Source: Frigoribacterium faeni (GTDB lineage: Bacteria; Actinomycetota; Actinomycetes; Actinomycetales; Microbacteriaceae). Taken from it: DNA of 64,000 nucleotides. This document shows positions 1 through 64,000 of this stretch, one piece after another; positions within the stretch are counted from its first letter, which is position 1; each line of letters opens with the position of its first letter. The DNA is taken from positions 62,001-126,000 of the forward strand of contig NZ_JAAOYW010000002.1 of NCBI RefSeq assembly GCF_011761235.1, given 5' to 3'. A program made the translations under genes and the position numbers. A model generated the notes under the pieces. That model saw only the letters and a program-made list of their open reading frames with translations. It was not told where the DNA came from and made no database searches.

Positions 1-351
1 TGACCATCAGCAGCGCGACCGCGAGCTCGGCGACCGAGCGGCTGTTCGCGGCAGGGGTCGTCGTCACCTCGACGCCGAGCTCGGCCGCCGCGGCCACGTC
101 GACCGTGTCGAGCCCGACGCCGTGCCGGGCCACGATGCGCAGGCGCGGGGCCTCGCGCATCATCGCCCCGTCGACGCGGGCGGTGCGCAGCAGGACGCCC
201 TGCACCTCCGGGGCGACGTCGGCCCAGGAGGCGGCGGTCGCGCCCCAGCCGAGGCGCACGTCGGCCCACTCCGCCAGGGAGACGACGACCGCGTCGTCGA
301 TCCGCCCCGGCACCCAGACGACGGGGCGGGTGCCCGCGCCGTCGTCAGCCA
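1..351 (-). CDS. D-2-hydroxyacid dehydrogenase, N-terminal part (runs off left edge)
   Basis: Partial gene: 117 codons are visible and the 3' end lies outside the window. They match the substrate-binding half of D-isomer-specific 2-hydroxyacid dehydrogenases (phosphoglycerate dehydrogenase-like), cytosolic NAD(P) enzymes that interconvert 2-oxo acids and D-2-hydroxy acids. The visible signature is LRIVARHGVGLDTVD (residues 71-85), followed by ELGVEV and NSRSVAELAV at the hinge to the Rossmann domain. The NAD motif and the catalytic Arg/Glu/His are cut off, so activity cannot be judged. The GTG start was chosen because it overlaps the stop of the upstream RraA-like gene (GTGGCTGA), which implies translational coupling. 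The gene is third in an IclR-RraA-dehydrogenase operon. Substrate unknown. Confidence 0.8.
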
Positions 352-1010
352 CGCGGGACCAGCCGCCGGTTCGCCTCGCGCCGCTCGCCCTCGCCGCGCA
401 GCAGCTCGTGCGTGGCCGCGACGACCTCGTCGACGCGCGCGGCGGGCACGATCGCCACGCCGTCGTCGTCGCCCACCACCCAGTCGCCGGGCGCGACCGC
501 GACCCCGCCGACGGCCACGGTCTCGCCGAGGCGGAACGGGCCCGTCTTCCACGGGCCGGCGGGCGTCACGGCCCGGGCGAAGACGGGCACGCCGACCCGC
601 TCGAGCTCGACGACGTCGCGCGCCGCCGCGTCGAGGACGATGCCCGCGACGCCGAGCGCGAGGGCCTTCTCGGCCACGAGCTCGCCGATCAGCGCCCGGG
701 TCTCGTCGCCGCCGCCGGAGACGACGAGCACCTCGCCCCGGCGGATCCGCTCGAACGCGGCGTGCAGGCCGGCGTTGTCGCCGGGCCGCGTCCACACGGT
801 GAAGGCCGGGCCCGAGACGGCGGCCCCGCGCCACAGGGGGCGGATGCCGTCGGCGACGCCGAAGCGCTCCATCGCGTCGGAGATCGTCGCGACGGGCAGC
901 TCGCCGGCGGCAGGCCGGGCCGGGGCCACCTCGTCGGGTCGTCCGCGGTCGGGCTGCTGGGGGTCGGGCTGCTGCTGGTCGGGCTGCTGGGAGTGGTCGG
1001 GCTGGGGCAT
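345..1010 (-). CDS. RraA-fold protein (aldolase / oxaloacetate decarboxylase type)
   Basis: 221 residues. After a Q/P-rich linker of about 35 residues with QPDQQQPDPQQPD repeats comes a complete RraA-fold domain: TISDAMERFGV, then GGGDETRALIGELVA, then GIVLDAAARDVVEL, then GDWVVGDDDGVAIVP. The ARD stretch carries the Arg-Asp pair used for substrate and divalent metal in 4-hydroxy-4-methyl-2-oxoglutarate aldolases. Enzymes of this fold often also decarboxylate oxaloacetate; other members only bind RNase E. The metabolic neighbours favour an enzyme. ATG 1010 has AGGAG 6 nt upstream. It follows the IclR gene by 59 nt and overlaps the dehydrogenase start, so the three form one operon. The precise reaction is not visible from sequence. 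Confidence 0.8.
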   Translation of the reverse strand: MPQPDHSQQPDQQQPDPQQPDRGRPDEVAPARPAAGELPVATISDAMERFGVADGIRPLWRGAAVSGPAFTVWTRPGDNAGLHAAFERIRRGEVLVVSGGGDETRALIGELVAEKALALGVAGIVLDAAARDVVELERVGVPVFARAVTPAGPWKTGPFRLGETVAVGGVAVAPGDWVVGDDDGVAIVPAARVDEVVAATHELLRGEGERREANRRLVPRG

Positions 1011-1069
1011 CGTCGCTCCTGTCGATCGGGGTGGCAGCCCGCGGCGACGTCGCCCGGGCCGGGGCGGTG

Positions 1070-1882
1070 TCAGTCGAGGGCGGGCGGCAGCCCGGTGCGG
1101 GCGACGTCCGAGGAGGCGGCCTGCAGCGCCCCGAGGAACCTCGCGGTCGCCTCGTCGGTGAACCGGCTGGTGGGCCCGCCGAGCGCGAGCGCCACGGGCT
1201 GCCCGCCGTCGCGACCGGGGACCGGGACCGCCATGCCGCTGTTGCCGGGCTCGCGGACCCCGTGCGACAGCGACCAGCCGTCGGCCCGGGCCTGCTCGAC
1301 GCGCGCGAGCACCGCCTCCTCGTCGACCGGCGCCGGCGGGGGCACGGCTGCCGCGGCGGCGCCCGCCGAGGTGCGGGCCGCCGCGACGGAGGCGGCGACG
1401 GCCGCCAGCTCGTCGGGCAGCGCGTGCGGCTCGACGGCGGCGAGCAGCACCATGCCGGCCGCGCCCATCCACAGCGGCAGCTCGTCGCCGACCTGCACGA
1501 CGTGCCGCAGCGAGTGCGGGCTGGGCGACTGGGCGACGACGACGCGGGTCGTGCCGCTGCGCACGTAGAGGCTGACGGTCTCGCCCGTCTCCGCCGCGAG
1601 CGCGGCCATGCGGGACGCGGTGGCGGTCGGGACGGTCCAGGCGGCGGCGGCGAAGGCGCCCCACCGGATGAGGCGCGTTCCGACGGCGACCCGGCCGTCG
1701 CCGACGTGCTGCAGCATCCGCTCGGCGACGAGCGTGTCGACGAGGCGCAGCACGGTCGTGCGCGGCAGGGCGACGGCCCGGACGAGGTCGCTGACCGTCA
1801 GGGTGCTGCGCTCGGGCGTGAACGCCTGCAGCACGTCGAGCGCGCGGCTGACGGCGCGCACCCCGCTCGCTTCCGTGGCCAT
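1070..1882 (-). CDS. IclR-family transcriptional regulator
   Basis: 270 residues. The N-terminus has the winged helix-turn-helix of IclR regulators (VSRALDVLQAF, TVSDLVRAVALPRTTVLRLVDTL, residues about 10-60). The ligand-binding domain follows (ETGETVSLYVRSG, LPLWMGAAG, PGNSGMAVPVPG). These are cytosolic repressors or activators that usually sense small organic acids. The gene is divergent from tctC, so it probably controls both the transporter/CoA operon and its own operon with the RraA-like and dehydrogenase genes. ATG 1882 is preceded by GAGAGAGG. Between about residues 170 and 200 there is an Ala/Pro-rich insertion (TSAGAAAAAVPPPAP) inside the effector domain. The ligand is not known. Confidence 0.9.
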   Translation of the reverse strand: MATEASGVRAVSRALDVLQAFTPERSTLTVSDLVRAVALPRTTVLRLVDTLVAERMLQHVGDGRVAVGTRLIRWGAFAAAAWTVPTATASRMAALAAETGETVSLYVRSGTTRVVVAQSPSPHSLRHVVQVGDELPLWMGAAGMVLLAAVEPHALPDELAAVAASVAAARTSAGAAAAAVPPPAPVDEEAVLARVEQARADGWSLSHGVREPGNSGMAVPVPGRDGGQPVALALGGPTSRFTDEATARFLGALQAASSDVARTGLPPALD

Positions 1883-1932
1883 CGCCGACCTCTCTCTCGC
1901 GACCCGCGCCTCCGGCGTGGTGGACCGCCGCC

Positions 1933-1962
1933 TTGCACGATGTCTCGACGCGAAGCTACCAT
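1933..1962 (+). promoter_or_regulatory. Predicted promoter of the tct operon
   Basis: TTGCAC at 1933-1938 and TACCAT at 1957-1962, 18 bp apart, fit a housekeeping -35/-10 pair. Transcription would begin near 1969, giving a leader of about 50 nt before the GTG at 2021. It lies in the 138-bp divergent region shared with the IclR gene, where an IclR operator would be expected. I see no clear palindrome there. Confidence 0.45.
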
Positions 1963-2020
1963 CAGGCGGACACCGGCATCCACCTAGTGGGCGCCCGTCC
2001 GACGTCACAAGGGAGTGAAC

Positions 2021-3022
2021 GTGGTCAGATCGAACACCGAGACGCGACGCCGTCTGCTCGGGGGAGTCGGCATCGCCGTCACCGCCGCGCTCGTCGGCTT
2101 CGCCGCCGTCGACGCCGGCGACGGCACCGAGGGCGCCGACCCCCGGGCCAAGCTGACGGTGATGGCCCCGGCCGCGCCCGGCGGAGGCTGGGACCTCGCG
2201 GCCCGGGAGGCGCAGCAGGCGCTGCGGGCCGCCTCCATCGTCAACAACGTCCAGGTCGTCAACGTGCCCGGGGCGGGCGGCACCATCGGCCTGACCCAGT
2301 TCGCGGACTTCGAGCCCGACCCGACGAACCTCATGATGACCGGCACGGTCATGGAGGGCGCGATCACCGTGCAGGGCTCGAGCGTGAGCCTCGCGGACAC
2401 GACGCCGATCGCCAAGCTGGCCGAGGACTACGAGGTCTTCATCGTGCCGCAGGACTCGCCGTACGAGACGATCGACGACTTCGTCGCCGCCTGGCAGGAG
2501 GCGCCCCACAGCCACCCGATCGGCGGCGGCGGGCTGGGCGGCACCGACCACCTGCTGGCCGGGCTGCTCGCCCAGGAGGTCGGCGTCGACCCCGGCGAGA
2601 TCAACTACGTGTCGTACCCGGGCGGCGGCGAGGTGCTCACCGCGCTGCTCTCGGGCACCGTCGAGATCGGCGTCAGCGGCTACAACGAGTTCAGCGACCA
2701 GATCGAGGCCGGCAACCTGCGCGCCCTCGCCCTCTCGGCCGAGGAGCCCGTCGACGGCATCGACGCCCCCACGTTCATCGAGCAGGGCATCGACGTGAAC
2801 CTGCCGAACTGGCGCGGCATCGTCGCGCCGGCCGACATCACCGACGACCAGCGGGACGAGCTCGTCGCGATCATCGACGAGATGGTCGCCTCGGACGAGT
2901 GGCAGGACACCCTGCGCCGCAACTCGTGGGAGCCCGCGGTGGTGACCGGCGACGACTTCGCCGAGTTCATCGTCGAGGACCAGGCGCGCGTCGACGCGAT
3001 CATCGAGGAGCTGGGCCTGTGA
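2021..3022 (+). CDS. tctC: Tripartite tricarboxylate transporter, substrate-binding protein TctC
   Basis: 333 residues. It is the extracytoplasmic receptor that hands a carboxylate to the TctAB membrane complex. The N-terminus is an export signal with a basic TRRRLLGG stretch and a hydrophobic run ([13 protein letters not shown]). There is no lipobox cysteine, unlike many Gram-positive receptors. The mature part has the Bug/TctC hallmarks: [35 protein letters not shown] and [14 protein letters not shown], which form the two carboxylate-binding loops. GTG 2021 was preferred over GTG 2015 because AAGGGAG (2009-2015) is then 5 nt upstream rather than overlapping the start. The stop overlaps the tctB start (GTGA). 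The ligand cannot be read from sequence; citrate-like tricarboxylates are the family norm. Confidence 0.9.
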
Positions 3023-3618
3023 GCGGCGTCATCCGGACCGTCACGGTCACCCGTCGCGCCGTCGTCGTCGCCGACGGCTTCTGGCGCCGCCGCACCGGGC
3101 TGATCGTCCCGGCGCTCATGCTCGTCATCGGGATCGGCCTCGTGCTCGGCACCGTCGCCATGGAGGTGCCGGCCAACACGGCGTCGCCCGGGCCCCAGGT
3201 GTTCCCGGCGCTCGTCGCCGCCCTCGTGATCGTGCTCGCGGTGCTGCTCGCCGTCGACGTGCTGCGCAAGCCCGAGGCCGACGTGGTCGAGGTCGCCCAG
3301 CCCGCCGCCCCCGGCCAGCCCGACGACGAGCTCGTGCTCGACGACGAGGGCGAGCCGCAGCCCCTGCGGCCGACGAGCAACCACCGCGCCCTGCTCGGCG
3401 CGCTGCTCACCGTCGTCGTGTTCATCGCGGCGCTCACCCCGCTCGGCTGGCTGCTCTCGGGCGCCCTGCTGTTTTGGGGCGTCGCACGGGCCCTGGGCAG
3501 CCAGCGCCCCGTGTTCGACATCGTCCTCTCGCTCGCGATCTCGTCGATCGTGCAGCTCGCCTTCTCGGCCGGCCTCGGCCTCAACCTGCCTCCGGGCGTC
3601 CTGGGAGGGATCCTCTGA
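3019..3618 (+). CDS. tctB: Tripartite tricarboxylate transporter, small membrane subunit TctB
   Basis: 199 residues. It is the small, poorly conserved membrane subunit of the TTT carboxylate importer. Four hydrophobic segments are visible: TGLIVPALMLVIGIGLVLG, VFPALVAALVIVLAVLLAV, ALLGALLTVVVFIAALTPL and the C-terminal pair around LLSGALLFWGVA and FDIVLSLAISS. An acidic loop (PDDELVLDDEGEP) separates segments 2 and 3, as in other TctB proteins. GTG 3019 overlaps the tctC stop, and its own stop overlaps the tctA ATG (TGATG). The assignment rests on gene order and topology more than on motifs. Confidence 0.88.
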   Translation: MSGVIRTVTVTRRAVVVADGFWRRRTGLIVPALMLVIGIGLVLGTVAMEVPANTASPGPQVFPALVAALVIVLAVLLAVDVLRKPEADVVEVAQPAAPGQPDDELVLDDEGEPQPLRPTSNHRALLGALLTVVVFIAALTPLGWLLSGALLFWGVARALGSQRPVFDIVLSLAISSIVQLAFSAGLGLNLPPGVLGGIL

Positions 3619-5168
3619 TGGAGTCGCTCGCGAACCTCGGCGACGGCTTCGCCACCGTCCTCACGCCGATCAACATGCTCTGGGTGCTCATCGGCGCCGT
3701 CCTCGGCACCGCCGTGGGCGTGCTGCCGGGCCTCGGCTCCGCGATGGCCGTCGCGCTCCTCCTGCCGGTCACCTTCTCGCTCGACCCGATCGGCGCGTTC
3801 ATCATGTTCGCCGGCGTGCTCTTCGGCGGGCTGTTCGGCGACTCGATCTCGGGCATCCTCATGAACACGCCGGGCAACAGCACGGCCATCGCGGGCTCGA
3901 TCGAGGGCCACAAGATGGCCCTCAGCGGCCGGGCCGCGCAGGCGCTGGCCACCTCGGCCATCGGCGCGTTCATCGGCGGCATCATCGCGTCGATCCTCGT
4001 CGTGTTCTTCGCGCCGAGGCTCGCCGAGCTGGCCACGCTGTTCGGGCCGGCCGAGTACCTCGCCCTGGCCGTCTTCGCTTTCGTGGCGATCTCGGCGGTC
4101 GTCACCGACTCGGTGGTCCGCGGCCTCGCGGCCCTCGCCATCGGGCTCTCGATCTCGGTCGTCGGCATCGACGCGATCTCGGGCGCCTCGCGGTTCACCC
4201 TGGGCGTGCCCGAGCTCTTCGACGGCATCGACATCGTCGTCATCACGGTCGGCCTGCTCGCGCTCGGCGAGGTGTTCAGCGTCGCCGCCCGTCGCGGGTC
4301 GCGCGACGAGACGCAGCTGCTGCCGTCGACCGGCCGCCTCTGGCTCTCGCGTCGCGAGCTGCGCAAGGCCGCCCCCGCGTGGCTGCGCGGCACCGCCATC
4401 GGCATCCCGTTCGGCATCATCCCGGTCGGCGGCGCCGAGGTGCCGACGTTCCTCGCCTACGGCACCGAGCGGCGTCTCGCCGAGCGCGGCAAGGGCTCGA
4501 TGTTCGGCCGCGGCGCCATCCAGGGCGTCGCCGGTCCGGAGGCGGCGGGCAACGCGACCGCCGGCACCGCCATGGGCGCGCTGCTCGCGCTCGGCCTGCC
4601 GACGTCGGCCACCGCCGCGATCCTGCTGGCCGCGTTCCGCCAGTACGGCCTGCAGCCGGGGCCGCTGCTCTTCGACCGTGCGCCGGACCTCGTCTGGGCG
4701 CTGCTCGCGAGCTTCTTCGTCGGCATGGTCGTGCTGCTCATCCTCAACCTGCCGTTCGCGCCGCTCTGGGCGAAGCTGCTCAAGGTGCCCCGCCACTACC
4801 TCTACGCGGGCATCACCGTCTTCGCGATGCTGGGCGTCTACGCGACGAGCAGCAAGATCCTCGACCTCGTGCTCGTCACGGTGATCGGGCTGATCGGGTT
4901 CCTCATGCGGCGCTACGGCCTGCCGGTCGCGCCGATGCTGATCGCGATCATCCTCGGCCCGCTCGCCGAGACCGAGCTGCGCCGGGCCCTGCTCGTCAGC
5001 GAGGGCGACCCGGCGATCCTCGTCTCGAGCGGCATCTCGGTGACCCTCTACGTGGTGCTGCTCCTCGCCGTCGCGGGAGCCGCGGTCACGAAGATCCGCG
5101 CCCGGCGCCGGGCCGCCAGGCCGGCAGCCGCCGCCGTCCGAGACACCGAACAGAGAGAAGACGCGTGA
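3618..5168 (+). CDS. tctA: Tripartite tricarboxylate transporter, large membrane subunit TctA
   Basis: 516 residues, the usual size for TctA, the channel-forming subunit driven by the ion gradient. Family signatures are [18 protein letters not shown] near the N-terminus, [19 protein letters not shown] with the conserved PGN/S motif, [19 protein letters not shown] and [16 protein letters not shown], the two inverted-repeat substrate loops. About 10-12 membrane segments are evident. The C-terminus is a basic and alanine-rich tail. GGGAGG lies 9 nt before the ATG, which overlaps the tctB stop. Downstream the CoA-transferase starts on GTGA overlapping the tctA stop, so transport and activation are translationally coupled. 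Confidence 0.93.
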
Positions 5169-6433
5169 CCGACGCCCCACCCCTGACCGCACCGCACGCC
5201 GCCGAGTCCCCGCTCGCCGCGCCCGGTCCGCGACCCCTCGACGGCGTGCGCGTGCTCGACATGACGAACGTGCTCGCCGGGCCCTACGCCGCCTACCAGC
5301 TGGCCCTGCTCGGTGCGGACGTGATCAAGGTCGAGACGCCGCAGGGAGGCGACCTGGCCCGACAGCTGGGCGCGTCCTCGGAGCTGAACGGGCGCCTCCT
5401 CGGCATCTCGTTCCTGGCGCAGAACGCGCAGAAGCGGTCGCTCACGGTCGACCTGAAGACCGAGGGAGGCGCGGAGGTGCTCCGCAGGGCGGTCGCCGAG
5501 GCGGACGTGCTGCTCGAGAATTTCCGGCCCGGCGTGCTCGAGCGGCTCGGCTTCGGCTGGGACACGCTGCGGGCCATCAACCCGCGTCTCGTGTACGCCG
5601 CGATCTCGGGCTTCGGGCAGACCGGGCCGCTGCGGTCGAAGCCCGCCTACGACCAGATCATCCAGGGCAGCTCGGGGATGATGAGCGTCACCGGCACCCC
5701 CGACACCGCGCCGCTGCGCGCGGGCTACCCGATCGCCGACACGCTCGGCGGGCTCGCGGCGGCCTTCGCCATCTCGTCGGCGTTGCTCGGCCGCGAGCGC
5801 ACCGGCGTCGGCTCGGTCATCGACGTGTCGATGCTCGAGACCGCCGCGACCGCGATGGGCTGGGTCGTCTCGAACCACCTCGTCGCCGGCACCGAGCCGC
5901 GTGCCCTCGGCAACGACAACGGCACCGCCGCGCCGTCGGGCACCTTCGCGACCGGCGACGGCGCCCTCAACATCGCCGCCAACAAGCAGGAGCAGTTCGA
6001 GCTGCTCTGCGGCGTCGTCGGCCGGCCCGACCTCGTCGCCGACCCGCGCTTCGCCGAGCGGGAGGCGCGCAAGGCCCACCGGGCCGCGCTCACCGTCGAG
6101 CTGGAGGCCGCGCTGGCGTCGCGGCCGGCGCTCGCGTGGGAGGCCGTGCTCAGCGACGCCGGGGTGCCCGCCGCGGCCGTGCTCACCGTCGCCGAGATGC
6201 TCGACAGCCCGCAGGTGCGCGACCGCGGCCTAGTGCACGAGCTGCCGTTCCCCGGCGGAGCCGCGGGCGACGACCCCCTGCGGGTGATGGGGCACGGCAT
6301 CCGCATCGACGGCGTGCCCGGCACGCCCACCGTGTCGCCGCCGCTGCTGGGCGAGCACACCGACGAGGTGCTCGCCGAGCTCGGCTACGACGCCGACGAG
6401 ATCCGGGAGCTGCACGAGGGAGGTGCGGTGTGA
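5165..6433 (+). CDS. CaiB/BaiF class III CoA-transferase
   Basis: 422 residues, typical for family III CoA-transferases, which move CoA between acyl-CoA and a free carboxylate in the cytosol. Domain marks in order: LDGVRVLDMTNVLAGPYAAYQLALLGADVIKVE, RSLTVDLKTEGGAEVL, ADVLLENFRPGVLERLGFG, VYAAISGFGQTGPLRSKPAYD and IDVSMLETAA. The aspartate of the YDQIIQGSSG stretch is the family's predicted catalytic residue. GTG 5165 overlaps the tctA stop; its stop overlaps the next GTG. Placed between a carboxylate importer and a citryl-CoA-lyase-like protein, it probably makes the CoA thioester of the imported acid. The CoA donor (acetyl-, succinyl- or other CoA) cannot be inferred. Confidence 0.9.
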   Translation: MTDAPPLTAPHAAESPLAAPGPRPLDGVRVLDMTNVLAGPYAAYQLALLGADVIKVETPQGGDLARQLGASSELNGRLLGISFLAQNAQKRSLTVDLKTEGGAEVLRRAVAEADVLLENFRPGVLERLGFGWDTLRAINPRLVYAAISGFGQTGPLRSKPAYDQIIQGSSGMMSVTGTPDTAPLRAGYPIADTLGGLAAAFAISSALLGRERTGVGSVIDVSMLETAATAMGWVVSNHLVAGTEPRALGNDNGTAAPSGTFATGDGALNIAANKQEQFELLCGVVGRPDLVADPRFAEREARKAHRAALTVELEAALASRPALAWEAVLSDAGVPAAAVLTVAEMLDSPQVRDRGLVHELPFPGGAAGDDPLRVMGHGIRIDGVPGTPTVSPPLLGEHTDEVLAELGYDADEIRELHEGGAV

Positions 6434-7326
6434 GCGCGCAGGACGCGGGCTCGGCGTCGCTCGAGGAGCAGCTCGCCGCCGCCCGGGCCGAGAACGCCCG
6501 GCTCGAGTCGCGCCTGGCGTCGACGACCGCGTGGTGGTCGACCGCGATCACCAAGATCGAGCCCGGGGTCATCGAGCTGCGGGGCTACCCCGTGCAGCAG
6601 CTGATCGGCACCGTCGACTTCATCAGCACCGTGTGGCTGATGACCCGGGGCGAGCTGCCGTCCCGGCAGCAGGCCGCCCTGCTCGAGGCCGCGCTCGTCG
6701 CCAGCGTCGACCACGGGCCCCAGGCGCCGTCGATCGCGAGCGCCCGCATGGCGGCGACCTGCGGCGTCGGCCTCAACTCGGCGATCGCCAACGGCGTGGC
6801 CGTGCTCGGCGACACCCACGGAGGCGCGGGCCAGCAGTGCGTCGCCCTGCTGGACGAGATGGTCGCTGCGCACGACCTCGGCGGGCCCGAGGGGCAGGGC
6901 GCCGGGCGTCCTCTGGACGAGCTCGCCGCCTCCCTCGTGGCCGACCACAAGGCGCGCGGCGCCTTCGTGCCGGGCTTCGGGCACCGGTTCCACCCGCGCG
7001 ACCCACGACGCGACCCGCTGCTCGCGCTCGTCGAGCGCGCCCGCGACGAGGGCGTCGTGGCCGGCCGGCACCTCGCGGCGGCGCTCGCGATCGAGGCCGA
7101 GCTGGCGGCGAAGGACGTGCCGATGAACATCGACGGCGTCTCGGCCGTCGTCTACGGCGAGCTCGGCATCGAGCCCGAGCTGGCGCGGGGGCTCTTCGTG
7201 CTGTCGCGGTCGGTCGGCATCCTCGCGCACGCGTGGGAGGAGTCCCGCTCGGGCCAGCGCATCAAGGGCCCGCTGCCGAAGGGGTTCCTCGCGGACTACA
7301 CGGGCCCGCCCACGCGCGACGTCTGA
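6430..7326 (+). CDS. Citrate-synthase-fold protein, probable citryl-CoA lyase
   Basis: 298 residues, about two thirds the length of classical citrate synthase and close to short citryl-CoA lyases. The three catalytic regions are present: first histidine in LGDTHGGAGQQC, second in GFGHRFHPRDPRRDP, and the aspartate in MNIDGVSAVVYGELG. The C-terminal AHAWEESRSGQRIKGPLPKGF contributes the carboxylate-binding Arg. An N-terminal coiled segment (LEEQLAAARAENARLESRLA) precedes the core. As last gene after tctCBA and a CoA-transferase it likely cleaves a citryl-CoA-type thioester to acetyl-CoA (or a homologue) and a 2-oxo acid. A small synthase working the other way cannot be excluded. GTG 6430 overlaps the previous stop. 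Confidence 0.8.
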   Translation: MSAQDAGSASLEEQLAAARAENARLESRLASTTAWWSTAITKIEPGVIELRGYPVQQLIGTVDFISTVWLMTRGELPSRQQAALLEAALVASVDHGPQAPSIASARMAATCGVGLNSAIANGVAVLGDTHGGAGQQCVALLDEMVAAHDLGGPEGQGAGRPLDELAASLVADHKARGAFVPGFGHRFHPRDPRRDPLLALVERARDEGVVAGRHLAAALAIEAELAAKDVPMNIDGVSAVVYGELGIEPELARGLFVLSRSVGILAHAWEESRSGQRIKGPLPKGFLADYTGPPTRDV

Positions 7327-7327
7327 A

Positions 7328-7344
7328 CCGGGCCCCTGGCCCGG
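7328..7344 (+). terminator. Hairpin after the citryl-CoA lyase gene
   Basis: CCGGGCC and GGCCCGG arms (7 bp, 3-nt loop) begin 2 nt after the stop codon. There is no U-tract, as is usual for actinobacterial terminators. It closes the tct operon. Confidence 0.55.
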
Positions 7345-7347
7345 GGC

Positions 7348-7415
7348 GGGCGCCGAGTGGTCAGGAACGGTCTCCCGAGGCCCGGGGAAGGACCGTCGCC
7401 GACCACTCGGCGCCC
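7348..7415. repeat. Intergenic inverted repeat, GAGTGGTC family, copy 1
   Basis: Perfect 15-bp outer arms, GGGCGCCGAGTGGTC (7348-7362) and GACCACTCGGCGCCC (7401-7415). Inner complementary parts are ACGGTC/GACCGT and TCCC/GGGA. It sits between the convergent lyase and jetC genes. A second copy with the same GAGTGGTC...GACCACTC core is at 55102-55161. It may act as a bidirectional terminator or be a mobile repeat. Confidence 0.8.
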
Positions 7416-7421
7416 GGCAGG

Positions 7422-10400
7422 TCAGCCGAGCAGGGCCGGGTCGAGGCCGTGGCGCTCGACCTCCATCGCCTCGCGGATGGTGAGCGGCCAGATGCGCGAC
7501 AGCTCGGGCCGGGTCGGGTCGCTCGAGATGTACGCGACGCTCTCGACGTGCTGCTCGAACGCGGCCACCTTGTCGCGGGGCGCGCCCACGATCAGCTGGA
7601 ACCCGAGCGACCGCAGGGCCGACAGCGCCCGGCCGGTGTACTCGGTGTCGGCCTTGACGAAGCCCTCGTCGAGCACGATCGGGGCGTAGGTCGGCACCCG
7701 GTCGGTGCCGTCGCCCAGCCGGAACCGCAGGGCGGCCCCGAGCACGAACGCGATCAGCTCCTGCCCCTCGCCGCCCGACTTGCCCGCGACGCCCTCGTGC
7801 ACGATCTGCGTGCCGTCGGCCCGCGTCTCGATCGCCCGGAACTGCACGTGCTCGCGCGCGTCGAGCACCCGGCGGCGCCAGGCGTCGCCGATCTTCGAGC
7901 GCTCCTCGAGGTGGGCGAGGTCGCGGCGGAGGCGGAGGAACCGGCGCTCCACCTCGGCAGGGTCGCGCGACCCGGCCGGTGCGCCTGCCTCGCCCGCGCC
8001 TCCGTCGGCCCGGCCGTCGCCGATGTGCTCCCGCAGGGTGCGGCGGAAGTCGGCGAGGTCGCTGTTCGACACGGGCCGCGGCTCGATGTCGAGCGTCGAG
8101 CCCTCGCGGAACTCGATCGCCCGCAGCGCCTCCGAGATGGGGCGGACGCCGCGCCGGATGACGTGGCCGTCCTCCTCGATCTGCACGAGCAGCGCCCGCA
8201 GGCTGTCGCCCATGTCGCTGCCGGCCTTCTCGAGCCAGCGCTGCTTCGCGTGCGGCAGGTCGTCCTCGACGAGCCCGCGGTGGATCGCGAGCACGGCGGG
8301 CAGGCTGTCGATGGTCGCGTCGACGCCCGCGTTGCGGTCGAGCTCGAGGTAGCGCGCGAAGACGAGCTCGAGGGTCAGCTCGTGCTGGCCGCGCTCGCGG
8401 TCGTGCGCGTCGACCTGCGACCGCAGCTGGGCCGCGGCCTCGCGCCGGGTGCGCTCGACGTCGGCCGCCTCGCGGGGCGCGGTGAACGGCAGCGACGCGA
8501 GCAGGGCGCGCTCGTCGTCGTCGAGCGGATCGGCGCCGTGCAGGGCGTCGCTGGAGGCGTCCTCGATGTCGACGAGCGTCGCGTGCGTCCGCTCGAGCTG
8601 GTCGAGCAGCTGCTGCACCTCGGCGCCGCGCCGCACGGCCTCGAGCCGGGCCTCGTCGTGCTCGGCGGCCGCGGCCTGCAGCGTCGCCACCTCGGGGCGC
8701 TCGAGGGCGACCCGGTCGAGCTGCGCCCGCAGGTCGTCGAGCCGGGCGCGGGCGGGGGCGGCGTCGACGTCCGACCAGACGGTCCCGGCGGCGCGCTCGA
8801 CGGTCTCGACGACGCGGCGGCGGGCGCCCGCGACGGTCTCGGCGGCGTCCCACTCGGCCCGGGCCGCGTCGAGCGACCGGGTCAGCTCGGCGATCTCGTC
8901 GGCGAGCTCGGCGACGCGGGCGGCGTTGTCGAGGCCGATCCACGAGCGGAGGCGGCGGTCGTCCTTCGTGACGCGACGACCACCTCCGGTGCGGAGGCCG
9001 GAGCGGGTCACGGCGCCGCGCGCTCCCTCGGGCAGCGGGGAGTCGAGGTCGTCGGCGCCCTCGACGCAGAGCACGCTGCGCTCGGCGACGAGCTCGTCGT
9101 GCAGCCAGCCGCGGAACGGGCTGGCCTCGTCGAGCACGAGCATCGAGGGCACGGTGCGCGCCACGGGCGTCAGCCGCGCGGTCAGCCCGGGCGTCGCGGG
9201 CACGAGCGTGACGCGCCCGCGCATGTCCTCGTCGTCGACGAAGCGGCGCACGGCCGCGAAGTCGTCGTCGTCCACGAGGAGGTGCGTGGCCAGGTCGCCG
9301 AGGACCCGCTCGACCGCGGTGGCCCAGTCGCGGTGCTCGGGCGCGACCTCCATCAGCTCGCCCGCGTAGGGCAGCCGCGACACGGGCACGCCCGTGCCGT
9401 CGGCGATGCGGCGGCGACGTTCGACGGCCTCGTCGGGCACGTTGCTGCGGCGGCGCTCGAACGACTCCTTCTGCCGCTGGCGCTCGCCCACCGCGCGCCG
9501 GGTCTCGGCGATGCGGGCGGCGAGGTCGCCGCGCAGCTCGTCGTGCCCACGGCGGGCCGCCGCCTCGTCCCGGGCCAGCGACGCGGCCCGGTCACGGAGC
9601 GCCGCGAGCTCGTCGGCCGTCGTCGGCACGGCCTCGCCGACGCCCTCGAGCGGCTCGGCGAAGCGGCGGTGCTGCGCCTCGACCCGCGCGAGCGCGTCCT
9701 CGGCCCAGCGCACCTGCTCGCGGAGCGAGTGCGAGGGGTCGCCCCCGAGGTCGGCGATCTGCGCCAGGGCCTGCTCGCGGGCCCGGAGCGCGACCTCCTC
9801 GTCGTCGGCCGCGCGCCTCCTCGTCTCGGTCGCCTCGCGCTTGGCGGCCTGCACGCGGTCGACCTCGCCGCCCACCCAGTCGCCGACCTTCTCGGCCAGC
9901 CAGACGCGCAGCCGGCTGGGCTCGCCGCCCGCCTCGTCGCCCTCGGCCAGCAGGCGGCGCTTCGCGGTCGCGTCGTCGCCCGCGGCCCGCCACTGCTCGG
10001 CCAGGGCGGGCACGGGCTCGAGCACCTCGAGCTTCTTGCGGGTCGTCTCGAAGACGTCGTAGAGCTGCGACGCCTCGCGGTAGGTGGCGAGCGTCGTCTC
10101 CCAGCGCGACAGCGCCTTGGGCTGCGTCAGCACGAACTGCGTGAAGAGCTCGTCGATCGAGAACACGCCCTTGGACGCCTGCGCCCGGCGCAGCAGCGTC
10201 AGCGCCTTGAGCTGCGACTCGTCGCTGCCGCCGATGCCGAGCACGCCGCAGAGCCGCACTCTCAGTTCGGGCTGCGAGTACGTGACGAGGTCGTGCGCCG
10301 GGTCGACGAGCCGGCTGAGCGAGCTCTTCGTCAGCGGCGAGCTGCTCGTCGGGTCGCGACGCGCCTCGGTGAGGCGGCTGAGGTCGAAGCGGCCGCGGAC

Positions 10401-10976
10401 GAGCAGGTAGACCGTCGACTGCGTGACCTCGTCCTGGCTGGCGGTCTCGGGGCCGATCCACGCGAGGCGCACGGCCGTGAGGGTCTCGCCGAGCTCGGTG
10501 CTCCAGGTGACGGCCGACCCGCTCGCGAACGCCTCGCCGAGCGGCCGCAGGAACCGCGTCGTCGTCTGGTCGGTGCCCGCGTCGCGCACCTCGTCGGTCT
10601 TGCCGCGGGCGTAGCTGTAGACGGTGCGCTCGGAGCGCTGGCGGGAGTCGTCGCGGGCGGCGCGGTTGAACTCCTGCGGGTTCGGCATCACGACGGCGCT
10701 CATGGCGTCGAGCACCGTCGACTTGCCGCGCCCGGTGGGGCCGAGGATCGCGATGCCGCCCCGGCCGACCGGCATGCGGTGCAGGCCCGAGTAGCTGCCC
10801 CAGTTGAGCAGCTGCACCAGCTCGATGCGGTACTGGCCCGAGTGGAACATGCCGAGGTCGGGCGCCGCGTCGGGCTCGACGTCGACGTCGAGGGCGGGGG
10901 TGAGGGGCTCGGCCTCGCGCGGCTCGGCGGGGGCCGAGGAGGCGGTGGTCGCGTCGGCGGGGGAGGCGGTGGTCAT
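7422..10976 (-). CDS. jetC: Wadjet JetC: SMC/MukB-like ATPase
   Basis: 1184 residues. It is the SMC-type motor of a Wadjet (JetABCD/MksBEFG) complex, which extrudes DNA loops and, in complete systems, leads to cleavage of small plasmids. Walker A is GPTGRGKST (79-87). The two long coiled-coil arms (about 350-560 and 720-860) flank a hinge-like globular region near 560-720. The C-terminal head has the signature GKSGGEGQEL (1065-1074) and Walker B VLDEG (1101-1105), so ATPase residues look intact. Its ATG overlaps the jetB stop (ATGA). In canonical loci jetD, the DUF3322/DUF2220 toprim nuclease, follows. Here the next 95 bp hold only inverted repeats and then a convergent metabolic gene. Confidence 0.92.
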   Translation of the reverse strand: MTTASPADATTASSAPAEPREAEPLTPALDVDVEPDAAPDLGMFHSGQYRIELVQLLNWGSYSGLHRMPVGRGGIAILGPTGRGKSTVLDAMSAVVMPNPQEFNRAARDDSRQRSERTVYSYARGKTDEVRDAGTDQTTTRFLRPLGEAFASGSAVTWSTELGETLTAVRLAWIGPETASQDEVTQSTVYLLVRGRFDLSRLTEARRDPTSSSPLTKSSLSRLVDPAHDLVTYSQPELRVRLCGVLGIGGSDESQLKALTLLRRAQASKGVFSIDELFTQFVLTQPKALSRWETTLATYREASQLYDVFETTRKKLEVLEPVPALAEQWRAAGDDATAKRRLLAEGDEAGGEPSRLRVWLAEKVGDWVGGEVDRVQAAKREATETRRRAADDEEVALRAREQALAQIADLGGDPSHSLREQVRWAEDALARVEAQHRRFAEPLEGVGEAVPTTADELAALRDRAASLARDEAAARRGHDELRGDLAARIAETRRAVGERQRQKESFERRRSNVPDEAVERRRRIADGTGVPVSRLPYAGELMEVAPEHRDWATAVERVLGDLATHLLVDDDDFAAVRRFVDDEDMRGRVTLVPATPGLTARLTPVARTVPSMLVLDEASPFRGWLHDELVAERSVLCVEGADDLDSPLPEGARGAVTRSGLRTGGGRRVTKDDRRLRSWIGLDNAARVAELADEIAELTRSLDAARAEWDAAETVAGARRRVVETVERAAGTVWSDVDAAPARARLDDLRAQLDRVALERPEVATLQAAAAEHDEARLEAVRRGAEVQQLLDQLERTHATLVDIEDASSDALHGADPLDDDERALLASLPFTAPREAADVERTRREAAAQLRSQVDAHDRERGQHELTLELVFARYLELDRNAGVDATIDSLPAVLAIHRGLVEDDLPHAKQRWLEKAGSDMGDSLRALLVQIEEDGHVIRRGVRPISEALRAIEFREGSTLDIEPRPVSNSDLADFRRTLREHIGDGRADGGAGEAGAPAGSRDPAEVERRFLRLRRDLAHLEERSKIGDAWRRRVLDAREHVQFRAIETRADGTQIVHEGVAGKSGGEGQELIAFVLGAALRFRLGDGTDRVPTYAPIVLDEGFVKADTEYTGRALSALRSLGFQLIVGAPRDKVAAFEQHVESVAYISSDPTRPELSRIWPLTIREAMEVERHGLDPALLG

Positions 10977-11860
10977 GCCTGGTCTGCTCCTGTGTCGCGG
11001 GGGAGGTCGAGCGGGAGGTCGAGGTCGAGCGGGACCGCGGTGGGGTCGTCCGCCGCGTCGGCGGGATCGCCCGGAGCGTCGTCCGGGGCGTCGCCTGCCG
11101 CGTCGGCCGAGTCGTGCGCGTCGTCGTCCGCGGCGTCGGCGGCCGCGTCGTCCTCCGTCTCGCCCAGCTCGTCGTCGGGGTCGAGCACGGCGTCCGCACC
11201 GTCGGCCGTGCCCGCGGCCGCGTCGAGGTAGAGCCGCTCGAGGTGCAGCAGCTGCTCGGGCCGCACCAGCGGCACGATCGCCGGCGAGACGGTGAACAGC
11301 TGCGGGTCGTCGGGCTCGGCCTCGAGCAGGTCGCGGGCGACCATCGCGGCGATCGCGGCGTCGACGCGGCGGTCGGCACGGATCTCGTCCTGGGCCGTGT
11401 CGTCGTGGAACCGGCCGAGGAACTCGGCGACCTGGTCGCGCGAGACGACCACGGGCTCGTCGTCGCCGTCGGTGTACGCGTGCTCGCGACGCAGGAACAC
11501 GAGCAGCAGGGACGCGTCGCGCGACAGCGGCTTCTCGCGGCGCAGCAGGACGGGCGCGTCGTCGCCGCCCGACTGCCGCTTGAACGCGACCTCGTGGGCG
11601 TGGTCGACCTCGAGGTCGAGGAACAGCTCGGCGAGGCGGGCGCGGATGTCGGCTTCGTGCGCCAGGAGCCCGGCCCACGCCTCCTTCTGCCTCGACCGCG
11701 AGACGAAACGGTGGGTCAGCAGGGTGACCAGTGCGCGGCGTCCGGCCAGGGGGAGCGTGCCGGGGGCGGCGAGGAGGGCGGCGGCGTCGGCCGCCGTGTC
11801 GGCCTCGGCCGTGGTGGCGCCGTCGGCGTCGCGGGTCGTGTCGGCGGGGGCGTCGGTCAT
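10973..11860 (-). CDS. jetB: Wadjet JetB: DUF4194 KITE-like subunit
   Basis: 295 residues. JetB is the KITE-type winged-helix subunit that bridges kleisin and SMC in Wadjet complexes. DUF4194 features are LPLAGRRALVTLLTHRFVSRSRQKEAWAGLLAHE, IRARLAELFLDLEVDHAHEVAF and the winged part LLRREKPLSRDASLLLVFLRRE, ending with LVRPEQLLHLERLY. After about residue 225 there is a long acidic, Asp/Ala-rich low-complexity tail (DDELGETEDDAAADAADDD) longer than the core needs, probably a disordered linker. The ATG overlaps the jetA stop, and its stop overlaps the jetC start, so the three subunits are made in a coupled way. Confidence 0.9.
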   Translation of the reverse strand: MTDAPADTTRDADGATTAEADTAADAAALLAAPGTLPLAGRRALVTLLTHRFVSRSRQKEAWAGLLAHEADIRARLAELFLDLEVDHAHEVAFKRQSGGDDAPVLLRREKPLSRDASLLLVFLRREHAYTDGDDEPVVVSRDQVAEFLGRFHDDTAQDEIRADRRVDAAIAAMVARDLLEAEPDDPQLFTVSPAIVPLVRPEQLLHLERLYLDAAAGTADGADAVLDPDDELGETEDDAAADAADDDAHDSADAAGDAPDDAPGDPADAADDPTAVPLDLDLPLDLPRDTGADQA

Positions 11861-13506
11861 GCGGGGTCTCCCTGGAGGTGCAGCGGGGGCGCGTCGGCGT
11901 CGGCCCGGTCGTCGGCCGGGTCGCGCTCGTCGGCCGGGGCACGGCCGTCCGCGTCGGCGCGGGCGAAGACGAGTCGGGGCAGCACGACCTCGCGGCCCGC
12001 TCCTGCCCCGTCGGCGGTCAACACGACCGACTCCCGGTCGTCGGTGACGACGCCCCGGTCGACGGCGAGGTCGAGCATGCTCAGCACGAGGCCGAGGCGG
12101 CGGAACTCGGGCTCGGTCGCGAGCCAGACGTCGGTGCTCGTCACCTCGCCGCGGTCGGCCAGCAGCCGGTCGACGGTGCCGGCGACCGCCGCGGGGCTGG
12201 TGCCTGCGGTGAGGCGGAGGGCGACGCGGTCGGCCTCGGGCAGGGCGAGGTCGCCCTCGGTCACCTGGACGTCGACGGTGGGGCGGCCGCGTTCGGTCCA
12301 GGGCTGCAGCTGGGTCAGGTCGACGGCGTCGAGCGGGCCGAGCCCGAGCACGTCCTCGGCGAGGACGGCCGCGCCGGGACGCCGCTCGACCCAGGCGGCG
12401 CCCGCGTCGAGGGCCCGGTCGGCGAGGGTGAGCAGGCGCTGGTGCCGGTCGGTGCTCGACCGGCTGAGGAACCGTCGCAGCGACGACGTCCAGCGGCCGT
12501 ACGTCTCTTGTACCGCCTGCTCCTCGGCGAGCAGCGACGAGATGAGCTGTTCGAGCTGCGTCCGCTGCCGCTCGCCGAGCTGCGCGGCGGCGTCCGGCTG
12601 GGCGAGGATCGCGTCGATGTCCGCGCGCATCTGGTCGAGCTCGCGCGACGACAGCATCTGCGCGAAGCCGCGGTAGGCGCGCCCCTCCGGCGTCTGCTCG
12701 AGCAGGTCGTTCTCGCGCAGGTACTGGTCGACGAGCGCGCCCTTGCCGACGCCCTCGGCGGCCGCACGGCGGGCGACCTCGCGGTGCCGCTGCTCGACCA
12801 TCGCGCTCAGCTGGCGGAAGTCGGCCGGCAGCGACGCCGTGAGGCGCACGACCTCGCTCAGCTGGCGGCCCAGGGCGTCGAGCGGCACGGGCTCGGTGCC
12901 GTGCTGCTCGATGCGGTCGCGTCGTCGCTGCAGCTCGGCCATCTGCTCGTCGATGCGGCCCAGCTGCGACTCGACGCTCGGGTCGGCGAGGCCCGCGAGC
13001 TGCCGGATCGCGTTCGCGATGCTGCCGAGCCGTGCCTCGGAGACCGCGTTGTCGGCCTCGACGAGCTCGCGCACCACGCGCAGGGCGCGGAGCGCGTGCG
13101 GCGAGAGCCGGTACTGCGCGCGGCCTGCGCGACCGTCGCCCGCGTCGCGCGCGGCGTCCGGGTCGGCCGAGGAGGCGCGGGTACGGACCAGCCACCCGGC
13201 GTCGACCCAGCCCCGGCAGTAATCGGCGGGGGGCGTGCGCGTCTCGGGTGCCGGGTCGTCCGGGGGCGACGGGACCGGCGCCTCCTCGGCGTGCTCGGCC
13301 GCGGTGCGCTCCAGGGCGTCGGCGACCCGCTGGTGGAACCAGTCGGCCGACACCGGGCCCTCGGCCTGCTCGAGGTGCTCGGAGAAGAGGGGGACGACCC
13401 AGCGGCTGTTCGTGCTGCGGAGGAGGGTCCAGGTCGGGTCGGACTCCCACACGACGCGCACGTCGTCGCGGGTCAGGGGGCCGCCGGGGGCTGCTGCCTC
13501 GTCCAC
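11857..13506 (-). CDS. jetA: Wadjet JetA: DUF3375 kleisin-like subunit
   Basis: 549 residues. JetA (DUF3375) is the kleisin-type subunit that closes the JetC ring. The N-terminus DVRVVWESDPTWTLLRSTNSRWVVPLFSEH is diagnostic for DUF3375. A helical part follows (LRALRVVRELVEADN..., RLGSIANAIRQLAGL, QMAELQRRRDRIE). The later GFAQMLSSRELDQMRADIDAIL and a C-terminal winged-helix region follow in the family order. Inserts after residues 75 and 105 are acidic and Pro-rich. GTG 13506 follows AGGAGG by about 12 nt. It is the first gene of a jetABC operon, with a possible -10 (TATCGT, 13557-13562, minus strand) upstream. No jetD precedes it: the upstream gene belongs to the sugar operon. Confidence 0.9.
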   Translation of the reverse strand: MDEAAAPGGPLTRDDVRVVWESDPTWTLLRSTNSRWVVPLFSEHLEQAEGPVSADWFHQRVADALERTAAEHAEEAPVPSPPDDPAPETRTPPADYCRGWVDAGWLVRTRASSADPDAARDAGDGRAGRAQYRLSPHALRALRVVRELVEADNAVSEARLGSIANAIRQLAGLADPSVESQLGRIDEQMAELQRRRDRIEQHGTEPVPLDALGRQLSEVVRLTASLPADFRQLSAMVEQRHREVARRAAAEGVGKGALVDQYLRENDLLEQTPEGRAYRGFAQMLSSRELDQMRADIDAILAQPDAAAQLGERQRTQLEQLISSLLAEEQAVQETYGRWTSSLRRFLSRSSTDRHQRLLTLADRALDAGAAWVERRPGAAVLAEDVLGLGPLDAVDLTQLQPWTERGRPTVDVQVTEGDLALPEADRVALRLTAGTSPAAVAGTVDRLLADRGEVTSTDVWLATEPEFRRLGLVLSMLDLAVDRGVVTDDRESVVLTADGAGAGREVVLPRLVFARADADGRAPADERDPADDRADADAPPLHLQGDPA

Positions 13507-13608
13507 CGTCTCGTCCCCTCCTGCGCCTCGCCGACCGTGCTGGATGTCGACGGACGACGATACCGTGCGCGCGGGAGGCGGCCGGCATCGGCGGGTCCCC
13601 GTCGTGGC

Positions 13609-13632
13609 CGGCGGGCGGGCGCCCGCCCGCCG
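13609..13632 (-). terminator. Perfect 24-bp palindrome after the DUF4380 gene
   Basis: A loop-free perfect palindrome centred on GGGC|GCCC lies about 46 bp past the stop of the sugar operon. It probably ends that transcript before the jet operon promoter. It could also be a protein-binding palindrome upstream of jetA. Confidence 0.5.
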
Positions 13633-13677
13633 ACGGGCACGGCGACCCGCCGCACCCGGGGGACGGCAGGCCGGTCG

Positions 13678-14652
13678 TCAGCGTGCGGCGGTGGTCCACT
13701 CCACGTCGAGCACGGAGGACGCCCCCGGCTCGAGCGTGGTCAGCGGCCCCAGCACCTCGAGCTCGACGAGGTGGGCGCTCGGGTGCAGGCCCTCGAGCGA
13801 CGCGATCGGGGCGTCGGTGGGCCGCTGCAGCCAGACCTCGACGCGGGATCCTCCGTCGGGCCAGGTGCCGTCGGCGGCGGGCGTCGTCGACAGCCCGATC
13901 TCGTGGCCGTGGGGGCCGTGCAGGGCGACGGACCCGGCGGCGCCCGGGTAGCCGCGCTTGGCGACCCCGGCGCCGAGCGGCAGCAGCACGTCGTCGCCGC
14001 GGCGCGAGCTCGCGACCTCGCCCTCGTACGAGCCGAGGTCGAGCTCGGCCTCCGGGCCGGAGGCGCCGTCGACGAGTCCGACGACGACCGCGGCCTCGCC
14101 GACCGGGCGTCCGGCTCCGGCCGACGTGTCGACCTGGCAGACCTCCCAGATCGACCAGCGTCGCGGCGTCGCCGAGACGTTGGTGAAGGTGACGTGCTCG
14201 GTGAACGACGTCGCCCCGTCGGCGACGCGGAACACCCGCTGGACGCGGAGGCCGGAGCGGGGGTCGTCGGCGCTGGTGAGGGCCACCGTCGCGGTCGTCG
14301 CGTCCGCCTCCCACTCGGCCGTCCACGCGCCCGAGTCGAGCACGGGGTCGGGCGGGCCCGCCCACTCGTCGGGGCCGGACCAGCCCTGCGGGGCGGGCCA
14401 GGTCTTCGACCCGCCGAGGTTGGCCCAGGTGTCCATCCCGCCGTCGCTCGCGGGCCACTCGGCCACGGGCAGCACCGGGGCGAGCCCGGCGTCGACCAGC
14501 TCGGGGTTCTGCCAGAGCAGCTCGTGCCCGTCGGCCACGAGCGACAGCAGGCGACCACCGCGGGTCGGCGCGAAGGTCAGTGCCAGACGGTCGGTCGTGA
14601 CGCGGAGCAGGGGCAGGTCGGCGCGGCCCGGCTGGTCGACGACGACCGTCAC
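13678..14652 (-). CDS. DUF4380 domain protein (mutarotase-like beta-sandwich)
   Basis: 324 residues. The protein matches the DUF4380 pattern: FAPTRGGRLLSLVADGHELLWQN, then GGMDTWANLGGSKTWPAPQGW, then TFTNVSATPRRWSIWEVCQVD. This is a galactose-mutarotase-like fold of unknown biochemical role that is often found beside sugar transporters. No signal peptide is seen, so it is probably cytosolic and handles the imported sugar. GTG 14652 overlaps the dehydrogenase stop (GTGA). It is the last gene of a six-gene operon starting at 22995. The same operon begins with another protein with a mutarotase-like N-terminal domain, DUF5107. Whether it is an epimerase/mutarotase is inference. Confidence 0.75.
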   Translation of the reverse strand: MTVVVDQPGRADLPLLRVTTDRLALTFAPTRGGRLLSLVADGHELLWQNPELVDAGLAPVLPVAEWPASDGGMDTWANLGGSKTWPAPQGWSGPDEWAGPPDPVLDSGAWTAEWEADATTATVALTSADDPRSGLRVQRVFRVADGATSFTEHVTFTNVSATPRRWSIWEVCQVDTSAGAGRPVGEAAVVVGLVDGASGPEAELDLGSYEGEVASSRRGDDVLLPLGAGVAKRGYPGAAGSVALHGPHGHEIGLSTTPAADGTWPDGGSRVEVWLQRPTDAPIASLEGLHPSAHLVELEVLGPLTTLEPGASSVLDVEWTTAAR

Positions 14653-15824
14653 GGGGCAGGGTGCCCGACGCTCGGGACGCGGTCGGCGGGCTCCTCGCGC
14701 ACGGGCGCCCCGGCGGGCACCAGCACGACCTTGCCCGTCGCGCCGGCGGCGGCGATGCGGTACGCCTCGTCGGCGTCGGTGAGCGGGAGGCGGTGCGAGA
14801 CGACGATCTCGGGGCTGAGGCCGCCCTCGGCGATGAGGCGTGCCACGTCCTCCATGCCCTGCAGCGACGTGACCCACGACGCGGTGAGCGTCAGCTGCTT
14901 GTGCAGCAGCGTGTCCGAGACCTCGGTCTCGAGCCGGCCGCCCTCGCCGAGCAGGCCGACGCGGCCCCACTCGGCCGCCGCCTCCACCGCGGTCGAGCGG
15001 CCGGGCGTGCTGCCCGAGCAGTCGACGGCGACCTGGCAGCCGACGCCGTCGGTCAGGGCGAGGACGTTCTCGACCGTGTCGCCGTCGGCGAGCACGACGT
15101 CGTCGACGAGGCCCGTGGCGCGGACGAACTCGATGCGCTCGGGCGAGCGCTCGACGCCGATGACGCGGCGGGCGCCGAGCAGGCGCCCGAGCATGGCGGC
15201 GGCGAGCCCGACCGGCCCGAGGCCGACGACGAGCAGGTCCTCGCCGCCGTGCACGCCGGTGCGGCGCAGCCCCTCCCAGGCCGTGCCGAAGCCGCAGGCG
15301 ATCAGCGCGCCGTCGACGTACGACAGCCCGTCGGGCAGCGGCACGCAGGTGGACTCGTCGACGAGCACGTACTCGGCGTGGCCGCCGTCGCGCTGCCAGC
15401 CGTACGAGGCCTTGTGCGGCTGGTCGGTGCAGCTGATGAAGTAGCCGGAGCGGCAGTTCCGGCAGCGGCCGCAGCCCTGGATGTGGTAGACGATCACGTC
15501 GTCGCCGACGCCGAAGCGCGTCACCCCGTCGCCCGAGGCGACGATGCGGCCGCAGGGCTCGTGCCCGGCGACGACGCCCTTGTAGGCAGGCGCGCCGTCG
15601 AGGCCCTTGTGCGTCTTGTACCCGTTGTAGATGAACCCGATGTCGCTGCCGCAGATGCCCGAGGCGCCGACCTGCACGAGCACCTGGCCGGGCCCGGGCG
15701 TCGGGACGTCGTGGGTGCGCAGCTCGGCCGTGCCGTCGCCCGGCAGGAACACGCCCTGCATGGTGCCCGAGGGCGACGAGGAGGCGCCGGTCGCGCCGGT
15801 GGGGGAGGGTGCGGTGGTGGTCAT
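14649..15824 (-). CDS. Zinc-dependent medium-chain alcohol/polyol dehydrogenase
   Basis: 391 residues. It is an MDR-family NAD(P) oxidoreductase with catalytic zinc ligands in GASGICGSDI and GHEPCGRI, structural zinc cysteines in CGRCRNCRSGYFISC and a Rossmann motif LLVVGLGPVGLAAA. The length and the GHEPCG pattern fit sorbitol/threonine-type dehydrogenases that oxidise a secondary alcohol. An N-terminal Ser/Thr/Pro-rich extension of about 20 residues precedes the domain. It starts 3 nt after the permease stop, so it belongs to the CUT2 operon. It probably catalyses the first oxidation of the imported sugar, sugar alcohol or inositol-like compound. The substrate is not visible. Confidence 0.88.
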   Translation of the reverse strand: MTTTAPSPTGATGASSSPSGTMQGVFLPGDGTAELRTHDVPTPGPGQVLVQVGASGICGSDIGFIYNGYKTHKGLDGAPAYKGVVAGHEPCGRIVASGDGVTRFGVGDDVIVYHIQGCGRCRNCRSGYFISCTDQPHKASYGWQRDGGHAEYVLVDESTCVPLPDGLSYVDGALIACGFGTAWEGLRRTGVHGGEDLLVVGLGPVGLAAAMLGRLLGARRVIGVERSPERIEFVRATGLVDDVVLADGDTVENVLALTDGVGCQVAVDCSGSTPGRSTAVEAAAEWGRVGLLGEGGRLETEVSDTLLHKQLTLTASWVTSLQGMEDVARLIAEGGLSPEIVVSHRLPLTDADEAYRIAAAGATGKVVLVPAGAPVREEPADRVPSVGHPAP

Positions 15825-15827
15825 GGC

Positions 15828-16877
15828 CTAGCTCTCTTCGATCGACCCGCGCTTGCGGGACAGGGTGACGTTGAGCAGCACGGCGAGCACGATGATGACA
15901 CCGCGCACGACGCTCTGCAGGAAGGAGTCGACGCCGAGCAGGACGAGCCCGTTGCCGATCAGGGTGATGAAGATCACGCCGAGGAACGTGCCGATCAGGC
16001 TGCCCCGCCCGCCCGACATCGCCGTGCCGCCGATGACGACCGCGGCGATGACGTCGAACTCGAGGCCGTTGGCGGCGCCGGCGTTGCCCGAGCCGAGGCG
16101 CGCCGCGAGCAGCACGCCGCTGAGGGCGCCGAGCATGCCCATGATCGCGAACAGCACGATGCGCACCCGGGCGACCTTGATGCCGGCGAGGCGGGCGGCC
16201 GCGGCGTTGCCGCCGATGGCGAACACCGACCGGCCGAAGGCGGTCTTGCGGGCCACGAAGGCGAAGACGAGGAACGCGAGGATCATCACGACGGCCGGGG
16301 TGGGCACGCCGAGGACGGTGCCGGTGAGGAACGGCATCACCGGGTCGTCGAGGGGCAGCGGCACGGGCAGGGCGTCGGTGCCGAACTGGCCGAGGCCGCG
16401 GAGCACGCTCCAGAGCCCGAGCGTCGCGATGAACGACGGCACGAGGAACCTCGCCCGCAGCACGCCGGCGAGGGCGCCCCAGCCGGCACCGACGACGAGC
16501 GTGATGAGGATGGCGAGCAGGGCGGGCAGGCCCCACTGGGTCATCGCGACGGCGACGATGACCGACGACAGCGCGACGGCCGGGCCGGTGCTCACGTCGA
16601 TCTCGCCCGCGATGATGACCAGGGTCATGCCGGTCGCCGCGATGCCGATCAGGGCGGCGTCGCGCAGCAGGCCGCTCTGGTTGGCGAGCGTGAAGAAGCC
16701 GACCGCGTTGAACATGAGGTAGAGGTACAGCGCCACGATCGCGACCAGCAGGCCGACGATGTTGACGAGGGTGGTGTTGCGACGGAACGCGTCGCGGACG
16801 CGGCCGAGGGCGGAGTCGCGGGGCGCGCCTCCTCGTCCCGGGGCCGGGGTGGTCGTGGGGTCGAGCGTGGTGGTCAT
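15828..16877 (-). CDS. CUT2-type sugar ABC transporter permease (RbsC-like)
   Basis: 349 residues. It is the membrane-spanning subunit of a ribose/xylose-type importer; the same chain usually forms a homodimer. About 9-10 hydrophobic segments are present. Conserved family stretches are IGIAATGMTLVIIAGEIDVS, the cytoplasmic coupling loop FAIGGNAAAARLAGI and VIGGTAMSGGRGSLIGTFLG. The first 30 residues are Thr/Pro-rich and cytoplasmic. ATG 16877 is preceded by AAGGA at a good distance. It lies 14 nt after the ATPase gene. A single RbsA-like ATPase, this permease and one binding protein make a complete CUT2 importer. Confidence 0.93.
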   Translation of the reverse strand: MTTTLDPTTTPAPGRGGAPRDSALGRVRDAFRRNTTLVNIVGLLVAIVALYLYLMFNAVGFFTLANQSGLLRDAALIGIAATGMTLVIIAGEIDVSTGPAVALSSVIVAVAMTQWGLPALLAILITLVVGAGWGALAGVLRARFLVPSFIATLGLWSVLRGLGQFGTDALPVPLPLDDPVMPFLTGTVLGVPTPAVVMILAFLVFAFVARKTAFGRSVFAIGGNAAAARLAGIKVARVRIVLFAIMGMLGALSGVLLAARLGSGNAGAANGLEFDVIAAVVIGGTAMSGGRGSLIGTFLGVIFITLIGNGLVLLGVDSFLQSVVRGVIIVLAVLLNVTLSRKRGSIEES

Positions 16878-16891
16878 CGGGTCGTCCTTCT

Positions 16892-18436
16892 TCAGCTCGA
16901 GACCATGGAGGCCTGGAGCAGCACGGGCAGGGAGATGTCGGGGGCGCGGAACTCCTCGCGGAGTCCGCCGTCGCGGAGCACCAGGACGCGGTCGCAGGCG
17001 AGCGGCAGCTCTTCGACCTCGCTCGAGACGAAGACGACGAGCTTGCCGGTGTCGGCGACGGCGCGCATGATCTCGTAGATCTGGGCCTTCGCCTCGACGT
17101 CGACGCCGCGGGTGGGCTCGTCGAGCAGCAGCACGCGGCTGTCGGCGTGCAGCCAGCGCGCGATGACGGCCTTCTGCTGGTTGCCGCCGCTCAGGGTGCT
17201 GATGGGGCGCGAGAGGTCGTGCGCCTTGATGTTGAGGCGCTCGGCGAGGGCCTTCGTGGCCGTGGCGATCGCACCCGACGAGAGCGCGCCTCCTCGGGTC
17301 ACGCGGCCGAAGTCGCTCATGACGATGTTCTCGTCGATGCCGAGGCCGGGCACGACGCCGCGGCCCTTCCGGTCTTCAGGGGTCATGCCGACCCCGAGCG
17401 ACAGCATGCGGGAGGCGGTGGGACGGTCGACGACGGTGCCCGCGACCGCGATCGTGCCCGACGTCGTCGGACGGAACCCCGCGATCGCCTGCAGCAGCTC
17501 GGTGCGTCCCGAGCCGAGCAGCCCGGCGATGCCGAGCACCTCGCCCGCCCGGCCCTCGAACGTGACGCCCGAGAGCTTCGGCGCGACGGCCAGGTCGGTG
17601 ACCGAGAGGAGCACCTCGCCGCTCGTCACGGGGCGGGTGGCGACGGCGCGCTCCTCGGGGTCGGCGCCGATCATCAGCTCGATGATGTGCGCGGTGTCGC
17701 TGCCGGCGATCGACACGGTCTCGACGACCTTGCCGTTGCGCATCACGGTCGCCGTGTCGGCGATCTGCCGGATCTCGTCCATGCGGTGGCTGACGTAGAG
17801 GACGGCGACGCCCTGGGCGGCGAGCCGCTTCACGGTGTCGAGCACGAGGTCGACCTCGGCGGCCGCGAGCGCGCTCGTCGGCTCGTCGAGGATGAGGAGG
17901 CGCGGGTCGTCCTGCAGCGCCCGCCCGATCTCGACGATCTGCTGCTGGGCGAGCGTCAGCCCGGCCACCTCGGCGTGCACGTCGATGTCGGCGCCGAGGC
18001 GCTCGAACGTCGCGCGGGCGCGGGCGACCATGGCCCGGGTGTCGATGCCGAACCGGCCGCGGGGCCAGCGGCCCATGGCGAGGTTCTCGGCGACGGTCAC
18101 GCCGGGCACGAGGCTGAGCTCCTGGTAGCAGGTGGCGACGCCGGCGGCGGAGGCCGCGGCCACGCCGCCGGTGCCGAGCGGCTCGCCGCCGAGCAGCACC
18201 TCGCCGGTCGTGGGGGTCTCGACCCCGCTGAGCAGGCGGATGAGCGTGGACTTGCCGGCGCCGTTCTGGCCCAACAGGGCGCGGACCTCGCCGGCGTGGA
18301 CGGCGAAGTCGACGCCGTCGAGCGCGGTCACGCCGGGGTAGACCTGGCTGACGCCGCGGGCCTCGGCGATGGGGGCGCCGCGGTCGCGGTCGGGATCGAG
18401 CGGGGCGTCGGGCACGGGGGCTGTCGACTCTGACAC
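16892..18436 (-). CDS. CUT2-type sugar ABC transporter ATPase, duplicated (RbsA-like)
   Basis: 514 residues with two fused ABC domains, as in RbsA/XylG. The first domain has Walker [11 protein letters not shown]-loop CYQELSLVP, a signature region [15 protein letters not shown] and Walker [12 protein letters not shown]. The second has a degenerate Walker A ([10 protein letters not shown]), signature [15 protein letters not shown] and [12 protein letters not shown]. In this family only the first P-loop is fully canonical, so the degeneration is normal. GTG 18436 has AGGAGG 6 nt upstream. It is separated from the binding-protein gene by 74 bp holding a strong hairpin that probably lowers expression relative to the receptor. 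Confidence 0.94.
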
Positions 18437-18475
18437 GGGGATCCTCCTGGGATCGGGGAGCGGGTGAGGGGCGGC

Positions 18476-18502
18476 GGGGGCCCGGCGACGTGCCGGGCCC
18501 CC
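18476..18502 (-). terminator. Intercistronic hairpin between binding protein and ATPase genes
   Basis: GGGGGCCCGGC (18476-18486) and GCCGGGCCCCC (18492-18502) form an 11-bp perfect G+C stem with a 5-nt loop, just 8 bp after the stop of the receptor gene. Such stems often act as partial terminators or protect the receptor mRNA 3' end. Confidence 0.65.
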
Positions 18503-18510
18503 GGCGCCGA

Positions 18511-19518
18511 TCACGGGAGACCGTCGGGGTGGGTCTCGGTCCAGCCCGCGGCGTCGGCCGGCAGGTAGAGGTCGATCGGGGCGGCGACGATCTTCTCGTC
18601 GGGCGTCTTGCCGTCGACGGCGTCCTGGGCCGCGGCGAAGGCCAGCTTGCCGGCCTCGATGCCGCTGATGTCGACGACGGCCTTCAGCACCGAGCCGTCG
18701 GCCAGCTCGGCGGCGATGTCGCTCGTCATGTCGGAGCCGAAGACGGCGACCTGGCCGACCAGCCCGCGCGTCTGCACGGCCTTGTAGGCGCCGACGGTCG
18801 CGCCGCCGGCCTCGCCGTAGAGCCCGTCGAGGTCGGGGTTGGCGCTGAGCATCTGCTCGGCCGTCGAGACGGCGGTGTCGACCTCGGCGCCCTCCTGGTT
18901 GGCGACGAAGACGGTGCCGGGCAGGGCCGCCGTCAGGGCCTCCGAGAAGCCCTTGAAGCGCTGCTGGCAGACCTCGTACTGCTCGCAGTTGATGACGCCC
19001 ATCTTCGGCGCGGTGATGCCCGCCTCCGTGAAGTACGCCGCCGCCTGCGTGCCGAGGTCGCCGCCGAACTTCAGCGGGTCGCCCAGCACCCACGCCGTGA
19101 CGTACTTGTCGACGGCGTCGTCGCTGACGCAGGTGTTGTAGCAGATGACGGGGATGCCGGCCTCGCTGGCCTGCCGCACCGCGGGCACGCTGCCGTCCGT
19201 CGAGACCGCCGACATGATGATCGCGCTGACCGCCGACGAGGTGAGCGTGTTCATGAACGAGCTCTCCTTCGACACGTCGCCGGCCGAGGTCGACTCGAGG
19301 AAGTCGACGTTCTTCGAGTCGGCGTCCGCGGCGTCCTGCACGCCCTTCTTGACGCCGCCGTAGAAGCCCTGCGAGTCGAGGTAGAGCGCGCCGATCCGCT
19401 CGGTGCCGCCGTCGCCTCCGTCGGCGCTGGGGATGGAGCAGCCCGCGAGCGGGACCGCCGCGGCGAGCGCGACGGCCACGGCGAGGACGCGCCGTCGGGT
19501 CCTGGTGATGGGTGACAT
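18511..19518 (-). CDS. CUT2-type sugar-binding lipoprotein
   Basis: 335 residues. It is the membrane-anchored receptor of a ribose/inositol-type ABC importer. It has a classical lipoprotein signal, [16 protein letters not shown] followed by lipobox LAGC, so Cys27 becomes the lipidated N-terminus. The mature periplasmic-binding-protein type I fold shows [37 protein letters not shown] and [11 protein letters not shown] in the expected order. It starts 15 nt after the DUF5107 gene stop, with its AAAGGA ribosome site overlapping that stop. DUF5107 is therefore co-transcribed. The two extra cysteines (YNTCVSD and INCEQYEVC) may form disulfides. The ligand is unknown. Confidence 0.92.
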
Positions 19519-19533
19519 GGGTCGGGTTCCTTT

Positions 19534-22500
19534 CTAGGGGCGCTCGGCGACGTCGCCGGGCGTGGCCGCGGGGGCGACCGGGTCGGGGGTGCCGGCGGGG
19601 GAGCCGGGGGCACGGGAGTCGCGGGCGCCGAGGGACGCGACGATCCGTCGCAGGGTGGTCGCCTCGACGTCGCGGACGTCCTGGGGGTCGTCCTGGAACA
19701 ACAGCATGGCGGGCAGCGACGTCGCGAAGTAGTCGATCTCGCCCGGGGTGGCGGCGAGCTCGTCCACGAAGTCCGAGAACCGGGCCAGCATGTCGTCCGC
19801 CGCGTCCGTCTCGCCGAGGCGGCGCAGGGCGAGCACGGAGGCCGCGCTGCGCTCGGAGAACGCCTGGGTCGCCATCCCGGCGAAGTCGCCCGTGGCGCTC
19901 GCCGCCTCGCGCCACGCGGCCCGGGCGCCGTCGTCGTCGCCGAGGGCGTCGAGCACGTCGCCGAGCAGGAGGTGCAGCTCGGCCGTCGTCTGCAGCGGGT
20001 GGCGGGCCTCGCCCAGGGTCGTCGGCGGCTCGAGCGCGGACTCGGTCAGCCGCAGGGCGTCAGCGGGGCGCCCGTCGGCGAGCGCCCGGCGCGCCGCGGC
20101 GACCGAGGCGCGCTCCCAGGCGCCGAGCACGAGGCCCTCGCCGCCCTCCCAGGGCTGGAACCGGCGGGAGGCGAGCACGACGAGCGCCTCGTCCTCGCGG
20201 CCGACCAGGGTGAGGAGGTGCGCGCGGGCCACGGTGAGGTCGTCGCGCTGGTCGACCAGGTCGGTGCGCCGCTCGAGCTCGGCGAGCCGGTCACCGGCGG
20301 CGACGCCGCGACGCTCGGCGAGCTGGTCGGCCTCCTGCAGCAGGCGGGCGTGGTCGGGGCGTCGTCGTCGGGCGGCCTCGTAGTGGGCCGCGGCGAGGTC
20401 GGCGTCGTGCAGCACGTTGTAGGCGGCCACGCCGAGGTTGCGCTCGACGACGGCGGCCTGGGCGTCGTCGAGGTCGCCGGACAGGGCCCAGCGCCACGCG
20501 TCGACCGCGTCGGAGCCGCGGCCGTGGGCGTAGAGCCAGCTGCCGAGCAGCGACCAGGCGAGCCCGTCCGCCGCGTCGACGGCCACGGCCTCGCGCAGCA
20601 CGGCGACGTCGTCGAGCCGCGACGGGAGGCACCGGGTCGCGTCGACGAGGTGCAGCGCCACCTGGGCGCGACGGGCCTCGCCGTCGCGGCCGGCGCGACG
20701 GAGCACGGAGGCGCGGTGGTAGCCGAGCAGGGGGCCGACGTTGACCTGTCCGGGGGCGGTGCGCGACAGCTGCGCCTGGGCCAGGTCGAGCACCGAGAGG
20801 GCCTCGTCGAGGTAGTCCGCCGAGGCGTACTCGAGCGCGACGTCGAGCAGGGTCGGGGCGTCGTCGGACAGCACCTGGCCGGCCTGGTGGCGCGCCCACT
20901 GGTCGAGCGGGTCGAGGGCGAGCGTCTCGGCGAGCAGCGCGTCCGCCTCGGGTCCGCGGTCGAGGGTGCGCAGGGTCAGCGCGAGGAGGTCCCGGGCCTG
21001 CAGGTTGTCGGCGTCCCGGCGGAGGACGTCGCGGAGCAGCGTCTCGGCCGCGGCGGGGTCGGCGCGACCGGCGAGCCGGGCCCGGGCCAGCGAGGCGGGG
21101 GCCGCCCAGGCGGCGTTCCAGGCGGACTTGGCCAGCGCCTCCTCGGCCTCCCGGCGGCGCCCGAGCCTCGTGAGGGCGAGGCCCATCCGGTAGAGCGGCT
21201 CGCCGTCGGCCGGGTTCGGCGTCCAGGTGAGCTGGCGTCGCACGGCGGTGCGCAGCAGCTCGAGCGCCTCGTCGTGCCGCTCGGCGTCGTGCAGGCTCGT
21301 GGCGAGCGCCACGTTGGCGCGGACGTCGCCGGGGTCGCGGCTGAGCGCCTCGCGGAGGTACGGCTCGGGCGAGCGCGTGGCGTGGCGGTACTGCGCCAGG
21401 TACTGGGCCACGTGGACGAGCTCGTCGACCGTGCCGACCTCCTCGGGGGCGGGCGGGGCGACGGCGGCGGCGGGGGCGCCGGGGGCGAGGGCGTCGTCGG
21501 CGTCGAGTGCGTCGTCGGTGCCGGCGTCCGCCTCGTGTGCCTCGTCGGCCTCGTGGGCCTCGTGTGCCTCGTGGTCGAGGCGGTCCTGGACGCGGTCGCC
21601 CTCGACGGCGACGAGCAGGCGGCCGTCGGACACGGCTTCGACGACGAGGTCGGACAGGCGCGTGCCCCGGGGCAGGGCGAGGTCGAGCAGCGCGGGCGTG
21701 CCGGGCTCGGCGGGCACGCGGCTCGAGCTGAGCACGGAGCCGCCGCGCGAGCGCACGACGACGTCGACCGCGGCGTGCGGGGCCGTGACGGCCAGCCCGA
21801 CGCGCAGCACGGGGGCGTCGCCCTCGCCGAGGTCGAGGCGCACGGCGGCGTCGCGGCTCGCCTGGTGGGCCGGGCCGATCTGGGTGATCGGATACCAGAA
21901 CTGGCTGAAGGTCTTGGTCTCGCCGGGCACCAGGAACGAGAAGTCGGGCTGGTTGTCGGTGTAGACGCCGGCCATGAGCTCGACGTAGGGGCCGTCGCCG
22001 TCCGTGAGGTTGGCGTCCCAGGCGTGGCCGAAGGGCGCGTCGCCCCAGGTCCACTGCTTCTTGCCGGGGGAGATCGCACGGTCGGCCCAGTGGACGAAGC
22101 CGGCACGGCGGCCGTGGTCGTAGCCGCCGAAGAACTCGTCGTCGGTCTTCGTGACCATGTACGAGGTGGGCACCGGGATGTTGCGGTACCAGTCGAGCCG
22201 GTCGGCGTCGGGGTGCTCGGCGTCGACCCGGGCCGGGTAGTCGACGCCGTAGTACTCGCCCGCGACGCGGGGGAACTCGACGACGGCGCGCTTGGCGTGG
22301 TCGGCGACGTGGCGCACGTCGGTCGGGAAGAACGACTGGTAGTCGTCGCCCACCGCGGCGGCGACGTTGGCCCACCACAGGAACGTCTGGGTCTCGTCGC
22401 TGCGGTTGAACAGGCGCACGCGGGCCTCGATCAGCGACGAGTCGGGCCGCAGACGGATGCCGTGCATGCCCTTCATGCGGGCGAACGGGTCGTGGTCCGA

Positions 22501-22995
22501 GCACCAGACGGTGACGGAGCCGTCGTCCTCGCGCTCGATCGACACGTCGGTGGGCAGGAACGTCGCGGGGCGGTGGTGCTGCGGCCAGTTGAACTCGACG
22601 CCGCCGGAGATCCACGGCCCGGCCAGGCCCACGAGCGCGGGCTTGACGACGTTGTTGCGGTAGAAGATGTCGTAGTCGGCCGTCTTGTCGTAGGCGACGT
22701 GGATGCGCCCGCCCAGCTGGGGCAGCACGACCAGCCGGAGCCACCGGTTCTCGAGGTGGACCGCGTCCCACGAGACCGGGCGCTTCTCGGGCTCGATGTG
22801 GTCGTGGAACGGGAGCGGGAAGACCCGCCCGGACGATCCCTGGTACACGCGGGCGTCGAGGAACGCGGGGTACTCGTCGGCCTCGCCGGGCGGGTACGTG
22901 TCGACGACGATCGGTTCCGACCAGGCGGCGACGCCTGCCTCGGCTTGTTCCGGGGGCACGGTGGGGAGAGTCAGCCTCGACTCGACGGTGAGCAT
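19534..22995 (-). CDS. DUF5107 domain protein with C-terminal TPR repeats
   Basis: 1153 residues, first gene of the CUT2 operon. Residues 1 to about 480 form the DUF5107 domain, a mutarotase/beta-galactosidase-like sandwich ([65 protein letters not shown]). A linker of His/Glu/Ala repeats ([17 protein letters not shown]) follows. The rest is a long array of TPR-like helical repeats (for example [21 protein letters not shown]). No signal peptide is visible, so it is probably cytosolic. Function is not established; the context suggests binding or processing of a complex sugar. ATG 22995 has TACGCT ending 6 nt upstream, which suggests a leaderless transcript. Confidence 0.8.
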
Positions 22996-23085
22996 GTCCT
23001 CAGCGTAGGGAGGCCGAGGAGGCGGCGGAACGCCCGATCCGACGGCGTGCCTGGACGAAACCACGGCGGGTGCCATGATGGCCGC
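22996..23085. promoter_or_regulatory. Divergent promoter region, DUF5107 operon and AraC regulator
   Basis: 90 bp. Both genes have a -10-like hexamer 6 nt before the ATG: TACGCT (minus strand, 23002-23007) and CATGAT (plus strand, 23074-23079). The AraC protein probably binds between them. A CGAGGAGGCG motif sits at 23015-23024. Confidence 0.5.
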
Positions 23086-23952
23086 ATGACGATCGAAGAC
23101 GGGTTCCCGGGCCAGCGCCTCCTCGTGATGCCGCGCCCTCGGGTGGCGACCGCGCTGGCGCGACCGGGCACCTCGCACCTCGTGGTCACCGACGCCGGGT
23201 ACTTCCCCGAGGCCCGGGCGCACGGGATGGCACGGCCCGACGGCGTGCCGCAGAGCGTCGTGCTCGTCTGCGTCCGGGGCGGGGGCTGGTGCGTCGTCGA
23301 CGGCATCCGCCACGAGGTCGCCGCCGGCCAGGTGGTCGTCGTGCCGCCGGACACGCCGCACGAGTACGGCTCGGGCGACGCCGCGCCCTGGACGCTCTGG
23401 TGGCTGCACCTCGACGGCCGCGACCTCGCCGAGTTCCTCCGGGTGGCGGGGCTCTCGGCGGCCGCCCCCGTGCGGCAGCTGTCCGACGTGTACCGCGTCG
23501 TCGCCCTCATCGAGGAGGTCGTGCAGGCCATGGAGCGCGACCAGACGTTCGCCAGCGTGCTCGCCGCCTCCGGCGCCGCCTGGCACCTGATGGCCCTGCT
23601 CTGCTCGGAGCGCCGGGTCGGCACGCCCCGCGAGTCGGCCGTCGAGCAGGCGCAGGAGTACCTGCGGCAGCACGTGACGGAGCGCGTCTCCGTAGACGAG
23701 CTCGCGGCCATGGCCCGGCTCAGCCCGTCGCACTTCGCCGCCCGCTTCAAGGAGGAGACGGGGTCGACCCCGTTGCGGTACCAGACGCAGCTGCGCATGG
23801 CGCGCGCCCGGGAGCTGCTCGACACCAGCGACCTGCCCGTGGGCCTCGTCGCCGAGCGCGTCGGCTACGTCGACCCCTTCTACTTCAGCCGGCAGTTCCG
23901 CGCCGTGCACGGGCTCACGCCCGTCGCCTACCGGGCGCAGCGCAAGGGCTGA
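23086..23952 (+). CDS. AraC-family transcriptional regulator
   Basis: 288 residues. The N-terminal cupin-type sensor domain (VVDGIRHEVAAGQVVVVPPDTPHEYG, PWTLWWLHLDG) is followed by the double helix-turn-helix DNA-binding domain: VSVDELAAMARLSPSHFAARFKEETGSTPLRY and VAERVGYVDPFYFSRQFRAVHGLTPVAYR. The layout matches sugar-responsive AraC activators such as RhaS/MelR-like proteins. It is transcribed away from the DUF5107/CUT2 operon, its probable target. ATG 23086 follows CATGAT by 6 nt and lacks a Shine-Dalgarno sequence. The inducer is not known. Confidence 0.92.
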   Translation: MTIEDGFPGQRLLVMPRPRVATALARPGTSHLVVTDAGYFPEARAHGMARPDGVPQSVVLVCVRGGGWCVVDGIRHEVAAGQVVVVPPDTPHEYGSGDAAPWTLWWLHLDGRDLAEFLRVAGLSAAAPVRQLSDVYRVVALIEEVVQAMERDQTFASVLAASGAAWHLMALLCSERRVGTPRESAVEQAQEYLRQHVTERVSVDELAAMARLSPSHFAARFKEETGSTPLRYQTQLRMARARELLDTSDLPVGLVAERVGYVDPFYFSRQFRAVHGLTPVAYRAQRKG

Positions 23953-24060
23953 ACGGGACGCCGTCGGGCCGGGGCACGCGCATCCCGCCGGCGCACGGCC
24001 GGTGTCGGACGAGGGCGCTACGGTGACGTCGACGCCCCGCCCGGGCCACGCCGCCACCAC

Positions 24061-24075
24061 GAGGAGACCGCCATC
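24061..24075 (+). promoter_or_regulatory. Strong ribosome-binding site placed before an ATC codon
   Basis: GAGGAG (24061-24066) stands 6 nt before ATC (24073-24075), the ideal spacing. The first standard start in the frame, GTG 24094, has no Shine-Dalgarno sequence. No ATG, GTG or TTG occurs in this frame between 24001 and 24093. Confidence 0.6.
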
Positions 24076-27000
24076 TACATCGACGACGACACCGTGGTCA
24101 CGAGCCCGACCGACCTGACGACCTGGGCGGCGTGCGAGTGGGCGTTCCTGCGGCGGCTCGACGCGAAGCTGGGGCGGGTCGAGGCCGTCGCCGACGAGGC
24201 GGACGCGATGCTCGACCGCACGGCGCGGCTGGGCGACGACCACGAGGTCCGGTTCCTCGAGACCCTGCGCGCGACGCACGACGTCGTCGAGTTCGAGCGG
24301 CCGTCGCGCGACGAGTACCCGGCGGCGGCCCGTGCCGCGGCCGACGCCATGCGCGCCGGCGCCGACGTGCTCTACCAGGCGACCTTCTTCGACGGCTCGT
24401 TCATCGGGTTCAGCGACTTCCTCGTCCGCAACGACGCCGGCGAGTACGAGGTCCACGACACGAAGCTCGCGCGGCACGCCAAGATCCCGGCCCTGCTGCA
24501 GCTCGCCGCCTACGCCGAGCAGATCGAGGCCCTCGGCGTCCCGGTGGGCTCGCAGGTGCACCTCGTCCTCGGCGACGGGTCGTGGTCCACCCACGACCTC
24601 GCCGACGTCGCTCCCGTCTTCCGGGCCCAGCAGGCGCAGCTCCGGGCGGTCGTCGCCGAGCGGCTCCGGGCTGACGAGCCCCTCGCCTGGGGGGCACCCG
24701 GCGTCACGGCGTGCGGTCGGTGCTCGCTGTGCTCGGCCGAGGTCGAGCGGCACCGCGACCTCGTGCTCGTCGCCGGGCTCACGCTGGCCCAGCGCGCGCG
24801 GCTGAACGACGCCGGGGTGCACAGCATCGACGAGCTCGCGACCAGCACCGGCAGCGTGCCGGGGGTGGGCGGCGCTGCCCTCGCGCGCCTCCGGGGCCAG
24901 GCCCAGCTGCAGCTCGCCGGCGAGCACGGCCGACCCGAGGTGCGCGTCGTCGACGCCGGGGCGCTCGCGGCGATCCCGGCGCCCGATCCCGGCGACGTCT
25001 TCTTCGACTTCGAGGGCGACCCGCTGTACACCGAGGGCGACAGCAGCGTCTGGGGCCTCGACTACCTGTTCGGCCTCGTCGACCAGGAGGCGCGGTTCAC
25101 CGCGTTCTGGGCGCACGACTACCGAGAAGAACGCCGAGCGCTCGTCGAGTTCCTCGCGTTCGTCCGCGAGCGTCGCGCCGCCCACCCGGGCATGCACGTC
25201 TACCACTACGCCTCCTACGAGCGCACGCACCTGCTCTCGCTGGCGGCCCGCCACGGCGTCGGCGAGGACGAGGTCGACGACCTGCTGCGCGACGGCGTGC
25301 TCGTCGACCTGTACCCGGTCGTGCGCAAGGCGCTGATCGTCGGCTCGCGCAGCTACTCGATCAAGGCGCTCGAGCCGCTCTACATGGGCCCCGACCTCCG
25401 CGACGGCGACGGCGTCGTGAACGCCGCCGACAGCATCACGGCCTACGTCGAGGCCGTCACGGCGCTGAGGGCGGGCGACCCGTCGGGCCAGGCGCGGCTC
25501 GAGCAGGTGGCCGACTACAACGAGTACGACTGCCGGTCGACCCTGCGCCTGCGCGACTGGCTGCTCGGCTTCGCCGAGTCGGGCGACGTCGGCGCCTCGG
25601 ACGACCTGTTGCCGCTCGTCGACGACGAGCGGGTCGCGGCCGAGCCCGACCCCGTGCACGTCGAGCTCACCGCCCTGCTCGCCGACGTCGACCCGCTCGA
25701 CCGCGACGCCGACCAGACGGCGTTGGCGCTCGCCGCCGCCGCGATCGACTACCACCGACGTGAGGCCAAGACCTTCTGGCAGGAGCACTTCGACCGACTG
25801 CGCGGGCCGGTCGACGAGTGGGGCGACACCCGGGACGTGTTCGTCGTCGAGCGCGCCGAGGTCGTCCGCGACTGGGACAAGCTGCCGCGGGCGCGCACGC
25901 TGTCGCGCGACCTGCGCCTCGTCGGCTCGCTCGGCCCGGGCAGCCGGCTCAGCGCGGGCGGGCCCTCGCCGCACCTCGTCTACGAGGCCCCGCTGCCGCC
26001 GACCGTCCGGGCCGCCGGTCCCGGGCTGCGCGGGGCGAGCCCTCGGGCGACCGTGCTCGACGTCGACGCGTTCGGCGACAGCGTCGTGCTGCTCGTCAAG
26101 GAGTCCCTGGCGAGCGGCGGCGAGCCGCACCACCAGTTCCCGCTCGCGCTCACGCCGGCGGCGCCGCCGCGGGCCGCGCCCCAGCCCGAGGCCATCTCGG
26201 AGTGGGGCCGGGCGGTGCTCGACGAGCTGCCCGAGATGCTGCCCGACCCGGCGCTCGACCTGCTGCGGCGCGTTCCGCCTCGCGGGGGAGTCGCGCCGGT
26301 CGTCGGCGACGACACGGTCTCGGCCGTGACCTGCACGCTGCTCGGCCTCGACCGGTCGTACCTCGCCGTGCAGGGGCCTCCCGGCACGGGCAAGACCTTC
26401 GTCGGGTCGGGCGTCGTCGCCCGCCTCGTGACGGAGCACGGCTGGCGTGTCGGCGTGGTCGGGCAGTCGCACGCCGTCGTCGAGAACTTCCTCGAGGCGG
26501 TCGTCGCCAAGGGCGTCGACCCCGAGCGCGTGGTCAAGGTGCCGAAGAAGGGCACCGACGCCGACGTGCTCGAGGCCGCCGGGTGGACCCCGGTCAAGGA
26601 CGGCTCCGCCGTGGCCGGGTTCCTCGGCGGGCGCGGCGAGACCGGAGGCGTCGTCGGCGGCACGGCGTGGACCTTCGCCAACGGCGACACGATCCCGCGT
26701 CGCTCGCTCGACCTGCTTGTCGTCGACGAGGCCGGGCAGTTCTCGCTGGCGCCGACGATCGCGTCCTCGGTGGCCGCGCGGCGCCTGCTGCTGCTCGGCG
26801 ACCCGCAGCAGCTGCCGCAGGTGAGCCAGGGCTCTCACCCCGAGCCCGTCGACGAGTCGGCGCTCGGCTGGGTCGCCGCCGGCCACGACGTGCTGCCCGC
26901 CGAGCTGGGGTACTTCCTCTGGCGCACCTACCGCATGCACCCGGCGGTCACCGCCCCCGTGTCGCGGCTCTCGTACGCCGGCCGGCTCGAGTCGCGCGCC

Positions 27001-27513
27001 CCCGACCGGTCGCTCGAGGGGGTCGAGCCCGGGCTGCACGTCGCGCCTGTCGTGCACGCCGGCGACACGACGTCGTCGGTGGCGGAGGCCGAGCGCGTCG
27101 TCGACCTCGTGCGGGGCGTGGTGGGCCGCCGCTGGACGGACGAGCACGGCACGCGGTCGCTGACCGACGCCGACGTCATCGTCGTCGCGCCGTACAACGC
27201 GCAGGGAGCCGTGATCCGCGAGCTGCTCGACGCCGCCGGCCTCGGCGGCACGACGGTCGGCACCGTCGACCTGTTCCAGGGGCGGGAGGCGGTGGTCGCG
27301 ATCGTCTCGCTCGCCGCGTCCTCCGCCGCCGACATCCCCCGCGGGCTCGAGTTCCTGCTCATGCCGAACCGCCTCAACGTGGCGATCTCGCGGGCGAAGT
27401 GGGCGGCGTGGCTCGTCCACTCGCCCGCCCTGGCGTCGTCGATGCCGACGTCGATCGCGGGGCTCGGGCTGCTGTCGCGGTTCATCGAGCTCGTCGAGGG
27501 CGGGCGGGGGTAG
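24073..27513 (+). CDS. TM0106-type RecB-like nuclease fused to RNase H-like and UPF1-like helicase domains
   Basis: 1146 residues from the ATC at 24073, 1139 from GTG 24094. First comes a RecB-type PD-(D/E)xK nuclease: SPTDLTTWAACEW, then YEVHDTKLAR with the catalytic Asp/Lys, then QLAAYAEQIEAL. One early Cys plus CGRCSLC could ligate an iron-sulfur cluster, as in Cas4/AddB. A RNase H-like exonuclease domain follows (VFFDFEGDP, HYASYERTHL, YNEYDCRSTL). The C-terminal superfamily 1 helicase has GPPGTGKT, LLVVDEAGQFS, LLGDPQQLPQ, YRMHP and NRLNVAISRAK. All motifs look intact, so this is probably a DNA/RNA repair or processing enzyme. Its 3' end overlaps the convergent vsr gene by 32 bp. Confidence 0.85.
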   Translation: MYIDDDTVVTSPTDLTTWAACEWAFLRRLDAKLGRVEAVADEADAMLDRTARLGDDHEVRFLETLRATHDVVEFERPSRDEYPAAARAAADAMRAGADVLYQATFFDGSFIGFSDFLVRNDAGEYEVHDTKLARHAKIPALLQLAAYAEQIEALGVPVGSQVHLVLGDGSWSTHDLADVAPVFRAQQAQLRAVVAERLRADEPLAWGAPGVTACGRCSLCSAEVERHRDLVLVAGLTLAQRARLNDAGVHSIDELATSTGSVPGVGGAALARLRGQAQLQLAGEHGRPEVRVVDAGALAAIPAPDPGDVFFDFEGDPLYTEGDSSVWGLDYLFGLVDQEARFTAFWAHDYREERRALVEFLAFVRERRAAHPGMHVYHYASYERTHLLSLAARHGVGEDEVDDLLRDGVLVDLYPVVRKALIVGSRSYSIKALEPLYMGPDLRDGDGVVNAADSITAYVEAVTALRAGDPSGQARLEQVADYNEYDCRSTLRLRDWLLGFAESGDVGASDDLLPLVDDERVAAEPDPVHVELTALLADVDPLDRDADQTALALAAAAIDYHRREAKTFWQEHFDRLRGPVDEWGDTRDVFVVERAEVVRDWDKLPRARTLSRDLRLVGSLGPGSRLSAGGPSPHLVYEAPLPPTVRAAGPGLRGASPRATVLDVDAFGDSVVLLVKESLASGGEPHHQFPLALTPAAPPRAAPQPEAISEWGRAVLDELPEMLPDPALDLLRRVPPRGGVAPVVGDDTVSAVTCTLLGLDRSYLAVQGPPGTGKTFVGSGVVARLVTEHGWRVGVVGQSHAVVENFLEAVVAKGVDPERVVKVPKKGTDADVLEAAGWTPVKDGSAVAGFLGGRGETGGVVGGTAWTFANGDTIPRRSLDLLVVDEAGQFSLAPTIASSVAARRLLLLGDPQQLPQVSQGSHPEPVDESALGWVAAGHDVLPAELGYFLWRTYRMHPAVTAPVSRLSYAGRLESRAPDRSLEGVEPGLHVAPVVHAGDTTSSVAEAERVVDLVRGVVGRRWTDEHGTRSLTDADVIVVAPYNAQGAVIRELLDAAGLGGTTVGTVDLFQGREAVVAIVSLAASSAADIPRGLEFLLMPNRLNVAISRAKWAAWLVHSPALASSMPTSIAGLGLLSRFIELVEGGRG

Positions 27514-28009
27514 GGCCGTCGGCACGCCCTCGCTCGGCTGGCCCGCGCCTCCTCGCCAGGTCGACCCTGGCCGCGACCAGCACGGTCTCGACCGCGGCGA
27601 GGGCGGTCTCGAGGGGCTCGTGCTCCCAGACGCGGACCACTCGCCAGCCCGCCCGCGCGAGCTCGTCGTCGTGGCGGGCGTCGCGCTGCCTGTTCGCGAG
27701 CAGCTTGGCCTGCCAGTACGCGGCGTTCGCCCGTGGCAGGTGGGTGTGCGGTGGGCAGAAGTGCCAGAAGCAGCCGTCGACGAAGACGGCCACGCCAAGG
27801 CGGGGGAACAGCAGGTCGGGTCGGCACCGGCTCACCCCGCGGACCGGCCGGTCGACGAAGTACCTCCAGCCCCGGGCGTGGAGGGCTCGGCGCAGCGCCT
27901 GCTCCGGACGGGTGTCGCGCCGACGGATGCGGCTCATCCGCCGTCGGGTCTCGTCGTCCGAGTCGAACTCGTCCGAGCGCGGTCTCGAGGGCGGCGGAGC
28001 AGGGGACAC
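27482..28009 (-). CDS. vsr: Very short patch repair endonuclease (Vsr)
   Basis: 175 residues. Vsr nicks next to T:G mismatches made by deamination of 5-methylcytosine and normally accompanies a cytosine methyltransferase. Family marks: RMSRIRRRDTRPEQALRRALHARGWRY, the catalytic-aspartate segment CRPDLLFPRLGVAVFVDGCFWHFCP with the HxCP zinc/active-site histidines, and the C-terminal ELARAGWRVVRVWEHE. The length is slightly longer than E. coli Vsr because of a basic tail. GTG 28009 is upstream of the conserved start region; an internal ATG at MSRIRRRD is an alternative. No cytosine methyltransferase gene is in the window, so it is an orphan here. Confidence 0.9.
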   Translation of the reverse strand: MSPAPPPSRPRSDEFDSDDETRRRMSRIRRRDTRPEQALRRALHARGWRYFVDRPVRGVSRCRPDLLFPRLGVAVFVDGCFWHFCPPHTHLPRANAAYWQAKLLANRQRDARHDDELARAGWRVVRVWEHEPLETALAAVETVLVAARVDLARRRGPAERGRADGPTPARPRRAR

Positions 28010-28103
28010 GCGGCGACGCTACGGCGTGGCCAGGACTCGGGGCACGTCGGCGGACGCAGGCCTGTGGAGCCCGCGGTCCGGGACGGAGGGTGGGGAGGAG
28101 GGG

Positions 28104-28442
28104 CTACGGACCGCCGAGGAGGACCCCGACCAGCCCCACGGCGGGCAGGACCAGCACGACGACGGCGACGTCCACGACGAGCAGGGCGACGTCGACGGCC
28201 TCGTGCTCCGTGGGCTCGTCCGTGGGGAGCACCGTGGTGACCGCCGCGCCGACCCCGACCGCACCCGCCGTCGGCACCGTCACGGCGAGGGCGAGCACCA
28301 GCGGCCCCGGCTCGTCCCAGGGCACGCTCACGAGCACGACGGCCGCGACCACGCCGACGAGGCCGCCGAGCGCGGCGACGATGCGGGCGGCACGCACGCG
28401 GCGGCGCCTCGCCGGCGACGGCGGGAGGGGCGGGGACGTCAT
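28104..28442 (-). CDS. Small three-helix membrane protein, unknown function
   Basis: 112 residues. A basic N-terminus ([13 protein letters not shown]) precedes hydrophobic segments at IVAALGGLVGVVAAVVLVSV, LVLALAVTVPTAGAVGVGAA and VALLVVDVAVVVLVLPAVGL. No family is recognised. ATG 28442 was chosen because TATGGT stands 8 nt upstream, with no Shine-Dalgarno sequence; a TTG three codons earlier is possible. It lies downstream of and in the same direction as the next small membrane protein gene, but 108 bp apart. Confidence 0.55.
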   Translation of the reverse strand: MTSPPLPPSPARRRRVRAARIVAALGGLVGVVAAVVLVSVPWDEPGPLVLALAVTVPTAGAVGVGAAVTTVLPTDEPTEHEAVDVALLVVDVAVVVLVLPAVGLVGVLLGGP

Positions 28443-28550
28443 GCCGCGCAACCATACCGACCGGTCGGAGCAGACGACAGAGGGTCGGACGCGCTTCCGT
28501 CGCGAGGCGGAGACGCGAGCCCGCTCTGGGCCGCGCGGGGGAGCCGTGCC

Positions 28551-28907
28551 TCAGTCCCGGGGCGCGGGTGCCACGACGACGAAGAGCACTCCGGAGACGA
28601 CGACGGTCAGGACGGCGACGACCAGCAGCGGCGACGACACGGCCGACACGAACGACGCCCCGCCCGACGCCGAGGTCACCAGCCGGCCGATGAGCAGGGC
28701 CGCCGTCGCGAGCCCGGAGCCGAGCAGGCCGACGCGAGCCAGGTCGTGGAGGCGACGGGCGTCGTCGTCGGTGGCGCGCCTCCTGTGCCTCGGCACGAAG
28801 AGCACGACGGCCAGCACGCCGACGGCGAGGGGCACCAGGGCGCCGAGCGTGAGGGCCAGCTGGACGATGCCGAACAGGGCGGGCACGCCCTCGGGCTGGT
28901 AGGTCAC
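28551..28907 (-). CDS. Small membrane protein, unknown function
   Basis: 118 residues with about three hydrophobic segments: FGIVQLALTLGALVPLAVGV, LARVGLLGSGLATAALLIG and SPLLVVAVLTVVVSGVLFVV. A basic loop (RHRRRATDDDARRLHDL) lies between the first two. No family is recognised. GTG 28907 was preferred over an in-frame upstream start at 28988 because GAGGA lies 7 nt before it. Confidence 0.55.
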   Translation of the reverse strand: MTYQPEGVPALFGIVQLALTLGALVPLAVGVLAVVLFVPRHRRRATDDDARRLHDLARVGLLGSGLATAALLIGRLVTSASGGASFVSAVSSPLLVVAVLTVVVSGVLFVVVAPAPRD

Positions 28908-29099
28908 GGCGACGTCCTCACGGGTCGGGGGCGGGGGAGCGGCGGCGAGCGTCGCACGACCATCCTGCCCGGTCGCGCCGCCTCGCACCTGGCCGTCCGA
29001 GCCGAGGAGGTGCGGGTCGGGCGCCCGGGTCGCTCACGGCTGGGCAGCAGGGGTCGCCCAGACGGCGTCGCTAGGGTCGCTGCGACGAGAGGGGGTCGT

Positions 29100-29453
29100 G
29101 TGTTCGACGCCACCGGGCTCCTGGGCCTGCTGCTGATGACCGTGGGGGTCCTGCTCCTCGCGGTCGCGCTGCCCCTCATCGGGTCGTTCCTGCTCGACGG
29201 ACTCGTCCACATCGTCCGGGGCCACGGCCTCAAGGTCTTCGGCCTAGCCGCCGTGTTCTCGCTCACCACCGCGCTGGCCGGGGTCGCGCTGCTCGTCGGC
29301 GCCCGTCAGGTGACGGACGACACGGTGTCGCTCGCCATGCTCGAGAACGGGCTGAGCGGGCTGCTGTCGGTGCTCGTGCCCGCCATGGTGCTGCTCGCCG
29401 TCATCCAGTTCGTGCGCCGGCAGGTGCGGGCGCGCCGCGAGCGCTCCGCGTAG
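29100..29453 (+). CDS. Small membrane protein, unknown function
   Basis: 117 residues with three hydrophobic segments: LLGLLLMTVGVLLLAVALPL, LKVFGLAAVFSLTTALAGVA and LSGLLSVLVPAMVLLAVIQF, ending in a very basic tail (RRQVRARRERSA). No family is recognised. GTG 29100 follows a purine-rich AGAGGGGG. It is convergent with the DEAD-box helicase gene; a 50-bp palindrome lies between them. Confidence 0.55.
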   Translation: MFDATGLLGLLLMTVGVLLLAVALPLIGSFLLDGLVHIVRGHGLKVFGLAAVFSLTTALAGVALLVGARQVTDDTVSLAMLENGLSGLLSVLVPAMVLLAVIQFVRRQVRARRERSA

Positions 29454-29476
29454 GACGCGCCTCTCGGCTGACTACG

Positions 29477-29526
29477 CGAGAAGGGACGAGATGGCGGCGG
29501 GCCCGCCGTCATCTCGTCCCTTCTCG
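29477..29526. terminator. 50-bp near-perfect palindrome between convergent genes
   Basis: Every base from 29477 to 29501 pairs with its partner from 29526 down to 29502 except one G/T pair (29494/29509). The outer arm is CGAGAAGGGACGAGATG and the centre is GGCGGG|CCCGCC. It lies between the ends of a plus-strand gene (29453) and a minus-strand gene (29544), as expected of a bidirectional terminator. The arm is less G+C-rich than its surroundings. Confidence 0.75.
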
Positions 29527-29543
29527 GGCATGTTGCGCTCGGG

Positions 29544-31343
<1,800 letters not shown>

Positions 31344-31415
31344 CCTGCAAGGGTACGGGACGGCGGGGTCCCGCGGCGTCCGCCCGCGCGGGGCGTGCCG
31401 CCTAGGGCCCGGCGG

Positions 31416-33062
31416 TCAGGCGTCGGACGCGGGCGCCGCGGGCCCGACGACGCTGATCGGCGACGTGTCGAGGCGCTCCGACTGCACGACGACGCGCTTG
31501 GCCCGGCGCCGCAGCGAGCGTCGCGCCCCCGGGGTCGCGAGGAGGCTGCCGAGCACGAGGCCCGCGCCGATCGCCAGCGTCGTCGACACGGAGCCGACGA
31601 CGTCGAGCGCGGCGCCGCCCGTGCCCGCCATCACGTTGAGCAGCGCGCTGGCCACGGCGAGCGACGGCAGCAGCGAGCCGCAGAAGGCCGGCACCGCGAT
31701 GGCCGTCGCCGACACCCGCAGGCGGGCAGCCAGCACGGTGCTCAGCGCGCCGAGCAGCGTCGCCACCAGGAACGTCGCGCCGAGCAGCGGCACGTCGAGC
31801 TGCTTGAGGCACCACAGCGTCACGGTGCCGACGAGCGCGACGACGATCGAGACGGGCACGACCCGGGCGTTCGCCCCCTGCGTGACCGCGGTCGCCGAGG
31901 CCGCGAAGAAGGTGGTGACGAGGAGGAGCCAGATCGGCAGGGTCCGCAGCGTGATGTCGGTCGGGTCGACCTCGATCGACAGGCCGGAGGTGAGGGCGAG
32001 CCCGCCGGGGATGCCCACCGCGATCCCGGCCACGATCAGGGCGATGATCAGCGCCCGCGAGAGCGCCATCGCCCGGAAGCCGGAGATGGCGTCCTGGGCC
32101 CAGGTGACGATCGTCACGTGGGGCAGGATCAGCACCACGACGGCGGCCACCATGGCCGCGGCGCTGCCGGCCCCCACGGCGCCCGCCCAGATGGCGAGCG
32201 AGCCGAGGGCGGCGACGCCGGCCGACTGGAGGGCGACGACGAAGAAGTTCGGGATGCCCTTGCGGGTCAGCCAGCGGCCGAGCACCATGACGCCGACCAT
32301 GAGCACGAAGGCCCCCGCCGCGCCCGCCAGCGAGCCGCCCGCCTGCAGCGAGACGGAGACGCCGAACAGCCCCATGGCCGCGTCCGTGATCCAGGTGGGC
32401 CAGCGCGGGGGAGACCGGAGCACCGTCACCAGGCCCTCGACGGCGCTCGTCATGTCGCGCTCGTCGTGCAGCAGCTCGTCGACGATCTGGTAGACGAGCG
32501 ACAGCCGGTGCAGGTCGCTGCCCTCCGCGGCGACGACGCGCATCTTCACCAGCGGCGGCCCCTCCGCGGGCGTGTACTGCACGGTGATCGCCGTGCCGGT
32601 GATGTCGAGCTCGAGCGGTGCGAGGTTCCACTTCGTGCCGACGGCGACGATGGCGACCTCGACCGTGCGGACGTCGGCGCCCGACGCGAGCATCACCTCG
32701 CCGAGGTCGAGGCAGAAGTCGACGATCTGGCGAGGCGAGTACAGGTCGCCGAGGTGGCCGTGGGCCGGCGTCGTGCCCTCGTAGATCGTGCCGCGCAGGC
32801 GGGCGCGGACGTCGCGCATCTCGCGGGCGTCGACGCTACGGCGCCGGGTGCGCGGCGGCCGCGGCGGCTGGGCGCCCTTGCCCGGCGCCTTCGGGGGCGT
32901 CTTGTAGGTGGGGATCCAGGGGGCCGAGGGCTGCCGGGAGGTGCCGGGCACCTCCGTGGGCGGGTCGTAGGCCCGGGGCCCGTCGGAGAGGCCGGGCAGG
33001 CCCGGCCGGGAGGGCGTCCCGTCGGGGTCGGCGGGACGGTCGGAGGCGGGGCGTTCGGACAT
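31416..33062 (-). CDS. ThrE-family threonine/serine exporter
   Basis: 548 residues. ThrE exporters couple amino-acid efflux to the proton gradient. The cytoplasmic N-terminal domain (DUF1212) is seen at YSPRQIVDFCLDLGEVMLASGADVRTVE and HRLSLVYQIVDELLHDERD. About 10 membrane segments follow. The DUF3815-type second half contains TQGANARVVPVSIVVALVG and GALSTVLAARLRVSATAIAVPAFC. A Pro-rich N-terminal extension of about 75 residues is present. TAGACT ends 7 nt before ATG 33062 and overlaps the stop codon of the upstream DUF1851 gene. The gene can therefore be transcribed on its own as well as with its neighbour. Confidence 0.88.
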   Translation of the reverse strand: MSERPASDRPADPDGTPSRPGLPGLSDGPRAYDPPTEVPGTSRQPSAPWIPTYKTPPKAPGKGAQPPRPPRTRRRSVDAREMRDVRARLRGTIYEGTTPAHGHLGDLYSPRQIVDFCLDLGEVMLASGADVRTVEVAIVAVGTKWNLAPLELDITGTAITVQYTPAEGPPLVKMRVVAAEGSDLHRLSLVYQIVDELLHDERDMTSAVEGLVTVLRSPPRWPTWITDAAMGLFGVSVSLQAGGSLAGAAGAFVLMVGVMVLGRWLTRKGIPNFFVVALQSAGVAALGSLAIWAGAVGAGSAAAMVAAVVVLILPHVTIVTWAQDAISGFRAMALSRALIIALIVAGIAVGIPGGLALTSGLSIEVDPTDITLRTLPIWLLLVTTFFAASATAVTQGANARVVPVSIVVALVGTVTLWCLKQLDVPLLGATFLVATLLGALSTVLAARLRVSATAIAVPAFCGSLLPSLAVASALLNVMAGTGGAALDVVGSVSTTLAIGAGLVLGSLLATPGARRSLRRRAKRVVVQSERLDTSPISVVGPAAPASDA

Positions 33063-33072
33063 CGCGACGAGT

Positions 33073-33708
33073 CTAGGCAGGCGCGCCCGGGGGGTCGGTG
33101 CGCGGGCTGTCGACCGGCGCGTCACCCTGGGACTCGGCCTCCGCCTCCTGCGCCCTCAGGTCGGCGAACATCTGCGACACGAGGGCCAGGAACGTCCAGA
33201 CGTCGCCGCGGTCGTACCGCGCGGGCGACTCGTCGCCGCCCAGGAACGGGTACGGCACCGGCACGTAGACCTGGTCGGGCCCGAGCGGCCCCGTGCGCCG
33301 GGCCACCTCGTCGAGGTGCGGCCGGCGCAGCACGAACTCGGCGAAGCCGTCGTCCGACAGCACCATCGCGTCGAAGTGCTCGAGCGAGTCGAACCGGCCG
33401 TAGTCCTTGAAGGCGTCGCGGAACGGGTGCAGCACCCCGAAGGTGCCGCCGCGGCTGTCGTGCAGGAACACGTGGCCGAGGTGCGAGTAGCCGACGACGT
33501 CGGTGAACGAACGGCGCAGGCCCTCCCAGCCGAGCAGGTCGGCGACCGGCCGTGGCGAGTCGAGGAGGCGGTAGCCGGGCGAGCCGGTCGGCCCGGCCTC
33601 CGAGACGGTCGCCTCGTCGTCGCCCCGCTCGTCGTCGGGGACGCCGGGTCCGGCCGCGGCCGTGGTGTCCTGCGGCGTCGTCGTCGACCGCCGGAAGGGG
33701 TTCCTCAT
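33073..33708 (-). CDS. DUF1851-like domain protein
   Basis: 211 residues. The core resembles DUF1851 / Tdi1-type domains: SPGYRLLDSPRPVADLLGWEGL, VVGYSHLGHVFLHDSRGGTFGVLHPF, GFAEFVLRRPHLDEVARRTGPLGPDQVY and YPFLGGDESPARYDRGDVWTFLALVSQ. Both tails are acidic and disordered. Proteins of this family include toxin-immunity proteins, but no toxin or secretion gene is near, so its role is open. TAAGCT stands 7 nt before ATG 33708. The stop is 10 bp before the ThrE start, so the two are probably one operon. Confidence 0.65.
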   Translation of the reverse strand: MRNPFRRSTTTPQDTTAAAGPGVPDDERGDDEATVSEAGPTGSPGYRLLDSPRPVADLLGWEGLRRSFTDVVGYSHLGHVFLHDSRGGTFGVLHPFRDAFKDYGRFDSLEHFDAMVLSDDGFAEFVLRRPHLDEVARRTGPLGPDQVYVPVPYPFLGGDESPARYDRGDVWTFLALVSQMFADLRAQEAEAESQGDAPVDSPRTDPPGAPA

Positions 33709-33797
33709 TCGCGTGAGCTTAGGGCGGCGGGGGCCCGCCGTCGAGGCCCGGTCGCGTCGAGCGGGAATGCAGGCCGCGCTGCACGGTTGCACCACGG

Positions 33798-34967
33798 ATG
33801 AGCACCGCCGAGACGACCCCTCCGACCGACCCGACCACCGCCTCCTCGACCACCGCATCCTCCGCCGACGCCGTCGGCGCGTCGGTGACCGACGCCCCCG
33901 GGACGCGGACGGCCCTCGTGGTCGGCGCCAGCGGCATCACCGGCACCGCGCTGGTGGAGCGCCTGACGGCCGACGGCTGGGACGTCCTCGCGTTGTCGCG
34001 CCGCGCCTCCTCGGCCCCCGGCGTCCGCGGGATCGCCGCCGACCTGCGCGGCGCCGACAGCCTGGCCGAGGCCCTGGCCGACGAGCGACCCACCCACGTC
34101 TTCTTCACCGCCTGGTCGCGCCAGGAGACCGAGGCCGAGAACATCGCCGTGAACGCCGGGATGGTCCGTGACCTGCTCGCGGCCCTGGCCCACGCGCCCC
34201 TGCAGCACGTCGCCCTCGTGACGGGCCTGAAGCACTACCTCGGCCCGTTCGAGGCGTACGCCGCGGGCGAGATGCCCGACACTCCGTTCCACGAGGAGGA
34301 GCCGCGGCTCGACACCCCGAACTTCTACTACGCGCAGGAGGACGAGCTGTTCGCCGCCGCGGCCCGCCAGGGCTTCACCTGGTCGGTGCACCGCTCGCAC
34401 ACCGTCATCGGCTACGCCGTCGGCAACGCGATGAACATGGGCCTGACGATCGCGGCGGCCGCGGCGCTGAGCCGCGAGCACGGGCTGCCGTTCGTGTTCC
34501 CCGGCAGCGAGACGCAGTGGAACTCGCTCACCGACATGACCGACGCCGGCCTGCTCGCCGAGCACATGGTCTGGGCCGCCACCGACCCCGCGGGCGCCGA
34601 CGAGCCGTTCAACGTGGTGAACGGCGACGTGTTCCGCTGGCGCTGGATGTGGCCGCGCCTCGCCTCGCACCTCGGCGTGGACCCGGCCCTGGTCGCCGGC
34701 CCGTCGGGCGCCCCGCAGCCCTTCGAGCAGCAGATGGCCGGCCGCGAGGCCGACTGGACCGCGCTCGCCGAGCGGCACGGGCTCGTCGAGCCCGACCTCG
34801 TCCGCGTCGCGTCGTGGTGGCACACCGACGCCGACCTCGGGCGCGAGATGGAGGTCGTCACCGACATGGGCAAGAGCCGCGAGGCCGGGTTCGTCGGCTT
34901 CCGGCGCACCGAGCGGGCCTTCACCGAGCTCTTCGACCGGTACCGGGCCGCGCGCCTGGTGCCGTAG
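33798..34967 (+). CDS. PRISE-type short-chain dehydrogenase (progesterone-5-beta-reductase/iridoid-synthase-like)
   Basis: 389 residues. It is an atypical SDR that reduces enones with NADPH. The dinucleotide motif is VVGASGITGTALVERL (residues about 38-53). The family's catalytic lysine motif is TGLKHYLGPFEAY and the catalytic tyrosine is in PNFYYAQEDEL. SVHRSHTVIGYA and FNVVNGDVFRWRWMWPRLA follow in the usual order. A Thr/Ser-rich extension of about 30 residues precedes the domain. The bacterial substrate is unknown. It is alone, divergent from the DUF1851 gene with 89 bp between the starts. Confidence 0.85.
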   Translation: MSTAETTPPTDPTTASSTTASSADAVGASVTDAPGTRTALVVGASGITGTALVERLTADGWDVLALSRRASSAPGVRGIAADLRGADSLAEALADERPTHVFFTAWSRQETEAENIAVNAGMVRDLLAALAHAPLQHVALVTGLKHYLGPFEAYAAGEMPDTPFHEEEPRLDTPNFYYAQEDELFAAAARQGFTWSVHRSHTVIGYAVGNAMNMGLTIAAAAALSREHGLPFVFPGSETQWNSLTDMTDAGLLAEHMVWAATDPAGADEPFNVVNGDVFRWRWMWPRLASHLGVDPALVAGPSGAPQPFEQQMAGREADWTALAERHGLVEPDLVRVASWWHTDADLGREMEVVTDMGKSREAGFVGFRRTERAFTELFDRYRAARLVP

Positions 34968-34984
34968 GGCGCCGCTAGGTACTG

Positions 34985-35377
34985 CTAGACGCCCGGTCGG
35001 TCGTCCGGCGCGTCGTCCCGGCCGTCGTCGGCGCGGGGTGCGCCGTCGACGAGCGGAGCGTCCGCGTGCGCGAGGATCGACTGCGCCGTGGCGCCGAGCA
35101 CCACGGTGGCGTCGACGCCGCGCGCCTCGGCCAGCGCCGAGCTGAGGCCGGCCGCGAGGCTGCCGCCGGCGGCTCCGAGCGTCGAGACGACCGCCTCCTG
35201 CTTCTCGGTCAGCGGGTCGTCGGCCTGCTCGGCGACGACCTCGCGCAGGTTGTCGTCGCTGGCGTCGAGGGCCTCGTCGTCGCCCTGGGTGATGGCGGCT
35301 GCCTGCGAGACGATCGCGAGGGCGAGCTCTGCTGCGTCGCGCTCGGGCGTCCGGTCGGTCGGTGTCGTCTCGTCCAT
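34985..35377 (-). CDS. Hypothetical acidic protein
   Basis: 130 residues, strongly acidic. Predicted helices at RDAAELALAIVSQAAAITQG and KQEAVVSTLGAAGGSLAAGLS are separated by an Asp-rich stretch; the C-terminus is disordered (DDGRDDAPDDRPG). No signal peptide, membrane segment or known domain is seen. TACGGT ends 6 nt before the ATG, supporting the start and a leaderless mRNA. It is convergent with the PRISE gene, 17 bp apart. Function unknown. Confidence 0.6.
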   Translation of the reverse strand: MDETTPTDRTPERDAAELALAIVSQAAAITQGDDEALDASDDNLREVVAEQADDPLTEKQEAVVSTLGAAGGSLAAGLSSALAEARGVDATVVLGATAQSILAHADAPLVDGAPRADDGRDDAPDDRPGV

Positions 35378-35446
35378 GCGGCGACCGTACGCCGCGCCCG
35401 CGAGCGATCGTCAGGGATCTCGGAGGCGGGCGTACCCCGCGACGGG

Positions 35447-38400
35447 TCAGGCCTCGAGCAGCCCGCGGATGTCGTCCGCCGTCAGCGACGCGCTGAACAC
35501 GGCGTCGTCGTCGACGACCGCGTCGAAGAGGGCCGCCTTCTTGCGGCTCAGGGCGAGCACCTTCTCTTCGATGGTGTCGTTCGCGATCATCCGGTAGACC
35601 ATCACGCGCTCGGTCTGGCCGATGCGGTGCGCCCGGTCGACGGCCTGGGACTCGGCGGCCGGGTTCCACCACGGGTCGAGGACGAACACGTAGTCGGCCT
35701 CGGTGAGGTTGAGCCCGACGCCGCCCGCCTTGAGGCTGATCAGGAACACCGGCGAGCCGCCGGAGCGGAACCGCTCGATCACCTCGCCGCGGCGCCGGGT
35801 CGAGCCGTCGAGGTACTCGTGCGCCAGGCCGCGCTCGGCCAGCCGGTCGGCCACCCGCGACAGGAACGACGTGAACTGGCTGAAGACGAGCGCCCGGTGG
35901 CCGCCGGCGACCACGTCGTCGAGCTCGTCGAGCAGCTGGTCGAGCTTCGCCGACGGCACGTCGTCGTAGGCCGGGTCGATCAGCCGGGCGTCGAGGGCGA
36001 GCATCCGCAGCAGGGTCAGCGACCGGAACACGATGAAGCGGTTGCGGTCGAGGTCGTCGATCAGGTCGAGCAGCTTGAGGCGCTCCCGCTGCAGGAACGC
36101 GTCGTACAGCTCGCGGTGGGCCGGGGCGAGGTCGACGCGCAGCACCTGTTCCTGCTTCTCGGGCAGCTCGGGCGCCACCACCTCTTTCGTGCGCCGCAGC
36201 ATCAGGGGGCGGATGCGTCGGCGCAGGGCCTGAAGCAGCTCGGGCCGCTCACCGGTCGCGATGGGCTTGAGCCAGTCGTCCGAGAACCGCACGCTCGTCG
36301 AGAGCAGCCCGGGGGCGACGACGCGGAACAGCGCCCAGAGATCCATCAGGCCGTTCTCGAGCGGCGTGCCCGTGATCGCGATCTTCACCGGGGCGTCGAG
36401 GTCGACCGCGCAGCGGTGCGCCTGCGACTGCGGGTTCTTGACGGCCTGCGCCTCGTCGAGCACGAGGGCGGCCCAGGGCCGCGCGGCGTACTGCGCGAAG
36501 TCGAGACGGAACAGGGCGTAGGAGGTGACGACCACGTCGGCGTCGACGACCGCCTCCCGCAGGCTGCCGCGGCTCTTCGCCTCGGTCTCGGTGACGGTGT
36601 GCACGCGCAGGCCCGGCGCGAAGCGGGCTGCCTCGGCGGCCCAGTTCGGCACGACCGAGGTGGGGGCGACGACGAGGAACGGGGCGCGCGCCGCCGAGGA
36701 GTCGGCCCCGAGCGCGGTCTCGGGGGCGTCGGCGTCGGCGTCGGGGTGCTGCTGCTCTCGGCCCTGCTGGTCGCGACCCTGCTGTTCTCGGCCCTGCTGT
36801 TCTCGGACGTGGGCGAACAGGGCGAGCGTCTGGAGCGTCTTGCCGAGCCCCATGTCGTCGGCGAGCACACCGCCCAGCCCGTGTTCGTGGAGGAACGCGA
36901 GCCAGCGGAAGCCCTCGAGCTGGTACGGCCGCAGGGTCGCGGTGAGATCGGCCGGCGCGTCGACGGCGGCGACCGCGCCGAGCGCCCGGGCGAGCGGGTC
37001 GCCCGCGGCGGGACGGTCGTCGGCAGCGTCGTCCGTCTCGGTCTCGGTCTCGGTCTCGCCCTCGGCCCGACTCCCGCCCGTCGCCGCGTCGGCCGCCTCA
37101 GCCAGCGCGAGCAGCCCGCCGACGGTGCGCCGCCAGCTCTCCGCCTGCACGGTCGCGTCGGCGAGGTCGTCGAACTCGGCCCAGAGCCCCGCCTGGTAGC
37201 GGCTGATGCGGGGGGTCTCGACCTCCCACTCGTCGAGCGACGTCGCCTCGTCGATCAGCCGTTTGAGCTCGTCGAACGCGGGGTGCGTGAGCGACAGGTA
37301 CGACTTGTCGACGAGCAGCATCTTCCGCTGCCGCTTCGCGAGGGCGGTGAGCAGCGGCACGAACGGCACCGTGCGGCCCTCGACCGTGACGAGCACGCCG
37401 AGGTCGAACCAGTCGCGCTTCTCGGTCTCGACCGTCGTGACCGTCAGGTGGGGCGCCTCCGTCAGCTCGCGGTAGTCGGGTCGTTCGCCGACGACGTCGA
37501 CCCGGACGTCCCGTCGGGCCTCGAGGTCGGGCAGCCGCGCGTGGGCGAACTCGGCGGCGGCGACGCCCCGCAGCGTCGTGCCCCGCGCCGGCACGCCCCA
37601 CGACTCGACGTCGGGCACGGCGACGCCCGGGGCGGGCGGCTCTGCGCCGAGGGACACGACGCGGCCCGCGACGTCCCAGTGCCAGGCCAGGGCGAGGCTG
37701 TCCGAGCGGCCGAACCGGGCCGTGAGCACGAGCTGCGGCGGCAGCACCTCGGGGAACTCGACCGACGCGTCGCTGCTCGTCACCGCCACGGTCTGCTGCA
37801 GCGCGGGGTAGAAGTCGCGGAGGAACTCGTCGGCGTCGCCGGCGGGCACGTCGAGCCGGCGGGCCGTCGTCAGCAGGCGTCGCTGCTCGTCGCCGAGCGG
37901 CGCGTCCGTCGGCGCGAGCACGACCGAGAGCACCGGGCCGGGCGCCACGAGGTAGACGCCGTGGTCGGAGACGGTGCCGACCTCGTCGCCGGTGCGCAGC
38001 GCCCCGTCGACCGTGACGCCCGCCTCGAGCACGAGACCGCCCGCGCCGTCGCGACGCGCGTCGACGGCCACGCGGGCCCGGGACGCGACGGCGACGTCGG
38101 CGGCGCGCTTGCCGGTGACGAGCGCGACGCCGAGCCGTTCGGCCTCGGCGAGCAGCGGCCACAGCAGCGGGCTCGAGAAGTCGTCGATCATGAGCCAGTC
38201 GCTCTCGCCGGCCACGTAGGCGGCGTGCACCGAACGGTGCAGCGCCGCGAACTGGCCGAACCACGCGTGCACGTCGGCCGCGATCTGCAGCCGGTTCATC
38301 TGGTAGGGCAGCGACGTCCAGGTGAGGTCGCCCCGCACCCAGTTGCCCGTGCGGCTGAGGCTCACCGGCCGCACCCCGAGACGCCAGGAGGCGCCGGCCG

Positions 38401-39076
38401 GCCCGGCGAGGGAGCCGCCGGTCACGAGGCCCGCACCCGCACCGCCGCCGAGCCCGCCCGTCGCCCGGTCGTGCGGGTCGACCAGGGGCGAGGGCGACGG
38501 GGCGTCCCACCGGCTGCGGGACGGGCGGGCGCGCGGGCGCCGCTCGAAGAGCAGCCCCATGCGCGTCGTGCGGGCGTCGACGGGGCGCGGGGGATCGGTC
38601 AGCTGCGCGAGGCGCGAGCGCCAGTCGGTGGCGGAGCCCGTCGAGCCCGCGGGCAGCCCGCCCGACGCGACCAGGTCGACGGCCTGGCCGAGCCCGGCGG
38701 CTGCACCCGTGCCTCCTGCGCTCGCCGCCTGCACGAGACCGGCGCCGGGCGCGAGCACACGGGCGTTGTTGGCGAGCAGCGCCGCGGCGACGTGCTTGCA
38801 GTCGCCGCCGAGGGGGCAGCTGCACTCGCTGGCGGTGGGGCGCCCGTGCTCGCCGCGGCCGGGGGTCAGCACGACGCGGCAGCGGTAGGGCGCGGCCACG
38901 CTGCCGCGCACCTCGGCCGAGAGCGCCTGGGCCTCGGGGTCCCACGACGACGACACGACGTGGTCGTCTCGCGCGTACTCTTTCGCCCGCGAGAACGCCC
39001 GCGGCCCGACCAGCCGGATGACGTCGACGGCGTCGACGAGCGGCGCGGTCGAGGCCGGCGGGGCGGGGGAGGGCAT
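35447..39076 (-). CDS. SNF2-family helicase with N-terminal SWIM zinc finger
   Basis: 1209 residues. An N-terminal SWIM zinc finger (CSCPLGGDCKHVAA) and a long middle region precede a complete Swi2/Snf2 ATPase. Motif I is ADDMGLGKTLQT, with PTSVVPNW, LDEAQAVKN, ITGTPLENGLMDLW, LISLKAGGVGLNL and QAVDRAHRIGQ following in order. Such proteins translocate on duplex DNA, and the SWIM finger gives DNA or protein binding. Between motif I and the next motif is an unusual insert of four 5-residue repeats of the REQQG type encoded by 15-bp units (36749-36807), then an Asp/Ala stretch. A GETETETETDD run stands before the ATPase. ATG 39076 has no Shine-Dalgarno sequence. Confidence 0.92.
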   Translation of the reverse strand: MPSPAPPASTAPLVDAVDVIRLVGPRAFSRAKEYARDDHVVSSSWDPEAQALSAEVRGSVAAPYRCRVVLTPGRGEHGRPTASECSCPLGGDCKHVAAALLANNARVLAPGAGLVQAASAGGTGAAAGLGQAVDLVASGGLPAGSTGSATDWRSRLAQLTDPPRPVDARTTRMGLLFERRPRARPSRSRWDAPSPSPLVDPHDRATGGLGGGAGAGLVTGGSLAGPAGASWRLGVRPVSLSRTGNWVRGDLTWTSLPYQMNRLQIAADVHAWFGQFAALHRSVHAAYVAGESDWLMIDDFSSPLLWPLLAEAERLGVALVTGKRAADVAVASRARVAVDARRDGAGGLVLEAGVTVDGALRTGDEVGTVSDHGVYLVAPGPVLSVVLAPTDAPLGDEQRRLLTTARRLDVPAGDADEFLRDFYPALQQTVAVTSSDASVEFPEVLPPQLVLTARFGRSDSLALAWHWDVAGRVVSLGAEPPAPGVAVPDVESWGVPARGTTLRGVAAAEFAHARLPDLEARRDVRVDVVGERPDYRELTEAPHLTVTTVETEKRDWFDLGVLVTVEGRTVPFVPLLTALAKRQRKMLLVDKSYLSLTHPAFDELKRLIDEATSLDEWEVETPRISRYQAGLWAEFDDLADATVQAESWRRTVGGLLALAEAADAATGGSRAEGETETETETDDAADDRPAAGDPLARALGAVAAVDAPADLTATLRPYQLEGFRWLAFLHEHGLGGVLADDMGLGKTLQTLALFAHVREQQGREQQGRDQQGREQQHPDADADAPETALGADSSAARAPFLVVAPTSVVPNWAAEAARFAPGLRVHTVTETEAKSRGSLREAVVDADVVVTSYALFRLDFAQYAARPWAALVLDEAQAVKNPQSQAHRCAVDLDAPVKIAITGTPLENGLMDLWALFRVVAPGLLSTSVRFSDDWLKPIATGERPELLQALRRRIRPLMLRRTKEVVAPELPEKQEQVLRVDLAPAHRELYDAFLQRERLKLLDLIDDLDRNRFIVFRSLTLLRMLALDARLIDPAYDDVPSAKLDQLLDELDDVVAGGHRALVFSQFTSFLSRVADRLAERGLAHEYLDGSTRRRGEVIERFRSGGSPVFLISLKAGGVGLNLTEADYVFVLDPWWNPAAESQAVDRAHRIGQTERVMVYRMIANDTIEEKVLALSRKKAALFDAVVDDDAVFSASLTADDIRGLLEA
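36749..36807. repeat. 15-bp tandem repeat inside the SNF2 gene
   Basis: Four units of the type CTGCTGTTCTCGGCC, in frame, encoding REQQG-like peptides on the minus strand. The last two units are almost identical, so the array looks recently expanded. Confidence 0.8.
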
Positions 39077-39244
39077 GGGTCCATGATCCCAGCAGCCGCC
39101 GACACCGCGCGGCGCCGGCCCGACGCGCACACGCCTGTCGTGTCGCGCGCCCGACCGGTGCCACACTTGACGAGCGCAGCGGGCCGTCGTCGCCCCGGGG
39201 CGCTCCGAACGCCTCTGACCGTCCCCTCCTCGAAGGACCCGTGC

Positions 39245-40066
39245 ATGGCCACCTCCCTCCCGCGCGACGTCTCCCGCCTCGGCGAGCTGTCGGCGCTGCT
39301 CTTCGACCTCGACGGGGTCCTCACGCCGACGGCCGAGGTGCACATGCGCGCCTGGTCCCGTCTGTTCAACGACTGGTTCGCGGCCCACGACCTCGCCCCC
39401 TACACCGACGACGACTACTTCGAGTACGTCGACGGCCGCCCGCGCTACGACGGCGTGCGCGCGATGCTCGCCGCCCGCGGCGTCGTGCTGCCCGAGGGCG
39501 CCGACGACGACGGGCCCGACGTCGAGACCGTGCGCGGCCTCGGCAACCGCAAGAACTCCGTCTTCGCCGCCGAGCTGGCCGAGAACGGCGTGCAGCCCTA
39601 CCCGGGCAGCGTCGAGTTCCTCGACCGGGCGATCGCGCTCGGCGTGCAGGTCGCCGTCGTGTCGAGCTCGCGCAACGCCGTGCCGGTGCTCGAGGCCGCG
39701 GGCCTGCGCGACCGCTTCGACGTCGTCGTCGACGGCGCCGTGGCCGCCGCGGAGGGCATCGCCGGCAAGCCGGCCCCCGACACCTACCTGGAGGGCGCCC
39801 GCCGGCTCGGCCTCACGGCCGCCGACTGCGTCGTCGTCGAGGACGCCACGAGCGGGGTCGAGGCCGGCCGTGCCGGTTCGTTCGGCCTCGTGCTCGGCGT
39901 CGACCGGGGCACCGGTCGCGACGCCCTGCTGCGCTCGGGCGCCGACGTGGTCGTCGACGACCTGCAGGAGGCGGTCGTCGCGCTCGGCCCGGCCCGCGCC
40001 TCCTCGACGACCGACACGACCAGCACCGACACGACCAGCACCCACACCGCAGAGGCCCAGCCGTGA
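39245..40066 (+). CDS. HAD-family beta-phosphoglucomutase
   Basis: 273 residues. It converts beta-glucose 1-phosphate to glucose 6-phosphate in the cytosol. HAD motif I is LFDLDGVLTPTAEVH, with the nucleophile and acid Asp; motif II is VAVVSSSRNAVPVL; the motif III lysine is in GIAGKPAPDTYLEGA; motif IV is VVVEDATSGVEAGRAG. The cap domain has YVDGRPRYDGVR. ATG 39245 follows GAAGGA by 7 nt. The C-terminus ends in a repeated Thr/Ser/Asp tail (DTTSTDTTSTHT) encoded by two identical 15-bp units. The stop overlaps the GH65 phosphorylase start, the standard partner that releases beta-glucose 1-phosphate. Confidence 0.92.
   Translation: MATSLPRDVSRLGELSALLFDLDGVLTPTAEVHMRAWSRLFNDWFAAHDLAPYTDDDYFEYVDGRPRYDGVRAMLAARGVVLPEGADDDGPDVETVRGLGNRKNSVFAAELAENGVQPYPGSVEFLDRAIALGVQVAVVSSSRNAVPVLEAAGLRDRFDVVVDGAVAAAEGIAGKPAPDTYLEGARRLGLTAADCVVVEDATSGVEAGRAGSFGLVLGVDRGTGRDALLRSGADVVVDDLQEAVVALGPARASSTTDTTSTDTTSTHTAEAQP
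40013..40042. repeat. Two identical 15-bp units at the end of the phosphoglucomutase gene
   Basis: GACACGACCAGCACC occurs at 40013-40027 and 40028-40042, in frame, just before the overlap with the GH65 gene. Confidence 0.85.
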
Positions 40067-42570
40067 ACCACATCACCTCCGACCCGCTCGACCGCAGCCG
40101 GTTCCCCGTCGACGAGTGGGCGCTCGTCGAGGACGAGTACGCCCAGGGCGACGAGGGCGTCACCGAGACGGTCTTCGCGGTCGGCAACGGCTACCTCGGC
40201 CTGCGCGGCAACCCCGACGAGGGCCGCGGCGGGCACTCGTTCGGCACCTACGTGAACGGGTTCCACGAGACCTGGCCGATCCGGCACGCCGAGGAGGCCT
40301 TCGGCTTCGCCCGCGTCGGCCAGACCATCGTGAACGTGCCCGACGCGAAGGTCATCCGCCTCTACGTCGACGACGAGCCGTTCGTGCTCTTCGAGGCCGA
40401 CATCCTGCGGCACTGCCGACGGCTCGACTTCCGCGACGGCGTGCTGTCGCGCGAGGTCGAGTGGCGCACGCCCTCGGGCAAGCGGGTGCTCGTGACGAGC
40501 CGTCGCCTGGTCAGCCTCGAGGACCGCCACCTCGCGATCATCCAGTACGAGGTGACCGTGCTCGACGCCGACGCGTCGCTGCTCATCTCGAGCCAGATCC
40601 TCAACCGGCAGGACATGGGCGACGAGTACCACGCCGGGATGCGGGCGGCCGCCGACGCCTTCGACCCGCGCCGTGCCGAGTCGTTCGAGGACCGCGTGCT
40701 GCAGCCGGTGCTGGCCCGCAACGGCGGCTCGCGCGCCGTGCTCGGCTACCGCACCACCAACTCGGGCATGACGATCGCCGTCGGCGCCGACCACGTGATG
40801 GACACCGAGAACGAGTGGGACGAGTCGTCGTCGATCGACGACGACCTCTCGAAGCACGTGTACCGGGTGCGGGCGAAGGCGGGCGTGCCGGTGCGCATGG
40901 TCAAGACCGTGACGTACCACACGAGCCGCGGCGTGCCGCCGCGTGAGCTCGCCGACCGCTGCGACCGCACCCTCGACCGCGCCGCGGAGGAGCCGCCCGA
41001 GGCGCTCTTCGTCAAGCAGCGCGCCTGGCTCGACGACTACTGGGCGCGCACCGACGTCGTGGTCGGCGGCCAGCCCGAGATCCAGCAGGCCGTCCGCTGG
41101 AACCTGTTCCAGCTGGCCCAGGCGAGCGCCCGCACCGACGGCCAGGGCATCGCGGCCAAGGGCGTGACGGGGTCGGGCTACGGCGGCCACTACTTCTGGG
41201 ACACCGAGATCTACGTGCTGCCGTTCCTCACCTACACGGCGCCGAACGTCGCGCGCAACGCGCTGCGGTTCCGCCTCGGCATGCTCGACGCGGCCCGCGA
41301 CCGGGCCGGCGAGCTGAACCAGCGCGGCGCGCTGTTCCCGTGGCGCACCATCAACGGCCTCGAGTCGTCGGCGTACTACGCGGCCGGCACGGCGCAGTAC
41401 CACATCGACGCCGACATCAGCCACGCGCTCAGCCAGTACGTGCAGGCGACGGGCGACCTCGACTTCATGGAGCGCGGCGCCGTCGACATCCTCGTCGAGA
41501 CGGCGCGCCTGTGGGCCGACCTCGGCTTCTGGCGCTCGAACGGCGACCAGCGGTTCCACATCGACGGGGTCACCGGCCCCGACGAGTACACGACCGTCGT
41601 CGACGACAACCTCTACACGAACGTCATGGCCCGGGCGAACCTGCGCGCCGCCGTCCGCTACGTGCACACCCTCGCCGAGCACTCGCCCGCCGCCTACGAG
41701 CGGATGGTGTCGCGCCTCGGGCTCGACGAGCACGAGATCACCGGCTGGCAGCTCGCCGCCGAGGCGATGGAGATCCCCTACGACGAGCACCGCGGCATCC
41801 ACCCGCAGGACGCCCAGTTCCTCGACAAGGAGCTCTGGGACCTCGACGCCACCCCCGCCAACAAGCGGCCGCTGCTGCTGCACTACCACCCGCTCGTGAT
41901 CTACCGGTTCCAGGTGCTGAAGCAGGCCGACGTCGTGCTCGCGCTGTTCCTCCAGGGCGACGAGTTCACGCCCGAGCAGAAGCTGCGCGACTTCGAGTAC
42001 TACGACGCCCTGACCACCGGCGACTCGACCCTGTCGGGCGTCGTCCAGTCGATCGTCGCGGCCGAGGTCGGGCACCACCAGCTGTCGATGCAGTACTTCC
42101 TCTCGTCGCTCTACGTCGACCTCGCCGACCTGCACCGCAACACGGCCGACGGCGTGCACGTCGCCTCGACCGGCGGCATCTGGAGCGCGCTCGTCTGCGG
42201 CTACGGCGGCATGCGCGACTACCTCGGCGGCATCAGCTTCGACCCGCGCCTGCCCGCCGACTGGGACGAGCTCACGTTCCGCCTGACGATCAAGGGCAGC
42301 CGCCTGCGCGTCGACCTCGCCGCCGACGAGATCGTCTTCACGGTCGAGACCGGCGACGGCGTGACGGTGAGCGTCCGGGGCGAGACCGTCGAGGTGCCGA
42401 CCGACCGCCCGGTGCGCGTCGCGCTCGACGACCAGGGGCCGCGCATCACGACGAAGGTGCCCACGACGAGCGACCTGCGCGGCCTCGTCCGGGCCGACGG
42501 CTCGGTCATCACGGCGTCGATCCCGACGATCAGCAGCGACCGCTACGAGGACGACGAGGCCTCGGCCTAG
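40063..42570 (+). CDS. GH65 glycoside phosphorylase (maltose/trehalose/kojibiose type)
   Basis: 835 residues, about 50 longer than typical maltose phosphorylase. It phosphorolyses an alpha-glucobiose to beta-glucose 1-phosphate and glucose. The N-terminal beta-sandwich begins with ETVFAVGNGYLGLRGN. The (alpha/alpha)6 barrel has GYGGHYFWDTEIYVLPF, and the general acid Glu is in GVTGPDEYTTVVDDNLYTN. The phosphate loop is HVASTGGIWSALVCGYGGMRDY. GTG 40063 overlaps the phosphoglucomutase stop (GTGA). The pair turns a disaccharide into glucose 6-phosphate plus glucose at low ATP cost. Specificity cannot be told from these motifs. No sugar transporter is in this operon. Confidence 0.93.
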   Translation: MNHITSDPLDRSRFPVDEWALVEDEYAQGDEGVTETVFAVGNGYLGLRGNPDEGRGGHSFGTYVNGFHETWPIRHAEEAFGFARVGQTIVNVPDAKVIRLYVDDEPFVLFEADILRHCRRLDFRDGVLSREVEWRTPSGKRVLVTSRRLVSLEDRHLAIIQYEVTVLDADASLLISSQILNRQDMGDEYHAGMRAAADAFDPRRAESFEDRVLQPVLARNGGSRAVLGYRTTNSGMTIAVGADHVMDTENEWDESSSIDDDLSKHVYRVRAKAGVPVRMVKTVTYHTSRGVPPRELADRCDRTLDRAAEEPPEALFVKQRAWLDDYWARTDVVVGGQPEIQQAVRWNLFQLAQASARTDGQGIAAKGVTGSGYGGHYFWDTEIYVLPFLTYTAPNVARNALRFRLGMLDAARDRAGELNQRGALFPWRTINGLESSAYYAAGTAQYHIDADISHALSQYVQATGDLDFMERGAVDILVETARLWADLGFWRSNGDQRFHIDGVTGPDEYTTVVDDNLYTNVMARANLRAAVRYVHTLAEHSPAAYERMVSRLGLDEHEITGWQLAAEAMEIPYDEHRGIHPQDAQFLDKELWDLDATPANKRPLLLHYHPLVIYRFQVLKQADVVLALFLQGDEFTPEQKLRDFEYYDALTTGDSTLSGVVQSIVAAEVGHHQLSMQYFLSSLYVDLADLHRNTADGVHVASTGGIWSALVCGYGGMRDYLGGISFDPRLPADWDELTFRLTIKGSRLRVDLAADEIVFTVETGDGVTVSVRGETVEVPTDRPVRVALDDQGPRITTKVPTTSDLRGLVRADGSVITASIPTISSDRYEDDEASA

Positions 42571-42603
42571 CCGTCCGGCCCCGCCTCGCGCGGCCGGTCC
42601 CCG

Positions 42604-42960
42604 CTAGAAGGGGCCGGCCGCCGTGGCGATCGCGTCGAACAGGGCCGTGGTGTCGGCGTCGCGCTTCTTGACGCTCGCGCCGATGGTGCCCGCCGGGGCG
42701 TGCACCTCGCCCGTGATCCGGCTGCCGCCGTCCGACTCCTCGAAGACCAGGTGCACGGCGTCGGCGTCGCTCGCCGTCGCCGAGCGACGGATCAGCAGGG
42801 CGCCGTGCTCGTCGGCCGACGTGAACGCGAAGGCGGGCGTCGCCTGGACGGCGCGGCGCACGACGCCGGCCAGCAGCGACACCGGCAGGGCCAGCTCCAA
42901 GGAGGCGCGGGTCACGTCCGCGTCGCCGGTCTCGACCTGGGGTGCTCGCTTCTGTGCCAT
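42604..42960 (-). CDS. Hypothetical small protein
   Basis: 118 residues. A lipid-transfer or START-like beta pattern may be present (HLVFEESDGGSRITGEVHAPAGTIG), but no family is firmly recognised. No signal or membrane segment. TAGCCT ends 7 nt before ATG 42960, and no Shine-Dalgarno sequence is present, so the transcript is probably leaderless. It is divergent from the 94-residue gene at 43018 with only 57 bp between the starts. Confidence 0.6.
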   Translation of the reverse strand: MAQKRAPQVETGDADVTRASLELALPVSLLAGVVRRAVQATPAFAFTSADEHGALLIRRSATASDADAVHLVFEESDGGSRITGEVHAPAGTIGASVKKRDADTTALFDAIATAAGPF

Positions 42961-43017
42961 GCGCCCGAGGCTACGGCACGTCGTGGCCCGGGCCGCCGCG
43001 CCCGTAGGGTGGCGGGC
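42961..43017. promoter_or_regulatory. 57-bp divergent region with two leaderless-type promoters
   Basis: TAGCCT (minus strand, 42968-42973) and TAGGGT (plus strand, 43005-43010) each stand 7 nt before an ATG. With 31 bp between the two hexamers, their -35 regions must overlap. Confidence 0.5.
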
Positions 43018-43302
43018 ATGAAGACGCTGTTCTACGCCGGCCAGGAACTGATCGTGACCGACGAGCTCGCCGAGGTGCTGCTCGCCGCCGCCATGGAGTT
43101 CAGCGACGACGACCGCACGTTCCGGGTGCCCGTGGCCGCCCGCCTCGGCGGGGTCGCGCACATGGCCCAGCTGGTCATCGGCCCCGGCATCCCGCTGCTC
43201 GTCGTCGACGCGGACGACGACGTCGAGCCGGTCGCCGGCTCGGAGTCGTCGGTCGCGTTCATCACCGAGCTGATGGAGAGCCTCGTCGACGACGACGAGT
43301 GA
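43018..43302 (+). CDS. Hypothetical small protein
   Basis: 94 residues with an alpha/beta pattern: FYAGQELIVTDELAEVLLAAAMEF, TFRVPVAARLGGVAHMAQLVIGPGIPLLVVD, then an acidic C-terminus (MESLVDDDE). It resembles small conserved actinobacterial proteins of unknown role; no motif suggests catalysis. TAGGGT stands 7 nt before the ATG, so a leaderless start is likely. It is followed 78 bp later by the molybdoenzyme gene, which has its own TAGCCT. Confidence 0.6.
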   Translation: MKTLFYAGQELIVTDELAEVLLAAAMEFSDDDRTFRVPVAARLGGVAHMAQLVIGPGIPLLVVDADDDVEPVAGSESSVAFITELMESLVDDDE

Positions 43303-43380
43303 GGCGCGGCGAGCTCGGGCCGCCTGCCCCGGGCGCCCCGGCCCCAGCCGTTCCCGAGCAGCGGCCTCTAGCCTGACGCC

Positions 43381-45000
43381 ATGTCCGTGCGCCTGGAGTC
43401 ACCCGCCACGTCGACCCGCGAGGGCATGACGACCCGCGCCTCCTCGGCCTGGGCCGCCCTGGCCGGCGTCGTGTCGGCGGCCGGGTTCCTCGCGTCGGCC
43501 GAGCTCGCGGCGGTGGTCACCGGGCCCGGCGGCAGCCCGCTCTACGCGGTCGGGTCGGCCGTCATCGACCTCGCGCCGCCCGCGGCCAAGGACACGATGG
43601 TGGCCCTCTTCGGCACCGGCGACAAGGTCGCGCTCTTCACGCTGATGGGCGTGCTGCTCGCCGCCATCACGGCCGGCGCCGGCGTCGGCGAGCTGCGCCG
43701 GCCCCCGGTCGGCAAGGTCGTCTTCGGCCTCGGGGGCGTCCTGGCCATGGTGGCCGTGCTCACCCGGGCCGACGCGACCGGCATCGACGGCGTGCCGACG
43801 GCCGTCGGCACGCTGGTCGCCCTGCTGCTGCTGACGACCCTCGTCCGGCGGCTGTCGCGTTGGCGCGCAACGACCCGCACCGGGTGGTCGGAGGCCGACG
43901 TGCCGGCCCCGATGCTGCGCGGGCCCGACGTCGAGCGTCGTAGCTTCGTGCTGACCGCGGCCGTCGCGGGCGGCGCGGCGGTGCTGCTCGGCACCGGTGC
44001 GCGCGCCTGGAACGCGACCCGGGCGAACGTGTCGCAGCTGCGCGCGGCGCTCAGCCTGCCGGCCCCCGCCTCGGCCGAGGAGGCCGTGCCGGCCGGCGCC
44101 TCGCTCGACGTCGACGGCATCACGCCCTACGTCACCCCGAACGACGAGTTCTACCGCATCGACACCGCCCTGCGCGTGCCCGGCATCGACCCGGCCGACT
44201 GGTCGCTGCGCATCCACGGACTCGTCGACGAGGAGGTGGTGCTCACGTTCGAGGACGTGCTCGCCCTGCCGCTCGTCGAGCACACGGCCACCCTGAGCTG
44301 CGTCTCGAACGAGGTCGGCGGCACCCTGATCGGCACCGCCCGGTGGCTCGGCCACCCGCTGCGCGACCTGCTCGCCCGGGCGCGGCCGCAGGCGGGTGCC
44401 GACATGGTGCTGTCGCGCAGCATCGACGGGTTCACCGCCGGCACCCCGCTCGAGGTGCTGCAGGACGACGACACGCAGGCGCTGCTCGCCGTGGGCATGA
44501 ACGGCGAGCCCCTGCCGCAGGAGCACGGGTTCCCCGCGCGGCTCGTCGTGCCCGGCCTGTTCGGCTACGTGTCGGCCACGAAATGGGTCACCGAGCTGGA
44601 GGTCACGCGCTTCGCCGACGCCGAGGGCTACTGGACGCCTCGCGGCTGGGACGCCCTGGGGCCGGTCAAGCTCGAGTCGCGCATCGACGTGCCCGCGGCC
44701 GGCACCACGGTCGACGCGGGGACGGTCGCGGTCGCCGGCGTCGCGTGGCACCCGCACACGGGCGTCTCGCGCGTCGAGGTGCAGGTCGACGACGGCGTCT
44801 GGGCCGAGGCCGAGCTGGCCGAGTCGATCTCGGCCGACACCTGGGTGCAGTGGGTGCACCGCTGGTCGGCGACGTCGGGCACGCACTCGCTGCGCGTGCG
44901 GGCGACGAGCGCCGACGGCACCGTGCAGTCGGAGACGGAGCTGCCGCCGGCGCCGAACGGCGCCGAGGGCTGGGACGAGCACGCCGTCACCGTGCGCTGA
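43381..45000 (+). CDS. Membrane-anchored sulfite-oxidase-like molybdopterin oxidoreductase
   Basis: 539 residues. The N-terminal half has four or five membrane segments (for example AWAALAGVVSAAGFLASAEL and VFGLGGVLAMVAVLTRADAT) and then a basic loop. The second half is the sulfite oxidase-type Mo-pterin domain facing outside: TPNDEFYRIDTALRVPGIDP, the molybdenum-ligating cysteine in LSCVSNEVGG, ARWLGHPLRDLLARA and GMNGEPLPQEHGFPARLVVPGLFGY. A C-terminal Ig-like dimerisation domain follows (VAWHPHTGVSRVEVQVDDG). The substrate is not known. TAGCCT stands 6 nt before the ATG. No cofactor-biosynthesis gene is near. Confidence 0.88.
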   Translation: MSVRLESPATSTREGMTTRASSAWAALAGVVSAAGFLASAELAAVVTGPGGSPLYAVGSAVIDLAPPAAKDTMVALFGTGDKVALFTLMGVLLAAITAGAGVGELRRPPVGKVVFGLGGVLAMVAVLTRADATGIDGVPTAVGTLVALLLLTTLVRRLSRWRATTRTGWSEADVPAPMLRGPDVERRSFVLTAAVAGGAAVLLGTGARAWNATRANVSQLRAALSLPAPASAEEAVPAGASLDVDGITPYVTPNDEFYRIDTALRVPGIDPADWSLRIHGLVDEEVVLTFEDVLALPLVEHTATLSCVSNEVGGTLIGTARWLGHPLRDLLARARPQAGADMVLSRSIDGFTAGTPLEVLQDDDTQALLAVGMNGEPLPQEHGFPARLVVPGLFGYVSATKWVTELEVTRFADAEGYWTPRGWDALGPVKLESRIDVPAAGTTVDAGTVAVAGVAWHPHTGVSRVEVQVDDGVWAEAELAESISADTWVQWVHRWSATSGTHSLRVRATSADGTVQSETELPPAPNGAEGWDEHAVTVR

Positions 45001-45063
45001 TCGAGGGTGTCCGCGCGCCCGCGGTGTGACCCGCGACGCGGTCTGCGGCACGGCCCGCGAGGC

Positions 45064-47193
45064 TCAGGCCACGACGCCCAGGGCGAACGGCAGCACGGCG
45101 GGGGCCCCGGCCCGGCGCAGCTCGCGGCCCGCGGTCGTCATCGTCCAGCGGCTGTCGATCAGGTCGTCGACGAGCAGCACGGGCCCGGGCGTCGCCGCGA
45201 GGGCGGCCGCGAGGTCGGGCCCGACCTCGACGGCCTGCCAGACGTCGGCGAGGCGGTAGACGCTGTTGCCGCCCCCGCCGGTGCCCCGCCCCGCCGACGG
45301 CCGCGTGGGCGTCAGAGAGCCGAGCAGGGGCAGGCGGCCCACGGTGCTGATCGCCTCGGCGAGCGAGCCGACGAGCTGCGGCCTCGACGTCGAGGGCATC
45401 GCCACGACGCCCACCGGGCGCTCGGCCCAGGGCCACTCCTTCAGCACGCGCACGACGCCGTCGAGCAGGTTCTTCGTGAGCGGGCCGTCGGGAGCCCCGG
45501 CCGCGAACACCTGGCGCAGCGTGGAGCCCCAGCCGAGGTCGGTGAGGCGGGCGAGGGCGCGGCCCGTCTCGACGCGCTCGCCCTCGGCGATCTTGCCCTT
45601 GGCGGGCACCCCGGCCCGGTCGGCGCCGGTGGGCCACTGCGCCCGGGGCTCGACCTCGACGCCGACCCGGTCGAGCGAGGTCGAGGCGGACGCCGCGGCG
45701 TCGCCCGCGATCTCGCTCGGGTACCAGGCGCCCGCGCAGACGTCGCACCGGCCGCACGGGGCGGCGGCCGGGTCGTCGAGGTCGAGCTGGAGCATCTGCA
45801 TGCGGCAGGTCGTCGCCTGCTCGTAGGCGAGCATCGACTGCTGCTCGGCGACCCGCGCCTCGCCGATGCGCCCGTAGCGCTCGGCGTCGTAGACCCAGGG
45901 CCTGCCCGTGCTGACCCACCCGCCCTGCACGCGCGACACGGCGCCGTCGACGTCGAGCACCTTGAGCATCAGCTCGAGCGGCGACCGCTTGACGTCGACC
46001 CGGGCCTCGAGGGCCGGGGTCGACAGCGGCGTCTCGCCGAGCTCGGCGAGCACGGCGGCGGCCCGCGCCTCGGAGGGCATCGAGGCCGTCGCGAAGTACT
46101 GCCAGATCTCGGCGTCCTCCGTGCCGGGCAGCAGCAGCACGTCGGCGTTGTCGGTGGCCCGCCCGGCGCGGCCGATCTGCTGGTAGTAGGCGACCGGCGA
46201 CGAGGGCGCCCCGAGGTGCACGACGAAGCCGAGGTCGGGCTTGTCGAAGCCCATGCCGAGGGCGCTGGTCGCCACGAGCGCCTTGAGCTCGTTGGCCTTG
46301 AGCTGCCCCTCGAGCGCCTCTCGTTCTTCGTTGTCGGTGCGGCCCGAGTAGGCGCGCACGGCGTGCCCGGCCTCGCGCAGCAGCCGGGCGGTGTCGTCGG
46401 CCGCCGAGACCGTGAGCGTGTAGATGATGCCGCTGCCCGGCAGGTCGTCGAGGTGGCTGAGCAGCCAGCCCAGGCGGTCGCGCGAGGTCGGCAGCGTGAG
46501 CACCCCGAGGCGCAGGGAGGCGCGGGCCAGCGAGCCGCGGATCGTCAGCACCTGGTCGTCGGGCCCGGCCGTCAGCTGTTCTTCGACGTCGGCGACGACG
46601 CGCTCGTTGGCCGTGGCCGTGGTGGCCAGCACGGGCACCGTGGTCGGCAGCGTGCGGATCAGGTCGGCGAGCCGACGGTAGTCGGGCCGGAAGTCGTGGC
46701 CCCAGTCGCTGATGCAGTGCGCCTCGTCGACGACGAGCATGCCGAGACGGGCCACGAGCACGGGCAGCTGCTCGTCGCGGAACCGCGGGTTGTTGAGCCG
46801 TTCGGGCGACACGAGCAGCACGTCGACCTCGTCGGCGGCCAGCGCCTGCTGCACGTCGGACCACTCGTGCGCGTTGGCCGAGTTGACCGCGACGGCCCGC
46901 ACGCCGGCCCGCTGCGCGGCCGCCACCTGGTCGCGCATCAGCGCGAGCAGCGGCGAGACCAGCAGGGTCGGCCCGCCGCCCCGGCGGCGCAGCAGCAGGG
47001 TCGCGATGAAGTACACGGCCGACTTGCCCCAGCCGGTGCGCTGCACGACGAGCGCGCGGCGGCGATCGGCGACGAGGGCCCGGATCGCCTCGAGCTGGCC
47101 GTCGTGGAACACGGCGTCGTCACGGCCCGTCAGGGCCCGGAGCAGCTCGAGGGCCTCGGCGTCGATGTCGGTGGCGGTGCTGGTCGGTGTCAT
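45064..47193 (-). CDS. RecQ-type DNA helicase fused to a phosphoribosyltransferase-like domain
   Basis: 709 residues. Superfamily 2 helicase motifs: FHDGQLEAIRAL, Walker A QRTGWGKSAV, LVSPLLALMRDQ, VDEAHCISDWGHDFR, ATTATAN, ALGMGFDKPDLGFVVH and QQIGRAGR. A zinc-binding cluster follows (CRMQMLQ... CGRCDVC). Instead of an HRDC domain the C-terminus carries a ComF-like phosphoribosyltransferase segment with the PRPP-loop signature LLVDDLIDSRWTMTTAGREL. The fusion recurs in actinobacteria as far as I know; what the PRTase part does is not known. The first residues of the P-loop (QRTGWGKS) match RecQ relatives of this subgroup. ATG 47193 has GAGCAT 6 nt upstream; an in-frame ATG lies further upstream. 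Confidence 0.88.
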   Translation of the reverse strand: MTPTSTATDIDAEALELLRALTGRDDAVFHDGQLEAIRALVADRRRALVVQRTGWGKSAVYFIATLLLRRRGGGPTLLVSPLLALMRDQVAAAQRAGVRAVAVNSANAHEWSDVQQALAADEVDVLLVSPERLNNPRFRDEQLPVLVARLGMLVVDEAHCISDWGHDFRPDYRRLADLIRTLPTTVPVLATTATANERVVADVEEQLTAGPDDQVLTIRGSLARASLRLGVLTLPTSRDRLGWLLSHLDDLPGSGIIYTLTVSAADDTARLLREAGHAVRAYSGRTDNEEREALEGQLKANELKALVATSALGMGFDKPDLGFVVHLGAPSSPVAYYQQIGRAGRATDNADVLLLPGTEDAEIWQYFATASMPSEARAAAVLAELGETPLSTPALEARVDVKRSPLELMLKVLDVDGAVSRVQGGWVSTGRPWVYDAERYGRIGEARVAEQQSMLAYEQATTCRMQMLQLDLDDPAAAPCGRCDVCAGAWYPSEIAGDAAASASTSLDRVGVEVEPRAQWPTGADRAGVPAKGKIAEGERVETGRALARLTDLGWGSTLRQVFAAGAPDGPLTKNLLDGVVRVLKEWPWAERPVGVVAMPSTSRPQLVGSLAEAISTVGRLPLLGSLTPTRPSAGRGTGGGGNSVYRLADVWQAVEVGPDLAAALAATPGPVLLVDDLIDSRWTMTTAGRELRRAGAPAVLPFALGVVA

Positions 47194-47237
47194 GGGCCCA
47201 TGCTCGCAGAGGCCGCCGACACCCGGGGGACGGACGA

Positions 47238-47270
47238 GGGGCGCGGCCGCCCGTGGGGCGGCCGCGCCCC
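47238..47270 (-). terminator. 15-bp stem hairpin after the DoxX gene
   Basis: GGGGCGCGGCCGCCC (47238-47252), loop GTG, GGGCGGCCGCGCCCC (47256-47270). The perfect stem starts 22 bp after the DoxX stop and ends the DoxX transcript before the RecQ gene. Confidence 0.75.
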
Positions 47271-47292
47271 GGGGCACGAGAGGGGAGGTCGG

Positions 47293-47814
47293 TCAGGCTG
47301 CCGAGGAGTCGGCGTCCGGCTCGGCCGGGGGAGTCGCGCGCTTGCCCAGCTCGACCGCGACGACCGAGGCGACGACGCCGCCGACGAGGGCGAAGAGCGT
47401 CCCGCCCGCTCCCCACGACTTCTTGCCGAAGAGCTGGTCGACCGACGGGCCGCCGGGGCCCGACGCCAGGGCCGCGGCCGCGGCGATGAGGACGGCGTTG
47501 TACTCGTAGCCGCCCTCGGTGACCCACGGTCCCTTGGCGAGGTGCACCTTGCGGACGGCGGTGACCATCGTGCCGACGATGCCGGCGGCGGCGAGCGGGG
47601 TCGCCGCGCCGAGCGCGAGGGCGGCTCCGCCGGCCGTCTCGGTCAGGGCGACCAGGCGGGCGTTCCGTGCCGCGGGGTGCATGCCCGTGCCGGCCATCAT
47701 CTGCTCGGTGCCGGCGAGGCCGGGCCCGTCGAAGGCGCCGGTCAGCTTCTGGAGTCCGTGGCCGACGAAGAAGCCGCCGACGGTCAGGCGGAGGAGGGTG
47801 GATGCGAGGCTCAT
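47293..47814 (-). CDS. DoxX-family membrane protein
   Basis: 173 residues. Four membrane segments with the DoxX start LLRLTVGGFFVGHGLQKLTGAFDGPGL and the second-helix motif ETAGGAALALGAATPLAA. DoxX proteins are small inner-membrane proteins linked to redox or thiol stress; catalysis is not established. The hydrophilic C-terminus is acidic. TAGGCA ends 6 nt before ATG 47814. It lies 84 bp after the TetR gene, and a strong hairpin follows it. Confidence 0.85.
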   Translation of the reverse strand: MSLASTLLRLTVGGFFVGHGLQKLTGAFDGPGLAGTEQMMAGTGMHPAARNARLVALTETAGGAALALGAATPLAAAGIVGTMVTAVRKVHLAKGPWVTEGGYEYNAVLIAAAAALASGPGGPSVDQLFGKKSWGAGGTLFALVGGVVASVVAVELGKRATPPAEPDADSSAA

Positions 47815-47898
47815 GCATCATGCCTACCCGCTGGCGGCCGTCGACGTCTGCGTCGCGGGGGAGTCGCCGTCCGCGACCGGCGTGCGGGGCACCGTGGC

Positions 47899-48576
47899 TC
47901 AGGCCCGGTCGGCCCCGTCGTCGGGCAGGACAGTGTCGGGCAGGGTCGCGTCGGGCAGGGTCGCGTCGTCGGGCAGGACCACGAGGTCGAGGTAGTCCCG
48001 CAGCAGGCGCGGCACGTCGATCTCGTCGGGGGCCAGCAACCACTGCAGCTGCACGCCGTCCCAGAGGCCGACGAGCCCCGCCGCCGCGCGGTCCGGGTCG
48101 ACGCCCGCGCGCAGGCGCCCCGCCGCGGCGAGGGCCCGGAAGTCGGCCGAGTAGTCGCGGCGCAGGTCGGCCAGGCGTCGGGTCACGTACTCGCGCCCGG
48201 GGTTGCCCTCGGTCACCGCCTCGCCCGACAGCACCGTGTAGAGCCCGATCAGCCCGGGCACGCCCTCGTTGTAGCGGGCCTGGCGCTCGACGTCGCCCGC
48301 GAGCTGCGCTCCCGTGCCGCGCTCGAACTCGCCGCTCGACATCTGGTCTCGTCGGCGGAGCACGGCGAGCAGCAGGTCGCTCTTCGACGGGAAGTAGTGC
48401 AGCAGGCTCGTCTGGCTCATGCCGACGACGTCCGCCACCCGCTGCAGCGACCCGCCCTGGTAGCCGTGCGCCGCGAAGACCTCGAACGCGGCCTCGACGA
48501 TGGCGGCACGGCGCTCGGCGGACTTCGCGTACGGGCCACGACGGCCACGGGCCGCGACGGGAGCACCTTCGGTCAT
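47899..48576 (-). CDS. TetR-family transcriptional regulator
   Basis: 225 residues. The N-terminal TetR helix-turn-helix is clear: ERRAAIVEAAFEVFAAHGYQGGSLQRVADVVGMSQTSLLHYFPSKSDLLLAVL (residues about 21-73). The C-terminal all-helical ligand domain ends in a repeat tail (DDATLPDATLPDTVLPDDG) made by 15-bp units. TAGGCT is 7 nt before the ATG. It is divergent from the galactoside operon with a 20-bp palindrome between them, so it is the obvious candidate repressor of that operon and of itself. LacI-type regulators are more usual for such operons; the effector is unknown. Confidence 0.9.
   Translation of the reverse strand: MTEGAPVAARGRRGPYAKSAERRAAIVEAAFEVFAAHGYQGGSLQRVADVVGMSQTSLLHYFPSKSDLLLAVLRRRDQMSSGEFERGTGAQLAGDVERQARYNEGVPGLIGLYTVLSGEAVTEGNPGREYVTRRLADLRRDYSADFRALAAAGRLRAGVDPDRAAAGLVGLWDGVQLQWLLAPDEIDVPRLLRDYLDLVVLPDDATLPDATLPDTVLPDDGADRA
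47920..47977. repeat. Short tandem repeat in the 3' end of the TetR gene
   Basis: GTCGGGCAGG occurs at 47920, 47935, 47950 and 47968, that is with 15, 15 and 18-bp spacing. It is in frame and encodes the LPDAT-type tail. Confidence 0.85.
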
Positions 48577-48616
48577 GACCGGGAGCCTACGACGACCCGC
48601 GCCTCCTCTGCTTCAA

Positions 48617-48636
48617 TTTCGAGCACCCACTCGAAA
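48617..48636. promoter_or_regulatory. Operator-like palindrome upstream of the galactoside operon
   Basis: TTTCGAG (48617-48623), 6-bp spacer, CTCGAAA (48630-48636): a perfect 7-bp inverted repeat, A+T-rich against the local background. It lies upstream of a -10 hexamer at 48645-48650, where the -35 element should be, and between the divergent TetR gene and the operon. It fits a repressor site for the TetR protein. Confidence 0.65.
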
Positions 48637-48644
48637 AGTCGTGT

Positions 48645-48650
48645 TACGGT
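48645..48650 (+). promoter_or_regulatory. -10 hexamer of the galactoside operon
   Basis: TACGGT preceded by T and followed by a leader of about 28 nt that contains GAAGTGAG before ATG 48685. The operator palindrome covers the -35 position. Confidence 0.5.
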
Positions 48651-48684
48651 CGTGCCGAACCCGTCCACAACGAAGTGAGTCCTG

Positions 48685-50018
48685 ATGAGTCCTCTCAGTC
48701 GTCGGCAGCTGCTGGGCCTCGGCCTCGGCGCGTCGGCCGCCGCGGTCCTCGCCGGGTGTGCCACCCCGGGCACGACCTCGGTCAACACGCTGCCCACCGT
48801 CCCGCCGGCCTCCGGCAAGGTCCGGCTCGAGTACTGGGCCTGGCTCAAGGGCATCGACCGGGTCACCGAGCTCTACAACCGCACCCAGGACCGCGTGCAC
48901 GTCGAGGCCGTGTTCATCCCCGGCGGCAACGCGGGCGGCTACCAGAAGCTGTACTCGGCGCTCGCCGCCGGCGCCGGGCCCGACATCGCCCAGGTCGAGC
49001 TGCGCTCGCTGCCCGAGTTCCTGCTCGCGAACGGCGTCGTCGACCTCAGCCGGTACGGCGTCGACCAGTACGAGGAGCTCTACGACCCCACGCTGTGGAA
49101 CCAGGTCAGCTACACCGGCGGCGTCTACGCGATCCCGCAGGACAGCGGCCCGATGGGCATGTTCTACCAGCCCGCAGTCCTCGACCAAGTCGGCGCGGCC
49201 GTGCCCGCGACCTGGGAGGAGTGGGCCGAGGTCGGCGCCGAGCTCAAGGGCGCCGGGGTGCTGATGGACTCGTTCCCGCTCGCCGACGCGTCGCCGTTCG
49301 CCGCCTACGCGACCCAGGCCGGCGCCTCCTGGTTCACGGCGGAGGACGACGGCTGGGTGATCGACATGACCGACGACGCCACCCTCGGGGTCGCGGCGTT
49401 CTTCGACCGCGCCATCGACGACGGCATCGTGACCACGGCCTACGGCGCCTACACGCCGGCCTGGTTCTCGGCCGCGGCCGACGGCCGGATCGCCTCCGTC
49501 GCGACCGGCTCGTGGGGCGACGCGCTCATCGAGGGCGTCAGCGGCGCCGCCGGCCGGTGGCGGGTCGCGCCCCTGCCGACCTGGGGCACCGGCTACGCGT
49601 CGAGCTTCCTCGGCGGGTCGACCGCCGCCGTCCTCGCGAACAGCGAGCACCCGGCGGAGGCGCTCGACTTCGCCGTGTGGATGACCACGACCGAGGAGGG
49701 CGTCAACGCGCTCATCGAGTTCTGCGGCATCGGCTGGTCGCCCGCCCGCGACGTCGTCGGCACGCTCCGCGAGCAGCCGAGCGCGTTCTTCAGCGGCCAG
49801 AACTACGCCCAGGAGGTCTTCGTGCCCGCCGTCCAGGAGTCGAGCCAGAACCAGGACTGGAGCTGGTGGCCGGTCACCCAGCAGTCGTTCAACATCCTGA
49901 GCGACGGGTTCCGCGGCAAGGCGTCGGGCGGCACGCTCGTCGACGCCGTCGTCCAGGCCGAGAAGGACATCGTCGCCGTCATGCGCAACAAGGGCCTGTC
50001 GATCCGCAAGGCCGGCGC

Positions 50019-50022
<4 letters not shown>
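48685..50022 (+). CDS. CUT1-type sugar-binding lipoprotein
   Basis: 445 residues. Extracellular receptor of an oligosaccharide ABC importer. The signal peptide begins SPLSRRQLLGLGLGASAAAV, with a possible twin-arginine RRQLL motif, and ends in the lipobox LAGC (Cys near residue 25). The mature part has family 1 extracellular-solute-binding features: RLEYWAWLKGIDRVTELYN, SALAAGAGPDIAQVELRSLPEFL, GVYAIPQDSGPMGMFYQP and VATGSWGDALIEG. First gene of a four-gene operon with overlapping starts and stops. With a GH2 enzyme as last gene, the ligand is probably a beta-galactoside or a related oligosaccharide. No ATPase is encoded; a shared MsiK-type ATPase elsewhere is likely. Confidence 0.92.
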
Positions 50023-55056
<5,034 letters not shown>

Positions 55057-55074
55057 GGCCCGGCCGGCCCGGCT

Positions 55075-55091
55075 GGCGGGCACAGCCCGCC
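55075..55091 (+). terminator. Hairpin after the beta-galactosidase gene
   Basis: GGCGGGC, loop ACA, GCCCGCC: a 7-bp stem 18 bp after the stop codon, ending the galactoside operon. Confidence 0.55.
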
Positions 55092-55101
55092 CGGCGGGCC
55101 C

Positions 55102-55161
55102 GTCGAGTGGTCGGCTCCGGTCCCTCCCGCGCTACGGGGGGACCTGAACCGACCACTCGAC
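55102..55161. repeat. Intergenic inverted repeat, GAGTGGTC family, copy 2
   Basis: Outer arms GTCGAGTGGTCGG (55102-55114) and CCGACCACTCGAC (55149-55161), perfect over 13 bp. Inner arms are GGTCCC and GGGACC-like. It shares the outer core and the inner GGTC-C-TCCC pattern with copy 1 at 7348-7415. It sits between two genes on the same strand. Confidence 0.8.
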
Positions 55162-55244
55162 CCGGCGGCACGCCCGGGTGCCCGGACTCAGGAATCCCAG
55201 TCCTGAATGAGGAGAGGCGGGGCGGGGAGGAGGAGACTGGTCGG

Positions 55245-55691
55245 ATGTCGAAGCGCAGAACCGCCCGTCCCGTGTCCGTCCCGCGGACCGTCGCCCGCCT
55301 CCTGCTCGGGGCCGTCCTCGTGTTCGCGGGCGCCAGCCACCTGAGCTTCGCCCGGGACGACTTCCAGGCGCAGGTGCCGGAGTGGCTGCCGATCGACGAC
55401 GACGCGGTCGTGCTCGCCTCGGGCGTCGTCGAGATCGCGCTCGGCGGCTCGCTCGTCGCCCTCGGCCGGTGGCGCGTCGCGGTCGGCCTCGTCGCCGCGG
55501 CGTTCTTCGTCGCGATCTTCCCCGGCAACATCTCGCAGCTCGTGACGCGCACGAGCGCATTCGGGCTCGACACGGACGCCAAGCGCTGGCTCCGCCTGCC
55601 GTTCCAGCCGCTGCTCGTGTTCGTCGCGCTCTGGTCGACGGGCGCGTGGCGCGACCGCCGCGTCGTGCTCGACCGCCTGCGTCGCCGCTGA
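55245..55691 (+). CDS. DoxX-like four-helix membrane protein
   Basis: 148 residues. Segments: VARLLLGAVLVFAGASHLSF, AVVLASGVVEIALGGSLVAL, VAVGLVAAAFFVAIFPGNIS and LPLLVF-like LPFQPLLVFVALWSTGAW. The FAGASHLSF stretch and the layout match the DoxX/MauE-like superfamily. A basic N-terminus (SKRRTARPVSVPR) faces the cytoplasm. ATG 55245 has GAGACT 6 nt upstream and GGAGG further back. A short inverted repeat (TCAGGA, 55188-55193; TCCTGA, 55201-55206) lies about 40 bp before the start and may be an operator. Function unknown. Confidence 0.75.
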   Translation: MSKRRTARPVSVPRTVARLLLGAVLVFAGASHLSFARDDFQAQVPEWLPIDDDAVVLASGVVEIALGGSLVALGRWRVAVGLVAAAFFVAIFPGNISQLVTRTSAFGLDTDAKRWLRLPFQPLLVFVALWSTGAWRDRRVVLDRLRRR

Positions 55692-55697
55692 GCCGGG

Positions 55698-55765
55698 GCG
55701 CGGGCGGGTCCGTCGTCGGCGGGCGCCCGCGACGGCCCGCCGACGACGGACTCGCCCGCCCGCGC
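55698..55765. terminator. Long G+C inverted repeat between convergent genes
   Basis: Left arm 55698-55724 and right arm 55736-55765 pair in two blocks (GCGCGGGCGGG with CCCGCCCGCGC, and TCCGTCGTCGGCGGG with CCCGCCGACGACGGA), with a small bulge. It lies between the stops of the DoxX-like gene and the methyltransferase gene and most likely terminates both. Confidence 0.75.
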
Positions 55766-55791
55766 GTCAGGGGTCGCACGTCAGGGGCCGC

Positions 55792-56550
55792 CTAGGAGGC
55801 GCGCCTCGCCTTCACGACCACGTCGCGGACCGTCGTGGTGCCGCCCGCCGTCGCGGGGACCTGCCGCGCGCGTGACTCGGCCACCTCGACCGTCCAGCCG
55901 CCGCCCGGCACGGCCGCGAGCACGTCGTCGACGGTGAACATCAGCTCCTCCTTGCCGTGGCGACCGGCCCCGGCCTCGAGGTCGCCGAGGTCGTGGCCGA
56001 CGACGAGCAGGGTGCCGCCCGGCGCGACCGCCGCGACGAGCGCGCGGAACAGCTCCGACCGCACCGGCTCGGCGAGGTGCATGAACTGCGACGACACGAG
56101 GTCGACCGACTCCGGGGCCGGGGCCCAGTCGGCGAGGTCGTGCTGCTCCCAGGTGATCCGGGCCGCCGCCTCCTCGTCCACCTCGGCCGCACGGGCCGCC
56201 GCCTTGTCGAGCGCGGCCTGCGCCAGGTCGACGCCGAGCACGTGCCAGCCGCGGGCGGCCAGCCAGATGGCGTCGCCGCCCTCGCCGCTGCCGACGTCGA
56301 GCACGCGGCCCGGCTCGAGCGGCGACGCCTCGGCGACGAGCACGGGGTTGGGGGCGCCGCTCCACTGCAGGCCGGGGGCCGAGTAGCGGTCCTCCCACCA
56401 GGCGCGGCCGTAGTGGTCGGCGGCGGCGGGGTAGCCGGGCGGGCGGGCGGGGGCGGCCCCGGCGGGCCGCCCGTCGCCGTGCCGGTGCTCGTGCCCGTCG
56501 CCGTGCCCGTGCTCGCGCCCGTGCGCCTGGTGGTCCGTCGTGTCGGTCAT
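55792..56550 (-). CDS. Class I SAM-dependent methyltransferase with His-rich N-terminus
   Basis: 252 residues. The Rossmann methyltransferase motif I is VLDVGSGEGGDAIWLA, followed by GVDLAQAALDKA and LVSSQFMHLAEPVRSELFRAL. Before the domain is an unusual stretch with nine His in 28 residues (HQAHGREHGHGDGHEHRHGDG), which could bind a metal ion. The AWWEDRYSAPGLQWSGAPNPVLV pattern is common in actinobacterial methyltransferases of unknown substrate. ATG 56550 overlaps the stop of the thioredoxin-reductase-like gene (ATGA). The two are regulated together, probably by the divergent XRE-cupin protein. Confidence 0.85.
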   Translation of the reverse strand: MTDTTDHQAHGREHGHGDGHEHRHGDGRPAGAAPARPPGYPAAADHYGRAWWEDRYSAPGLQWSGAPNPVLVAEASPLEPGRVLDVGSGEGGDAIWLAARGWHVLGVDLAQAALDKAAARAAEVDEEAAARITWEQHDLADWAPAPESVDLVSSQFMHLAEPVRSELFRALVAAVAPGGTLLVVGHDLGDLEAGAGRHGKEELMFTVDDVLAAVPGGGWTVEVAESRARQVPATAGGTTTVRDVVVKARRAS

Positions 56551-57686
56551 CGTCGTGCTCCCTCGAGTCCGTGCCGGCGGTCGCCGAGCACCCTGGTCGT
56601 GTTCTCGGCCTCGGCGCGCACGCCGAACGGCCGGCGTCGCCGCGCGACCGCGTCGTCCGTGTCTGCCGTGATGAGGTCGGAGTTGACGGCGATCGCCACC
56701 CGCACCCCCGACGCGGCCGCCGTGACCACCTGCATGGCCGCGTCGGCGACGTTGCCGGCGAGGTGCAGACCGGGCACGGCCGTCGCCCCGGTCAGCGGGT
56801 CGGACGGGATCACGGTGCCGAGGCCCATCGGGTGCGGCTCGTGCTCCAGGCCGAGGGGGCCGAGCAGGTCGCCGTTCGGGTGCACCTCGGCCGCGACGGC
56901 CAGCGCGCCGACCGGCACGACGGGCGCCCCGTCGACGACGACGCCCGTCAGCACGTCGTCCTCGACCCGCAGCGACCGCACCCGCCCGACCACGACCTGC
57001 ACGTCGCGGGCGGCGAGCCGCTCCCACTCGTCGTCGGTCGGCTCGGGGGCCTCGTGCACGAACAGCGTCACCGACGGGCTCCACTGACGGAACATCAGCG
57101 CCTGGTGCACGGCGAACGGGGTCGTGCCGAGCACGCCGACCACCCGGTCGCGGATCTCCCAGCCGTGGCAGTAGGGGCAGTGCACGACGTCGCGGCCCCA
57201 GCGCTCGGCGAGCCCGTCGACGTCGGGCAGCAGGTCGGTGAGGCCCGTCGTCACGACGACGCGCCGGGCCCGGACCGTGTGGTCGGCACCGCCCCGGGTC
57301 GTGAGCGAGACCGTGAACGAGGAGGCGCCTCCTGCGCCCGCCCCCGGGGCCCGCGCCTCGGCGGGCGAGCCGGTGCCGCGGTGGTCGCCGTCCGTGCGCT
57401 CCAGCCGCGTCACGGTCCCGTCGACGACCTCGCCCCCGACGTGCTCGACCTCGGCGCGGCCGAGGCGGGTCAGCTCGCGGGGCGCGACGCCGTCGCGGGT
57501 GAGGTAGCCGTGCACGCCCTCGGCCGGGGCGTTCCGGGGCTCGCCGGCGTCGACGACGAGCACGCGGCGGCGGGCTCGGGCGAGGGTGAGGCCGGCGCTC
57601 AGGCCGGCGGCGCCTCCGCCGACGACGACCACGTCGTAGTGGTCGCCGGCGGGGGAGCCGAGGGGGGACTGCGGGACGTTCGTCAT
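56547..57686 (-). CDS. Thioredoxin-reductase-like FAD/NAD(P) oxidoreductase
   Basis: 379 residues. FAD motif DVVVVGGGAAGLSAGLTLARARR at the N-terminus, the redox-active pair in HCPYCHGWE (CxxC), NAD(P)-binding VVGVLGTTPFAVHQ, and the late FAD contact GLHLAGNVADAAMQVVTAAASG. An Ala/Gly-rich insert lies near residue 115. It is shaped like low-molecular-weight thioredoxin reductases but has no thioredoxin gene beside it. ATG 57686 has AGGAGG 8 nt upstream. Divergent from the XRE-cupin regulator with 81 bp between the starts; overlaps the methyltransferase gene downstream. Confidence 0.9.
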   Translation of the reverse strand: MTNVPQSPLGSPAGDHYDVVVVGGGAAGLSAGLTLARARRRVLVVDAGEPRNAPAEGVHGYLTRDGVAPRELTRLGRAEVEHVGGEVVDGTVTRLERTDGDHRGTGSPAEARAPGAGAGGASSFTVSLTTRGGADHTVRARRVVVTTGLTDLLPDVDGLAERWGRDVVHCPYCHGWEIRDRVVGVLGTTPFAVHQALMFRQWSPSVTLFVHEAPEPTDDEWERLAARDVQVVVGRVRSLRVEDDVLTGVVVDGAPVVPVGALAVAAEVHPNGDLLGPLGLEHEPHPMGLGTVIPSDPLTGATAVPGLHLAGNVADAAMQVVTAAASGVRVAIAVNSDLITADTDDAVARRRRPFGVRAEAENTTRVLGDRRHGLEGARR

Positions 57687-57742
57687 GGTGGTGACCTCCT
57701 GCTTCGATGGTCGACCCGCACCTCCTCGACCTGCAAGCTCCT

Positions 57743-57757
57743 TTGCCGATGTGGCAA
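57743..57757. promoter_or_regulatory. Short inverted repeat overlapping the XRE gene promoter
   Basis: TTGCC-GATGT-GGCAA (5-bp arms). It overlaps CAAGAT (57755-57760), which stands 7 nt before ATG 57768 and looks like its -10. A site for the XRE protein itself is plausible. Confidence 0.45.
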
Positions 57758-57767
57758 GATCGGCGGC

Positions 57768-58409
57768 ATGGTCCCCGAGCACCCGCGCCTCCCCGGCAGC
57801 GCCTCCGGCAGCGCCCCCGACACCACGACGGACGACGTGCTGGCGGCCGTCGGCCCGCGACTGCGCGCCCTGCGGGCGACGAGCGGCCGCACCCTCGCCC
57901 AGCTCGCCGAGGCGACGGGCATCTCGGTGAGCACCCTCTCGCGGCTCGAGTCGGGGCAGCGCCGCCCCGCCCTCGAGCTGCTGCTGCCGCTCGCCCGGGT
58001 GCACGGCGTGCCCCTCGACGAGCTCGTCGGCGCCCCCGAGACGGGCGACCCGCGCATCCACCTGCGACCCGTGACGATGCACGGCCAGACGATTCTGCCG
58101 CTGTCGCGCGGAGGCGGCGGGCTGCAGGCGTTCAAGCACGTCATCGAGGCGGACGTGCCCTCGGGCGAGCCCGACCCCCGGGTGCACGAGGGGTACGAGT
58201 GGCTCTACGTGCTGCGCGGACGGCTGCGGCTCGTGCTCGGCGAGCACGACCTCGTGCTGCCCGCGGGCGAGGCCGCCGAGTTCGACACGCGCACGCCGCA
58301 CTGGTTCGGGCGCGTGGGCCCGGGGGCCGTCGAGTTCCTCAGCCTGTTCGGCCGCCAGGGCGAGCGGATGCACGTGCGGGCGGCCCCGCCCGGGCGCCTC
58401 GGGGCCTGA
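57768..58409 (+). CDS. XRE-family regulator with C-terminal cupin sensor
   Basis: 213 residues. The helix-turn-helix (GRTLAQLAEATGISVSTLSRLESGQRRPALELLLPLARVHGVPLDELVG) spans residues about 42-90. A cupin domain follows (HEGYEWLYVLRGRLRLVLGEHDLVLPAGEAAEFDTRTPHWFG), with the His and Glu residues expected of a metal- or ligand-binding cupin. It probably controls the divergent oxidoreductase/methyltransferase pair. CAAGAT 7 nt before the ATG and no Shine-Dalgarno sequence suggest a leaderless mRNA. The ligand is unknown. Confidence 0.9.
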   Translation: MVPEHPRLPGSASGSAPDTTTDDVLAAVGPRLRALRATSGRTLAQLAEATGISVSTLSRLESGQRRPALELLLPLARVHGVPLDELVGAPETGDPRIHLRPVTMHGQTILPLSRGGGGLQAFKHVIEADVPSGEPDPRVHEGYEWLYVLRGRLRLVLGEHDLVLPAGEAAEFDTRTPHWFGRVGPGAVEFLSLFGRQGERMHVRAAPPGRLGA

Positions 58410-58457
58410 GGGCTGCGCCGCCCGGCCTACTTGGCCTGCCCGGGCGCTGTCGTCCGT

Positions 58458-58527
58458 CGAGGGCGGGTCTTCTGGTTCGAGGGCGGGTCGCGACGGACCC
58501 GCCCTCGGCCCGGAAGACCCGCCCTCG
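58458..58527. repeat. Intergenic inverted repeat, GAGGGCGGGT family, copy 1
   Basis: Two 32-nt arms (58458-58489 and 58496-58527) around a 6-nt loop, with three mismatches. Each arm itself contains CGAGGGCGGGT twice, separated by a TCTTC-GG spacer. Copy 2 is at 62530-62599. Confidence 0.85.
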
Positions 58528-58561
58528 GGCTCGGGTTCCGGCTCGGGCACGGACGAGCACG

Positions 58562-58605
58562 CGAGGAGGCGGCGGGCGCGACCCGAGGAGGCGGCGGGCG
58601 CGACC
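58562..58605. repeat. 22-bp tandem duplication containing the CGAGGAGGCG motif
   Basis: Two identical 22-bp units (58562-58583 and 58584-58605), each starting with CGAGGAGGCG, followed by a partial third unit. Confidence 0.85.
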
Positions 58606-58749
58606 TGAGGAGGAGCGAGGTTCATCCCCGAGGCGGGTCGCGGTCATCCCTGGGCAGGCAGCGGCGGGCCCGGGCGCCTTCGTACGCTCGGGGTCCGGAC
58701 GTCCGACGTCCCCGAGCGGGCCCCGCCCGCGCGATCCAGGAGACCCTCC

Positions 58750-59976
58750 ATGACCTCACGCCCCACCGCGCCCGGCGCGCCGTCCGCGGCGCCCGCGCGT
58801 CCCGCGCCCCGGCGACGCCTGCGCACGACCCGCCGCCTCGCCGCCGTCACGGCCACGGCCGCCGTCGCCCTCACCGCCCTCGCGGGCTGCTCCCTCGAGT
58901 CGCCGGAGCCCCTCGTCGTCGGCTTCACGGCCACCTCGGCCGAGCCTCGCCCGTCCCTCGGCGCCGGCGCGGCCGACGCCGTCTCGGCGCACGCCCTCGC
59001 CGCCCACCAGCCCGCCGAGGGCAGCGTCGACGTCGTGGTGCAGGGCACCCCGTCGTCGACGGCCCACGACCTCACCCCGATGCTCACGGCCGACCGGGTG
59101 CAGCAGGTGCCGGACAAGCGGGAGGCGGCGGTCGCCGACGCCCTCGACGGTCTCGACGCCGACGTGGCCGGGCTCACCGCGGGCGGCGAGGGGCTCGACC
59201 TGCTGTCGGTGCTCGCCTCCGCGGCGGCGCTGCACGACGGCGGCTCGGTCGTCGTCGTGTCGAGCGGTGTGCAGACCGCCGACCCGCTCGACCTGCGTCA
59301 GCTCGGCTGGTCGTTCGACCCGGCCGCGGTCGCCTCGACGCTCGCCGACCAGGGCGCGCTGCCCGACCTCTCGGGCCACGACGTCACCTTCGTCGGGCTC
59401 GGCCGCACCGCCGGCACGCAGCCCGCGCCGTCGATCTCGTCGACGACACGGCTGACCGAGCTCTGGCTCGCGATCTGCGACGCGGCCGGCGCGACCAGCT
59501 GCACCGACGGAGGAGCGGGCGCCTCCGCGGAGGCGCCCGCCGCGTCCTCGGCCGTCCCGGTCGTGCCCGTGACGAGCGACGCCACGCCGTGCACGGCCCC
59601 GCTCGTGCTGTCGGCCGCCGTGCTCTTCGGCGGCGACTCGGCCGCCCTCGGGTCGTCGGCGGACGCCGCGCTGCAGGGCGTCGCCGACGAGCTCGGCCGC
59701 TGCCCCGCCGGTGTCGCGGCCGACGTCACCGGCCACGCGGCCGACACCCGGGCCGGCGTGGTCGACGGCGAGCAGCTCAGCCTCGAGCGGGCCCAGGCCG
59801 TGCACGACGCCCTCGTCGCCCTCGGCGTCCCGGCCGGCGCCCTCGGCGAGGTCGCCGGCCGCGGCGACGCCGACCCCGTCGTCGACGACCTGCCCGGCGG
59901 CGTCTTCGACGAGCAGCTCGCGGCGCAGAACCGCCGCGTCGAGATCACCTTCCGCAGTGAGGACACCGCGTCATGA
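58750..59976 (+). CDS. Lipoprotein with C-terminal OmpA-type domain
   Basis: 408 residues. A long basic signal region (APRRRLRTTRRLAAVTATAA) ends in lipobox LAGC, so the protein is anchored outside the membrane. The middle (about 60-240) has a von Willebrand/integrin-like alternating pattern (GGSVVVVSSGVQTADPLDLRQLGW). The C-terminal OmpA-type peptidoglycan-binding domain runs from LVLSAAVLFGGDSAALGSSADAALQGVADELG to the typical NRRVEITF. In a Gram-positive it would bind the cell wall rather than an outer membrane. AGGAG is 7 nt before the ATG. The stop overlaps the next gene (ATGA). Role unknown. Confidence 0.82.
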   Translation: MTSRPTAPGAPSAAPARPAPRRRLRTTRRLAAVTATAAVALTALAGCSLESPEPLVVGFTATSAEPRPSLGAGAADAVSAHALAAHQPAEGSVDVVVQGTPSSTAHDLTPMLTADRVQQVPDKREAAVADALDGLDADVAGLTAGGEGLDLLSVLASAAALHDGGSVVVVSSGVQTADPLDLRQLGWSFDPAAVASTLADQGALPDLSGHDVTFVGLGRTAGTQPAPSISSTTRLTELWLAICDAAGATSCTDGGAGASAEAPAASSAVPVVPVTSDATPCTAPLVLSAAVLFGGDSAALGSSADAALQGVADELGRCPAGVAADVTGHAADTRAGVVDGEQLSLERAQAVHDALVALGVPAGALGEVAGRGDADPVVDDLPGGVFDEQLAAQNRRVEITFRSEDTAS

Positions 59977-61673
59977 CCGACACCCGCCCCGAGCTCCGAC
60001 CCGACTTCCGCCCCGAGGCCCGTTCCGCCGCCACCGCTGCCGACGCGCAGGACACGGAGCGCCTGCCGGGCTGGCCGGGAGGCCCGTCCCGCACCGCCGC
60101 CGACGCGCAGGACACGGAGCGCCTGCCGGGCTGGCCGGGAGGCCCGTCCCGCACCGCCGCCGACGCGCAGGACACCGAGCGCCTGCCGGGCTGGCCGGAC
60201 GCCCGCGCGACCGATCGGCTCGACGCCCTCGACCACCCCGGCCGCCTCGACGCCGGCCGGGCGCTCGACCCGACCCTGCCGCAGGTGTTCCCGAGGTCGC
60301 TCGTCGCCCCGGAGCCGAGCGCGCCCGCCGTGCCCGCGCAGCCGGGCGCGCCCGGGGCGCCCTCGCCGGCCGCCCCCGTGGCCGACCAGGGGACCGCCGC
60401 CCCTGCCGAGCGTGCGCCTGCGCCAGTTCCCGGGTCGCTGCCCGCGCCCCGCCCGGCCGGCACGGCCCCGCGGGCGCGTGCCGTCGAGTCGCTGCCGGCC
60501 GGCGACCTCGCCCTCTCTCTCGTGGGCCTCGGCCCGGTCCCCGCGCGGCACGTCGCCGTGGCCCCGCGGCTGCACGACGAGCGGCTGCGCGCCGACCTGC
60601 CCGAGGGGGTCGACGAGCACACCCCGCTGGAGGCGGCCCTGCGCCTGCGCACCGAGGTCGCCGCCGAGAGGTGGCTGGCCCGCCGCACGCGGCAGGCGCT
60701 CGACCCCGCGGCGCGGCGCCTCACCGCGCTCTCGGCCCGGCACCGCGAGGTGCTGCGGCGGCTCGAGCGGTCCGGCGACGAGCCGATCCTCGACACGACG
60801 GGCCGCACCGTGACCCGCGACGAGGCCAGGGCGACCGCGGACCGTCTCTCGGTCGCGATCGAGGAGTCGCTCGACTCGGGCTCCGAGCAGCACCGCACCG
60901 AGTCGCCGGCCCGCAAGCGCCTCCTGCTGTTCTTCGTGCTCGCCGACTTCGCCCTCTTCGCCTACTTCATGTCGCGGGTGCTCAACGTCGACGTCTTCAT
61001 GCCGGCGACCGACCCGATCGCGTTCACGACGTCGATCGTCTTCGCGCTGCTGTTCACCCTCGGCGTCGCCTACGCGCTGCACCACTTCGGCCACGCGCAC
61101 CGGGCGCACAAGGACTCCTCGGGCGAGGTCGTGGTGCCCGAGGGAGCCGTGCAGCTGAGGCTGCAGCTCGTCTTCGTGCACGTCCTCACGGTGCTGCCCG
61201 GCATCCTGATCGGCGTCCGCATCGTCGACGACGCGCTCGTCTCGGGGGCTCCGCTGCCGCTTGCGCTGCTGCTCGGCGTCGCCATCGGCGTGGTGATGGC
61301 CGGGATCGGGCACCTGATCTACCGCACGGAGCTGCGCGACGGCACGAGCGCGACCGACCGCCTCCTGCACCTCGGCCGGCACCTGCGCAGGGCGCACCGT
61401 CGCGAGGCCGTGCTGCACCGCGAGCTCGACCGGATCGAGCGACGGGCCCTCGTGCTGTCGGCCCGCGCCGAGCGGGCGGCCGCCCGCATCGAGCAGAGCG
61501 GCGACCGGCGGGCCAACCGCGGCCCGGCCACGCGCACCCTGCGGTACACGAGGTCGCTGGCCGGCACGGTGCACGTCGGTGCCGCCCTGCCTCAGGTGCG
61601 TCCGGCCCGGAGCGGGCTCGACGAGGCGCTGCGCCAGATCCGCGACCCCCGCGTCGCGGACCTCGGCGACTGA
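59973..61673 (+). CDS. Four-helix membrane protein with N-terminal tandem repeats, unknown function
   Basis: 566 residues. Residues about 20-77 hold nearly three copies of a 20-residue repeat containing DTERLPGWPGGP, followed by a Pro/Ala-rich linker to about 165. Next is a helical region (EAALRLRTEVAAERWLARRT, LTALSARHREVLRRLERSG). Four membrane segments follow: LLLFFVLADFALFAYFMSR, SIVFALLFTLGVAYALHHF, LVFVHVLTVLPGILIGVRI and LALLLGVAIGVVMAGIGHLI. Last is a basic, coiled-coil C-terminus (RREAVLHRELDRIERRALVL). No known domain is recognised. It is translationally coupled to the OmpA-type lipoprotein, so the two probably form an envelope complex. Confidence 0.8.
   Translation: MTDTRPELRPDFRPEARSAATAADAQDTERLPGWPGGPSRTAADAQDTERLPGWPGGPSRTAADAQDTERLPGWPDARATDRLDALDHPGRLDAGRALDPTLPQVFPRSLVAPEPSAPAVPAQPGAPGAPSPAAPVADQGTAAPAERAPAPVPGSLPAPRPAGTAPRARAVESLPAGDLALSLVGLGPVPARHVAVAPRLHDERLRADLPEGVDEHTPLEAALRLRTEVAAERWLARRTRQALDPAARRLTALSARHREVLRRLERSGDEPILDTTGRTVTRDEARATADRLSVAIEESLDSGSEQHRTESPARKRLLLFFVLADFALFAYFMSRVLNVDVFMPATDPIAFTTSIVFALLFTLGVAYALHHFGHAHRAHKDSSGEVVVPEGAVQLRLQLVFVHVLTVLPGILIGVRIVDDALVSGAPLPLALLLGVAIGVVMAGIGHLIYRTELRDGTSATDRLLHLGRHLRRAHRREAVLHRELDRIERRALVLSARAERAAARIEQSGDRRANRGPATRTLRYTRSLAGTVHVGAALPQVRPARSGLDEALRQIRDPRVADLGD
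60033..60199. repeat. 60-bp in-frame tandem repeat, 2.8 copies
   Basis: The unit recurs with an exact 60-bp period. Copies differ at only a few positions (for example 60038/60098 and 60116/60176). It encodes the 20-residue TERLPGWPGG repeat of the membrane protein. Confidence 0.95.
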
Positions 61674-61738
61674 GCGACCCGCGCCCCGCGCGCGGCGCCG
61701 TGCGCCCGGGACCCCGCGTCAGGACCTGACGGAAATGA

Positions 61739-61772
61739 GACGTCCTGGACCGGGGCCCCGGGCCACGACGTC
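61739..61772. terminator. 34-bp imperfect palindrome
   Basis: GACGTC at both ends and a CCGGGGCCCCGG centre. 15 of 17 base pairs match. It follows the membrane-protein gene by 66 bp and probably ends its transcript. Confidence 0.55.
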
Positions 61773-61874
61773 CCAGAACCGCCACGACGGCCCGGCACCG
61801 GGCGCGCGCGAGCGCGTCCCGCGCGGAGAGGTCCCCAGTCCCGCCCTCGACGTCGCCCGGCCAGCACACGGTGA

Positions 61875-61897
61875 TGAGACGTCGTCGGTGAGACGTC
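61875..61897. repeat. Direct repeat TGAGACGTC
   Basis: Two copies start 14 bp apart (61875 and 61889); a third copy is at 61736. The second lies in a GGTGA...TCACC inverted repeat. GACGTC cores are palindromic, so a regulator-binding site is possible. Confidence 0.4.
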
Positions 61898-62037
61898 ACC
61901 TGTGCGGCGTGCGGGGCGTGCATCATGCAGGGATGGCGCTGCCCTCGCGCCGACAGGGGCCGGGATGACCGCCGGCCACGGCTCGTGCTCGCTCCGGGAG
62001 GCGTCTACCGACTCTCCGCGCGCGGTGGTGCCGTGTC

Positions 62038-62502
62038 TCAGGTCAGCAGGTCCGCCTCCCAGTTGGTGCGCTGGATCTCGACGTCGAGCTCGCGCAGCTC
62101 ACGGGCCGTGTCGTCGGCCCGGCGCCGCAGCTCGGAGACGGGCAGCGCGGCGAACTGGCGCAGCTCGCTGCGCAGCTGCCGGAACCCGCTCCCGGCGCCC
62201 TGGGCGGCGTCGGCCGCCCCGGCGAGCAGGGAGTGCCTGGCCCGCAGCGTCTCGCGGCGGGCCAGCGCGGCGGTCATCGTGCGTCCGTCGGCGAGCAGCA
62301 CGGAGGCGTTGGTCAGGTTGACGGCGACGACCAGCTCCTCGAGGCGGTCGAGCGACTGCGACACCTCGTCGACGAGGGCGGCGGCGTCCTCCGCGGGCTC
62401 CTCGCCCTCCTGGTAGCGGGCGTTCTGGCGGATCCGCTCCTGCGCCTGCGCGACACGACGCTGCAGGTCGGCTCGGGTCATGAGGGCCTCGGCGAGCTTC
62501 AT
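62038..62502 (-). CDS. DIP1984-family protein
   Basis: 154 residues, almost wholly helical: MKLAEALMTRADLQRRVAQAQERI, VSQSLDRLEELVVAVNLTNASVLLADGRTMTAALARRE and the long C-terminal helix SELRRRADDTARELRELDVEIQRTNWEADL. This is the DIP1984 (septicolysin-like) family of small cytosolic actinobacterial proteins with no proven function. ATG 62502 has CAGGAT 6 nt upstream. It is divergent from the DUF427 gene with an inverted repeat between them. Confidence 0.85.
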   Translation of the reverse strand: MKLAEALMTRADLQRRVAQAQERIRQNARYQEGEEPAEDAAALVDEVSQSLDRLEELVVAVNLTNASVLLADGRTMTAALARRETLRARHSLLAGAADAAQGAGSGFRQLRSELRQFAALPVSELRRRADDTARELRELDVEIQRTNWEADLLT

Positions 62503-62529
62503 GGGCCCATCCTGCCAGCCCGGTCGGCT

Positions 62530-62599
62530 CGAGGGCGGGTGTTCCGGGCCGAGGGCGGGTGCCGGCGGACCCGCCCTCGGCCCGGAACACCCGCCGTCG
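62530..62599. repeat. Intergenic inverted repeat, GAGGGCGGGT family, copy 2
   Basis: Arms of 31 nt (62530-62560 and 62569-62599) with one mismatch and an 8-nt loop. The same CGAGGGCGGGT-TTCCGGGCC-GAGGGCGGGT plan as copy 1. It lies between two divergent gene starts, so it is not a terminator here. Confidence 0.85.
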
Positions 62600-62677
62600 A
62601 CGCAGGCGGCACGCGGCTGAGAGCGAAGGAGGCGGCGGCACGGCCGCCCGCCCAGCCACCGGGAGCAGGATGTCGCC

Positions 62678-63172
62678 ATGAGAGCGAAGCGCACCGAGCC
62701 CGGGCCCGGCCAGGAATCCGTCTGGGACTACCCGCGTCCGCCCCGCGTCGAGGCGCGGTCCGAGCGCATCGTCGTGCGGCTCGGGGGCGAGGTCGTCGCG
62801 GACACGACGAACGCCTTCCGCGTCCTCGAGACGAGCCACCCGCCGGTCTGGTACCTGCCGCGCGACGCCTTCGTCGAGGGCGCGCTCGCGCCCGGCGAGG
62901 GCCGCAGCATGTGCGAGTTCAAGGGGACCGCCCGCTACGTGGACGTGCGGGGCGGCGGGACCACCGCCTCCTCGGCCGGCTGGACCTACCCGAGCCCGTG
63001 GCCCGGCTACGAGGTGCTCGCCGACCACGTCGCGCTGTACCCGAGCCGGATGGACTCGTGCGAGGTCGACGGCGAGGTCGTGCAGGCCCAGGACGGCGAC
63101 TTCTACGGCGGCTGGATCACGTCGACGGTGGTCGGCCCGTTCAAGGGCGCCCCCGGCACGCTGGGCTGGTAG
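62678..63172 (+). CDS. DUF427 domain protein
   Basis: 164 residues. DUF427 pattern: ESVWDYPRPPRVEARSERIVVRLGGEVVADT, RVLETSHPPVWYLPRDAF, the Cys-containing CEFKGTARYVDV and the C-terminal WTYPSPWPGYEVLADHVALYPSRMDSCEVDG. DUF427 proteins are small cytosolic beta-barrel-like proteins of unknown function, widespread in actinobacteria. AGGATG stands 6 nt before the ATG and may serve as ribosome site or as part of a -10. No operon partner. Confidence 0.9.
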   Translation: MRAKRTEPGPGQESVWDYPRPPRVEARSERIVVRLGGEVVADTTNAFRVLETSHPPVWYLPRDAFVEGALAPGEGRSMCEFKGTARYVDVRGGGTTASSAGWTYPSPWPGYEVLADHVALYPSRMDSCEVDGEVVQAQDGDFYGGWITSTVVGPFKGAPGTLGW

Positions 63173-63232
63173 CCAGCGACGCCGCGGGGCCGCCGGCAGC
63201 GCGGCGACGCCGCCGACCCGCGGTGCGCGCGG

Positions 63233-63829
63233 CTACGACGCCGGGCTGGCCGTCAGCGCGGCGACGACGGTCTCGGCGTCGTCCCACCACCTCGTGTAGT
63301 GGTCGGGATCGGCGTTGACCTGCACGGCGTGGGCGGCCTGGGTGGGGGTCAGCTCCTTCCAGCCCGGGATGCGCACGAGCTTCGTGAAGAAGCTCGTCGC
63401 GGCCGTGTACGGGTCCATGCGCTGCTCGTAGGTGCCCCACTGGCCGTTGTCGCGCTGTTGGAACAGCCCGCGGCTGTCGGGCCCGACCTCGTCGCCGTGG
63501 TCGATGTTGCGCAGGCTCGACTCGCCCATCGCCGTCATGACGCCGATGGCCTGGGTGTGCGTGCCGATGCCCTGCGCCTTCGCCGCCTCCATGATCCAGG
63601 CGGCGTTGACCAGCCGGTCCTGGCAGTAGCCGGCGACGGGGCCGGCCGGCACGCTGATCGTGCCGACCACGACGGGCTCGACGTCGGGGCAGGTGACGCC
63701 GACCGCGACCGGCTCGGAGGGCTCGTCGGGCGTGCCGGCGAGCGAGGTCACGACCATGACGAGCGCCACGACGAGGGCGACGACGCCGCCGCAGAAGACG
63801 ACGGAGGCGGCGATCACGAGACGGCGCAC
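63233..63829 (-). CDS. Exported lysozyme-like (transglycosylase-type) protein
   Basis: 198 residues. One N-terminal membrane segment or uncleaved signal (VIAASVVFCGGVVALVVALVMVV), then an outside domain: GYCQDRLVNAAWIMEAAKAQGI, QAIGVMTAMGESSLRNIDHGDEVGPDSRGLFQQR, DPYTAATSFFTKLVRIPGWKEL. The Glu of AMGESSL is placed like the catalytic Glu of lysozyme-like transglycosylases, and GLFQQR is the usual following motif. It probably cuts peptidoglycan or binds it. GTG 63829 has GGGAG 7 nt upstream. It stands alone. Confidence 0.75.
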   Translation of the reverse strand: MRRLVIAASVVFCGGVVALVVALVMVVTSLAGTPDEPSEPVAVGVTCPDVEPVVVGTISVPAGPVAGYCQDRLVNAAWIMEAAKAQGIGTHTQAIGVMTAMGESSLRNIDHGDEVGPDSRGLFQQRDNGQWGTYEQRMDPYTAATSFFTKLVRIPGWKELTPTQAAHAVQVNADPDHYTRWWDDAETVVAALTASPAS

Positions 63830-63929
63830 GGCGGGCTCCCGGGGCGGTGACGAGGTCGGACGAGTCAGGACCCGACCGAGGATAGGGGCTCGCCCTGGAC
63901 GGACCCGGGAGGCCTGCCGAGGAGGCGGC

Positions 63930-64000
63930 CTAGACGAACTCGGACCGGTCGGCCAGGTAGGCGCGCAGCTCCCGCAGCTCGTCGGCGCCCTGCCCCCAGC
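63930..64000 (-). CDS. C-terminal fragment of an unidentified gene (runs off right edge)
   Basis: Only about 23 codons are visible, ending WGQGADELRELRAYL and then DRSEFV before the TAG at 63930-63932. The codon pattern fits the strand of the neighbouring lysozyme-like gene, but too little is present to name a family. A CGAGGAGGCG motif lies just past the stop (63918-63927). Confidence 0.4.
   Translation of the reverse strand, partial: WGQGADELRELRAYLADRSEFV

What the first reader, a model, noticed from the sequence alone, without database searches (positions are those of the whole stretch)
7422..13506. Wadjet-type jetABC operon without the nuclease gene jetD
The three condensin-like subunits are complete and translationally coupled. 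JetC keeps Walker A (GPTGRGKST), signature (GKSGGEGQEL) and Walker B (VLDEG). Canonical Wadjet/MksBEFG loci carry jetD (DUF3322/DUF2220) directly after jetC. Here jetC is followed by inverted repeats and a convergent citryl-CoA-lyase-like gene, and jetA is preceded by a sugar operon. None of the other complete genes in this window looks like JetD. Either JetD acts from another locus, a different nuclease is recruited, or this is an SMC complex used for chromosome organisation instead of plasmid cleavage.
Basis: partly seen in the sequence, partly recalled or inferred. Interest (0 to 1): 0.8.

Follow-up and report, generated by a model that had tools for sequence, protein, structure and literature searches.

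The report
Plasmid-defence motor without its nuclease
This bacterium carries a DNA-handling motor built like a plasmid-destroying defence complex, but the DNA-cutting part is missing and the motor has been kept, in its whole genus as sampled and in many related lineages, which suggests that a weapon has been turned into a tool for the cell's own DNA.

Summary
jetA, jetB and jetC are intact and overlap by 4 bp each, and no jetD is found in the genome (PF09983 and PF11795). The absence is not a local deletion. The same nuclease-free operon's jetC is in 16 of 16 Frigoribacterium genomes searched. JetD_C occurs in 2 of those 16, each beside a second, 32%-identical JetC. In Leifsonia 11 of 28 genomes have the ortholog. 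One, L. shinshuensis DP-L11, has jetD between jetC and the flank that follows jetC in its ten nuclease-free relatives. Kibdelosporangium, more distant, also has jetABCD. JetD and JetC distances correlate (r = 0.93), so jetD is probably ancestral and was lost. In 297 genomes of the order, 73 of 135 JetC loci lack an adjacent JetD_C; 60 of the 73 were fetched, and 0 of 60 showed a JetD (one ends 138 bases past jetC). A 153-row JetC tree needs 17 changes of JetD state. Best reading: a Wadjet-derived, MksBEF-like SMC complex kept under purifying selection beside the ordinary SMC. A chromosomal role is inferred, not shown.

The parts
11857..13506 (-). jetA (kleisin, DUF3375; MksF-like), 549 aa, GTG start after an AGGAGGGG-type ribosome site read by eye
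   Evidence: PADLOC JetA1 PDLC00463 858.8 bits; Pfam PF11855 E 9.5e-72; similar to solved JetA chains such as 8as8 and 8dk1, E 1.6e-15 to 1.4e-13
10973..11860 (-). jetB (KITE, DUF4194; MksE-like), 295 aa; ATG overlaps the jetA stop by 4 bp; long acidic tails
   Evidence: PADLOC JetB1 PDLC00495 407.2 bits; Pfam PF13835; a profile of 14 JetB including this one matches solved JetB chains, E 6.7e-16 to 5.3e-15
7422..10976 (-). jetC (SMC ATPase; MksB-like), 1184 aa; ATG overlaps the jetB stop by 4 bp
   Evidence: PADLOC JetC1 PDLC00518 716.3 bits; Pfam SbcC_Walker_B and AAA_29
10716..10742 (-). JetC Walker A, GPTGRGKST
   Evidence: all nine residues invariant in the 17 orthologs aligned
7755..7784 (-). 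JetC ABC signature, GKSGGEGQEL
   Evidence: SGG present in all 153 JetC rows, the longer SGGE in 87 of 108 without and 13 of 45 with JetD
7662..7676 (-). JetC Walker B, VLDEG
7349..7414 (.). inverted repeat between jetC and the convergent citrate-synthase-type gene, where jetD would begin; probable bidirectional terminator (inference)
   Evidence: Fold -68.4 kcal/mol, z -5.2, 0 of 200 shuffles as low; no T-tract terminator found by the scan

Best explanation
This is a Wadjet type I-derived SMC complex (JetA kleisin, JetB KITE, JetC ATPase) that has lost its nuclease JetD and been kept as a core chromosomal complex, in effect an MksBEF-like second condensin. SHOWN: JetABC is complete; no JetD was found in the genome; all 16 Frigoribacterium searched have the ortholog; the nearest lineages that have jetD have it directly after jetC; JetD and JetC distances correlate strongly; jetABC without jetD is under purifying selection among close relatives, and JetC loci without JetD are common in the order. 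INFERRED: the complex still loads on DNA and moves or extrudes loops by ATP hydrolysis, as JetABC and MukBEF-type complexes do. Without JetD it cannot convert arrest on a small circle into a double-strand cut. It therefore now serves the cell's own DNA (loop organisation, segregation or repair) alongside the canonical SMC, or at most holds foreign circles without cutting them.
For: No JetD in the own genome. JetC ortholog in 16 of 16 Frigoribacterium, the 15 others at 74-93% identity; JetD_C in 2 of 16, both next to a second JetC of 32% identity. Leifsonia: ortholog in 11 of 28, JetD_C in 2 of 28, of which G218 has it next to the ortholog. In blastn, the flank behind the L. shinshuensis jetD follows jetC in all ten nuclease-free Leifsonia: within 42 bases of the jetC stop in eight, with about 1.5 kb of extra DNA in one and a later-starting match in one. 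Kibdelosporangium x2 has jetABCD. JetD-JetC distance correlation r = 0.933, 0 of 5000 permutations. The L. shinshuensis JetD is nearest to the Kibdelosporangium JetD (43%), as is its JetC among JetD-bearing rows (47%). dN/dS of jetC 0.05-0.14 in ten of eleven close pairs, one of which includes the JetD-bearing L. shinshuensis, and 0.24 in the other; against the closest relatives this is like neighbouring genes. Walker A matches by pattern in 107 of 108 nuclease-free JetC, Walker B in 108 of 108. Canonical SMC also in the genome (855 bits). Order sample: 73 of 135 JetC loci without adjacent JetD_C; 0 of 60 of these with JetD at E <= 1. Nuclease-free jetABC beside a tRNA-ligase gene (LeuRS by eye) in 10 loci of 5 genera, as expected of an inherited chromosomal site. 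Precedent: a review says that P. [quoted passage not shown]
Against: There is no direct evidence of a chromosomal role or of activity. The best-studied actinobacterial relative, C. [quoted passage not shown] The JetB N-terminal aromatic-acidic motif, which may be the JetD-contact motif, is retained in 79 of 99 nuclease-free loci, so some partner may still bind there. Between Frigoribacterium subclades jetC dN is well above that of two neighbouring genes (0.195 against 0.073-0.076), which is not ordinary housekeeping behaviour. The ortholog was not found in 17 of 28 Leifsonia, so it is dispensable there. L. shinshuensis, nested among nuclease-free rows, could have regained jetD rather than kept it.
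Confidence: 0.6

Rival explanations
1. JetABC still defends against plasmids without cutting: it compacts or silences small circles, as proposed for eukaryotic Smc5/6 on viral circles.
For: JetABC is the circle-sensing part of Wadjet, and the review describes Smc5/6-type compaction of circular DNA (PMC10586767, passages). Two Frigoribacterium carry a second, JetD-bearing system as well as this complex, so defence pressure exists in the genus.
Against: All four subunits, JetD included, were needed to suppress plasmid transformation in B. subtilis, according to the review. Presence in 16 of 16 genomes and shared flanks across genera look unlike the scattered, long-branched JetD-bearing group.
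Confidence: 0.2
2. A different nuclease has replaced JetD and acts with JetABC in trans.
For: The JetB N-terminal motif is kept in most nuclease-free loci (79 of 99), which would fit a continuing partner. An RNase_H_2 (PF13482) protein lies head-to-head with jetA in three Frigoribacterium and about 3 kb away in two more. A NERD (nuclease-related) protein lies upstream of jetA in 3 of 3 loci of genus g63, with a weaker relative at one Frigoribacterium locus.
Against: The RNase_H_2 gene was matched in 5 of the 152 jet loci searched, and in the window it lies 10.6 kb from jetA; the NERD gene in 4 of 153 sequences, the window included, and not in the window. Flanks held were about 1 to 10 kb, so more distant copies were not seen. 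No neighbour family shown reaches more than 5 genera. In the window and 8 other Frigoribacterium the JetB motif itself is gone.
Confidence: 0.13
3. A decaying remnant: jetD was lost first and jetABC is on its way out.
For: Within Leifsonia 17 of 28 genomes lack the ortholog. JetB tails and the JetB motif vary freely in Frigoribacterium.
Against: No stop inside jetC in any of the 16 Frigoribacterium and 11 Leifsonia orthologs. dN/dS of jetC 0.05-0.14 in ten of eleven close pairs. Nuclease-free rows of one genus group together in many genera.
Confidence: 0.05
4. JetD is supplied from another locus in the same genome.
For: Two Frigoribacterium (G001, G011) have a JetD elsewhere.
Against: Those JetD genes have their own JetC and JetB and a JetA match beside them. 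14 of 16 Frigoribacterium, the window's genome included, have no JetD_C match; PF11795 was also absent from the window's genome.
Confidence: 0.02

Closest known systems
Wadjet type I / MksBEFG / EptABCD (JetABCD)
   Same: Same three subunits, same order A-B-C, best PADLOC matches all named JetA1, JetB1 and JetC1; the nearest jetD-bearing relatives have jetD directly after jetC
   Different: The nuclease JetD/MksG was not found in the operon or the genome, so the defining effector is missing
MksBEF of Pseudomonas aeruginosa
   Same: [quoted passage not shown] PMC7485682, search listing and start of abstract)
   Different: A different bacterial phylum; no function measured here. The comparison is not uniform: another paper draws an mksFEBG operon, with mksG, for P. 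aeruginosa UCBPP-PA14 (PMC10123090, passage). In the window's clade jetD-bearing relatives and the empty site are seen directly
C. glutamicum MksBEFG
   Same: Actinobacterial, coexists with Smc-ScpAB
   Different: Has MksG and acts on plasmids, not detectably on chromosome folding (PMC7083940 and PMC10123090, passages)
Smc-ScpAB
   Same: Coiled-coil SMC ATPase with kleisin and KITE partners
   Different: A separate canonical SMC gene is in the genome (G000:C1:634596-638195, 855 bits), whereas this JetC scores 49 bits against that model, cut-off 567

Membership tests
Wadjet type I (JetABCD) | JetA, JetB and JetC of type I, adjacent and in this order | tested here: met
Wadjet type I (JetABCD) | JetD nuclease (PF11795 + PF09983) in the operon | tested here: not met
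   A hairpin and a citrate-synthase-type gene follow jetC; no PF09983 or PF11795 in the genome
Wadjet type I (JetABCD) | Restriction of small circular plasmids by cleavage | not testable with these tools
   Needs transformation and cleavage assays
MksBEF-like (nuclease-free SMC complex) | SMC-kleisin-KITE operon of the MukBEF/Wadjet superfamily without MksG/JetD | tested here: met
MksBEF-like (nuclease-free SMC complex) | Intact ATPase motifs | tested here: met
MksBEF-like (nuclease-free SMC complex) | Role in chromosome organisation or segregation | not testable with these tools
   Needs deletion, Hi-C and microscopy
MksBEF-like (nuclease-free SMC complex) | Stable vertical inheritance rather than sporadic transfer | tested here: inconclusive
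   For: 16 of 16 genomes of the genus; nuclease-free rows of one genus mostly group together; tRNA-ligase flank shared in 10 loci of 5 genera of family f9. Open: no species tree was built, and 17 of 28 Leifsonia lack it

The most novel reading that the evidence does not exclude
Plasmid-cutting Wadjet complexes have repeatedly (at least 14 changes of JetD state forced by well-supported branches of a FastTree tree) been converted within one bacterial order into nuclease-free, inherited SMC complexes that act as a second condensin, so the move from immunity to chromosome maintenance can be watched between sister species.
Probability: 0.45. Interest if true: 0.8.

Novelty: new variant of a known kind. 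Interest (0 to 1): 0.62.

Why it matters
[quoted passage not shown] Here the step can be looked at: closely related bacteria with and without jetD (L. shinshuensis and its sister row L048, JetC branch distance about 0.06; genus g48, rows L111 and L088; genus g115, rows L180 and L121) and whole genera that keep only the motor. That gives natural pairs for testing what Wadjet motors do on chromosomes. It also warns that calling Wadjet defence from JetA, JetB or JetC alone would miscount: 61 of 123 JetC-bearing genomes in the order sample had no JetD_C match.

Tried and rejected
JetD in trans: not supported by genome-wide searches. A jetD pseudogene behind jetC: tblastn of the L. shinshuensis JetD against the loci of 10 Leifsonia and 15 Frigoribacterium gave no internal remnant. 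The weak Leifsonia hits (L048, L040, L047, L045, L046) cover only the last residues of the ORF (382-418), where it runs into the convergent neighbour; one weak Frigoribacterium hit (E 0.065, about 4.4 kb behind jetC) looks like chance. In genus g115 a very weak hit (E 0.29, 22% over 111 columns) lies behind jetC of L121 and could be chance or a worn remnant. A general locus-linked replacement nuclease; only the 22 widest neighbour families were printed, and most were not identified. Two span bacterial families and are transport-type genes (siderophore/ABC type; BPD_transp_1).

JetB N-terminal motif as a test of lost JetD docking: inconclusive, because it is kept in 79 of 99 nuclease-free and 35 of 44 JetD-bearing loci. 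Its equation with the IFDR motif named in the review is my inference. Some rows called 'lost' are ORFs read past the true start, and a few 'hits' are other W/F positions. dN/dS between Frigoribacterium subclades is hard to read: synonymous change stays low (dS 0.34-0.47) while jetC dN is high.

Gain versus loss: parsimony with free gains needs 17 changes, losses only need 30. I favour mostly losses because JetD and JetC distances correlate, but JetC and JetD have the same nearest neighbour in only 21 of 45 loci, so single regains are possible, L. shinshuensis included. Both trees carry warnings about long branches that meet. 14 of the 60 re-examined order loci had no JetA by my profile and 9 of these no JetB (all in family f12); they are counted as JetC loci without JetD, not as proven JetABC. 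One of the 60, L120, ends 138 bases behind jetC, so its missing jetD rests on the genome search alone. Of the 73 order loci without JetD_C, one is the window's own, 3 (G092, G154, G177) had been fetched in the family sample, 60 were fetched later, and 9 were never fetched; one of those, G356, starts 102 bases from a contig end. The searches scored only the best 2 (order) or 3 (family) first-look candidates of a genome, so further JetC copies may be missed. Left out of the trees: L039 (part of the own locus), the small loci L001-L021, and the named duplicates among L051-L071 (only L065 and L066 used). Literature: searches for Frigoribacterium + Wadjet and MksB + Microbacteriaceae returned nothing; a search for phrases such as 'loss of JetD' returned only the review.

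Full report
What is there. On the - strand, jetA (13506-11857), jetB (11860-10973) and jetC (10976-7422) form one operon with 4-bp overlaps at both junctions. Best PADLOC models are JetA1 (858.8 bits), JetB1 (407.2) and JetC1 (716.3); Pfam gives DUF3375, DUF4194, SbcC_Walker_B and AAA_29. JetA alone, and a JetB profile, match solved Wadjet chains. ATPase motifs are intact. Behind jetC come a strong hairpin and a convergent citrate-synthase-type gene. No JetD_C and no DUF3322 domain is found in the 3.2-Mb genome, which is 99.96% complete. A canonical SMC gene is present elsewhere (855 bits).

Who else has it. Names come from contigs of equal length: the window's genus is Frigoribacterium and genus g55 is Leifsonia. 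The JetC ortholog is in 16 of 16 Frigoribacterium, the 15 others at 74-93% identity. JetD_C is in 2 of these 16, and each lies beside a second JetC, 32% identical, with a JetB and a JetA match: a separate Wadjet, though in G001 its JetA ORF is only 353 aa against 525 in G011. In a sample of 199 genomes of the family, 42 have a JetC match and 20 of these 42 have a JetD_C match, one of them only a fragment, G142. The close ortholog (over 1000 bits) occurs there only in the 4 Frigoribacterium and one Leifsonia. In Leifsonia 11 of 28 have it.

How jetD went. In one Leifsonia (G218; L. shinshuensis DP-L11, locus L049/L062) a jetD with both JetD domains (PF09983 107.4 bits, PF11795 70.4 bits) sits between jetC and a convergent gene (an isochorismatase by eye, no call). 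In the other ten Leifsonia that same flank follows jetC: within 42 bases in eight; one has about 1.5 kb of extra DNA and one a later-starting match. No internal JetD remnant was found there. In genera g48 and g115 the JetC C-terminal tails of the nuclease-free rows differ from those of their JetD-bearing sisters just at the end, as expected if the DNA change took the jetC end with it (inference). Two Kibdelosporangium with 46% identical JetC have jetD directly after jetC. JetD and JetC distances correlate over 45 loci (r = 0.933, 0 of 5000 permutations as high), and the L. shinshuensis JetD is nearest to the Kibdelosporangium JetD, as is its JetC among JetD-bearing rows. JetD was therefore probably part of this lineage's operon and was lost. 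A regain in L. shinshuensis, which is nested among nuclease-free rows, is not excluded.

How common it is. In 297 genomes of the order, 123 have JetC at E <= 1e-30, in 135 loci (a second piece of one gene, G345, not counted; at most 2 candidates per genome were scored). JetD_C lies within 3.5 kb in 62 and is missing in 73; 61 of the 123 genomes have no JetD_C match. I fetched 60 of the 73: my own JetD profile found 0 of 60 on the same strand near jetC at E <= 1 (in one, L120, only 138 bases behind jetC are held), and 46 of 60 had both JetA and JetB by profile. As a positive control, I fetched 20 of the 62 JetD-bearing loci, and the same profile found JetD in 20 of 20. In a JetC tree of 73 rows (48 without, 25 with JetD) JetD state changes 8 times, at least 6 forced by starred branches. 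With 153 rows (108 without, 45 with) it changes 17 times, at least 14 forced, against a mean of 39 for shuffled labels (FastTree). If JetD could only be lost, 30 losses are needed. The sampling of rows is uneven and both trees warn of long branches that meet, so these are counts on this set, not rates.

Does it still work? No stop codon interrupts JetC in the 16 Frigoribacterium or 11 Leifsonia orthologs. dN/dS of jetC is 0.05-0.14 in ten of eleven close pairs and 0.24 in the remaining one (window against L025); jetA 0.06-0.42; jetB 0-0.55, with its acidic tails. Against its closest relatives jetC evolves like neighbouring genes; between Frigoribacterium subclades it evolves faster. Walker A matches by pattern in 107 of 108 nuclease-free JetC, Walker B in 108 of 108, and SGG in all 153 rows. 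Some nuclease-free loci keep the same chromosomal neighbours across genera: a class I tRNA-ligase gene (PF08264; LeuRS by eye) within 2.6 kb of jetC in 10 loci of 5 genera, and a DegV gene in 9 of these. No neighbouring family shown reaches more than 5 genera. Two nuclease-like neighbours are local: RNase_H_2 at 5 Frigoribacterium loci and NERD at 3 loci of genus g63 and, more weakly, 1 of Frigoribacterium.

Mechanism. JetABC is the motor and sensor of Wadjet, and JetD the cutter (PMC10586767, passages). Without JetD, the most likely activity is ATP-driven DNA loading and loop formation without cleavage. Presence throughout a genus, conserved sites and preserved ATPase motifs point to a routine task. 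The best precedent is P. [quoted passage not shown] Against this, C. [quoted passage not shown] Chromosomal function here is therefore inferred (about 0.6), non-cutting plasmid control is possible (0.2), and an unlinked substitute nuclease less likely (0.13).

A loose end. JetB proteins carry a short aromatic-acidic motif near the N-terminus (LFEGD, LWPGD, AFGDR types), possibly the counterpart of the JetD-contacting IFDR motif mentioned in the review (inference). It is kept in 79 of 99 nuclease-free loci and 35 of 44 JetD-bearing ones, and is lost in 9 of 16 Frigoribacterium including the window. It either has a second role or binds another partner in most nuclease-free lineages.

Verdict. 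The gene set fails the Wadjet definition, because the nuclease was sought and not found, and meets the gene content of a nuclease-free MksBEF-type complex. It is a new variant of a known kind. Its interest lies in repeated loss of the weapon with retention of the motor, and in sister-species pairs that make this testable.

Noticed in passing
window 24094-26001 (+): 636-aa protein with an RNase_H_2 (PF13482) domain, RecB-like nuclease type by recall. It lies head-to-head with jetA in three Frigoribacterium (L022, L025, L026) and about 3 kb away in two more (L028, L029); in the window a sugar-uptake operon lies between.
   Followed up: partly
L073, L074, L090 (genus g63); L026:2546-2959: A NERD-domain (nuclease-related) protein lies upstream of nuclease-free jetABC in 3 of 3 loci of genus g63; a weaker relative lies near jetA in one Frigoribacterium.
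   Followed up: partly
window 7349-7414: Very stable inverted repeat between the convergent jetC and citrate-synthase-type genes; exact arms with similar spacing were found in only one other genome among the fetched loci, G011 (L005, L023, L071).
   Followed up: partly
L037 and L038 (G001 F. endophyticum, G011 Frigoribacterium sp. PhB116): Two Frigoribacterium carry a second, distant Wadjet with its own JetD besides the nuclease-free complex; the JetA ORF of the one in G001 is short (353 aa).
   Followed up: partly
JetB N-termini, 143 jet loci: Conserved aromatic-acidic motif ([FW]..GD type) ahead of the first helix, kept in most loci whether or not JetD is present, and lost in 9 of 16 Frigoribacterium.
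   Followed up: partly
L149-L158, L176-L179 (family f12): Nuclease-free JetC loci in which my JetA profile finds no kleisin; in L150 the order looks like jetB, an unknown 535-aa ORF, jetC. Possibly a divergent kleisin.
   Followed up: no
L127-L132, L134, L138, L139, L141 (family f9): Nuclease-free jetABC lies beside a class I tRNA-ligase gene in 5 genera, in 9 of 10 loci with a DegV gene as well, a conserved chromosomal site.
   Followed up: partly
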